Assembly (NCBI GenBank): GCA_018648585.1
Contig: JABGQW010000010.1
Location: forward strand, 1-35,298
Direction: 5' to 3'
Source: a bacterium
GTDB lineage: Bacteria; Patescibacteriota; Gracilibacteria; UBA4473
DNA length: 35,298 nt
Below are positions 1 through 35,298 of the stretch, one piece after another. Both the position numbers and the translations under genes were made by a program. A model generated the notes under the pieces. That model was not told where the DNA came from. It made no database searches and was given only the letters and a program-made list of their open reading frames with translations. Each line of letters opens with the position of its first letter. Positions within the stretch are counted from its first letter, which is position 1.

Positions 1-320
<320 letters not shown>

Positions 321-405
321 TTTTCGATTCACTTGCTTTTTCTCTTGATGAACAATTTACAGAAAATATATTTTGAGATTTGAAACACACAAAAAAAGAT
401 TGTGT

Positions 406-518
406 GTTGGTGTTTGTGGCGAAGAGGGTACACCTGATCCCATCCCGAACTCAGAAGTTAAGCTCTTCAGCGCCGATGATACTTGGGGTTAGCCCTGGGA
501 AAGTAGGTCGACACCAAC
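406..518 (+). rRNA. rrf: 5S ribosomal RNA
   Basis: The first and last bases form the 5S helix I: GTTGGTGT (406-413) pairs with ACACCAAC (511-518). Between them are conserved 5S landmarks, including CCCATCCCGAACTCAGAAGTTAAGC and the GGTTAGCCC-like loop E/helix IV region. The length of about 113 nt is normal. A short complementary pair just before it (AACACAC at 383, GTGTGTT at 402) probably makes a processing stem, and a T-run follows at 526-532. Confidence 0.95.
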
Positions 519-598
519 GTTCAGTCTTTTTTTGCATTTGAAAATCCTTTCGCGGATTCTTGACTTTTGGCGTCGAATCCTGTACCAGCAGAGTACAG

Positions 599-937
599 AT
601 GGATAAAAAAATTAATTTCTTCCTGTTTCTCGGGTGGCTTTTTGCGTTTTTGGGAGCGTGGATTTTTAGTGAACCAAAATTAATTTTTTTGGGCGTGGGG
701 ATTTTTTTGCTCTGGATTTTGACGCGGCATTTTATTCGAGAGATTCAAAAATTACAGCGTGCAATTTTTCTTGCTGATCGAGATACAAAATTTATAAAAA
801 AACTCCGTGAAAAAAATTCGGACAAAATACTCTGGCGGAAAATAAAACGAAGCCACGTGTACTGGTCGCTCAAAAAAGCGGCGTGGTTTGGAGGACAAAA
901 TTTGACGCAAGACCCGTTTCACGTGGATGAACTTTAA
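599..937 (+). CDS. Small membrane protein, unknown function
   Basis: I do not recognise a family. The 112-residue product has two closely spaced hydrophobic segments (about residues 5-22 and 26-43), then a highly basic, probably cytoplasmic helical stretch rich in K and R. The ATG at 599 was chosen because translation from the upstream TTG at 560 would add 13 residues that read through a likely promoter (TTGACT, 560-565). It lies directly after the rRNA operon and ends 3 bases from the convergent gene at 941-1186. No terminator is visible between the two. It could be a small integral membrane accessory protein. The ORF is probably real because of its length and clean membrane pattern. Confidence 0.6.
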   Translation: MDKKINFFLFLGWLFAFLGAWIFSEPKLIFLGVGIFLLWILTRHFIREIQKLQRAIFLADRDTKFIKKLREKNSDKILWRKIKRSHVYWSLKKAAWFGGQNLTQDPFHVDEL

Positions 938-940
938 AAG

Positions 941-1186
941 TTATCCGCGTGCTTTTGCGATAAATTTATTCACCGCGGCGTACGTTCCAGTGGTGGCGAT
1001 GCCGATCAGTGCGCCTTTCAAAATCGACGAAAACCACTCGATTTTTCCGTGATTAAATGCGTCGCCGACAGAAATGGTGATGCCCAAAAAAATTGCAAAA
1101 ACGGGCGCCCATTTTGACGTGAGCCCGAATTTTTTCGCAACTTCTGTCATCCCGAGAACGATTGCCGACATTTCAATTTCGTTCAT
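941..1186 (-). CDS. Holin-like small membrane protein
   Basis: The 81-residue product has an N-terminal amphipathic stretch (VLGMTEVAKKFGL), a hydrophobic segment at about 28-42 and a second Gly/Ala-rich one at about 57-72. This layout resembles phage holin-like proteins found alone in many bacterial genomes, in which a short helix is followed by two membrane spans. The resemblance is by pattern only. No endolysin or other phage gene is nearby, so a prophage origin is not supported and a housekeeping membrane role is equally possible. The start is ATG at 1186, with an alternative in-frame ATG five codons downstream. A good promoter (TTGAAT, 18-base spacer, TAAAAT) lies just upstream. Confidence 0.6.
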   Translation of the reverse strand: MNEIEMSAIVLGMTEVAKKFGLTSKWAPVFAIFLGITISVGDAFNHGKIEWFSSILKGALIGIATTGTYAAVNKFIAKARG

Positions 1187-1209
1187 TTTTTTGAAAAAAA
1201 ACTACCGCC

Positions 1210-1239
1210 ATTTTATCAATATTTTGTGGCGAAATTCAA
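1210..1239 (-). promoter_or_regulatory. Promoter of the holin-like gene
   Basis: On the minus strand, TTGAAT (1234-1239) is followed by an 18-base spacer and TAAAAT (1210-1215). The -10 ends 23 bases before the ATG at 1186. Confidence 0.5.
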
Positions 1240-1260
1240 CCGTGTTTTTTTTCCAAAAAA

Positions 1261-3249
1261 TTAATGACTGATGATTACTTCCACGAGCGAATCTTTTTTG
1301 AAAGTTTGCCATAAAAATTTCTGCAACGATTTTGTGATCACTTCTTCGAGTGCTTTTTCTGGGCGAGCGGGATCAAAATTTCGTTGAAAAACGGTGCGCG
1401 TTTCTTTTTCCAATTGTTCGAAAATTTGGTGTTTTTGTCGTGAAAATCGGAATCCGTGAGATCTGATGTCGACTTTTTTGAGAACGCCTTTTTCCAATCG
1501 GAGTGAGACAAAAATCGCACCGCCATCCGCCATCAGCATTCGATCATCAAGAACAAATTGAGCAATTTTTTCACCAGATTCGATGAGAATTGCTGCACTT
1601 GGAATTTTTTCCCGATCGGTCATGAGTCGCGCGCCACGCTGGTCAAGAATGAGCCCCTGCCCATTTTTCATCACAAATGTGTTTTCGCGCGGGATTCCCA
1701 AACTTTTCACAATGAGATCTTGGTGTCCGTGTCGCATAAAAAGTTCGCCGTGAATTGGTGCGAAAAATTTCGGATTGAGAAGACTCGTCATCAATTTCAC
1801 TTCCTCCGCGTGCCCGTGTCCCGAAACGTGGCTGTCGAGCTGTGAGTTGTCGACTTTTTTGACGCCGCGTTCTGACAAATTATTCAGCACCGAAACGATC
1901 GAAAGTTCATTTCCCGGGATCGTTGACGATGAAAAAAGAACGGTGTCCGAGGGACTGAGTTTGATCATTCGATGCGTTCCTGCCGCCATTCTTGTGAGTG
2001 CGGCGAGCTCTTCGCCCTGCGTTCCCGTGGACAAAATCAAAACTTTTCCCGGATCCATTTTTTCTGCGGCCGGACTGATTCGTTTGAGTGTATTTTCTTT
2101 GCATTTCAGGTATCGCAATTTTCGCGCGATCGCAACATTTCGTTCCATCGATCGTCCGGACAAAAAAACCGTTCGGCCATTTTTTTCCGCCGCTTCGACA
2201 ATTTTTGCAATTCGTCCGATGTTGCTCGCAAAAGTCGCGATCACAATTCTTCCTTGCGTACTTTTAATAAATTTTTCCAGTTCGGCTTCGATCACGGATT
2301 CCGAAACAGTGTGTCCCGGCAGCAGCGCGTTTGTCGAATCCACCATCGCGAGGGCGACGCCCTGCGCTCCAATTTTCGCAATTCTGGCGAGATCGGCGGG
2401 TTTGTCGTCCGACGGATTTGGGTCAATTTTGAAATCGCTCGTGTGCACGATCGAACCGTACGGAGTTTTCACCACGACGCCAACACTGTCGGGAATCGAG
2501 TGATTCACGTGGAAAAATTCCACTTCAAATTTTCCGAGTCGTAGTTTTGTTTTCAAATTTACTTCGGTGATCCGATATTTTTTCGGCGTTTCCGGGTTGT
2601 CCGCGTTTGCCAAAATTAATTCTTTGGTCAGTTTTGTCGCGAACATCGATGGAAATTTCAGCGTTGGAATCAGAAATTGCGCAGCGCCGATGTGGTCGAG
2701 GTGTCCGTGCGTAAAAATTACGCCGCGGATTTTGTGTCGATTTTGTTCGAGATACGAAATATCCGGCACGATCGCATCCACGCCAAGATGTTCGGGCGAT
2801 GGAAATTCGACGCCGCAGTCGATCACGATGATGTCGTCGCCCCATTCGAGAAACATCATATTTTGTCCGACTTGTTCGAGTCCGCCGAGCGGAACGATGC
2901 GAATTTCACCGGATTTTTTCCCAGAATTTTGGGGCGTTTTTTCAGGAAGTTTTCCCGGAGTTGCGTTTGTTGAGCGCTTGAAAAACGACGGTTTTCCGTG
3001 TGGTTTTTTTCCAAATGGTTTTCCGCGATTCGGATTTTCCGCGGGTTTTCCGTGAAAAATTTGTTCTCTGGCTTTCGGTTTTTCCGGCTGCGCGGTTTGT
3101 TGGTTTTTGTGCGTTGGGTTTGGTTTTTGAGATTTGAAATTTTGTTTTTCCGTCGCCGTTTTTTGTGCGGGCTGTGGTTTGGGCGCTGGAGTTTTTTCTC
3201 CCAGCAATCCAGATTTCATCAAAAATTTCGTCAGTTGGTCATCGTTCAT
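1261..3249 (-). CDS. rnj: Ribonuclease J (metallo-beta-lactamase fold RNase)
   Basis: RNase J processes and degrades mRNA and matures rRNA in the cytoplasm, combining endonuclease and 5'-3' exonuclease activity. The first ~115 residues are a low-complexity, Pro/Lys/Gln-rich, probably disordered extension. The metallo-beta-lactamase domain starts near IRIVPLGGLEQVGQNM. The zinc motif THGHLDHIG is complete, later conserved stretches include VAMVDSTNAL, ATFASNIGRI and LSGRSMERN (beta-CASP region), and HVSGHGH provides the downstream metal/RNA-binding motif. A C-terminal RNase J domain follows. At 662 residues it is longer than the usual ~555 because of the N-terminal tail. The ATG at 3249 begins MNDDQLTKFLMKSGLLG, a plausible short helix at the true N-terminus. 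It is monocistronic with a possible long leader (see 3320-3435). Confidence 0.95.
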   Translation of the reverse strand: MNDDQLTKFLMKSGLLGEKTPAPKPQPAQKTATEKQNFKSQKPNPTHKNQQTAQPEKPKAREQIFHGKPAENPNRGKPFGKKPHGKPSFFKRSTNATPGKLPEKTPQNSGKKSGEIRIVPLGGLEQVGQNMMFLEWGDDIIVIDCGVEFPSPEHLGVDAIVPDISYLEQNRHKIRGVIFTHGHLDHIGAAQFLIPTLKFPSMFATKLTKELILANADNPETPKKYRITEVNLKTKLRLGKFEVEFFHVNHSIPDSVGVVVKTPYGSIVHTSDFKIDPNPSDDKPADLARIAKIGAQGVALAMVDSTNALLPGHTVSESVIEAELEKFIKSTQGRIVIATFASNIGRIAKIVEAAEKNGRTVFLSGRSMERNVAIARKLRYLKCKENTLKRISPAAEKMDPGKVLILSTGTQGEELAALTRMAAGTHRMIKLSPSDTVLFSSSTIPGNELSIVSVLNNLSERGVKKVDNSQLDSHVSGHGHAEEVKLMTSLLNPKFFAPIHGELFMRHGHQDLIVKSLGIPRENTFVMKNGQGLILDQRGARLMTDREKIPSAAILIESGEKIAQFVLDDRMLMADGGAIFVSLRLEKGVLKKVDIRSHGFRFSRQKHQIFEQLEKETRTVFQRNFDPARPEKALEEVITKSLQKFLWQTFKKDSLVEVIISH

Positions 3250-3319
3250 TGTAAAAATTGTTTAAAAATGCACAGCAGCATCACCGCGATGTTGCGGTGT
3301 TTTTCACTTTTTCTGAGAA

Positions 3320-3430
3320 AAGAACATTTTCCGTGCGACGGTGGAACGGAGGGACCTGTGCTGGCCCGAGAGTTTTTTGTGCGTTTGCACCCGCCGGTTC
3401 GGATGAACTGTATCGGAAAACTCGTTTTTT
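3320..3430. ncRNA. Possible structured RNA (RNase J leader or small RNA)
   Basis: No ORF explains this stretch, and its base composition is richer in G and C than the flanks. On the + strand, TTTTCCG (3327-3333) pairs with CGGAAAA (3414-3420) and encloses CGGTGG (3339-3344) with CCGCCG (3391-3396), GTGC/GCAC (loop GTTT) and GTTC/GAAC, followed by T7. That would be a compact multi-branched RNA with an intrinsic terminator. One stem uses a G·U pair that would be C/A on the other strand, favouring +. However, a good promoter (TTGCAA-17-TACAGT, 3407-3435) reads the minus strand into RNase J, so it may instead be the RNase J 5' leader. I could not match it to SRP RNA, 6S, RNase P or a known riboswitch. 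Confidence 0.35.
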
Positions 3431-3435
3431 TGCAA
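3407..3435 (-). promoter_or_regulatory. Probable RNase J promoter
   Basis: On the minus strand, TTGCAA (3430-3435), a 17-base spacer and TACAGT (3407-3412). It would give a leader of about 150 nt before the ATG at 3249, containing the hairpin CACCGC/GCGGTG near 3285-3302. Confidence 0.45.
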
Positions 3436-3470
3436 CTCTTTTGAACACATTTTTTTTTCAAAGATTTGAG

Positions 3471-3499
3471 TTGGCACTTTTTGTTTTTCGTGGTAAAAT
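3471..3499 (+). promoter_or_regulatory. Extended -10 promoter of the methyltransferase-like gene
   Basis: TTGGCA (3471-3476), a 17-base spacer and TAAAAT (3494-3499) preceded by TGG. The predicted transcription start is only a few bases before the ATG at 3511, so the message is probably leaderless or nearly so. Confidence 0.7.
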
Positions 3500-3510
3500 A
3501 AAAAGATTTT

Positions 3511-4839
3511 ATGACAGAAAATAATTTACAAAACATAAAAAAAGAAACCACTCTTGGTGAGGGGAGGCCAATTGTTAATGAAAATACATTCCAAGACATT
3601 GAAAATGAAACTCGAGAGAGGGTAGCTTCTTGTCTGGAGCGAACAGCGGGTAGATGTAATTGGGATGATGTTTATTTTCATTTTACCTGGTTTTTGGAGG
3701 ACGAGCCGTTTTTGGATAACGATTTTGGGGAAAAAAACATGGATTTGGTTCGATTAATTAAAAATTATTTTCATTTTGATTTTGAAAAAGTTGTTCATGG
3801 TTTTTATGAGAAATTTCGTCGTGAATTTCCAGAGAATAATTTTACAAAAACGGAAATTGAAAATACTTACTTAGAAATTTTAGATTGGATCATTGCGAAA
3901 TTATTTGCCATTCACGAAGAATTTAAACAGAAGTTTTATTCTGAATTACCTGAGTGGTACGACGATGATAAAAATTGGTATGGGATGACTGATGCAGAAA
4001 GAGATAGAGTTTGTGAGTATCGGGAAAATTTTTGTCGGGAATATGGATTTTTTGATAGATTTAAAGAAGTTGCGGAAACAATTGATGCACTTTTGGACCC
4101 AGAAAAAGATTTCATTCTTTTTTTTGAACATTTTGCACAACAGTTTTTAAGAGAGGTAGCATTTGGATTGGAGACACGAAAAGATTTGGCAGAGGAAGAA
4201 GATGATTATGGCGAAGAAGGCGTGATGTATTTGGAGGAAGAGAATGAGAATACAGAGCAAAAATTAGATCTAAATTCATTGTTGAAGCTTCAGAATTTTT
4301 GTTTTGAATTGTTAGCTAGAAATGGAGAAAACGAAAAAGTTTTTTTACGAGAGTTCGTTTTTCAAGAGATGCTCGCGCCGATTCCAGAGATTTTTTGGAG
4401 GGTCGATCGTACTGCAGATGAATACGATGAACGATTTGGTTTTTCAATAAAAAATTTTTTGAACGAATTTTCAGATGAAAATCATCAACAGAATTTAATT
4501 GAATTTGGTCCAGGAAATGGAACGTTTAAAAAAGAACGTCAGACTGAGATTGCTGGATACAATGATTTTGCGGTTTGCGATAAACTTTATTATCCGGTGG
4601 CTCCGTTGGTTCAGGAATTACTTGATTTTGAGAAATTGGAATCGGAATGTGGTGAGATTTCTTCGCAAGAAAAAAATTTACTGGCAAATTTTTTATACAA
4701 AATTCTTGTAATTCGCGAGGGCCAGACTGCGCAGGATCATTTTGAATACGATGTAGAAGTTCGAGATAAAATCACGAAAGATCCACAAAAAATTCTCGAG
4801 TTGCTCACAAAAAAAAGCTTCGTTGCTCGCAGAAACTGA
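3511..4839 (+). CDS. Methyltransferase-like protein, N-terminal part (frame-split)
   Basis: This is the first 442 codons of what looks like one longer gene. The N-terminal ~320 residues are acidic and rich in aromatic residues, and I do not recognise them. Around residues 329-337 the sequence IEFGPGNG is a typical motif I of class I SAM-dependent methyltransferases (glycine-rich SAM-binding loop). The frame then runs on until it ends at 4839, just after an A8 run (4809-4816). Removing one A from that run joins it directly to the next ORF, which carries the expected rest of a Rossmann methyltransferase fold. The substrate is unknown. Start: ATG 3511, immediately downstream of a strong extended -10 promoter. 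Confidence 0.7.
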   Translation: MTENNLQNIKKETTLGEGRPIVNENTFQDIENETRERVASCLERTAGRCNWDDVYFHFTWFLEDEPFLDNDFGEKNMDLVRLIKNYFHFDFEKVVHGFYEKFRREFPENNFTKTEIENTYLEILDWIIAKLFAIHEEFKQKFYSELPEWYDDDKNWYGMTDAERDRVCEYRENFCREYGFFDRFKEVAETIDALLDPEKDFILFFEHFAQQFLREVAFGLETRKDLAEEEDDYGEEGVMYLEEENENTEQKLDLNSLLKLQNFCFELLARNGENEKVFLREFVFQEMLAPIPEIFWRVDRTADEYDERFGFSIKNFLNEFSDENHQQNLIEFGPGNGTFKKERQTEIAGYNDFAVCDKLYYPVAPLVQELLDFEKLESECGEISSQEKNLLANFLYKILVIREGQTAQDHFEYDVEVRDKITKDPQKILELLTKKSFVARRN

Positions 4840-5446
4840 CATCATCCCAGACAGTCAGGGAGAAGTAGACCAGGAGACGGGTGAAATATTTTACCGTGAA
4901 AAAATCGAGAAACCGAACACGCCAACCTTTTCAAAAGCGTGTGAACTGATTTCTCGGGATATTTCGGCGTATTTTAAAGAAAATGTGGATGTGTACGAAC
5001 ATATTCCGGCGTATTCTTCCGGGACAATTATTTCTGATTTCAAAAATATTAAAAATTTAAAAGAAAATACTGTGGATGTCGCACTGGGAGTTCGTTCGAC
5101 GGTGTATCTCGAAAACGAAGATTATCAAAATTTTATCGTGGATATGAGTAGAAAACTTTCAAAAGATGGAATTTATATCGATGACAATGTTCGAGAAAAT
5201 TTTGGTCGTCGGTATCGCGTGAAGGAACTAAAAGAAATTGAAAAAAATTGTAGTACAGAAATATTCGTTTTGATGGGGCCGGGTGTAGCAAATGAAGACG
5301 AGAGTTGTGGTGATGTTTTCCCGATGGCGCTCGTGATGACGAATTCTTCAGAAAAATTGCAGCACATTCAAGAGAATCTCCGGATTGGATGGAAAATAGT
5401 TCCGTTGTCAGAAGTTTTAGAACAGAAATTACTGAAGGTCGCTTAA
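4823..5446 (+). CDS. Methyltransferase-like protein, C-terminal part (frame-split)
   Basis: This overlaps the end of the preceding ORF and is the likely continuation of the same protein in the +1 frame. The listed TTG start is probably not a real start; it has no ribosome binding site. Residues ~82-96 (NTVDVALGVRSTVYL) sit where a methyltransferase strand 4 region is expected after motif I in the upstream fragment, and the strand-rich end (EIFVLMGPG...FPMALVMTN) fits the last strands of that fold. It ends with TAA four bases into the convergent TrmB-type gene. Together the two parts would make about 645 residues. The break may be a sequencing or assembly error, a real mutation, or slippage-dependent expression. 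Confidence 0.65.
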   Translation: MLAETDIIPDSQGEVDQETGEIFYREKIEKPNTPTFSKACELISRDISAYFKENVDVYEHIPAYSSGTIISDFKNIKNLKENTVDVALGVRSTVYLENEDYQNFIVDMSRKLSKDGIYIDDNVRENFGRRYRVKELKEIEKNCSTEIFVLMGPGVANEDESCGDVFPMALVMTNSSEKLQHIQENLRIGWKIVPLSEVLEQKLLKVA

Positions 5447-6195
5447 TTCTTGCTTTGTTCCCAGAGTTGCTCAAAAATGAGTCGAAAGTTATTTGCAATA
5501 TCTTGGTGTTGGATAAAAATCCCCACGGGATGATTTTTTTGGAATGAACAGATTGCGACACAGTCTCCGGTGATTTTGATATCTCCCGTAAACGGATATT
5601 TATTTCGATCGAGAAGATGTCCTTCGATGAATTTCTCGGGATTGGAAATGTTGTACGGATTATCAGACGGAGAAATGACTCGATTTGGAATTTTGAGCGC
5701 AACTCTTTTTGCGACCCACACAGGGACATACTCTGGAAAGAATTCCACCATGTCGCCTTTGTCTTCGAAGCTATCGATCGGAGAATTTATTTTTAAAATA
5801 TTTTCATACAAATCGATCAAACCTTCTATTCCTTCAAAAAATTGTACTTTTGGCATCGTGGATTCTGGATGGTGGAGATGTTCGAGTTCGGAGAGGATTC
5901 TTTCTGCGGCGGCGGTTTTTTGTACGAGGAGTCGTTTTTGTTCTTCGAGCAGGAGAAAAATTTTTTTCGGCGGTTCTGCGGTGTACCAATCCGTTCCATT
6001 TTTGTTTCCGACAGAAACGAGTTTTTTTCGTTGAAGTTGGTCGCAGGTGTACTTGGCGGTGGATCGGACGATGTTTGTCTTTTTTCCCAGTACAGACGCG
6101 GGGGCACTCCCCAGCGGGAGTAGTGCGAGGTAGATTCGGATTTCTTTGCCATTGAGACCGAGCTGTGCGAGCGTGGCGCGTATTTCTGCATCCAT
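5443..6195 (-). CDS. TrmB-family transcriptional regulator
   Basis: The 250-residue product starts with a winged helix-turn-helix of the TrmB type (about residues 1-75: LGLNGKEIRIYLALL...GSAPASVLGKKTNIVRSTAKYTCDQLQRKKLV), then a short coiled segment (about 80-105) that usually mediates dimerisation, then a C-terminal regulatory domain similar to the phospholipase-D-like part of the family. TrmB proteins are sugar-responsive in archaea and of unknown ligand in most bacteria. The ATG at 6195 was chosen over an upstream start at 6324 because it lies nine bases after a clear -10 box, and the extra 43 residues would read through the promoter. The 12-base palindrome ACAAGTACTTGT over its own -35 suggests autoregulation. 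It converges on the methyltransferase-like gene with a 4-base overlap. Confidence 0.85.
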   Translation of the reverse strand: MDAEIRATLAQLGLNGKEIRIYLALLPLGSAPASVLGKKTNIVRSTAKYTCDQLQRKKLVSVGNKNGTDWYTAEPPKKIFLLLEEQKRLLVQKTAAAERILSELEHLHHPESTMPKVQFFEGIEGLIDLYENILKINSPIDSFEDKGDMVEFFPEYVPVWVAKRVALKIPNRVISPSDNPYNISNPEKFIEGHLLDRNKYPFTGDIKITGDCVAICSFQKNHPVGIFIQHQDIANNFRLIFEQLWEQSKN

Positions 6196-6204
6196 TTTGA
6201 TTGC

Positions 6205-6241
6205 ATTGTACCAAAAAATATCAGTGGTGACAAGTACTTGT
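6205..6241 (-). promoter_or_regulatory. TrmB-type gene promoter with palindromic operator
   Basis: On the minus strand, TTGTCA (6228-6233), a 17-base spacer and TACAAT (6205-6210) with an upstream TTGG. The perfect palindrome ACAAGTACTTGT (6230-6241) overlaps the -35, where a bound repressor would block RNA polymerase. Confidence 0.65.
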
Positions 6242-6308
6242 TGACACCGGTCTTGGCTTTGTTGGTGCACGTAATTGTGACATTGGGTATGCTTTATGAT
6301 GAAATGTT

Positions 6309-6337
6309 TTGACAGAACTGACAAAAAGTTTTAAAAG
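6309..6337 (+). promoter_or_regulatory. Promoter of the MoxR/VWA island
   Basis: TTGACA (6309-6314), a 17-base spacer and TAAAAG (6332-6337). Transcription from about 6344 would produce a leader of about 450 nt before the first ORF. Confidence 0.55.
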
Positions 6338-6343
6338 TTAAAT

Positions 6344-6794
6344 TGCTTTCATTCAACAAAACGAATTGAAAGGGAGAGAGTTCTTTTACATCACGGCACA
6401 AGAATCAGTTAAGAGTTAACAGTTCAGAGTGAATAGTTAGCGATTGACTGAAACAACATTCTCAAGAGGGAGAAATGTGATACGCGGGAGAGAGTTCAGG
6501 ATCTGAAGGTTCGTTGCTTCGTGCAAATGACCAGAGGATCCCGGGAGGACACTTCCGAAGCTCGTGAGATTCGTCATCTCGCGAAGAGCTAAAAATGCCT
6601 AGTGGCGAAAGTGGTTGAGGAATCGCGGAGGAAGCTCCGGACAAAGATTTCTACGATCCATAACCAGATGGACGGGACTCCGTCACATACTGTGAGCACG
6701 GACAGATTAGCCAGTTTTCGGTCCTTCCACCACGTGTCACGTTCCTCCTTCTTGGGGAAAATTTTTTTTATTAATCTTAATTTAAAAAAGTCCG
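6344..6794 (+). ncRNA. Long structured 5' leader of the MoxR/VWA island
   Basis: No credible ORF occupies this segment, and it is dense in hairpins: CTTTCA.TTC/GAA.TGAAAG (6346-6372), GTTAA/TTAAC (6408-6420), TTCA/TGAA (6495-6507), GGT.TTGC/GCAA.ACC (6508-6532), GGAGG/CTTCC (6544-6556), AGCTCGTGAGAT against ATCTCGCG..GAGCT (6559-6590, about 12 pairs), CGGAG/CTCCG (6626-6639) and GACGG/CCGTC (6671-6684). The run of compact helices with short loops looks like a folded RNA rather than decayed coding sequence. It does not match RNase P RNA despite a superficial GGAGGAAGCTCCGG similarity. It could be a cis-regulatory leader or a separate RNA processed from the operon transcript. Confidence 0.45.
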
Positions 6795-6816
6795 GTGAGT
6801 AAAGTAGCCGGCATTA
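6786..6816 (+). repeat. Start-site hairpin repeat, copy 1
   Basis: CCGG (6792-6795), loop TGAGTAAAGTAG, CCGG (6808-6811), preceded by TTTAAAAAAG and followed by CATTAA. The GTG start codon of the next gene (6795-6797) lies inside the stem-loop. A second copy at 7850 keeps the loop exactly but has different, still complementary, stem bases. Confidence 0.65.
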
Positions 6817-7664
6817 ATGAATTGAAAACAACAACAGAAATTCTTTCGACCGTTGTGTCGATTGAATTAAAAAAAGCAGCCTTGGCACAGGCGACCTTTA
6901 TTGGTCAAACGGCCACTGTAGAGATGGGCCGTTCGGTCGGTCTTTGTACAATAGTCACTACTGCTAAAAACAGTAGTATCGTTTACACGAAAAAAGTTGG
7001 CGCAGCAGGGTATTCTCGATTTGTGAAGAGGCGCAAGCCAATCCCAACATCGAAAATATCTTTAATTATCACTCGTACCGGCGATCACCTCGCTTTTTTC
7101 GGGGAGCTGGCTCCGGCCGCACCTTGGGACGAGTGGGCACTGCTAAAGACGGGCAACCGCGAGGCGGCTCGTAAAGTTTCTGAAACTTTTTGGGCGAACC
7201 ACGCTTTTTTGTGGGGAAGTCAATCAGTGGAGGCGGAGACAAGATTTTCTGTTTCGGCGCGGGATAGAAGTCGGGGCTATGGACAAGGTCAAAGAAAGGA
7301 TAAAAAAATAATTTTTTCGCAACTTGGCGATAACAATAAAATCCTTTCGAGCGCCTATAACCTAGCGCGTGCGAACTATCCTCAACGCCACCCTGCGTAC
7401 TGGGCAGCATTCGCTAATTCTCTGTTTACCTATATGACAAGTTGGGCAGGTGGATATGGTGGTCCCAGTGTGCGAGAGCACACCGCAGGAAAGCAGATAA
7501 GAAGAATGAAATATTCATGGAATGCGGCAACAGAAATGTTGTTGGATCCAAACGGACTGGTCTTCGGACCGATCACGGAGTCCCATGTACGTTGTGTGCG
7601 TGGAGAAAAGTGTTTCGATGACGTTCCAGGTGACTGGGACGAAATCAAGAAATTTTGGAGATAG
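6795..7664 (+). CDS. Unknown protein, first gene of the MoxR/VWA island
   Basis: The 289-residue product has no family I can name. The N-terminal ~65 residues look alpha/beta with a conserved SKVAGI start shared with the frame at 7859. Residues ~85-105 contain ISLIITRTGDHLAFFGELAP followed by a Pro/Trp-rich stretch, and FWANHAFLWGS near residue 133 gives a W..HA pattern. Residues ~165-180 are strongly basic (RDRSRGYGQGQRKDKK), suggesting nucleic-acid contact. There is no signal peptide or membrane span. The start is GTG at 6795, inside the hairpin repeat, with no Shine-Dalgarno. It lies in the same orientation as the MoxR and VWA genes and may be the variable third partner of such a system, but that role is inferred from position only. 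Confidence 0.65.
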   Translation: MSKVAGINELKTTTEILSTVVSIELKKAALAQATFIGQTATVEMGRSVGLCTIVTTAKNSSIVYTKKVGAAGYSRFVKRRKPIPTSKISLIITRTGDHLAFFGELAPAAPWDEWALLKTGNREAARKVSETFWANHAFLWGSQSVEAETRFSVSARDRSRGYGQGQRKDKKIIFSQLGDNNKILSSAYNLARANYPQRHPAYWAAFANSLFTYMTSWAGGYGGPSVREHTAGKQIRRMKYSWNAATEMLLDPNGLVFGPITESHVRCVRGEKCFDDVPGDWDEIKKFWR

Positions 7665-7849
7665 TCGTTTGATTCTTCCCCCCTCCTAGGGAATTTCTAA
7701 TTTTCGAATCAAGGAAGCGGGGAGGGCGCTTTTTTTGATTCGGGTGATTCGCGACCAACAAGACCGCGAGGGGTGCCAGGCGAAGATTCCATACCAATCT
7801 GGAAGAATCGGCGCTCAAGCCCACTTTTTTATTTATTAACAAATTTAAA
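7665..7849 (+). other. Structured intergenic leader with possible terminator switch
   Basis: This gap between the first gene and MoxR folds in two competing ways. In one, TTGATTC (7669-7675) pairs with GAATCAA (7706-7712) with TTCCC/GGGAA nested inside. In the other, CCCTCC (7681-7686) pairs with GGAGGG (7720-7725) just before CGC and T7 (7730-7736), which resembles an intrinsic terminator. After the T-run come TCGCG/CGCGA (7749-7769) and GTGCC/GGCGC enclosing GATTCC/GGAAGAATC. No ORF or clear promoter is seen. Confidence 0.4.
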
Positions 7850-7880
7850 AAAAGACCACTGAGTAAAGTAGGTGGCATTA
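7850..7880 (+). repeat. Start-site hairpin repeat, copy 2
   Basis: CCAC (7856-7859), loop TGAGTAAAGTAG, GTGG (7872-7875), with the same TTTAAAAAA lead-in and CATTAA tail as copy 1. Two of the four stem pairs differ from copy 1 and both are compensated. Read as protein from the CTG at 7859 it encodes SKVGGI, parallel to SKVAGI in copy 1. Confidence 0.65.
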
Positions 7881-7885
7881 AAATT

Positions 7886-8155
7886 GTGGAAAGTAACAAA
7901 AATTTAGGAATTACAATGGCCAACGAATTGGCCAAAAAATATATTAACAGCCAAAAAATTGCGCAAGCAATTGCACTGGCGGTCCAAAGTGGTCAGAACC
8001 TTCTTTTATATGGCCCAGGTGGGTACGGCAAGAGCGTCATGACTTTGGACGCCCTGAAGACTCAAGCAACGAAAGACGAGATTTACATCAAGTCTTTTGG
8101 AGAAGGGTTAACAGAGGACGTCCTCTGGGGGGGGGATGGACTTCAGCCGTTTTGA
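7886..8155 (+). CDS. MoxR-type AAA+ ATPase, N-terminal part (frame-split)
   Basis: This is the first part of a MoxR-family AAA+ ATPase, a chaperone-like ATPase that acts on a VWA partner. The Walker A loop GPGGYGKS is at residues 43-50, preceded by the usual helix and strand (AIALAVQSGQNLLLY). The frame ends at 8155 shortly after a G9 run (8127-8135); with one G fewer it would read WGGMDFSRF and continue into the next ORF, which supplies Walker B. Start choice is open: GTG 7886, ATG 7916 (with AGGA upstream), or a CTG at 7859 that mirrors the neighbouring gene's start. The VWA gene follows downstream, as is typical of MoxR operons. Confidence 0.75.
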   Translation: MESNKNLGITMANELAKKYINSQKIAQAIALAVQSGQNLLLYGPGGYGKSVMTLDALKTQATKDEIYIKSFGEGLTEDVLWGGDGLQPF

Positions 8156-9032
8156 AAAAGACGGAGTCATGGAGTTCTTTCCTGCGAATTCCTTCTTGGC
8201 AAAGCGATTTGCCATATTTGAGGAGCTATTTGACGCTCCTTCAAAAACGCTTTTAGCGTTGAAGGATACTCTTGAGGCCCGGGAGCTTCGCAATGGTAAT
8301 CAGAAGTTTGCTATGCAAACGGAGATTATCATTGCCTGCACAAACCTCGACCCGGAGGAAATCGCGGAAAAAGGAGACTCTTATGAGGCCCTAATTCAGC
8401 GCTTTCCCTTGAGGTTGGAGGTGAGCTGGTCCTCGCACGAGCAGAGAGACTATCTCGAATTCTTCGAGAAAGTTGATCAGGTTGTGCCTGGTCCAGTAAT
8501 CAACGGCATGGCGCCAATCCTCGCGGACATGATAGCTCGTGCAGGGAAAGAGTGCGATCGTCCGATTTCGCCAAGAGTGGCGAAGAATGCTTTAAAAACT
8601 ATCAAATCTTCCGCTCTTATGAGAGGAAGTGAGAAGGTCGAAGAGCAAGATTTTGTATCTCTCCAATTTGTGAAGGAGTTTAAACATATCGGCAACGATA
8701 TCGAGAACGATCTGCGCAAGAAGATGGAAGAAGCTCGTGCTAGGGCGGAGGCGGAATCGAAATTGGTCGAATTGGAGGACGTGTTGGCAGAGATGTTGAC
8801 TATCTACAATAAAGAGCGCTCCCCAATTAAACTTGGCCAATGGTCAGGGAAGTTCACCGCATTCTTAGATATTATCCAGGCGCGTCTTACAAACTTACCA
8901 GACGGGTTACAGCCCCGTCGCAAAAAAATGCGCGAAACGTGCGAAGAAATGGCACAAGATTCCCAGCAGAAATGCCTGGAGGCAATTAACGTGCCAGCGT
9001 TGAACAATTTAAGAGATTTTATTAACCACTAA
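8136..9032 (+). CDS. MoxR-type AAA+ ATPase, C-terminal part (frame-split)
   Basis: This continues the AAA+ domain interrupted at the G9 run. Near fragment residues 25-30, RFAIFEE is Walker B with the catalytic acidic pair written EE instead of the usual DE. IIIACTN (64-70) is sensor 1, and the arginine in QRFPLRLEV (about 89) is the likely arginine finger. Residues ~120-160 form the helical lid, and the rest (about 165-298) is a coiled, charged extension longer than in minimal MoxR proteins. The ATG at 8136 happens to sit at the junction and is probably an internal methionine of the full protein. It ends 16 bases before the VWA start, with the Shine-Dalgarno AAAGGAGG in the gap. Confidence 0.78.
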   Translation: MDFSRFEKDGVMEFFPANSFLAKRFAIFEELFDAPSKTLLALKDTLEARELRNGNQKFAMQTEIIIACTNLDPEEIAEKGDSYEALIQRFPLRLEVSWSSHEQRDYLEFFEKVDQVVPGPVINGMAPILADMIARAGKECDRPISPRVAKNALKTIKSSALMRGSEKVEEQDFVSLQFVKEFKHIGNDIENDLRKKMEEARARAEAESKLVELEDVLAEMLTIYNKERSPIKLGQWSGKFTAFLDIIQARLTNLPDGLQPRRKKMRETCEEMAQDSQQKCLEAINVPALNNLRDFINH

Positions 9033-9048
9033 AAAAAGGAGGCTAAGT

Positions 9049-10422
9049 ATGAAATATGAAAGTTTTACTTTCAGAACAAAGCCGCCGAAGCACTATCTCG
9101 CGCCATCGGCGGAGGAAATGCAAGAGGTGGCGAAGAAGGTCGGTCTCAAGTCCTTTTCGAGGGATTTTGTCGCCGATCTTGCGAACTTGGCAGCGGGCGG
9201 AGCAATCCAAGCGCCGTCGAAGTATCGCAAAATTATTAGGAAGAAAGTCGAGGAGCGAGGCATTAAAACTTCCAGTGATGGTGAGTATGAAATGCCAAAA
9301 GGCGCTGATTATACTTGGGAGAAATCTCAATACAAGGCGCTTGACGCTCACACCGCCAAAGAAATGTCCTATCACCAGAATGTCTGTGACTTTCTGGAAT
9401 CGGTAGACATTTCTCGCTTCCCCGGCGAGACACCTTTAACCCAAACAATGAGTATGTTAAAAATGCTCAGCTTACAAAAAGGCGGGGCCAGCGAAGGTGG
9501 GAGCAACGGAGGGGAAATTCTTCCTATCTTCCAAGAAGATGATGACAACCCACCGGGGAGCATCAAAAAAAAATTATATGATCAAATGGAGACGGTAGCC
9601 TCCCTAACCGAGGAAGAGCTGGACATGCTCGATCCGGAAAGGGAAGAAGTGCTATCGGTTCTCAGCAAGTTAAAAATTGCTGAAGAGCTTGCAACTCCGA
9701 ATAAAGCGCTCATGCTAAAGGTATCTCGCAAACTCGATCAATTTTCCAAGATGAAATCAAGGAAAACAAAGATTGAGAAGCCGAACTCCGATGGCAATGA
9801 AATGCGCACTCGTGGCATCGAGCATCTCGGAGAGTTGCCACAGATCAATAAGCCGGAATGGGCTACGTATAGAAAGAGCAAGAAATTGTTCATGTACAAA
9901 GCCGTTACTGGCCAAACTCCTCTTCGAGAAAGAATCACAAAAGAAGAGCGCAAACAGGCGATCTTTATATTAGTTGATGGTTCTGGATCGATGTCGGGAA
10001 CGAAGCACTATAAGGCTTCCGGTGTTATCATGAACCGCCTCAAAGCGGTGATTGAAGGCAATGCAGAAGTTTTCGTAAGTGTCTTTGACACTGAAATGGG
10101 AGAAGTAAACAAAGCCACAAGCAAAGAAGAAGCTAAAGAACTCATAAAAAAGTTCACCAATGGCAATTTCGATGGAGGTGGTACAGATATCGCCGAGGCA
10201 GTGAAATCTGCACATCAGTACATGGAAGACAAGGTAAAGGAAGGTGCGATGTTATACCGACCTGAAATTGTTGTCCTTACTGATGAGGACTCATCGGCTG
10301 ACGGCGTGAAAAAGTCTGACATCAAGGGCTCGGTTGTGCATGGTTTTGCCATGGAGACCAATAACCCTAACCTGGTAGCGCTTGCGGCGTCAACAGGCGG
10401 TGTTGGACGAGAAAACTTTTAA
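9049..10422 (+). CDS. VWA-domain protein partner of MoxR ATPase
   Basis: The 457-residue product has a largely helical, charged N-terminal region (about 1-300), partly low complexity around residues 145-175 (GGASEGGSNGG, EDDDN), and a C-terminal von Willebrand A domain. The metal-ion-dependent adhesion site is complete: DGSGSMSG (D310, S312, S314), the threonine in GGGTDI (about 379) and LTDEDS (about 410). There is no signal peptide, so it is cytoplasmic like ViaA-type proteins. In known MoxR/VWA pairs the VWA protein binds the ATPase and delivers it to a target. It has the best ribosome binding site of the window (AAAAAAAGGAGG, 9031-9042, 6 bases before ATG), unlike most genes here, which have short or no leaders. 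Confidence 0.85.
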   Translation: MKYESFTFRTKPPKHYLAPSAEEMQEVAKKVGLKSFSRDFVADLANLAAGGAIQAPSKYRKIIRKKVEERGIKTSSDGEYEMPKGADYTWEKSQYKALDAHTAKEMSYHQNVCDFLESVDISRFPGETPLTQTMSMLKMLSLQKGGASEGGSNGGEILPIFQEDDDNPPGSIKKKLYDQMETVASLTEEELDMLDPEREEVLSVLSKLKIAEELATPNKALMLKVSRKLDQFSKMKSRKTKIEKPNSDGNEMRTRGIEHLGELPQINKPEWATYRKSKKLFMYKAVTGQTPLRERITKEERKQAIFILVDGSGSMSGTKHYKASGVIMNRLKAVIEGNAEVFVSVFDTEMGEVNKATSKEEAKELIKKFTNGNFDGGGTDIAEAVKSAHQYMEDKVKEGAMLYRPEIVVLTDEDSSADGVKKSDIKGSVVHGFAMETNNPNLVALAASTGGVGRENF

Positions 10423-10426
10423 AAAA

Positions 10427-10651
10427 ATGGGAAACAATGAGAGATGCCCAGGATAGTCCGAAAGAAACTCAAAAAAAGGAGGAAATTGTTATGATACGAG
10501 GCCCTTAAAAAAAGGAGCTGGCATTGGCTTTCTTGTTCATAAAGATGCCGCTCATAAAAACGACAGAGGAACAAGCCCTGCCATGAGGGACGATTGGTCG
10601 GAGATGAATTTGATGGAAAAAACGGAGACAAAAAACCGTTCTAAAAATTAA
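10427..10651 (+). other. Possible micro-ORFs behind strong ribosome binding sites
   Basis: After the VWA stop come two more copies of the A7-GGAG signal seen before the VWA gene. AAAAAAAGGAGG (10471-10482) precedes the five-codon frame ATG..TAA at 10491-10508 (MIRGP). AAAAAAAGGAG (10507-10517) precedes a TTG frame at 10524-10586 (20 residues), whose stop overlaps the ATG of a 22-residue frame at 10583-10651 (MRDDWSEMNLMEK...). The overlapping ATGA suggests coupling. Each is too short for statistical support; the repeated ribosome binding site is what makes them worth recording. Confidence 0.3.
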
Positions 10652-10852
10652 CATCTAGATCACTTGTTATGATCAAACCGGTTGAAGGAGCTCGAACCGG
10701 TAATACAAAATCGAAAAAAGAATCTTTTTCCTCTCTTTGCGAGAGATGGTATTCCCTGTGAATGATGTTTAAGATTTTTTCTCCAAAACAAAAAGTGAGC
10801 AATTCTTTTCAAAAATTGTAGAATACCTCACATGTTTTTTTACTTGAGCATG

Positions 10853-10881
10853 TTGAAAGAGAAATTCGTTTCTCATATATT
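10853..10881 (+). promoter_or_regulatory. Promoter of the hairpin-rich non-coding transcript
   Basis: TTGAAA (10853-10858), a 17-base spacer and TATATT (10876-10881). The predicted start near 10888 would give a transcript of about 600 nt ending at the terminator near 11487. Confidence 0.5.
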
Positions 10882-10887
10882 TTTCTT

Positions 10888-11487
10888 AGGCGCATCGAAC
10901 TCAAAAGTGGGTTAGTATTTTCACCAAGTGAAGTACTATTTATCGATGTACGGAGTTTCGGCGTAGAGAGCTCCATAATGCCACAAAGATAGGGATCCAT
11001 ATCCCGAGACAAATATGGACATCTGTGTTCAGTAAGGTCACGCGACTAAACATAGAATCTTCAATGAAGATATCCGATCTGAAGTAAAGTAAGAGAGGAT
11101 GAACAAAAATGAGTACAAAGTAAAAGATACGGTTGCCATTAACCGTAGTCAAAAAGTGGCTCCTGTTCCTTCTGCAGGATTTGGCATTTGCCAAGAAGTA
11201 TGATGATTTTTGCACTTGACCGTGTAAAAATGACGATTTGACGAGAATCCTTCATCTACTGACCGTGGATGAAGGACTCAATCAAGTTGTTTACAACTTG
11301 GCGATCCGGACGGATTTTTGAGAGCGAAAAAAATAATTTCGAAGCTCTCCCCGGATCGCTTGAAAAAGTGGTCTGAGAGAGGTGCCTCTTGCGAGAAATC
11401 AAAAAAAGCAAGAACTCTCTCCCGCTTCCTTGCGAGAGGAACCTCGCAAAAGCGCTTTTGCCCAAATCGGCAGGAGCGCTTTTTTTT
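10888..11487 (+). ncRNA. Candidate large structured non-coding RNA (~600 nt)
   Basis: No ORF of useful length exists here, but nearly perfect stem-loops follow each other: CATCGA/TCGATG (10893-10948) enclosing AGTA.TTCAC/GTGAA.TACT; GGGAT/ATCCC (10992-11005); ATCTTC/GAAGAT (11057-11071); ACGGTT/AACCGT (11129-11146); TTGGCA/TGCCAA (11181-11194); CCTTCATC/GATGAAGG (11249-11275); CAAGTTG/CAACTTG (11283-11300); GCGATCCGG/CCGGATCGC (11301-11359) enclosing GAGAGC/GCTCTC; GAGAGAG/CTCTCTC (11375-11421) enclosing TCTTGC/GCAAGA; TTGCGAG/CTCGCAA (11430-11449); and the terminator. The density and packing, with a promoter before and a terminator after, resemble large ornate RNAs in general style. I cannot assign it to a named class. 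A processed 3' UTR of the VWA operon is an alternative. Confidence 0.5.
11448..11487 (+). terminator. Intrinsic terminator of the structured RNA
   Basis: AAAAGCGC (11448-11455) pairs with GCGCTTTT (11476-11483), with TGCC/GGCA nested in the loop, followed by a T8 tract (11480-11487). The promoter of the next gene starts four bases later. Confidence 0.8.
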
Positions 11488-11490
11488 ATC

Positions 11491-11519
11491 TTGAAAAAAA
11501 CAAGAAACTCTGGTAAAAT
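11491..11519 (+). promoter_or_regulatory. Extended -10 promoter of the 696-residue protein gene
   Basis: TTGAAA (11491-11496), a 17-base spacer and TAAAAT (11514-11519) preceded by TGG. The TGGTAAAATGTC core recurs as TGGTAAGATGTC before the gene at 30081. Confidence 0.8.
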
Positions 11520-11537
11520 GTCTAGAATTTTCAAAAA

Positions 11538-13628
11538 ATGAAAAAAATTACACACATCGGCAGCGAAAATAATTCAGGACGATTTGTCTGGAAAGAAATT
11601 CCGGACGGGTACAAATCCAGCGCGGAGATTGACTCGCAGAAAAATGAGTACGCGAAACTCTGGGAAAAAACAAAATCAAAACTCGACGAATTGAGCGATG
11701 AAACGGTTTTGAACGGAATTTCGACGGAAAAAGATTTCGAAAAAAATATCGGAACGGGAAAAGAATTTTATATTTCCAGCCAGATTTCAAAAATGCTCGG
11801 AGAAACGGGAAGTTGGGCGAAAATGAGCGATTTTCCGAAAACAAAATTTGTGATGAAAAAACTCACCGAAAAAGGATTCAAAATCAACAATCCAAAAGAT
11901 TTCATCGGAAAAAAACTCGTGATCAAAAATGGGGAAATTTCCGTTGAAAAAAGTGTTTCCGGAAAAAAAGTTGAAAAAGATCCAGAAGAATCGGACGATC
12001 AAAAATCGGGAAAATCTTCGAAACAAAAAACAGAAACTTTGAATTCAGAAACGGAAAAACAAGAAGAATTAAATATTCAGGAGGGCGGAGAAACGCAGGC
12101 GCTGGAAGATTTGAAAAAAAACCAGGAAGAAAATAAAAAACAAATCGAGGAAGTTGAAACCGAAATTTCAAAAAAAGAATCGCCGGTTGTCGAGCCAGAA
12201 AAAATCGAAGATTTGACGACCAAAATTTTGAGCCCGGATTTTCTCACCGAAAATGTGACCACGGAGGAACTCAAAAAAGAAATCGAGCCGGAAATTCAAA
12301 AATTGAAAAAAACACCAGAACAGCGAGCCGAACTTTTGGGAAATTTTGAAAAATTAAATCAGGATTTCCGCGCGACTTCTGCGGCGATTAAAAAAGCGCT
12401 CGAGGGAACTTTTGAAAAAGGAAAATTGAAAAATTTGACGCCGGAGCAGATGGAAAATTTGCTTCAAAAAGATTCTCGGTACGAAAAATTGTACGCGCAG
12501 ATGCAGCCCGAATTTGGTCGTGCGCGCGAACTCCAAAAACAAATCGCGGAAACGGGAGCGGTTTTGGCGGTGGACGCGCTCGTCGACGAAAATTACAAAT
12601 CGCGATTCGACGTTTTCGAGTCGGACGCGCAGGACGTTCCGACCGACGAAAAAACTGATTTTGGAAAAAAATACGAAATTGCCGAAGAATTTTTCACGGG
12701 CAGCAACAGCGTCGATCCGGAAAAAATTGAAAATTACGAAATTTTCACGGAAATGCAGCACGGCGTGGCGCGCGCGCGAAACGTCGTTTTGGCAAAAAAT
12801 GGAATGGAAAAATTGGCGGAACTCGACGCGCCGGTCGCGGAAGATTTTGAAAAAATTCAAACGATCAAAAAACAAATCGCCGAAGCGCGAGAACACGGCC
12901 CGATCAACGAAATGTTCGGCGAAAACGAGCTGGTGAATTTGCTCGAAAAAGAAGATCGATCCGCGCACATGCTCGCGAAAAAAAATATTGAAGAAACTTT
13001 TGCCGACGTTCCGAAAGTTTTTCAAAAGAAAATCGAGAATTTGACGAAAGAATTTTTGGACAAAAATTCGGGAAATATCGCGACCACAATTTCGATTTTG
13101 TCGACCGCGATGACGCACGAATTTAACAAAGAAAAAGATCCTGAAACTGAAAAAGAAGACGGAAGAGTTTGGGATTCGAAACATTTGGATCAAACGACGG
13201 CGAACGGAATCGAGGCGCTGATTTTGCGAAAAACGCAGCTCGACGGTTCGGCGAAATTTGCGGACAAAGTGCGAAATTTAAATCCCGACTTTTTTGTGGG
13301 AGAACGCCGAAAATTGCGCGACCGAGTTTTGCTTTCAAAATCTGAAATCGAGAATTTTCAAAAACTCGAATCGGAATTCAACAGTTTGGTGCTGCCGTAC
13401 GAGGGAAAACCGGATTTGCTTTTGAACGACATCGAGGTTCGGTTGAGTTCTGTTTTTCTTAAAAAATTTGCACGCGCGCGCGAAAATGTCAACGCGCATT
13501 TGAATTTGCCGGAAATGAGTGAAATTGTTCCGGTTGAACCAAAAGTTGAAATTTCTGGGAAAACTTTGAAATTTAAAAAAGTAAAAAAATCCAGCGGCGC
13601 GGGAAAAACCGAAACTTCGGAAAAATAA
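11538..13628 (+). CDS. Large acidic, helical protein of unknown function
   Basis: The product is 696 residues, extremely rich in E and K, with no signal peptide or membrane segment, so probably cytoplasmic. Residues ~1-130 look like a compact N-terminal domain (MKKITHIGSENNSGRFVWKE...). About 135-215 is a disordered/coiled linker (repeated KK, EE, QE). Two or more long helical domains follow: about 215-360 and 360-650, the latter with alternating acidic helices. The C-terminal tail (about 655-696) is Lys-rich. No catalytic motif is visible and I do not recognise the family. It may be a structural or scaffold protein. It is monocistronic, between a strong promoter and a shared convergent terminator with gap. 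Confidence 0.8.
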   Translation: MKKITHIGSENNSGRFVWKEIPDGYKSSAEIDSQKNEYAKLWEKTKSKLDELSDETVLNGISTEKDFEKNIGTGKEFYISSQISKMLGETGSWAKMSDFPKTKFVMKKLTEKGFKINNPKDFIGKKLVIKNGEISVEKSVSGKKVEKDPEESDDQKSGKSSKQKTETLNSETEKQEELNIQEGGETQALEDLKKNQEENKKQIEEVETEISKKESPVVEPEKIEDLTTKILSPDFLTENVTTEELKKEIEPEIQKLKKTPEQRAELLGNFEKLNQDFRATSAAIKKALEGTFEKGKLKNLTPEQMENLLQKDSRYEKLYAQMQPEFGRARELQKQIAETGAVLAVDALVDENYKSRFDVFESDAQDVPTDEKTDFGKKYEIAEEFFTGSNSVDPEKIENYEIFTEMQHGVARARNVVLAKNGMEKLAELDAPVAEDFEKIQTIKKQIAEAREHGPINEMFGENELVNLLEKEDRSAHMLAKKNIEETFADVPKVFQKKIENLTKEFLDKNSGNIATTISILSTAMTHEFNKEKDPETEKEDGRVWDSKHLDQTTANGIEALILRKTQLDGSAKFADKVRNLNPDFFVGERRKLRDRVLLSKSEIENFQKLESEFNSLVLPYEGKPDLLLNDIEVRLSSVFLKKFARARENVNAHLNLPEMSEIVPVEPKVEISGKTLKFKKVKKSSGAGKTETSEK

Positions 13629-13656
13629 AATTGAGAAACTTTTTTCAAAAATAAAA

Positions 13657-13687
13657 AAACTCTCCGAATTCCGAGGAGTTTTTTTAG
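13657..13687 (+). terminator. Terminator between the 696-residue gene and gap
   Basis: AACTC (13658-13662) pairs with GAGTT (13676-13680) around an A/T-rich centre, flanked by A-runs on the left and T7 on the right. It could work for both convergent genes. Confidence 0.55.
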
Positions 13688-13723
13688 ATTGTTTCGTTTT
13701 TCTCGCAATGACATTTTTTTAAA

Positions 13724-14728
13724 TCACATCATCGCGGCGAGTTCGACAAATCGGCAGGAGTAGCCCCACTCGTTGTCGTACCACGCGAGAACTTTTACCA
13801 AATCGTCGATCACGAGCGTTTCGGCTGCGTCCACGATCGAGCTGCGCGCGTCGCCCTGAAAATCTTTTGAGACGAGCGGTCGCGTTTCAAATCCCAAAAT
13901 ATGCGGACTTTTTTCCGACGCTTTTTTTAGCGCAGCGTTCACTTCTTCCACCGTTGTTTTTTTCCCAACTTTCACGACGAGATCGACGAGCGAAACCGTT
14001 GGTGTCGGAACGCGAACGGCGAGCCCGGTGAGTTTTCCTTCCAAATCTGGGCAGACGATTCCGACGGCTTTTGCCGCTCCGGTGCTGGTCGGAATCATGC
14101 TGAGTCCGGCGGAACGCGCGCGGCGCAAATCTTTGTGTCCGACGTCCAAAACTTTTTGATCGTTTGTGTACGCGTGGATTGTCGTCATCAGCCCGGATTT
14201 TATTTCAAAATTTTCGTGCAAAACTTTCGCCACCGGCGCGAGACAATTCGTCGTGCAGCTGGCGTTCGAAACCAAAACATCCGTTTTCAAAAGTTCCGAA
14301 TCGTTGACGCCGAGTACGATCGTGCGAAATTTATCATCTTTTGCCGGCGCGGACAAAAGTACTTTTTTCGCGCCCTGGTCGAGGTGCGGCTGCGCTTTTT
14401 CTGCTGTTCGAAAAACGCCGGTGCACTCGAGCACGATGTCGATTTTCAAATTGCCCCACGGAAGATCCGTGATATTTCGTGTCGAAAAACTGTGAATTTT
14501 TGTTCCGTCCACGTCGAAAAAAGTTTCATCGCCAGCGCGAACGATCGCAACGTTTTTTTCAAAAATTCCGAAATTCGAATCGAACTGAAAAAGGTGCGCG
14601 GTGGTTTCGATCGGCGACGGATCGTTGATCGCGACGAGTTCGAGCTGGTCGGAATATTTCGTCAAAATGAGTCGTGCAGTGGCGCGCCCGATCCGCCCAA
14701 ATCCGTTGATGGCGATTCGTTTTTTCAT
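13724..14728 (-). CDS. gap: Glyceraldehyde-3-phosphate dehydrogenase
   Basis: This glycolytic enzyme oxidises glyceraldehyde-3-phosphate to 1,3-bisphosphoglycerate with NAD and phosphate. The 334-residue length is typical. The N-terminal Rossmann fold starts INGFGRIGRATARL. The catalytic cysteine is in SNASCTTNCLAPV, and the conserved general-base histidine lies in TTIHAYTNDQK. RRARSAGLSMIPTSTGAAKA forms the phosphate-binding and S-loop region, and the C-terminal WYDNEWGYSCR signature is intact. ATG 14728 is the natural start. It diverges from the thrS leader region; I see no convincing promoter in the 130 bases before it. Confidence 0.97.
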   Translation of the reverse strand: MKKRIAINGFGRIGRATARLILTKYSDQLELVAINDPSPIETTAHLFQFDSNFGIFEKNVAIVRAGDETFFDVDGTKIHSFSTRNITDLPWGNLKIDIVLECTGVFRTAEKAQPHLDQGAKKVLLSAPAKDDKFRTIVLGVNDSELLKTDVLVSNASCTTNCLAPVAKVLHENFEIKSGLMTTIHAYTNDQKVLDVGHKDLRRARSAGLSMIPTSTGAAKAVGIVCPDLEGKLTGLAVRVPTPTVSLVDLVVKVGKKTTVEEVNAALKKASEKSPHILGFETRPLVSKDFQGDARSSIVDAAETLVIDDLVKVLAWYDNEWGYSCRFVELAAMM

Positions 14729-14818
14729 GAGATTTTTTAATGTTAAAAATTGAAATGCAGAGAAAGTCTAATTTTTTTTCAAAATTTGGGAACTGAATTT
14801 CAGAGATTTTTGAAAAAT

Positions 14819-14847
14819 TTGCGTTTTCCTGTTTTTCTTCGTACACT
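14819..14847 (+). promoter_or_regulatory. Probable thrS leader promoter
   Basis: TTGCGT (14819-14824), a 17-base spacer and TACACT (14842-14847), nine bases before the leader-peptide ATG. The gap matches other short-leader genes here. The same -10, TACACT, serves pyrF. Confidence 0.5.
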
Positions 14848-14856
14848 TCGCTCGAA

Positions 14857-14901
14857 ATGTTTGCATTCCCTGCCATTTTCACAACAACGACAACCGGATA
14901 A
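14857..14901 (+). CDS. Threonine leader peptide of thrS (MFAFPAIFTTTTTG)
   Basis: A 14-residue frame, ATG at 14857 to TAA at 14899-14901, with five consecutive threonine codons at 14881-14895 (ACA ACA ACG ACA ACC). It lies directly upstream of a terminator/antiterminator and 85 bases before threonyl-tRNA synthetase. Five matching codons in a peptide this short, in front of the cognate synthetase gene, is the hallmark of ribosome-mediated attenuation: a ribosome starved of Thr-tRNA would pause here. It has no Shine-Dalgarno, but its ATG is close to the predicted transcript start, as in other genes of this window. Confidence 0.85.
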   Translation: MFAFPAIFTTTTTG

Positions 14902-14906
14902 TTTTT

Positions 14907-14953
14907 CGGAGGTTCTGATGTGAAAACGAACCTCCGCAACCGGAGGTTTTTTT
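14907..14953 (+). terminator. thrS transcription attenuator
   Basis: Three segments compete. Segment 1, CGGAGGTTC (14907-14915), pairs over nine bases with segment 2, GAACCTCCG (14928-14936). Segment 2 also pairs with segment 3, CGGAGGTT (14941-14948), across a CAAC loop, followed by T7 (14947-14953), a clean intrinsic terminator. Segment 1 begins five bases after the leader stop codon. A ribosome that finishes the leader would cover segment 1 and allow the terminator. One stalled on the early Thr codons would leave 1:2 free to form and let transcription reach thrS. Confidence 0.88.
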
Positions 14954-14986
14954 AAAACGTATTTCTTCAAATTTTTTTTCTCAAAA

Positions 14987-16723
14987 ATGTGCGACCAAAA
15001 TGACGATCTCGAGCTTCGACGAAAACACACCGCGAGCCACGTGATGACTGCTGCGGTAAAAATGCTGCGCTCCGAAATTCGGCTCGGTGTCGGGCCATGG
15101 ACGGACGAAGGATTTTATCAGGATTTCGATTTCGGCGATGATCCGTTGTCGGACAAAGATTTCAAATCGATCGAGAAAAAAATGCGCTGGATTTGCAACA
15201 AAAATTTCAAAATCGAGCGAAAAGAATTTTCCGAAAAAGAAGCGCGCGAAATCTGGAAAAATGATTCGTTCAAACAGGAGCTGGTCGACGGAATTGTCGA
15301 AAAAGGCGAACAAATTTCCGCGTACGATTTTGTTGATGAATCGGGGCGTATTTTTTATCGCGACATTTGTGCGGGACCGCATTTGGATTCGACGGGCGAA
15401 CTCAAAGTTTTCAAACTCACAAAACTTGCTGGCGCGTACTGGCGTGGCGACGAAAAAAATCCGCAGCTGACGCGAATTTACGGAGTGACTTTTTCCACGC
15501 CGGAGGGATTGGAAAATTACCAAAAAATGCTCGAAGAAGCGGCACGGCGCGATCATCGAAAATTGGGAAAAGAACTCGATTTATTTTCGTTCCAGGAGGA
15601 GGGGCCGGGATTTCCGTTTTGGCATCCAAAAGGAATGCGACTGGTGAATAATCTTGTAGATTTTTGGCGACACGAGCACATCGCTGCCGGGTACGATGAA
15701 GTGCGAACGCCGATCATGCTTCACGAAAAATTGTGGCATCAGTCCGGACACTGGGAAAATTACAAAGAAAATATGTATTTCACCGAAATTGACGAGCAGC
15801 CGTTCGCCGTCAAACCGATGAATTGTCCGGGCGGAATTTTGATCTACAAAAACTCGCTGCATTCGTACCGCGAGTTGCCGCTGCGCTGGGGAGAACTTGG
15901 GCTGGTGCACCGCCACGAAAAATCTGGCGTGCTGCACGGACTTTTCCGCGTGCGAATGTTTACGCAGGACGACGCGCACATTTTCTGCATGGAAAATCAA
16001 ATTGCGGACGAAGTGGAAAAAATGATCCGATTGTTTCAAAAATTTTACGACACGTTTGGATTCAAATATCGCGTCGAACTTTCCACGCGCCCAGAAAAAC
16101 GCGTCGGATCAGACGAAATGTGGGAATTGGCAGAATCGATTTTGGAAAAAGTCATCAAAAAATCCGGCATCGATTTCGAAATCAATCCGGGCGATGGCGC
16201 ATTTTACGGTCCAAAACTGGATTTTCACCTGCAAGATGCGATCGGTCGCAGCTGGCAGTGCGGGACGATTCAACTCGATTTCTCGCTCCCCGAGCGGTTT
16301 GACATGAATTTTATCGGCGAGGACGGAGAAAAACATCGCGTTGTGATGTTGCACCGTGCACTTTTTGGATCGCTCGAACGATTTCTTGGGATTTTACTCG
16401 AACACACCGCGGGCGCGCTTCCTGCGTGGGTTGCACCGGTTCAAGTTTCTCTGCTGCCGGTGGGCGCGGCGCACGTTGAATTTTCTGAAAAAATTAAAAA
16501 AGAATTGGAATCAGCGGGCGCGTTTGTTGAGTTGCTCGATCCGCGGGAAACGCTGGGAAAACGAATTCGTGAATCGCAAACACACAAAGTTCCGCTCGCA
16601 GTTGTGATCGGCGATGACGAAGTTTCTTCCGAAAAATTGACTGTTCGAAAATACGGTGAAAAATCCGATCAAAAAATGTCGGTTTCCGACCTTTTGAAAC
16701 TTTTGAAACCAGAAGCAATTTGA
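14987..16723 (+). CDS. thrS: Threonyl-tRNA synthetase (no TGS domain)
   Basis: It charges tRNA-Thr with threonine. The 578-residue product starts at the editing (SAD-like) domain: RKHTASHVM supplies the HxxxH metal motif and DICAGPHL the downstream Cys/His. The class II catalytic core follows, with motif 1 near MRLVNNLVDFWR, MNCPGG (zinc Cys), motif 2 RHEKSGVLHGLFRVRMFTQD, and motif 3 HRALFGSLERFLGILLEH. The anticodon-binding domain (VQVSLLPVG...) ends the protein. The usual N-terminal TGS domain (~60 residues) is missing, and ATG 14987 leaves no room for it after the terminator. Expression is probably set by the attenuator upstream. Confidence 0.97.
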   Translation: MCDQNDDLELRRKHTASHVMTAAVKMLRSEIRLGVGPWTDEGFYQDFDFGDDPLSDKDFKSIEKKMRWICNKNFKIERKEFSEKEAREIWKNDSFKQELVDGIVEKGEQISAYDFVDESGRIFYRDICAGPHLDSTGELKVFKLTKLAGAYWRGDEKNPQLTRIYGVTFSTPEGLENYQKMLEEAARRDHRKLGKELDLFSFQEEGPGFPFWHPKGMRLVNNLVDFWRHEHIAAGYDEVRTPIMLHEKLWHQSGHWENYKENMYFTEIDEQPFAVKPMNCPGGILIYKNSLHSYRELPLRWGELGLVHRHEKSGVLHGLFRVRMFTQDDAHIFCMENQIADEVEKMIRLFQKFYDTFGFKYRVELSTRPEKRVGSDEMWELAESILEKVIKKSGIDFEINPGDGAFYGPKLDFHLQDAIGRSWQCGTIQLDFSLPERFDMNFIGEDGEKHRVVMLHRALFGSLERFLGILLEHTAGALPAWVAPVQVSLLPVGAAHVEFSEKIKKELESAGAFVELLDPRETLGKRIRESQTHKVPLAVVIGDDEVSSEKLTVRKYGEKSDQKMSVSDLLKLLKPEAI

Positions 16724-16747
16724 CTCTCTTTTTTCTGACCGTAAAAT
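16720..16747 (+). promoter_or_regulatory. Promoter of the Cys-rich gene pair
   Basis: TTGACT (16720-16725), a 16-base spacer and TAAAAT (16742-16747). The -35 overlaps the thrS stop codon, and the -10 ends ten bases before the ATG at 16758. Confidence 0.75.
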
Positions 16748-16757
16748 GGAGATCCAC

Positions 16758-17129
16758 ATGTCAAAATTTTTTGCCACGGCGACCGCGATCGCAAAACTCA
16801 GTTTATTGCTATGTTTTTCGGTTGGGTTGACGTGTGGGCATGCATTCGCGGAATCCGCACCCTGCCACGGACACGAGGATTCTCAACTCGAAAAATCAAC
16901 CGAAAATTCGGCGTGTGATCATTGTTTGCAATCAGCAAAAACGTGGAGTGAAAATGCGATTTTTTCTCTCTCGAGAATCGAAGCACCGGAAGTTCCGGCG
17001 CTGATTTTGGCCAGTTGGGAAATCGAAATTCCAGAATTAATTGCTGAAAAAACACTTTTTTTGCCACAGGATTTTGTGTTTGACGACAGACTGCTCCGGC
17101 AGATTCGCTCGGTCGTGTTGGTGGTTTAA
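16758..17129 (+). CDS. Secreted Cys/His-containing protein, possible metal binder
   Basis: The product is 123 residues from ATG 16758; an ATG at 16746 lies inside the -10 box and is rejected. A signal peptide with a hydrophobic core (KLSLLLCFSVGLTCG) and likely cleavage after AFA is followed by CHGHED and, about 20 residues later, CDHC. This paired Cys/His arrangement resembles small exported proteins thought to bind metal, similar in outline to DUF2946. The C-terminal half is ordinary and aliphatic. The next gene is an even more Cys-rich exported protein, so the two may act together on metal or redox outside the membrane. Function is inferred. Confidence 0.65.
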   Translation: MSKFFATATAIAKLSLLLCFSVGLTCGHAFAESAPCHGHEDSQLEKSTENSACDHCLQSAKTWSENAIFSLSRIEAPEVPALILASWEIEIPELIAEKTLFLPQDFVFDDRLLRQIRSVVLVV

Positions 17130-17185
17130 AATTGGGATTCGTGTTTTCGAGTATTTTAAAAATTATCTTTTTATCTTTTTTCAAA

Positions 17186-17539
17186 ATGTCTAAAAAATAT
17201 TTCGTGTTCGGTTTTTTGACCATTGCTTTTGGCGTGGGGTTGATGCTTTTGTCTCAGGGATCTGCGTTTCAGGCGAGTTCGTTTGATCCGACGGCGGAAA
17301 TCGCAGACTGCGGATGTGGTTCTGCAGAGTGTGATTGTGGCGCAGATTGCACGGGCGATTGTGATTGCGGATGCAGCGAATGTTCTGAAAAAGAATCAGT
17401 TGCAGCGCCAGCAACCGCACCAACGTGTGGTGTCAAAAAAGCAACAAGTGATTGTTCTGCGGGGAGTTTGTGTGGTGGATCGTGCGGAAGTGCGACCTGC
17501 GACGCGGCGACCGGTGGAAGTTGCGGTTGCGGAAGCTGA
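17186..17539 (+). CDS. Exported cysteine-rich (metallothionein-like) protein
   Basis: The 117-residue product begins with one hydrophobic segment (FVFGFLTIAFGVGLMLL) that may be a signal peptide or anchor. The mature part has 16 cysteines in about 75 residues, many in CxC or CxxxC spacing with Gly, Asp and Ser between (DCGCGS, CDCGADC, CDCGCSEC, SCGCGS). That is metallothionein-like in composition but not homologous to a family I can name. ATG 17186 was chosen over an upstream start at 17132, which would place another hydrophobic stretch in front. It sits 56 bases after the CHGHE protein gene, probably on the same transcript, and is closed by a strong terminator. Confidence 0.7.
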   Translation: MSKKYFVFGFLTIAFGVGLMLLSQGSAFQASSFDPTAEIADCGCGSAECDCGADCTGDCDCGCSECSEKESVAAPATAPTCGVKKATSDCSAGSLCGGSCGSATCDAATGGSCGCGS

Positions 17540-17559
17540 TTGTTGATCGGTAAAAAATT

Positions 17560-17593
17560 ATCCCCGTTCGGGTTTCTGGGCGGGGATTTTTTT
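17560..17593 (+). terminator. Terminator after the Cys-rich gene
   Basis: ATCCCCG (17560-17566) pairs with CGGGGAT (17581-17587), followed by a T7 tract (17587-17593). Confidence 0.85.
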
Positions 17594-17644
17594 GACTCGG
17601 AGCGAAGATTTTGAAAGAATGGAATCGTAGATTAATCCATTTTT

Positions 17645-17654
17645 ATGGTAAAAT
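17645..17654 (+). promoter_or_regulatory. Extended -10 element
   Basis: ATGGTAAAAT carries the TGG-TAAAAT extended -10 seen before 3511 and 11538. No good -35 is present at the normal distance. Confidence 0.5.
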
Positions 17655-17676
17655 CTCTTTTTTCATCCTGGTAAAA

Positions 17677-18444
17677 ATGGCGAAAAAAAGTGGCCGATTT
17701 CCGTTTGTTTTTGAGATTTTGATCGGAATTCTTTTGTTTATTGTGGTTGTTTGGGGGTTATCTCGTGTGAATATTTTTCATTCAAAAACAGATTCAAATT
17801 TCGTGATCGAAAATGAAAAAACGCAGATTTCTGAAGAATTAAAAACGACGGCCACGCCGACGGAAGATTTAAGAATTCCTGATTTTGAAATAGATATGGA
17901 TGCGTTGCGAGCGCCGCAGGGGGATTTGAACGAAGAATCCGAGTCTGCAAATTCGGGTGTGGAATCTGAGCCAGAAATTGTTTCGCCACCAGAAGTGGTG
18001 GAAGAAATTTTACCAGAAATAATTGTGATCGCGCCGATGTCGGCGCAGGCGACCGTCGATGAATTTTTTGCGGCGTACAATAAAAAAGATTTCGAGCGTG
18101 CGTGCGCGCTGATGTCTCGTTCGAAATGCGACGAGCGAATGTTCGGCGCGGTGGAGCGATTTTCCCAGGAATTTGAAAAAACCGTCGACGGCTACAAAAA
18201 CGTGAAAGTGTGGGCGCCGTCGCTGCCGGAGGGATTTCACAGCGACGTGGTTTGCGTCGGGTACGAGTACGCGTACAAAAACGATTCGAATCCGAAAAAA
18301 ATTCAGGAAATTTTGAGTTTTTATCTCGACGAAAAAGAACCCGGATTTTGGGAAATTCGTTCCCGCGTGTGCGAACGAAAAATGCTGAATCAAAAAATCG
18401 AAGTTCCGTGTCCGCTGCAGGCGATTCGACCGTTTTGTTTGTGA
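17677..18444 (+). CDS. Membrane-anchored protein with NTF2-like domain
   Basis: The product is 255 residues from ATG 17677; an upstream TTG start at 17611 would read through the -10 box. One N-terminal membrane helix (about residues 10-27, FEILIGILLFIVVVWGL) is followed by an acidic, low-complexity extracytoplasmic linker (about 35-115), then a C-terminal domain beginning QATVDEFFAAYNKKDFERACALM. That is the usual opening of NTF2-like/DUF4440-type cone folds. Four or more cysteines near the end (CDER, CVGY, CERK, CPLQ, FCL) may form disulfides. The ligand or enzymatic role cannot be told. It stands alone between the Cys-rich gene and tRNA-Leu. Confidence 0.72.
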   Translation: MAKKSGRFPFVFEILIGILLFIVVVWGLSRVNIFHSKTDSNFVIENEKTQISEELKTTATPTEDLRIPDFEIDMDALRAPQGDLNEESESANSGVESEPEIVSPPEVVEEILPEIIVIAPMSAQATVDEFFAAYNKKDFERACALMSRSKCDERMFGAVERFSQEFEKTVDGYKNVKVWAPSLPEGFHSDVVCVGYEYAYKNDSNPKKIQEILSFYLDEKEPGFWEIRSRVCERKMLNQKIEVPCPLQAIRPFCL

Positions 18445-18508
18445 GAATTTTTTGGCAGAAGTTTTCAAATTTAAAAAAATCACCGGAGATTTCCGATAAT
18501 TTTAATCG

Positions 18509-18598
18509 TGGTGCACGAGAGAGGACTTGAACCTCCACGGGAGAATAAATTCCCACTAGCCCCTCAAGCTAGCGCGTCTACCATTTCGCCACTCGTGC
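18509..18598 (-). tRNA. tRNA-Leu (anticodon GAG)
   Basis: On the minus strand the acceptor stem GCACGAG pairs with CTCGTGC, followed by A and an encoded CCA (18509-18511). The D-arm GCGAAATGGTAGACGC, anticodon stem CTAGC/GCTAG with loop TTGAGGG (anticodon GAG), a long variable arm GGGAATTTATTCTCCC typical of class II tRNAs, and the T-loop GGTTCAAGTC are all present. It reads Leu codons CUC and CUU. The 90-base length is normal for tRNA-Leu. Confidence 0.96.
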
Positions 18599-18756
18599 AC
18601 GTTGTCGCTCGCCTGCGCGCGTTTCATTTTTGCGCTGAAAAATTTCACTGGCGTGGCGGCGGCGCTTTTTTCCTCGCAAACACGAATTTGTCGAATTTGT
18701 TCGGAGTTTTTCAAAACGTAAAAAAGAGCGCGGCGATTTTATTTTTTCTCCAGAAG

Positions 18757-18785
18757 TTGTCAAACTTTCCCGCGCGAGGTACACT
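18757..18785 (+). promoter_or_regulatory. pyrF promoter (near-leaderless)
   Basis: TTGTCA (18757-18762), a 17-base spacer and TACACT (18780-18785). The ATG at 18793 is only seven bases after the -10, so the message is probably leaderless. Confidence 0.7.
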
Positions 18786-18792
18786 GCGCGCG

Positions 18793-19623
18793 ATGAATTT
18801 TTCTGAAAAACTGGAATCGGCGGTGCGCGAAAAAAATTCGTGTTTGATGCTCGGACTCGATCCGAACATTTCCAAAATGCCGAAATTTCTCCCAAAAACA
18901 GCAGCCGGCGCGCAGGAGTTTTGCGAAAAAATTCTCGACGCGACGCACGATCTGATCTGCGGTGTAAAAATTCAGATGGCGTATTTCGAGCAGTTTGGTT
19001 CGGCGGGAATTGCCGCGGTTGAAAATTTGCTCAAAAAATCGCGCGATCTCGGACTGATCACGATGATCGACGGAAAACGCAACGACATCGGTGCGACGGC
19101 CGAAGCGTACGCAGCGGCATATTTGGCGGACGGGCCACTGGGTGCGGATTGTTGCACGGTCAACCCGTTTCTCGGTTCCGACGGCGTGCTGCCGTTTGTC
19201 AAAAAGTGCGAAGAAAATGATCGTGGAATTTTCGTTCTCGTGCGCACGTCGAATCCGTCCGCGCTCGAATTTCAAGGCGGAAAAGAAGAAATTTCTCTGC
19301 GCGTGGCAGAAAAAATTGAAGAATGGAATATCACAACGCAGTCACCAAAAAATATGTTGTCGTCGGTCGGTGCGGTGATCGGAGCGACGATCGAGCCAGA
19401 TTTTCTCAAATTTTTTCGCGACGAAATGCCGCACGCGTGGTTTCTTTGTCCAGGAGTCGGCGCGCAGGGCGGCAGTTTGGATGCGGTCAAAAATGTGCGA
19501 GTCAATGGGCTCGGCGTTTTGATTCCGGTGTCGCGATCGGTTTTGTACGCGAGCGCGGATGAAAATTTTGTCGCGGCCGCGCGGGACGAAATGCAAAAAC
19601 TGTGGGAGTTGCAGGCGGACTAA
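18793..19623 (+). CDS. pyrF: Orotidine 5'-phosphate decarboxylase (subfamily 2)
   Basis: It converts OMP to UMP, the last step of pyrimidine synthesis. From ATG 18793 the product is 276 residues, the normal size of the longer subfamily-2 enzymes. The N-terminus SCLMLGLDPN, the KIQMAYFEQFG strand and the catalytic MIDGKRNDIGATAEAYA (Lys/Asp charge network) are intact, followed by TVNPFLGSDGVLPF and FVLVRTSNPSA, and WFLCPGVGAQGG for the phosphate-binding loop. An upstream extension of the frame to 18508 runs through the tRNA and promoter and is not real. It converges on alaS. Confidence 0.96.
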   Translation: MNFSEKLESAVREKNSCLMLGLDPNISKMPKFLPKTAAGAQEFCEKILDATHDLICGVKIQMAYFEQFGSAGIAAVENLLKKSRDLGLITMIDGKRNDIGATAEAYAAAYLADGPLGADCCTVNPFLGSDGVLPFVKKCEENDRGIFVLVRTSNPSALEFQGGKEEISLRVAEKIEEWNITTQSPKNMLSSVGAVIGATIEPDFLKFFRDEMPHAWFLCPGVGAQGGSLDAVKNVRVNGLGVLIPVSRSVLYASADENFVAAARDEMQKLWELQAD

Positions 19624-19673
19624 ATTGTTCGTGTTGGCACGACCAGAATATTTAGATCAGACGCGGCACAAAA

Positions 19674-21503
19674 CTAATTTTCCAAAATTGCTTTGATTCG
19701 GCGCACGCCGCGGGATGACGATTCTTCTTTTTTGATTTTGAAAATTCCCAGATCGCCGGTGCGTTGCCAGTGCGGGCCGCCGCAGAGTTCGCGCGACCAG
19801 GTTTTTCCGGCGTCGTCTTTGAACGTAAAAATTTTCACCGTGTCGGGATATTTTTCCCAAAACGCGCCGACAACCGTCGGATCGTTTTCTGCGTCGACTT
19901 TTGGAATTTCTTCCAAACTCTGTTCCGCGTCCGCCGCGATCGCATCGTTCACAAATTTTTCGACGGCAGATTTTTGGTCGTCCGTCATTTTTTCATCGTG
20001 ACTAAAATCGAATCGTAGCCGCTCTGGGGTGATGTTCGAACCGCGTTGCTCGACGTGATCGCCGAGAACTTTTCGCAGTCCAGCGACCATCAGGTGCGCC
20101 GCGGTGTGTAGTTTCACCGTCGCGTCGGTCGTGTCGCCGAGTCCGCCTTTGAATTTTTGTTCCGCGCCAGCGCGTGACATTTCTGCGTGTTTTTTCTCCG
20201 CTTCGTCAAAACTTTTTCGATCGATTTCCAAATCTTTTTCAGCGCAGAGTTCGGCCGTCATTTCGAACGGAAATCCGTACGTTTCGTACAACCAAAACGC
20301 TTTTTTTCCGGCGAGTTTTTTTGGCGCATCGTGTTTTTTTGCTGCGTCCAAAATTTTGTCCGCCAATTTTTCAAATTCGCGCTCGCCCGAAATCAAAGTT
20401 TTTCGAAACTGATCTTCCTCTCGCACGATTTCTTCGAAAATAAAATCGTTGTTTTTTTCGAGTTCCGGATAATTTTTTCCTAATTTTTCAATCACAACTT
20501 CCGCGAGCGGCAGCGTGAGATTTTCCGTGATTCCGAGTTTCATCCCGTGGCGAACGGCGCGACGAATCAGTCGGCGCAAAATGTAGCCCTGATCGGTGTT
20601 GGACGGTGCGACGCGATCGCCCAAAATAATTGTCGCGGTGCGGATGTGATCCGCCAAAATTCGGGCGGAAAAATGGAGTTCGGTTTCCGCGGTCGGGTTT
20701 TGAAAAACATCGAGATGCCCCGAAAGTTCCGCGATTTTTTCCAAAATTTCTGCGAACGCGTCGGTTTCAAACACCGATTTTTTCCCGTTCAAAATCGCCA
20801 CGGTGCGCTCCAACCCCATTCCGGTGTCGACATTTTTTTGCGGCAAATTTTCCAAACTTCCGTCCGATTTTCGATCGAACGTCATAAAAACGTCGTTCCA
20901 GATTTCGACCCAGTGCGGATCGTCGTGCGTTTTTTGAAAATCCTCCGGAGCCGGCTCGTCGCCTGTCCAAAAAAACATTTCCGTGTCGGTGCCGCATGGT
21001 CCGGTGTCGCCTTTTTTCCACCAGTTTTCAGATTTCCCGAGAAACGCGATCCGCGATTTCGGCACGCCAGATTTCCCCCAAAATTCCGCAGATTCCGCGT
21101 CCCGCGGCGCGTCGTCGTCGCCCGCAAAAACCGAAACTGCCAATTTCGCCAGCGGCAATTTCAGCGTTTCCGTCAAAAATTCGAAACTCCACGCGATCTG
21201 CTCTTTTTTAAAATAATCGCCGAGCGACCAGTTTCCCAACATTTCGAAAAAAGTCAGGTGCGTCGCGTCGCCCACTTCGTCGATGTCGCCGGTGCGCACG
21301 CATTTTTGGAAATTCGCGAGCCGCGTGCCAGCCGGATGTTTTTCGCCGGAAAGGTACGGCACGAGCGGGTGCATCCCGGAATTGTGAAAAAGCGCGGTCG
21401 GATCATTTTCTGGCAAAACTCCTGCAGACGGAATGATCGCGTGATTTTTTTCTCTCCAAAAATCGAGCCATTTTTTCCGCAAATCGTCGGTGGTGATTTT
21501 CAT
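19674..21503 (-). CDS. alaS: Alanyl-tRNA synthetase, short form
   Basis: It charges tRNA-Ala. The class II core is intact: motif 1 near FHNSGMHPLVPYL, motif 2 in THLTFFEMLGNWSLGDYF, GPCGTDTEMF, and motif 3 DTGMGLERTVAIL. A helical tRNA-recognition domain follows, then the editing domain with HTAAHLM and CGGPHWQRTGDLG zinc motifs. It stops at residue 609, directly after the editing domain (SSRGVRRIKAILEN), so the coiled linker and C-Ala domain found in the usual ~870-residue enzyme are absent. CGGPHWQ also departs from the common CGGTHV. The stop is clean and no continuation is seen downstream, so this is a short natural form rather than a broken gene. Confidence 0.96.
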   Translation of the reverse strand: MKITTDDLRKKWLDFWREKNHAIIPSAGVLPENDPTALFHNSGMHPLVPYLSGEKHPAGTRLANFQKCVRTGDIDEVGDATHLTFFEMLGNWSLGDYFKKEQIAWSFEFLTETLKLPLAKLAVSVFAGDDDAPRDAESAEFWGKSGVPKSRIAFLGKSENWWKKGDTGPCGTDTEMFFWTGDEPAPEDFQKTHDDPHWVEIWNDVFMTFDRKSDGSLENLPQKNVDTGMGLERTVAILNGKKSVFETDAFAEILEKIAELSGHLDVFQNPTAETELHFSARILADHIRTATIILGDRVAPSNTDQGYILRRLIRRAVRHGMKLGITENLTLPLAEVVIEKLGKNYPELEKNNDFIFEEIVREEDQFRKTLISGEREFEKLADKILDAAKKHDAPKKLAGKKAFWLYETYGFPFEMTAELCAEKDLEIDRKSFDEAEKKHAEMSRAGAEQKFKGGLGDTTDATVKLHTAAHLMVAGLRKVLGDHVEQRGSNITPERLRFDFSHDEKMTDDQKSAVEKFVNDAIAADAEQSLEEIPKVDAENDPTVVGAFWEKYPDTVKIFTFKDDAGKTWSRELCGGPHWQRTGDLGIFKIKKEESSSRGVRRIKAILEN

Positions 21504-21533
21504 TTTTTCAAATTCACAAAAAAATTCGCTCGC

Positions 21534-21561
21534 AAAAAATACCGGAATTTCGTCGTCCGGT
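21534..21561 (-). terminator. Hairpin between khpB and alaS
   Basis: On the minus strand ACCGGA (21556-21561) pairs with TCCGGT (21541-21546), followed by A then T6 (21534-21539). It could end the khpB transcript or attenuate read-through into alaS. No Ala-rich leader peptide is visible. Confidence 0.55.
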
Positions 21562-21584
21562 CAATCCGCGTCGTGTTTTCCAAA

Positions 21585-22034
21585 TTATTTGTAAAAAACT
21601 TTCACCGCGCGCTGTTCGCCTTCGCCGATCGAGTCGGTCGTCATTTCAGGGAAATTGTTCGCGATCCACACGTGCACGAGCCGTCGAAAATACGGACTCA
21701 TCGGATTGAGTTTGATTTCAGAAAGATTTCGTTCGCGCATCAATTCGAGCGTGCGCTCAACTTTTTGCATCACTTTGGATTCCTGATCTTGTCGGTAGTT
21801 GTCGACGTCGACCGTCACAAAAATCTTTTCTTCGTTTTGTGACCACAAAATGTTTTTCAACAAAATCTGCAGCGCGTTGAGTGATTGTCCGTTTCGTCCG
21901 ATCAATCGAGCAGCGTTGTCGGTTTCAATATTTGCGCGGTAGTGTCCGTTTTCTTCGGTCACCGTGACCACAGAATATGTTGCTTCGAATTTATCGAGCA
22001 AAAGTTTGAGCGTTTTTTGAATAATTGTTTCCAT
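21585..22034 (-). CDS. khpB: KhpB/Jag-type RNA-binding protein (KH + R3H)
   Basis: The 149-residue product has a KH domain with the GxxG loop in RLIGRNGQSLNALQIL (about residues 43-58) and a C-terminal R3H domain (ERNLSEIKLNPMSPYFRRLVHVWI, with the conserved R and H). KhpB/Jag proteins bind many RNAs, with KhpA in some bacteria, and influence cell division and envelope synthesis. The N-terminal Jag domain seen in longer homologues is missing. It is flanked upstream by a VirB2-like gene and downstream by alaS, all on the minus strand; in many bacteria it is near yidC and rnpA, which are not in this window. Confidence 0.9.
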   Translation of the reverse strand: METIIQKTLKLLLDKFEATYSVVTVTEENGHYRANIETDNAARLIGRNGQSLNALQILLKNILWSQNEEKIFVTVDVDNYRQDQESKVMQKVERTLELMRERNLSEIKLNPMSPYFRRLVHVWIANNFPEMTTDSIGEGEQRAVKVFYK

Positions 22035-22068
22035 TTCGAGCGAGATTCTAAAAAATTTTCAAGATTCG

Positions 22069-22497
22069 TCAAGTGGCTCCGAGCATTTGAGATTTGATCA
22101 AAAAAACGATGAGCCACGCGAGAAATGTTACGGCAAGTCCGGTGAACGCGTACTTGATCGTGTTTTTTGCCTGTTCTTTGTCGTCGGTCGCCCCGCTGAT
22201 AATTAATTGAAATCCGCTGTACAAAAGTAAAATCACGGCGATCGATCCGGCGAGTTTTGCGAGAAGATCGATAATTTTTACCACAAAAATAAAAACGTCT
22301 TCGAGATGCAAATCGCCCGTTTCGATTTTTTGCGCCAAAACTGGATTTGTGTCGCTGCTCGGGAGAATTCCGTCAAAATCTTCCGTCTGCGAAAAACGAT
22401 CGGCATTATTTTCCTCCGTCTGCGCCGAAACAGCAGAAATCAAAAATCCGTTCAAAACAAGCACTGGAAGCGTCAACAAAAATAAAAATTTCTTCAT
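22069..22497 (-). CDS. TrbC/VirB2-like small membrane protein
   Basis: The 142-residue product has an N-terminal signal peptide (FLFLLTLPVLVLNGFLISAVSA), a polar linker of about 50 residues, and two C-terminal membrane helices (IIDLLAKLAGSIAVILLLYSGFQLIISG and NTIKYAFTGLAVTFLAWLIVFL) separated by a short charged loop. This is the layout of the TrbC/VirB2 pilin superfamily and of related small proteins common in Patescibacteria. No other type IV secretion genes are in the window, so it may function alone at the membrane or with a distant locus. Its promoter overlaps the terminator of the upstream gene. The TGA stop at 22069-22071 supports standard code use. Confidence 0.75.
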   Translation of the reverse strand: MKKFLFLLTLPVLVLNGFLISAVSAQTEENNADRFSQTEDFDGILPSSDTNPVLAQKIETGDLHLEDVFIFVVKIIDLLAKLAGSIAVILLLYSGFQLIISGATDDKEQAKNTIKYAFTGLAVTFLAWLIVFLIKSQMLGAT

Positions 22498-22512
22498 TCG
22501 GTTTCGATCAGC

Positions 22513-22541
22513 ATTTTCAAGAAAAAACAGGCAGAAGTCAA
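22513..22541 (-). promoter_or_regulatory. Promoter of the VirB2-like gene
   Basis: On the minus strand TTGACT (22536-22541), a 17-base spacer and GAAAAT (22513-22518). The -35 sits in the loop of the preceding terminator hairpin. Confidence 0.6.
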
Positions 22542-22552
22542 ACTCCTGCCTG
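22522..22552 (-). terminator. Terminator of the 128-residue hypothetical gene
   Basis: On the minus strand CAGGCAG (22546-22552) pairs with CTGCCTG (22528-22534), followed by T6 (22522-22527). Confidence 0.85.
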
Positions 22553-22594
22553 AGTGGGTTTTTGAAATTACGAAATGTTAATTAATTTTCAAAT

Positions 22595-22981
22595 TTACAC
22601 CTGTTCTTTTTTCTTTCTTTTTTTTGGCATCGCTTTTTGTCGCAACGATTCGATTTCTTCAACGGTTCCAGTTAATGTACTTTCTAAATTTTCTGTAAGA
22701 TTTTGATAAATTGGAATCGACAGTTTGATTTTTGGATTTTCTGAAAAAATAAATTCTATCGAGTGAGTTTCTTCGTTTTTGATGACAGAATTTTTTGTCG
22801 GCATCGAATTCAAAACTTCGATGGGAAGATTGTGTGTCGCCAGAAATTTTTTTATCAAATAAAATATTGGTACAAAGTCGGCCCAGTATTCTGACTCTTC
22901 TCGTATTCCTAAAATTTTGAAACTCAAAAATTCTAGAATCTTTTCTTTTCCGGATCTTGCGTTTACTTTTTCTTGATTCAT
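22595..22981 (-). CDS. Hypothetical protein, 128 residues
   Basis: I do not recognise this protein. From ATG 22981 (MNQEKVNARSGKEKILEFL) it is mostly alpha/beta and soluble, with a very basic C-terminal tail (KKRKKK) that might contact nucleic acid or membrane. An upstream start at 23092 would add 37 residues with an unusual hydrophobic/basic mix in an AT-rich stretch and is less likely. The clean terminator directly after it supports a real transcript. Confidence 0.6.
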   Translation of the reverse strand: MNQEKVNARSGKEKILEFLSFKILGIREESEYWADFVPIFYLIKKFLATHNLPIEVLNSMPTKNSVIKNEETHSIEFIFSENPKIKLSIPIYQNLTENLESTLTGTVEEIESLRQKAMPKKRKKKEQV

Positions 22982-23200
22982 AAAACTTGTTTTTGTAAAA
23001 ATTAATAAAATAAAAAATTTGCTTGAAAAAAATTTCGAATATTCAAAATCTCGTTCAAATTTACTTTTTTTCCATTTCGTTATTTCAAACATCTTTTTGC
23101 CAGTCCTGGTCGGAGATCGTGGCGATCCCGCTCAAAAATCATGACCGGCGGAGTGTATGAATGATTTCCTCGCTGTCAAATTTTTTTAAAACAACAGGAT

Positions 23201-23228
23201 TTGACATTTGTGCTCGTATTTTTACAAT
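23201..23228 (+). promoter_or_regulatory. fusA promoter
   Basis: TTGACA (23201-23206), a 16-base spacer and TACAAT (23223-23228), 27 bases before the fusA ATG. The 110 bases upstream of it contain CTGGTC/GACCGG and GATC/GATC pairings of unknown meaning. Confidence 0.8.
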
Positions 23229-23255
23229 CTCGTCGAGTTTTTTTAAAGTCTGAAA

Positions 23256-25334
23256 ATGTCAAAAATTCTGCCACTCGACAAAGTCCGAAATATCGGAATT
23301 ATTGCGCACATCGACGCGGGAAAAACAACCGTGACTGAGCGCGTACTTTTTTACACTGGAAAATCCCATAAAATTGGCGAAGTTCACGAAGGTGAGGCGA
23401 CGATGGACTGGATGGAACAGGAGCAGGAACGCGGAATCACAATTACTTCTGCGGCGACAACTTGTTTTTGGAAAGATTGTTTGATCAATATTATTGACAC
23501 TCCGGGGCACGTGGATTTCACCGTCGAAGTGGAACGATCGTTGCGCGTTTTGGATGGAGCGGCGTGTATTTTTGACGGAGTGGCGGGCGTGGAGCCGCAG
23601 TCAGAAACCGTTTGGCGACAAGCCGACAAATATAATGTTCCGCGATTGTGTTTCATCAATAAACTCGATCGAACCGGCGCGTCATTTTGGCGAAGTTACG
23701 AATCGATCACCGAACGTTTGACGAAAAACGCATTTCCAATCCAAATTCCAATCGGAATCGAAGGTGGATTTCGTGGAATCATCGATTTGATCACAATGAA
23801 AGCGACGTTGTACTACGATGATTTGGGAAAAGATATTCGTGTTGAAGAAATTCCTGCGGACATGAAAGCTGAAGCCGAAGAATGGCGAGAAAAAATGATG
23901 GAATCGGTTTGCGGTTGCGACGAAGAATTGATGGAAAAATATCTCGACGGAGCCGATATTTCAGAAGAAGAAATTTTACGCGGAATGCGTCGTGCCGTGA
24001 TCGCGAACGAGTTTGTTCCGGTTTTGACGGGAACCGCTTTGAAAAATAAAGGAGTGCAGCCGTTGCTCGATAAAGTTTGTGAGATTTTGCCATCACCGCT
24101 TGACATTCCGCCAGCGGAGGGACACGACGCAGACGATTTGGAGAAAAAAATTTCGTGTCCACCGAAAGCAGATGGACCGCTTGCCGCACTCGCATTCAAA
24201 ATTGCGACCGATCCGTACGTTGGAAGACTTTCGTTCGTTCGCGTGTACGCGGGAACGCTGGTTTCTGGTTCGTACGTGTACAATCCAACTTCTGGAAAAA
24301 AAGAGCGAATTGGCCGATTACTTCAGATGCACGCCAACACGCGAGAAGAAATTCAAGAAATTCAAGCGGGGCACATCGGTGCGGTTGTTGGTTTGAAAGC
24401 AACGCGAACCGGCGATACACTTTGTGACGAAAAAAATCCGTTTTTGCTTGAATCGATCGATTTTCCTGAACCAGTGATTCAGATTTCCATCGAACCAAAA
24501 ACGAAAGCCGATCAGGAAAAAATGGGAATCGCGCTTCAAAAATTAGCCGAAGAAGATCCAACGTTCCGAGTCCACACAGACGATGAAACAAATCAGACAA
24601 TTATTTCTGGAATGGGCGAATTGCATTTGGATATTATTGTCGATCGAATGAAACGCGAATTCAAAGTGGAAGCAACGATCGGACAGCCGCAAGTGGCGTA
24701 CCGAGAAACGATTCAAAAAGAAGTGGTGGCGGAATATGTTCACAAAAAACAATCTGGTGGACGCGGACAGTTTGCGCACATCATGTGTAAAATGAGACCG
24801 GGAGAACCGGGCGCGGGATTCAAATTTATCAACTCGATTCGGGGAGCTTCGATTCCAAATGAGTACATTCCCGGTTGTGAAAAAGGATTTAAAGAAGCGA
24901 TTACTCGCGGAATTTTGGCGGGGTACCAGGTGGTGGACGTGGAAGTTGAATTGTTCGACGGAAAATATCACGACGTGGATTCTTCCGAACTTGCGTTTAA
25001 AATCGCGGCAGCACAAGCATTTAAAGAAGGAGGAAAAAAAGCTTCGCCGGTGATTCTCGAGCCGTTGATGGATGTGGAAATCGTGACGCCGGAAGATTAT
25101 CTCGGAGACGTGATGGGAAATGTTTCGTCAAAACGAGGAATTATCCAAGAGCAGGGCGCGCGCGGTCTCAATAAATTTGTCAAATCAATGATTCCACTCG
25201 GAGAAATGTTTGGGTACGCGACCGAGTTGCGTTCGATGACGCAGGGACGTGCGAGTTACACGATGGAATTTGGACACTACTCAAAAGTTCCAAACAGTGT
25301 TGCGGAAAAAATTATTGCGGATCGACAGGGGTAA
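23256..25334 (+). CDS. fusA: Elongation factor G
   Basis: This GTPase drives translocation of tRNA and mRNA on the ribosome. The 692-residue length is typical. The G domain starts [14 protein letters not shown] (P-loop), with [10 protein letters not shown] (switch I), DTPGHVDF (switch II) and INKLDR. Domain II (PLAALAFKI...), domain III ([11 protein letters not shown]), domain IV (GGRGQFAHI...; tip [12 protein letters not shown]) and domain V ([27 protein letters not shown]) are complete. The start is ATG 23256 behind a strong promoter. It stands alone; rpsL, rpsG and tuf are not adjacent. Confidence 0.98.
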
Positions 25335-25382
25335 GAAAATTAAAAATGAAAAATTAAGAATTAAAAATTCTTGGAAATTGTG

Positions 25383-25414
25383 AAAACACCTCGCGCGATC
25401 GGGGTGTTTTTTTT
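25383..25414 (+). terminator. fusA terminator
   Basis: AAAACACC (25383-25390) pairs with GGTGTTTT (25403-25410), with T8 at 25407-25414. The T-run overlaps the -35 of the next promoter. Confidence 0.85.
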
Positions 25415-25442
25415 GACAAAAAAACATTTTCGTGGAATAAAT
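25413..25442 (+). promoter_or_regulatory. Promoter of the hydrolase gene (near-leaderless)
   Basis: TTGACA (25413-25418), a 17- to 18-base spacer, and an AATAAAT -10 region (25436-25442), seven bases before the ATG at 25450. Confidence 0.55.
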
Positions 25443-25449
25443 TTTTTCG

Positions 25450-26082
25450 ATGTCAAAAAATCTCGTCATCGGACAGGGACTCGGATCGCAGCAGCCGTGG
25501 TCGCACGATTTGGCGCGAGAGTTTGAAAATCGTGGAATTTTCACGTGGAACGAAAAAATGCCGGATGCGGAATTTCCAACCTCTGAAACCGCGGGAAAAT
25601 GGAGCGCGATTTTTCAAAAAATTTTCACGCCGGAAACCACGGCGTTCGTGCACTCGGCGAGTGCGATTTCGGCGATCGATGCGCTGCGAAATGCGGAACT
25701 TCAAAACCTCATTTTTCTCGCGGGCTGGTGCGCCGATCCCGGACAAAAACTCGATCCGTGGGGAAAAACGGTTCGCAAAATTTTCACGCGGAACGGTGAA
25801 TATTTTCTCGCGCCATTTTTGGAACTTTTAAAAAAACATGCGCCCGATTGGCAACATTTAAAAAATTCTGTGCACGGAAAAATTTGCATCGTTTTTTCCG
25901 CTGACGATCCGTACGTGCACCTGAGCGAAGCCGAATTTTTTCACAAAAAATTTCCTGGCTCCGAACTTTTAAAAATTGAAAACGCGGGACATTTTGAGTT
26001 TCGTCCGGGAAATAAAAATCGCGCGGCAAAGAATGAAAAATTGCCAGAAATTTTGCGACAAAAAATTTTGGAAATCGTCTGA
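25450..26082 (+). CDS. Small alpha/beta hydrolase, RBBP9/YdeN-like
   Basis: The 210-residue product has the layout of small serine hydrolases of the RBBP9/YdeN group. The N-terminal strand LVIGQGLGSQQPWSHDL carries the G.G....W motif. VHSASAISAIDAL is the nucleophile elbow (serine after HSA or in its place; not the canonical GHSLG). VFSADDPYV supplies the aspartate, and NAGHFEF the histidine. The substrate is unknown, as for most of the family. The elbow departs from GxSxG, so activity cannot be assumed. It converges on the phosphomannomutase gene with only three bases between stops. Confidence 0.8.
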   Translation: MSKNLVIGQGLGSQQPWSHDLAREFENRGIFTWNEKMPDAEFPTSETAGKWSAIFQKIFTPETTAFVHSASAISAIDALRNAELQNLIFLAGWCADPGQKLDPWGKTVRKIFTRNGEYFLAPFLELLKKHAPDWQHLKNSVHGKICIVFSADDPYVHLSEAEFFHKKFPGSELLKIENAGHFEFRPGNKNRAAKNEKLPEILRQKILEIV

Positions 26083-26085
26083 AAA

Positions 26086-27468
26086 TTATTTCGCAAATTT
26101 TTCCACCAATTTCACCAGCAACGATTTTTTTTCGTCCAAACTTTTTGCGTCGCGCGCCTCGATCCGAATCGCGATTTTTGGACTCGTGTTGCTGCAGCGG
26201 ATGATCCACCATTCGCCATTTTCGCCGTCCCAGCGTACCCCGTCGGTCGTGTCGAGATTTTTAAATTTTTTCGAAAGTTCCGCGCGCACTTTTTCCAAAA
26301 TCTCAAATTTGTGCTCGTCCGGCACCGAAATTTTTTCACTAAATTCCAACAAATCTGGCCAGCGAACGGTGATTTCGTGCAGCAGCGCGGGGAATTTTTC
26401 CACCGCCGCCAAAAATCTCAACGCCGCGAGACACGCGTCGTCGTGTCCGTAAAAATTTTCTCCGATCATAAAATGCCCCGATTGTTCGCCGCCGAGCCGC
26501 GCGTCGTGCGCGTGCATCGCCTCCTCGATAAACGAGTGCCCGGTTTTGCTGCGAATCGGGTGTCCGCCAATTTCGCGAATTTTTTCTGCGAGCAGCGCCG
26601 AACTCATCGCGTCCACCACGATCGGCGCGCCGGGATTTCTGCTCAAAAAATCTGCAGCCAGCACGAATAAAATTTTATCCGCACTCAAAATCGTTCCGTT
26701 TTTTTGTACGACGCCGAGTCGGTCACCGTCGCCGTCAAATGCCAGCCCAAATTCCGCGCCGGAGTTTTTCACTGCCGCGATCAAATCCTGTAAATTTTCT
26801 GGCCGCTCGGGATCTGGCTGGTGGTTTGGAAAATTCGGATCGAGATCGCAAAAAAGTTCCACAATTTCGTGTTCAAATTTTTTCAAAACTTCCGGATAAA
26901 AAATTCCGGCAACACCGTTTCCCGCGTCGACAACAAGTTTTCGCGCCGTTTGCGCCGGCGTGATTTTGCGGATTTTTTCGACGTATTTTTCAAAAAAATC
27001 AATTTTTTCGCAGCCGTTCGCGCACGTTCCAAAAGTTTTTGCGCCCGGACACTCGAGACATTCTGCGCGTTTTTGAATTTCCAAAATCTCGTCGCCGCAC
27101 ACCGCGCCGCGGCGGGCGGTGAGCTTCAATCCGTTGTCGGCGGGTGGATTGTGGCTCGCGGAGATTTGGATCGTCGCGTCAAAAGTTCCTGCGTGCAGCG
27201 CAAAATAATTCACCGGTGTCGGCAAAATTCCGCCCCACACCGTTTCCGCGCCAGCGGCTTCGAGTCCCGCGATCACCGCCGGCCAGAGCGCGGCCATCGA
27301 ATTCCGTCCGTCGCCCGACACAAAAATGCGTGGTTTTTCGATTCCGAATTTTTCAGAAATGTGCTGGCCGAACGCCCGCGCGATCACAAAAAATCCGTCT
27401 TCATCGAAGTCCACGAACGCTTCGCCGCGAATGTCGTACGCCCGAAAAATTTTCGAATTGAGTTTCAT
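26086..27468 (-). CDS. manB: Phosphomannomutase/phosphoglucomutase
   Basis: It interconverts hexose 1- and 6-phosphates for cell-surface sugar nucleotide synthesis. From ATG 27468 the product is 460 residues, the family's normal size; an upstream start at 27630 runs through a promoter and is rejected. All four signature loops are present: ISASHNPPADNG (phosphoserine), FDGDGDRLG (metal), GGEQSGH (sugar binding) and RCSNTSPK (phosphate binding). The start begins FRAYDIRGEAFVD, typical of the family. A TAAAAT box lies seven bases before the ATG, so the transcript is likely leaderless. Specificity for mannose or glucose cannot be told from sequence. Confidence 0.93.
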   Translation of the reverse strand: MKLNSKIFRAYDIRGEAFVDFDEDGFFVIARAFGQHISEKFGIEKPRIFVSGDGRNSMAALWPAVIAGLEAAGAETVWGGILPTPVNYFALHAGTFDATIQISASHNPPADNGLKLTARRGAVCGDEILEIQKRAECLECPGAKTFGTCANGCEKIDFFEKYVEKIRKITPAQTARKLVVDAGNGVAGIFYPEVLKKFEHEIVELFCDLDPNFPNHQPDPERPENLQDLIAAVKNSGAEFGLAFDGDGDRLGVVQKNGTILSADKILFVLAADFLSRNPGAPIVVDAMSSALLAEKIREIGGHPIRSKTGHSFIEEAMHAHDARLGGEQSGHFMIGENFYGHDDACLAALRFLAAVEKFPALLHEITVRWPDLLEFSEKISVPDEHKFEILEKVRAELSKKFKNLDTTDGVRWDGENGEWWIIRCSNTSPKIAIRIEARDAKSLDEKKSLLVKLVEKFAK

Positions 27469-27475
27469 CGGTGGA

Positions 27476-27481
27476 ATTTTA
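27476..27481 (-). promoter_or_regulatory. -10 box of the phosphomannomutase gene
   Basis: TAAAAT on the minus strand, ending seven bases before the ATG at 27468. No clear -35 at standard spacing. Confidence 0.45.
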
Positions 27482-27512
27482 GCGGAGGAAAATAAAAAAG
27501 CCGAGATTTTTT

Positions 27513-27540
27513 TTGACACGACTTGACTTCTTTGTAAAAT
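27513..27540 (+). promoter_or_regulatory. Promoter of the secreted 149-residue protein
   Basis: TTGACA (27513-27518), a 16-base spacer and TAAAAT (27535-27540). The leader is about 45 nt. This promoter diverges from the phosphomannomutase gene. Confidence 0.75.
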
Positions 27541-27590
27541 CGCTGCGCAATTTAATCTTGTTTTAAAATAATTTTTAAAAATTTGAAAGA

Positions 27591-28040
27591 ATGAAAAAGT
27601 TTCTGTTGGTGGCAGCCGTTTTCTCGGCATCGGCTTTTGGCATCGCTGCGGCGATGAATAGCGCGCAAGATTTACGAAATGAGGGATCGTACCAAAATTA
27701 TGATAAAGGACGCAGCGGAGACAGCGGTGTCCGCGCGATGGATATTTCCGGTCATATTTATTCCAACGCAGATTTGACGAATAAATTGTACAAAAAAAAT
27801 CCGAACGGGGATTCTCGTGCTGAGGGAGTGAATGTGTACCAATTTCTCAATTGGAAACAGGCGCGACGACAAGCGTACTGGGAAACCGATGGCGACAGAA
27901 AATCGTACAAAAAAGCGTTTGGCTACATTATTCCACGAACAGAGTTGAAAAAATTACGAACAGTGGATCTCATTCGTCGAGAAAGTGATTTGAACGGAGA
28001 AGTTTCGGGACGCGAAAAATTGCTCCGAATGTACCGATAA
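27591..28040 (+). CDS. Secreted protein of unknown function
   Basis: The 149-residue product has a clear signal peptide (MKKFLLVAAVFSASAFGIAAAM, cleavage near AAA). The mature part is basic and rich in R, K, Y and N, without cysteines or membrane segments, and begins NSAQDLRNEGSYQNYDKGR. I do not recognise a family. The mid-region (GVNVYQFLNWKQARRQAYWE) and the later PRTELKKLRTVDLIRRE look helical. It has a good promoter, and is followed by a long repeat-rich gap. Confidence 0.72.
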   Translation: MKKFLLVAAVFSASAFGIAAAMNSAQDLRNEGSYQNYDKGRSGDSGVRAMDISGHIYSNADLTNKLYKKNPNGDSRAEGVNVYQFLNWKQARRQAYWETDGDRKSYKKAFGYIIPRTELKKLRTVDLIRRESDLNGEVSGREKLLRMYR

Positions 28041-28045
28041 AATAA

Positions 28046-28345
28046 GTTGAGAGTTCAGAGTTCAGAGTTTTAAAAAAGTTGAAAGTTGAGAGTTGAGAGT
28101 TTCGAGTTTTTCAAAAAACAACAACTTCCTGCCCCGGGAAAAAACTGCGTTCTGGAAAAAAACAACCCCCTCGCCCCCTTGTCAGGGGGAATGCGGGGAA
28201 AGTTTTAAAAAGTTGAAAGTTGAGAGTTGAGAGTTGAGAGTTCAGAGTTTTAAAAAAGTTAAAAGTTGAGAGTTGAGAGTTCAGAGTTTTCAAAAAATTA
28301 GAGAACGCAGATCTGCGTTCTGTGAAAGTTCAGAGTTTCGAGTTT
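28046..28345. repeat. Nest of short degenerate repeats (AGTTGAGAGTTCAGAG type)
   Basis: This non-coding gap carries at least four blocks built from AGTTGAGAGTTCAGAGTTTT-like units, often joined by TAAAAAAGTTGAAAGTT. They are interrupted by an insert containing CCCCCTCGCCCCC...CAGGGGG (28158-28186) and by the palindrome at 28302. Units differ slightly in length and sequence, so this is neither a CRISPR array (no constant repeat plus unique spacers) nor a perfect tandem array. A related stretch (AGTTAAGAGTTAACAGTTCAGAG) appears at 6406-6430. Confidence 0.7.
28302..28321. repeat. 20-base perfect palindrome
   Basis: AGAACGCAGATCTGCGTTCT is its own reverse complement over 20 bases. A related imperfect copy, GGAGCGCAGATTTGCGTTCC, lies at 28454-28473, and half of it (ACTGCGTTCTGG) near 28144. 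It may be a dispersed intergenic element. Confidence 0.7.
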
Positions 28346-28368
28346 TTCAAAAACAAAAAATATTCGAA

Positions 28369-28401
28369 GATTGGCGAGCGGAGCGAGCCAATCAAGTTTT
28401 T
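28369..28401 (+). terminator. Terminator-like hairpin in the repeat region
   Basis: GATTGGC (28369-28375) pairs with GCCAATC (28387-28393), with AAG and T6 after it. It may end transcription from the secreted protein gene. Confidence 0.5.
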
Positions 28402-28489
28402 TAAAAATTCGTTTCTGCCGGAGGCTTTTTGAAAAGTTGAGAATTTCGAGGCGGGAGCGCAGATTTGCGTTCCTTTAATTTTCTTTTTA

Positions 28490-28517
28490 TTGCATTTCTT
28501 TTTCAAATCCGTAAAAA
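28490..28517 (+). promoter_or_regulatory. miaB promoter (near-leaderless)
   Basis: TTGCAT (28490-28495), a 16-base spacer and TAAAAA (28512-28517), eleven bases before the ATG at 28529. Confidence 0.5.
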
Positions 28518-28528
28518 TTCCGTCCGAA

Positions 28529-29911
28529 ATGAAGTCGTACCGGATTCAGACTTTTGGCTGCCAGATGAATTATTCCGACTCGGAGCGCGTCACGAGCGTT
28601 TTGGATCGCTGTGGTTTGTGTTTGGCTGGAGAAAATGATTCGCCGGATGTTTTGATTTTCAACACGTGTTCGGTTCGGCAGCGAGCGGAAGACAAAGCCG
28701 TCGGCGCGATGCGCGATGCGCGGAAACAATTTCCAGCCGCGCGGATCGGTGTGACCGGCTGCATGGTTCGCCAGACGGGAACGGCGGCGGACAGTCGCGA
28801 CCAACTTTTGAAATTGGATTCTGTGGATTTTACGTTCCGGATTGAAGACGCGGCGCGATTGCCAAAAATTCTTTCGAGTTTTTCTGGATTTGAAAACGTG
28901 CTGCCAGAATTCGAAAATTTTTTCGGAACGGGCGAGATTGAAAATTATTTTCGCATCGCTCCAAAAGTGAAAAATCCAGCGCAAGTTTTTGTTCCGATCA
29001 CGCAGGGCTGCGACAAATTTTGCACGTACTGCATCGTGCCGTACACGCGCGGACGCGAAATTTCGCGACCGATCGGTGAAATTTTGGACGAGTGTGAAAA
29101 TCTCGTTCGTGCGGGCGCGCGAGAAATCACGTTGCTCGGGCAAAACGTAAATTCGTTCGTTTCCGACGGCGAAAAAAGTTTTCCTGAACTTTTGAAAAAA
29201 GTCGATGAGCTCCACAAAATCGGACTTTCGCGCACGCGATTTACTTCTGCTCATCCGCAGGATTTTACCGACGAAGTTGTCGATGTTTTGGCAAAAATGA
29301 AAACGGCGTGTCCGTACGTGCATCTGCCCGTGCAGCACGGATCGGACAGAATGTTGCGTGCGATGAATCGCAATTATTCGGTGGAAAAATACGAGAAAAT
29401 TATTTCAAATCTCCGAAAAAAAATTCCAAACTGCACGCTTGCGACGGATGTGATCGTCGGATTTCCGGGTGAGACGGAGGACGATTTTTGGCAGTTGTGC
29501 GAGGTTGCGCGTCGGATGAGGTTTGATTTTTCATATACGGCGATTTTTTCTCCACGGAAAAACACACCAGCTTCTCGAATGAAAAAAGATTTTATTCCAC
29601 AGGAACAAAAACGAGAACGGTTTCATGCGTTCGATACGATTGTGAAAGATTCGGCATTCGCACGGCGTGAAAAATTTATCGGACAAACTTTGGAAATTTT
29701 GGTTGAATCGTCGCAGCCGCAATTAGGTGGAACTTTTCTTAATGGTGGGCGCAGTCGTGAATTTCTTGAAACTTATTTTCTTTCGGATCAATCGTTGATT
29801 GGAAAAGAAGTGTCCGTCAAAATCACGGGACGAAAAGGATACGTTTTAGATGGGGATTGGGTTGGGAAAAATAAGGGAAAGCAGAAACCTGCGGGCTTAC
29901 GAGCAGTTTAA
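28529..29911 (+). CDS. miaB: tRNA-2-methylthio-N6-dimethylallyladenosine synthase
   Basis: MiaB is a radical-SAM methylthiotransferase that modifies A37 of tRNAs reading codons that begin with U. From ATG 28529 the product is 460 residues, standard length; the upstream TTG frame at 28490 would start on the promoter. The N-terminal cluster domain has cysteines in TFGCQMNYSDSE, NTCSVRQRAE and VTGCMVR. The radical SAM motif is CDKFCTYCIVPYTRG. The later EITLLGQNVNSF and VHLPVQHGSDRMLRAMNR are MiaB-typical, and a C-terminal TRAM-like domain ends the protein (ILVESS...GRKGYVL). The dimethylallyl donor enzyme MiaA is not in the window. Confidence 0.95.
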   Translation: MKSYRIQTFGCQMNYSDSERVTSVLDRCGLCLAGENDSPDVLIFNTCSVRQRAEDKAVGAMRDARKQFPAARIGVTGCMVRQTGTAADSRDQLLKLDSVDFTFRIEDAARLPKILSSFSGFENVLPEFENFFGTGEIENYFRIAPKVKNPAQVFVPITQGCDKFCTYCIVPYTRGREISRPIGEILDECENLVRAGAREITLLGQNVNSFVSDGEKSFPELLKKVDELHKIGLSRTRFTSAHPQDFTDEVVDVLAKMKTACPYVHLPVQHGSDRMLRAMNRNYSVEKYEKIISNLRKKIPNCTLATDVIVGFPGETEDDFWQLCEVARRMRFDFSYTAIFSPRKNTPASRMKKDFIPQEQKRERFHAFDTIVKDSAFARREKFIGQTLEILVESSQPQLGGTFLNGGRSREFLETYFLSDQSLIGKEVSVKITGRKGYVLDGDWVGKNKGKQKPAGLRAV

Positions 29912-30007
29912 AAAAGAATGAATCAATTTTTTTTGAGCTTGGATTTGGCGGCGTGAATAGTGAATAAAATCAGGACTGCATGGTTCAAGAAATAAAGAGA
30001 AAAACTC

Positions 30008-30036
30008 TTGATTTTTTGTAAAACTTCTGGTAAGAT
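30008..30036 (+). promoter_or_regulatory. Extended -10 promoter of the LysM-like repeat protein
   Basis: TTGATT (30008-30013), a 17-base spacer and TAAGAT (30031-30036) preceded by TGG. It is nearly the same, including flanks, as the promoter at 34753. Confidence 0.75.
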
Positions 30037-30080
30037 GTCCTGATTTTTCTCAAAATTTCAATTAAATAAATAACAAAAAA

Positions 30081-31508
30081 ATGAAAAATCTTTACTCGGT
30101 TTCGGTCGCATCTCATCACAGATTTCTCTTTGCAGCCAAAGATGTGATCGGAGCGGATGTACAAAATAAACAGATTTCTGTTGAAAATAAGGCTTACAAT
30201 GATGTGGCAGTCTGGACGAAGGATGCAGCAAATAAGTTGGGAGACGATGTTTCTACGTATATTAAAAAGGAAAATCTTAAAAAAGACACAACGGTGCGAG
30301 AGGTTCAATCAGGAGATTCTGTGGGAGCAATTGCACTTGGATTCAAAAAAGAAGGATGGCTCGACGTCAAAAGTATTTACGGTGCAAAAGCAAAATATGC
30401 AGAAGGATTTGAACCTTCGCAAAAACAGATCGATAAATGGAATATCCCTGCCGATGCAGTGGCAAAAATGAAAGCAGGAGAACCATTTCCTCTTTCGTAT
30501 GCCAATTTCCTTTTTCCAGGACAAAATGTCTGGGTTGAGGGAACGGATACTGTTGTGATCGGAAAAGGAACGCCAGAAGAAAAGGGAGAAACACCAGAAG
30601 AAAAATTAAAAAGAGAGGAGGAAGAAAAAAAAGCAAAAGAAGAAAAAGAGCGAAAAGCTAAGGAAGAAGCAGACAAAAAAGCAGCAGAGGAAGAATTACA
30701 GAGATTGGAAGGCGAAGCAAAAAAAGCGAAAGAAGTCGCAGCTGCAGCGAAAGTCGAAGCAAAAAGATTACAAGCAGAAGCTGATGTGGCAACCGCGGCA
30801 GAAAAAGTGCAAAAACAAGCGGAAGCAGATGCAGCGAAAGCAGTCGCTGAGGCAACACAAAAGGCTGCAGATGAAGCCGAGGCCGCAAAAGAGGCTTGTA
30901 AAACGGAGGAGGAAGAAGAAAGACTTAAAAAAGACGCAGAGGAGCAACAAAGATTGAAAGACGAAGAAAAGAGACGCCTGGAAGATGAGAAGAAATGCGA
31001 AGAAGATGCGGAGAAAGAAGCAAAAAGAATTGAAAAAGAGGAAGAGGAAAGAAAAAAGAAAAAAGGAGGAATTAATTTGCCCAAAGGGAAGACAATCGGA
31101 AATGATACAATCGTGACTCCAATAGTTGTCCCAGATACAACGGTGACTCCGATTGTTGTCCCAGATACAACAGTGACTCCAATCGTTTTGCCCAAAGGGA
31201 AGACAATCGGAAATGATACAATCGTGACTCCAATTGTTGCCCCAGACACAACGGTAACTCCAATAGTTGTACCAGACACAACGGTGACTCCAATCGTTTT
31301 GCCGGGGGGGAAGACAATCGGAAATGATACAATCGTGACTCCGGTTGTTGTACCAGATACAACGGTGACTCCAATTGTTGTGCCAGATACAACGGTAACT
31401 CTGATTGATTTACCAGTAGGAAATACACTTAGCTCAGTGGACAAAAATGAAGACTTAATTGCGGACGCAGGAAACCAAAAAAGTTGGTGGAATCGCTTAG
31501 TTGGTTAA
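30081..31508 (+). CDS. LysM-like coiled-coil protein with tandem Pro/Thr/Val repeats
   Basis: The product is 475 residues. The N-terminus MKNLYSVSVASHHR is shared in pattern with the gene at 34820. Residues ~70-155 carry VREVQSGDSVGAIALGF and FLFPGQNVWV, which resemble the start and end of a LysM (peptidoglycan-binding) unit separated by a long insert. Residues ~165-325 are a long E/K/A coiled coil similar in composition to TolA. From residue 333 a 37-residue unit (LPKGKTIGNDTIVTPIVV plus two VPDTTVTPIV units) occurs three times with a partial fourth. The tail SWWNRLVG is short. A cell-surface spanning or stalk protein is a reasonable guess. There is no classical signal peptide. Confidence 0.78.
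   Translation: MKNLYSVSVASHHRFLFAAKDVIGADVQNKQISVENKAYNDVAVWTKDAANKLGDDVSTYIKKENLKKDTTVREVQSGDSVGAIALGFKKEGWLDVKSIYGAKAKYAEGFEPSQKQIDKWNIPADAVAKMKAGEPFPLSYANFLFPGQNVWVEGTDTVVIGKGTPEEKGETPEEKLKREEEEKKAKEEKERKAKEEADKKAAEEELQRLEGEAKKAKEVAAAAKVEAKRLQAEADVATAAEKVQKQAEADAAKAVAEATQKAADEAEAAKEACKTEEEEERLKKDAEEQQRLKDEEKRRLEDEKKCEEDAEKEAKRIEKEEEERKKKKGGINLPKGKTIGNDTIVTPIVVPDTTVTPIVVPDTTVTPIVLPKGKTIGNDTIVTPIVAPDTTVTPIVVPDTTVTPIVLPGGKTIGNDTIVTPVVVPDTTVTPIVVPDTTVTLIDLPVGNTLSSVDKNEDLIADAGNQKSWWNRLVG
31077..31409 (+). repeat. Three tandem 111-bp coding repeats
   Basis: Units start at 31077, 31188 and 31299 (each 111 bp, 37 codons), with a partial fourth at 31410. Each contains two 30-bp sub-repeats (coding VPDTTVTPIV). 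Sequence identity is high, with mostly third-position changes, so copy number may vary between strains. Confidence 0.85.
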
Positions 31509-31532
31509 TCAGCAAAGAATAAAAAGAAATAT

Positions 31533-31565
31533 AAAAAGAGGTGAATATTCACCTCTTTTTTTTGT
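31533..31565 (+). terminator. Terminator of the LysM-like repeat gene
   Basis: AAAAAGAGGTGAATA and its complement TATTCACCTCTTTTT form a long perfect palindrome followed by more T. Confidence 0.85.
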
Positions 31566-31590
31566 AGATTTATAAAAAACCAACATAGAT

Positions 31591-31618
31591 AAAAAGGGAA
31601 TACTTGCGCATTCCCTTT
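31591..31618 (-). terminator. Terminator of the membrane-anchored protein gene
   Basis: On the minus strand AAAGGGAAT pairs with ATTCCCTTT across GCGCAAGT, then T-run (31591-31595). Confidence 0.75.
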
Positions 31619-31642
31619 CAATATCTTTCAGTTGATAGTGTT

Positions 31643-32374
31643 TTAATTCACACTAGCGTACCACAGACCTGATATTGCTACCGAGTCTGTTTCTGCATGT
31701 TTCCTTGGCAATGGAAAAAGGCCTTTGTTTGAGTTCTGGTTTAACACCAAGAATTCAGAATTTGCCAATTTCCAAACGGGTGCCTCTGTTCCAAACTTGA
31801 AATTTACCGTTGAATCCGCTTGTGTCTTGAATATAAAGCCAGGATCGTTGGTTTGATCCAACTGTACGGATAGTACGTTTCCTGCAATATTTCCAAGGAA
31901 TGATTCCAATTTTGGCAATGTGTTAACGGAATCGGGCATCGATTTCCAGTCCAGTTGTGTCAATTTTTTAATTGCTTGGTCGTGTCCAGCAATTAGGTCC
32001 GGAATAAAACTCTTCTCCGCGATTATGAAGTCTGTTCGGTTTCTTAAATAATAGCCAAGCATCCAGGCATCTTCCTCATCTATGAGTGAGAATATGGCAT
32101 CGGAATTTTCATTGATTATTTTTTTGAAATCAGCATTTCCCAGGACAGTTCTTCCCATTTTCATGATTGTGGCTTTGTTAGCGACAAGGAATGAATCGTT
32201 TTCAATAACAAACTGGATCACATCACTGTGATCATTTACTAAGGAGATTACATCTCCTTTTTGTAGAAGAGTTATGGTTCCTTTCGGAGCCAACAGGAAG
32301 AATGCAATTACAATTGCTACTAGCAGAGCGCCAACGCCTGCAAAAAAGTTTCGGTTAAAAAATTCTTTTTTCAT
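31643..32374 (-). CDS. Membrane-anchored protein of unknown function
   Basis: The 243-residue product has an N-terminal membrane helix (NFFAGVGALLVAIVIAFFLLAP, residues ~9-30) and a long extracytoplasmic region with no cysteines. The exported part is helical in its first two thirds (repeated D/N-rich helices such as VISLVNDHSDVIQFVIENDS and FKKIINENSDAIFSLIDEE) and strand-rich near the end (VWKLANSEFLVLNQN). I do not recognise a family. The 5' leader is unusually long (about 262 nt) with a strong hairpin and a near-consensus promoter, so expression is probably regulated after transcription start. Confidence 0.7.
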   Translation of the reverse strand: MKKEFFNRNFFAGVGALLVAIVIAFFLLAPKGTITLLQKGDVISLVNDHSDVIQFVIENDSFLVANKATIMKMGRTVLGNADFKKIINENSDAIFSLIDEEDAWMLGYYLRNRTDFIIAEKSFIPDLIAGHDQAIKKLTQLDWKSMPDSVNTLPKLESFLGNIAGNVLSVQLDQTNDPGFIFKTQADSTVNFKFGTEAPVWKLANSEFLVLNQNSNKGLFPLPRKHAETDSVAISGLWYASVN

Positions 32375-32423
32375 AATAAATTTGTTTAAAGGATTAAATT
32401 ATTAAATTATTAAAATTATATAT

Positions 32424-32487
32424 CTGAGCGTGAAACCCTGAGTCGCGTCGACCCACGATATCACACTCAGACCGGGAGAAATCTCCC
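32424..32487 (-). promoter_or_regulatory. Leader hairpin upstream of the membrane-anchored gene
   Basis: On the minus strand CTGAGTGTGA (32461-32470) pairs with TCACGCTCAG (32424-32433) over ten bases, with an internal loop and an inner stem GGGTCG/CGACTC (32440-32454). The G·U pairs favour the minus strand RNA. A small hairpin GGGAG/CTCCC (32474-32487) precedes it. A 17-codon upstream frame (32547-32600) lies further 5'. The family is unknown; it could be a regulatory leader or a binding site. Confidence 0.5.
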
Positions 32488-32642
32488 AACCTTTAAAACA
32501 TTTAAAATGAAATTTTTTTGGTACGCCGTGTTTTCAAAGAACAACATCAAATAGAAAGATCTGCCTTTGTAGATGGAGCGTCCGAAGAGTTTCCAGCCAT
32601 TTCAAAGGCAAATGAGTTTATTTGATTTAAAAGAACATATGT

Positions 32643-32671
32643 ATTATATATCCCTTTTGAGGATTTGTCAA
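32643..32671 (-). promoter_or_regulatory. Consensus promoter of the membrane-anchored gene
   Basis: On the minus strand a perfect TTGACA (32666-32671), a 17-base spacer and a perfect TATAAT (32643-32648), the best match to consensus in the window. It ends ten bases from the insertion sequence. Confidence 0.9.
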
Positions 32672-32680
32672 TACTTTTTC

Positions 32681-34002
32681 CTAAAAAGTCCTAAGTTTTT
32701 GAACCCAAAAAATGCGGGAACCATGATGTATAAAGGAAAAAACGGAGTATAATATAGAACGAAAGAACCCATTTTATAACCCGTTTTTTCATGAATAAAT
32801 ATATCCTTGATTCCATAAAAAACAACACGAAAACGGTGTTTCTGAAAATGAGTGTTCCCCAGAAAAAAGCGCTCACCTTAATGATAAAGCGCATATTTCA
32901 AACGGGAAGCGGGATTTTGCAGCATTTGGGCGACGGAAGTAAACAACTCCCCAAAACAATTGCTCAAAAATTCTCACGACATCTTGGAAATCTTGATTTA
33001 CTAAATCCTGTGGAAAGTTTTTCTGACCGTCAAATTTTAAAATATTTACCTAAAGATGGTGTTATCGCGTACGATTTAACGGATATTGCGAAACCTACAG
33101 CAAAGAAAATTGAAAATATGACCATGGCGTTTGATGGGAGTCAGCGACGAAAAGGACGCGGATTTTTTGTACACGGAGTGGGATTCGGGAACCTCTTGTG
33201 GCGGCTCAGAATGCATGATAATACACGCCATTGCTTGCCTCAGATACGGAAAGAGATTCTTACTAAATTGATAAAACTAACGAAAATGCGAAACCCAATT
33301 TTCGCCTTAGATCGAGGAAATGATGACCGAAAATTATTTGAATTTTTAAGTGAGAAATCTACTCGATTTATCGTGCGCTTGAAGTGTGATCGACATGTTA
33401 TTTTTAGCGAAACAGGAGAAACTAAGCGAGTCGATCAAATCCAGACAGGACGCTACAAAGTCCTTATTTCCAAAGACGGAACGGAACAACGAAAAACCCC
33501 AGAATATTGTTCATATCAGCTCGTTATTTTTCAAAAACAAAAATCTAAAAAATCACCGATTCGTCTCCTGATCTCGAACAATTTAGATCCAGAAAACGAA
33601 CTCACTAATAAGCAAATTATAAATCTATATCTACAATGCTGGGGAGTCGAGAATTCTTTTAAGCAGATAAAATCTACTTTAAACCTTGAAGATATTTGAG
33701 TTTTAAAGTTCAAAAAATTTCAGAATTTTGTTTCGCTGTTGCATTTTTGTTCGTTGTTGAACGAATTATTGCTCGCACGCGTGCAGGAAAATATAAAAAT
33801 CTTTCAAAATATATCGCTTACAAAAATATTCTATGAATATAAAAAATTCCTAAAACGGTACACCCTGACTATCAATTCTCACTCTTTCTTTCGTTTTCTG
33901 CAAAAGATTTTTCCGACTTTTTCCGTTTACAGAAAAAAGCCCAAAACTCAATCACAGCCTTCCTTGTTTCAATTCTTACATGAAAAACTTAGGACTTTTT
34001 AG
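32681..34002 (+). mobile_element. IS4-type insertion sequence (1,322 bp, decayed)
   Basis: Perfect 20-bp terminal inverted repeats, CTAAAAAGTCCTAAGTTTTT, lie at 32681-32700 and 33983-34002. They are flanked by a 6-bp direct repeat TTTTTC (32675-32680 and 34003-34008) that is probably the target-site duplication. The single transposase gene fills the space and its stop codon lies inside the right repeat. The intact ends show a recent insertion, while the transposase is mutated. Confidence 0.9.
32791..34002 (+). pseudogene. IS4-type DDE transposase, inactivated
   Basis: The first 302 codons (32791-33699) carry the DDE catalytic residues: YDLTDIAKP (first D), FALDRGNDD (second D), and the E of WGVENSFKQIK. 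A TGA at 33697-33699 interrupts the same frame right after LNLEDI, where related proteins read LEDxRV; CGA to TGA is the simplest change. The frame then continues open to TAG at 34000-34002 with the remaining C-terminal helices. The Y-x2-R-x3-E-x6-K signature of IS4 transposases is also altered: the expected Arg is Cys (YLQCWGVENSFKQIK), again a single C-to-T change. Both suggest a decayed gene that no longer moves on its own. Alternatively TGA might be read through. Confidence 0.82.
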
Positions 34003-34081
34003 TTTTTCATTTTGTCAAACATATTTCGAAAAAACGCAAAAACCAGACTTCTCAAAAAGATCCATTTTTTGATTCTTGCGA

Positions 34082-34399
34082 TCAAAATCCAAAATTCTGG
34101 AAAAAATATTTTTTCTTTTTCTCGAGAAAATCTCGTGAAATTTCACCAATTTCTCCGAGAATGAGTTTTTTATTTAGCGTTGCGATCTTGTTAAATCTGA
34201 TCGTCGAATCAACTTTCAAGCCGTTTTCGGCGGATTTTTTTATCGGCAATCCGTCGGATTTTTGGTGTGAACTGATGAACGCGACGATGAGATCAGCGGT
34301 TTCATTTTTTGCGGAAATAATCAGCGCGGGACGGATTTTTGTCGAAGTCAAATCGGTGAATGGGAACGGAATTAAAACGATTTTTCCAAACTCAAACAT
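34082..34399 (-). CDS. MazF/PemK-type toxin
   Basis: The 105-residue product belongs to the CcdB/PemK fold of sequence-specific mRNA interferases. FGKIVLIPFPFTDLTSTKIRPALIIS is the family's N-terminal signature, with the conserved Arg-Pro of the active site (RPALI), then VAFISSH in strand 3. ATG 34399 was chosen over 34417 because it creates an 8-base overlap (ATGTTTGA) with the antitoxin stop, typical of coupled toxin-antitoxin pairs. It would cleave RNA when the labile antitoxin is degraded. It is located just outside the insertion sequence. Confidence 0.88.
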   Translation of the reverse strand: MFEFGKIVLIPFPFTDLTSTKIRPALIISAKNETADLIVAFISSHQKSDGLPIKKSAENGLKVDSTIRFNKIATLNKKLILGEIGEISRDFLEKKKKYFFQNFGF

Positions 34400-34628
34400 A
34401 TCGTTTTTTGAGATCATTTAAATGATAAATATCTGGTTCTGTTGCCAAAAAATCAAAACTGGCGGAGTGTGTATTTATTTCAGAAATGGGAATTTCCGTT
34501 TCGTCAATTTCAGGAAAAGGAACAATGAGAATATCTTGCCGGACTGCAATAATTTTTTTCCCGTATTTTACCTGTTTGACAATGTCCGCAAAATTATTGC
34601 GCGCCTGCGTTTTTGTGTAAGAAATCAT
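34392..34628 (-). CDS. Antitoxin of the MazF-type module (Phd/YefM-like)
   Basis: The 78-residue product begins ISYTKTQARNNFADIVKQVKYG, which resembles the Phd/YefM DNA-binding N-terminus (a strand followed by the AR.NF...V helix), then IIAVRQDILIVPFPE. The C-terminal ~30 residues are acidic and probably unfolded until they bind and block the toxin. Pairing of a Phd-like antitoxin with a MazF-like toxin is a known mix-and-match arrangement. The promoter lies just upstream and contains paired TTGTAC sequences, a likely operator for the complex. Confidence 0.85.
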   Translation of the reverse strand: MISYTKTQARNNFADIVKQVKYGKKIIAVRQDILIVPFPEIDETEIPISEINTHSASFDFLATEPDIYHLNDLKKRYV

Positions 34629-34656
34629 CGTTTTTTTGAAATTTTATTTCGTACAA

Positions 34657-34685
34657 ATTGTACAAAATGGCAGATTTTTTGTCAA
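34657..34685 (-). promoter_or_regulatory. Toxin-antitoxin promoter with operator
   Basis: On the minus strand TTGACA (34680-34685), a 17-base spacer and TACAAT (34657-34662). TTGTACAA covers the -10, with a second TTGTAC right after it, a probable binding site for autorepression. Confidence 0.8.
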
Positions 34686-34752
34686 ATTTGTTGTGTTTTT
34701 GAGTCCGGAATTGGCGAACTCAACAACGAATAAAGTTTTTCCTTGGTTTTTC

Positions 34753-34781
34753 TTGATTTATTTTTTTAAAACTGGTAGAAT
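34753..34781 (+). promoter_or_regulatory. Extended -10 promoter, paralogue of the one at 30008
   Basis: TTGATT (34753-34758), a 17-base spacer and TAGAAT (34776-34781) preceded by TGG. The leader ends AACAAAAAAATGAAAAATCTT, as at 30081. Confidence 0.78.
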
Positions 34782-34819
34782 ATCTTGATTTCTCATTCAT
34801 AATTTATAAAAACAAAAAA

Positions 34820-35298
34820 ATGAAAAATCTTTTCTCGGTTTCGGCGTCTCGACAAATCGGGACAAAACATATTTTCCGGATTGGCTCAATTGATTCCGGA
34901 CGCGCAGCAACAAAAGAAATGGCAGCGCAGCCAGACCCAGTTCCTGTGGATTTGACGAATTATTTCGCAAAAGTAAAAAAAGGCGAATATTTCTCAATCA
35001 CAAAACGAACGGAAATGAAAGCAAATCCTGAAGCAAAAAAAGGAGTTGCGGCTTTGCAGCAGGTTTTGAAAGATGGTGGACTTTTTGATGCAGCGGAAGC
35101 TGAATTGAAAAATGCCGATTCCGAATTTCGAAAAGCGATTGAAAAAATAGAAGCAGTTGCCGGAAAAAAATTGTTCGGATATTCGTTGGCAGCATTTGAT
35201 AAAAATCAAAAATTGTCGCAGAGTTCCGACGGAGATTACGGACATTCGACGCGACTGGGAGTGGCGTATTTGCAGTGGAAATACGGTGCAAAAGTTGA
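34820..35298 (+). CDS. Probable surface protein with MKNL(F/Y)SVS start (partial)
   Basis: The frame is open from ATG 34820 to the end of the window (159 complete codons). The N-terminus MKNLFSVSASR matches MKNLYSVSVAS of the gene at 30081, and the promoter and leader are near-copies as well. The middle is helical (about residues 72-115). The last visible part, SSDGDYGHSTRLGVAYLQWKYGA, has the G..T...V..LQ pattern of peptidoglycan-binding type 1 domains. Together with the LysM-like start of its paralogue, this suggests cell-wall association. The missing 3' end could hold a catalytic or repeat domain. Its identity is uncertain. Confidence 0.68.
   Translation, partial: MKNLFSVSASRQIGTKHIFRIGSIDSGRAATKEMAAQPDPVPVDLTNYFAKVKKGEYFSITKRTEMKANPEAKKGVAALQQVLKDGGLFDAAEAELKNADSEFRKAIEKIEAVAGKKLFGYSLAAFDKNQKLSQSSDGDYGHSTRLGVAYLQWKYGAKV

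Follow-up and report, generated by a model that had tools for sequence, protein, structure and literature searches.

The window analysed here, i.e. the whole stretch of 35,298 nucleotides, carries on its forward strand a thrS gene (14987-16723) encoding a threonyl-tRNA synthetase (ThrS) of 578 aa. The Pfam scan detected the tRNA-synt_2b, HGTP_anticodon and tRNA_SAD domains in this protein, and no TGS domain. On the reverse strand, a divergent GAPDH gene (13724-14728; Pfam Gp_dh_N and Gp_dh_C) precedes it, and the same divergent neighbour was read from the sequence at five other loci (L003, L007, L008, L017 and L020). The element described below lies between these two genes, with no same-strand gene directly upstream. 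Its terminator can therefore act only on transcripts leading to thrS and, since it lies between the divergent gene and thrS, the expression of thrS must pass it. A previous interpretation made from the letters of the window (hereafter, the sequence-only reading) had called the host CPR-like, which is indirectly supported by a genome of 1.05 Mb (99.8% complete) from a class in which some families have recoded TGA; in the window, TGA serves as a stop codon. Elsewhere in the window, a 475-aa ORF (30081-31508) presents a lysine/glutamate-rich stretch followed by repeats of the type VVPDTTVTPIV-LPKGKTIGNDTIVTPI.

Upstream of thrS, a short ORF on the forward strand (14857-14901; ATG at 14857, TAA at 14899-14901) encodes the peptide MFAFPAIFTTTTTG and is probably translated from a leaderless transcript, judging from the promoter-like motifs in front of it. 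Five of its 14 codons are consecutive Thr codons (ACA ACA ACG ACA ACC, 14881-14895, forward strand), so that the leader proposed in the sequence-only reading is exact to the base. The string TTTTT occurs only once, at 14881, in the six-frame translation of the window. As Thr represents 5.4% of the codons of the 15 window genes, a run of five at a given place has a probability of p = 4.6e-7. Such a run of cognate codons in a short leader ORF, expected of an attenuator, is also kept in relatives with changed sequence. The stop codon is separated from the first pairing segment by a gap of five bases (14902-14906), again as had been proposed.

A putative sigma-70-type promoter (14819-14847, forward strand) is found in front of this leader, with TTGCGT (14819-14824), a 17-nt spacer and TACACT (14842-14847), the latter ending 9 nt before the ATG. 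As a -35 hexamer, TTGCGT is weak. A simple promoter scan of the window returned no match at the leader because TTGCGT/TACACT scores under the consensus threshold of the scan. In the 28 leaders collected from the phylum (see below), TANNNT motifs peak 6-11 nt 5' of the leader start codon, with 24 matches summed over these distances and 0-2 at each of the others. In addition, many leaders show a TTGAC-like hexamer 15-18 nt upstream of TANNNT, and several use GTG as start codon; no Shine-Dalgarno is visible for the leader ORF of the window. Because the -10 box usually ends 6-11 nt before the start codon, transcription probably starts at or within a few bases of it, and the leader ORF would be leaderless; its earlier description as near-leaderless agrees with this arrangement. 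Overall, the region 14819-14953 looks like a threonine-starvation sensor of a known type.

Three segments of the forward strand follow the leader. Segment 1 (CGGAGGUUC, 14907-14915) forms the 5' arm of an antiterminator, segment 2 (GAACCUCCG, 14928-14936) is the arm common to antiterminator and terminator, and segment 3 (CGGAGGUUU) together with the U-tract of the intrinsic terminator covers 14941-14953. The antiterminator 1:2 (14907-14915 with 14928-14936) and the terminator 2:3 (14928-14936 with 14941-14949) each count 9 bp, with energies of -14.2 and -13.1 kcal/mol, respectively, and the terminator stem leads into seven T (14947-14953). The two structures are mutually exclusive through their common segment, which bears out the 1:2/2:3 set of the sequence-only reading. 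The joint pairing score of 45.9 was reached by none of 100 dinucleotide shuffles (mean 20.8), and the entire leader folds at -30.6 kcal/mol (z = -4.0). A simple terminator scan gave no match in the window element, though the 2:3 hairpin can be read from the sequence.

In the fold that precedes the synthesis of segment 2, the end of the leader pairs with segment 1 through CCGGA (14894-14898) and UUCGG (14905-14909), and a second helix joins GAC (14889-14891) to GUU (14912-14914). The resulting hairpin around the stop codon (14889-14914, forward strand) is predicted to be a protector or pause hairpin, and such a hairpin between leader and first segment is also predicted in most relatives. Four-segment layouts are those of classical attenuators. 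With its leader end added to 1:2:3, the element has this classical layout in the predicted folds; of the three-segment layout previously proposed, the 1:2:3 part stands and the count does not. Segment 1 also contains CGGAGG, followed after 5 nt by an ATG-TGA start-stop (14907-14923), a Shine-Dalgarno-like arrangement that is probably incidental. We dropped CGGAGG as a Shine-Dalgarno for the ATG-TGA at 14918, since this ATG is not kept in relatives, and also the frame from 14918 as an N-terminal extension of ThrS read with TGA as Gly, since TGA ends 4 of the 15 window genes.

We followed the two structures by prefix folding of the window RNA, assuming a ribosome that covers 15 nt counted from its A-site codon. 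Stalling at any of the five Thr codons leaves 8-9 bp of 1:2 in the fold, whereas a ribosome that has reached the stop codon leaves no pair of 1:2 and 9 bp of 2:3. In this folding model, a stalled ribosome thus frees the first arm of the antiterminator and a terminating ribosome covers it. The same switch was obtained in 21 of 23 modelled leaders (20 of 23 with a footprint of +13), a geometric agreement that is partly built in, since segments were sought only near the leader stop codon. When no ribosome is present, 17 of the 23 leaders fold at full length into the terminator. For stalls at Thr1-4, the minimum-energy fold of the full-length window leader is also the terminator, even with segment 1 free. 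Antitermination therefore needs 1:2 to form before segment 3 is transcribed, an order of events that equilibrium folding cannot prove.

The element would then work as follows. Transcription would begin at the leader AUG or slightly upstream of it, and ribosomes would load on this 5'-terminal AUG. When Thr-tRNA is ample, the ribosome would reach the stop codon and cover segment 1; segments 2 and 3 would pair and RNA polymerase would halt at 14947-14953. When Thr-tRNA is scarce, the ribosome would stall at a codon of the five-Thr run, masking the 5' arm of the leader:segment-1 hairpin and leaving segment 1 free. The antiterminator 1:2 could then form ahead of the synthesis of segment 3, and transcription would run into thrS. 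Without ribosome, the leader end would occupy segment 1 and termination would again be favoured.

The conservation of this element was assessed in thrS upstream regions from 109 genomes within the class and 87 from elsewhere in the phylum. Thr leaders were first chosen by eye or with a Thr-count threshold, and a uniform criterion was then added (at least five of one residue in eight codons, in an ORF of 6-45 codons within 300 nt). Thr-rich leaders were found in 27 of the 109 class regions, from eight families (f1, f2, f5, f6, f14, f15, f16 and f22), including the TGA-recoded family f14 (L187, L188 and L190). Among the 87 other regions, a single convincing Thr leader was detected (L308, MKSLIVITTNTTTL). 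Applied to the class regions, the uniform criterion retained 23 leaders for Thr, 5 for Leu and 2 for Arg; shuffled sequence gave 0.1 for Thr.

A 1:2:3 set follows 25 of these 28 leaders. Segment 1 reads CGGAGG in much of the window's own family f1, CGGCAG in L017, CUUGGAGA in L011, GGCUCUC in L027 and GAGGAAGG in L178, and segments 2 and 3 change in step with it, so that the pairing is rewired. In a control in which the U-tract was forced at the same place in 100 shuffles, three or fewer shuffles scored as high for 21 of the 25 triples; the weakest triples were those of L026 (18 shuffles), L057 (12), L015 (9) and L048 (5). A hairpin around the leader stop is predicted in most f1 members; the CCGA:UCGG pairing of others is replaced by CCGU:ACGG in L012. 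This pairing of the leader end with segment 1 would account for the frequent ACC-GAN-TAA or ACC-GGA-TAA endings of f1 leaders. The sequence-only reading had suggested looking in relatives for Thr runs together with covarying segments, and the outcome is clearly positive. It had also named as contrary evidence a terminator kept without any Thr-rich frame. Five of the 17 sampled f1 members lack a Thr leader, and four of these five also lack a terminator-like hairpin. The contrary pattern occurs only once in f1, in G019, with a leader of two Thr (MKNCATLTLIKKIA, then a stop codon) and a weak hairpin of -8.3 kcal/mol, apparently a decayed copy of the attenuator.

Other short frames were observed in these regions. 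Five f14 loci (L180, L185, L187, L188 and L190) show leader-like frames, some of them Thr-poor, with an N-terminal motif like M-x-L-A-x-L-(V/E)-T, and the peptide itself may be of importance in this family. Outside the class, the short frames upstream of thrS in L313 and L325 end in Thr codons within the 5' arm of a small hairpin (AACCCC-GTAA-GGGGTT; ACCCCTTCTAGGGGTT), an arrangement that could be a two-segment attenuator in which a stalled ribosome directly blocks the hairpin. A coarse check of other aminoacyl-tRNA synthetase genes in three genomes, with some gene starts taken from the longest frame, detected no comparable cognate leader; the residue runs found there look like coding sequence of neighbouring genes or chance.

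Taken with the anatomy of the element and the geometry of the folding model, the Thr leaders of relatives, the rewired triples and the predicted folding switch support the attenuator interpretation of the sequence-only reading. We infer that 14819-14953 very probably controls thrS as a ribosome-mediated transcription attenuator responsive to charged tRNA-Thr; its transcription start, its termination in the cell, the translation of its leader and its response to threonine would be as described above. The alternative that fares best, in which the leader senses threonine and controls the translation of thrS or the stability of its mRNA instead of intrinsic termination, is nevertheless improbable. 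Some leader peptides of Actinobacteria have no obvious terminator (PMC1262725; thrL of Streptomyces lividans, PMC8079986), and no triple was found in L020, L056 and L171 within the limits of the segment search. However, the window and 24 other loci possess a stem followed by a U-rich tract, with a left arm common with the antiterminator. Moreover, the structure of the window stops 37 nt before the thrS start, and no Shine-Dalgarno that it could hide was seen ahead of this start.

The usual controls of thrS are the T-box in Gram-positive bacteria and translational autorepression in Escherichia coli. In E. coli, the operator of thrS consists of tRNA-like hairpins beside the ribosome-binding site, and ThrRS keeps its N-terminal domains. 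Motifs of the T-box were found upstream of thrS in other members of the class and of the phylum, including 15 of the 109 class regions, while both a Thr leader and a T-box motif are missing from 66 of the 109. For ten of the examined candidates, Rfam T-box matches were obtained with E values from 3e-8 to 0.05, all below the curated threshold. The T-box type was observed in families f9, f11 and f23, and f2 has one of each (T-box in L005, Thr leader in L047). T-box-like leaders with GAGCTGGTACCGTCC also lie upstream of ileS in L193 (G000 C25) and L192 (G001 C1). The former is the ileS leader of the window genome (Rfam T-box, E = 0.066), so that this genome may sense Ile through a T-box and Thr through a leader peptide.

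These T-boxes lend some plausibility to a thrS placed under a T-box or under E. coli-type ThrRS autorepression with a tRNA-like operator, the leader being incidental, but this explanation is very unlikely. At gathering thresholds, Rfam gave no match in the window region or in L001, and none to its Threonine operon leader in the window or its relatives. No UGGNACC motif is readable in 14729-14986, and the RF00230 anatomy, a Stem I with specifier and a UGGNACC antiterminator bulge, was not recognised there. An E. coli-type operator is likewise opposed by the 37-nt gap, the lack of a visible Shine-Dalgarno at the thrS start and the TGS domain missing from the Pfam scan. Equally unlikely is a plain terminator behind a chance Thr-rich frame with no regulation, which the class regions devoid of both sensors might suggest, and which is already contradicted by conservation: Thr runs exceed the frequency in shuffles about 200-fold and are Thr-specific, they stand at a near-fixed distance from the -10 box and from segment 1, and the terminator would have no upstream same-strand gene to serve.

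A ThrS tree places the attenuator rows apart from the T-box rows. We set this tree aside as a history of the switch because the protein is mosaic within its own family. The N-terminal half tracks relatives (78% identity between the window and L003, of the same genus), while the catalytic core (residues ~213-488) shows at least five types among the window, L003, L007, L010, L012, L013 and L024. Core identities are 41% between the window and L003, 90% between L003 and L007 and 84% between L013 and L024; the closest matches to the core of the window are ThrS of L002 (70%) and ThrS from a Syntrophomonadaceae bacterium (68%). These sequences suggest that the catalytic core has been repeatedly replaced, perhaps, to speculate, under antibiotics targeting ThrRS.

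Compared with known systems, the thrS attenuator proposed here shares several features with the classical attenuators of Proteobacteria (trp, his, thr and pheST operons): a short ORF rich in cognate codons, an antiterminator and an intrinsic terminator with a common segment, a leader end that pairs with the first segment, and termination by default without ribosome. It differs from them by its target (thrS), its apparently leaderless leader, its host (Patescibacteria) and its compactness, with ~97 nt from the leader start to the end of the U-tract. Lopatovskaya and colleagues have reportedly made a comparative study of attenuation that is possibly relevant. T-box leaders of thrS (RF00230) have the same gene, signal (uncharged tRNA-Thr) and output, whereas the T-box RNA reads the tRNA directly, without a translated leader; the two sensors occur in different genomes, even inside one sampled family (f2).

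Cognate leaders in front of synthetase genes have been described in S. lividans (leuL2-leuS, trpL2-trpS, alaL-alaS and thrL-thrS), leaderless where stated (PMC8079986), and leuS and trpS attenuators were predicted in Streptomyces (PMC1262725). The leaderless thrL of S. lividans (MKRVRPFLETTPGFVPAR) also precedes thrS, with two Thr and a termination described as unclear (PMC8079986). The leaders reported here have no evident sequence similarity with it, mostly contain 4-9 Thr codons, are followed by a clear terminator/antiterminator, and come from eight families of another phylum. Attenuation of thrS, called unusual in the sequence-only reading, can still be considered so, although not as wholly unknown, given that one previous annotation. 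In Bacilli, a His leader peptide stands at hisS/hisZ in place of the T-box found in relatives (Naville and Gautheret 2010, PMC2965389). This is also a leader peptide at a synthetase gene with a T-box in relatives, for histidine in Firmicutes there and for threonine in Patescibacteria here.

The mechanism itself is therefore already known. A search of freely accessible literature found no earlier report of a leader peptide or a T-box at thrS in CPR, Peregrinibacteria or Patescibacteria. As far as we found, what is new is a complete switch at thrS, its wide occurrence in Patescibacteria and its exchange with T-boxes. It is conceivable, and proposed here only tentatively, that leaderless Thr-leader attenuators control thrS throughout this lineage and have repeatedly swapped places with T-boxes. 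If so, a 70S ribosome loading on the 5'-terminal AUG would be brought into step with the polymerase, and leaderless initiation would be a functional part of the switch. The attenuator is small and clearly bounded, and can therefore be tested in a laboratory host. The signal would be uncharged tRNA-Thr, acting on the very gene of the synthetase. Within the class, a natural comparison arises between lineages that equip the same gene with a leader peptide and those that equip it with a T-box, an unrelated RNA sensor. Amino-acid-sensing leader peptides would also be extended to Patescibacteria, a group with poorly known gene regulation.
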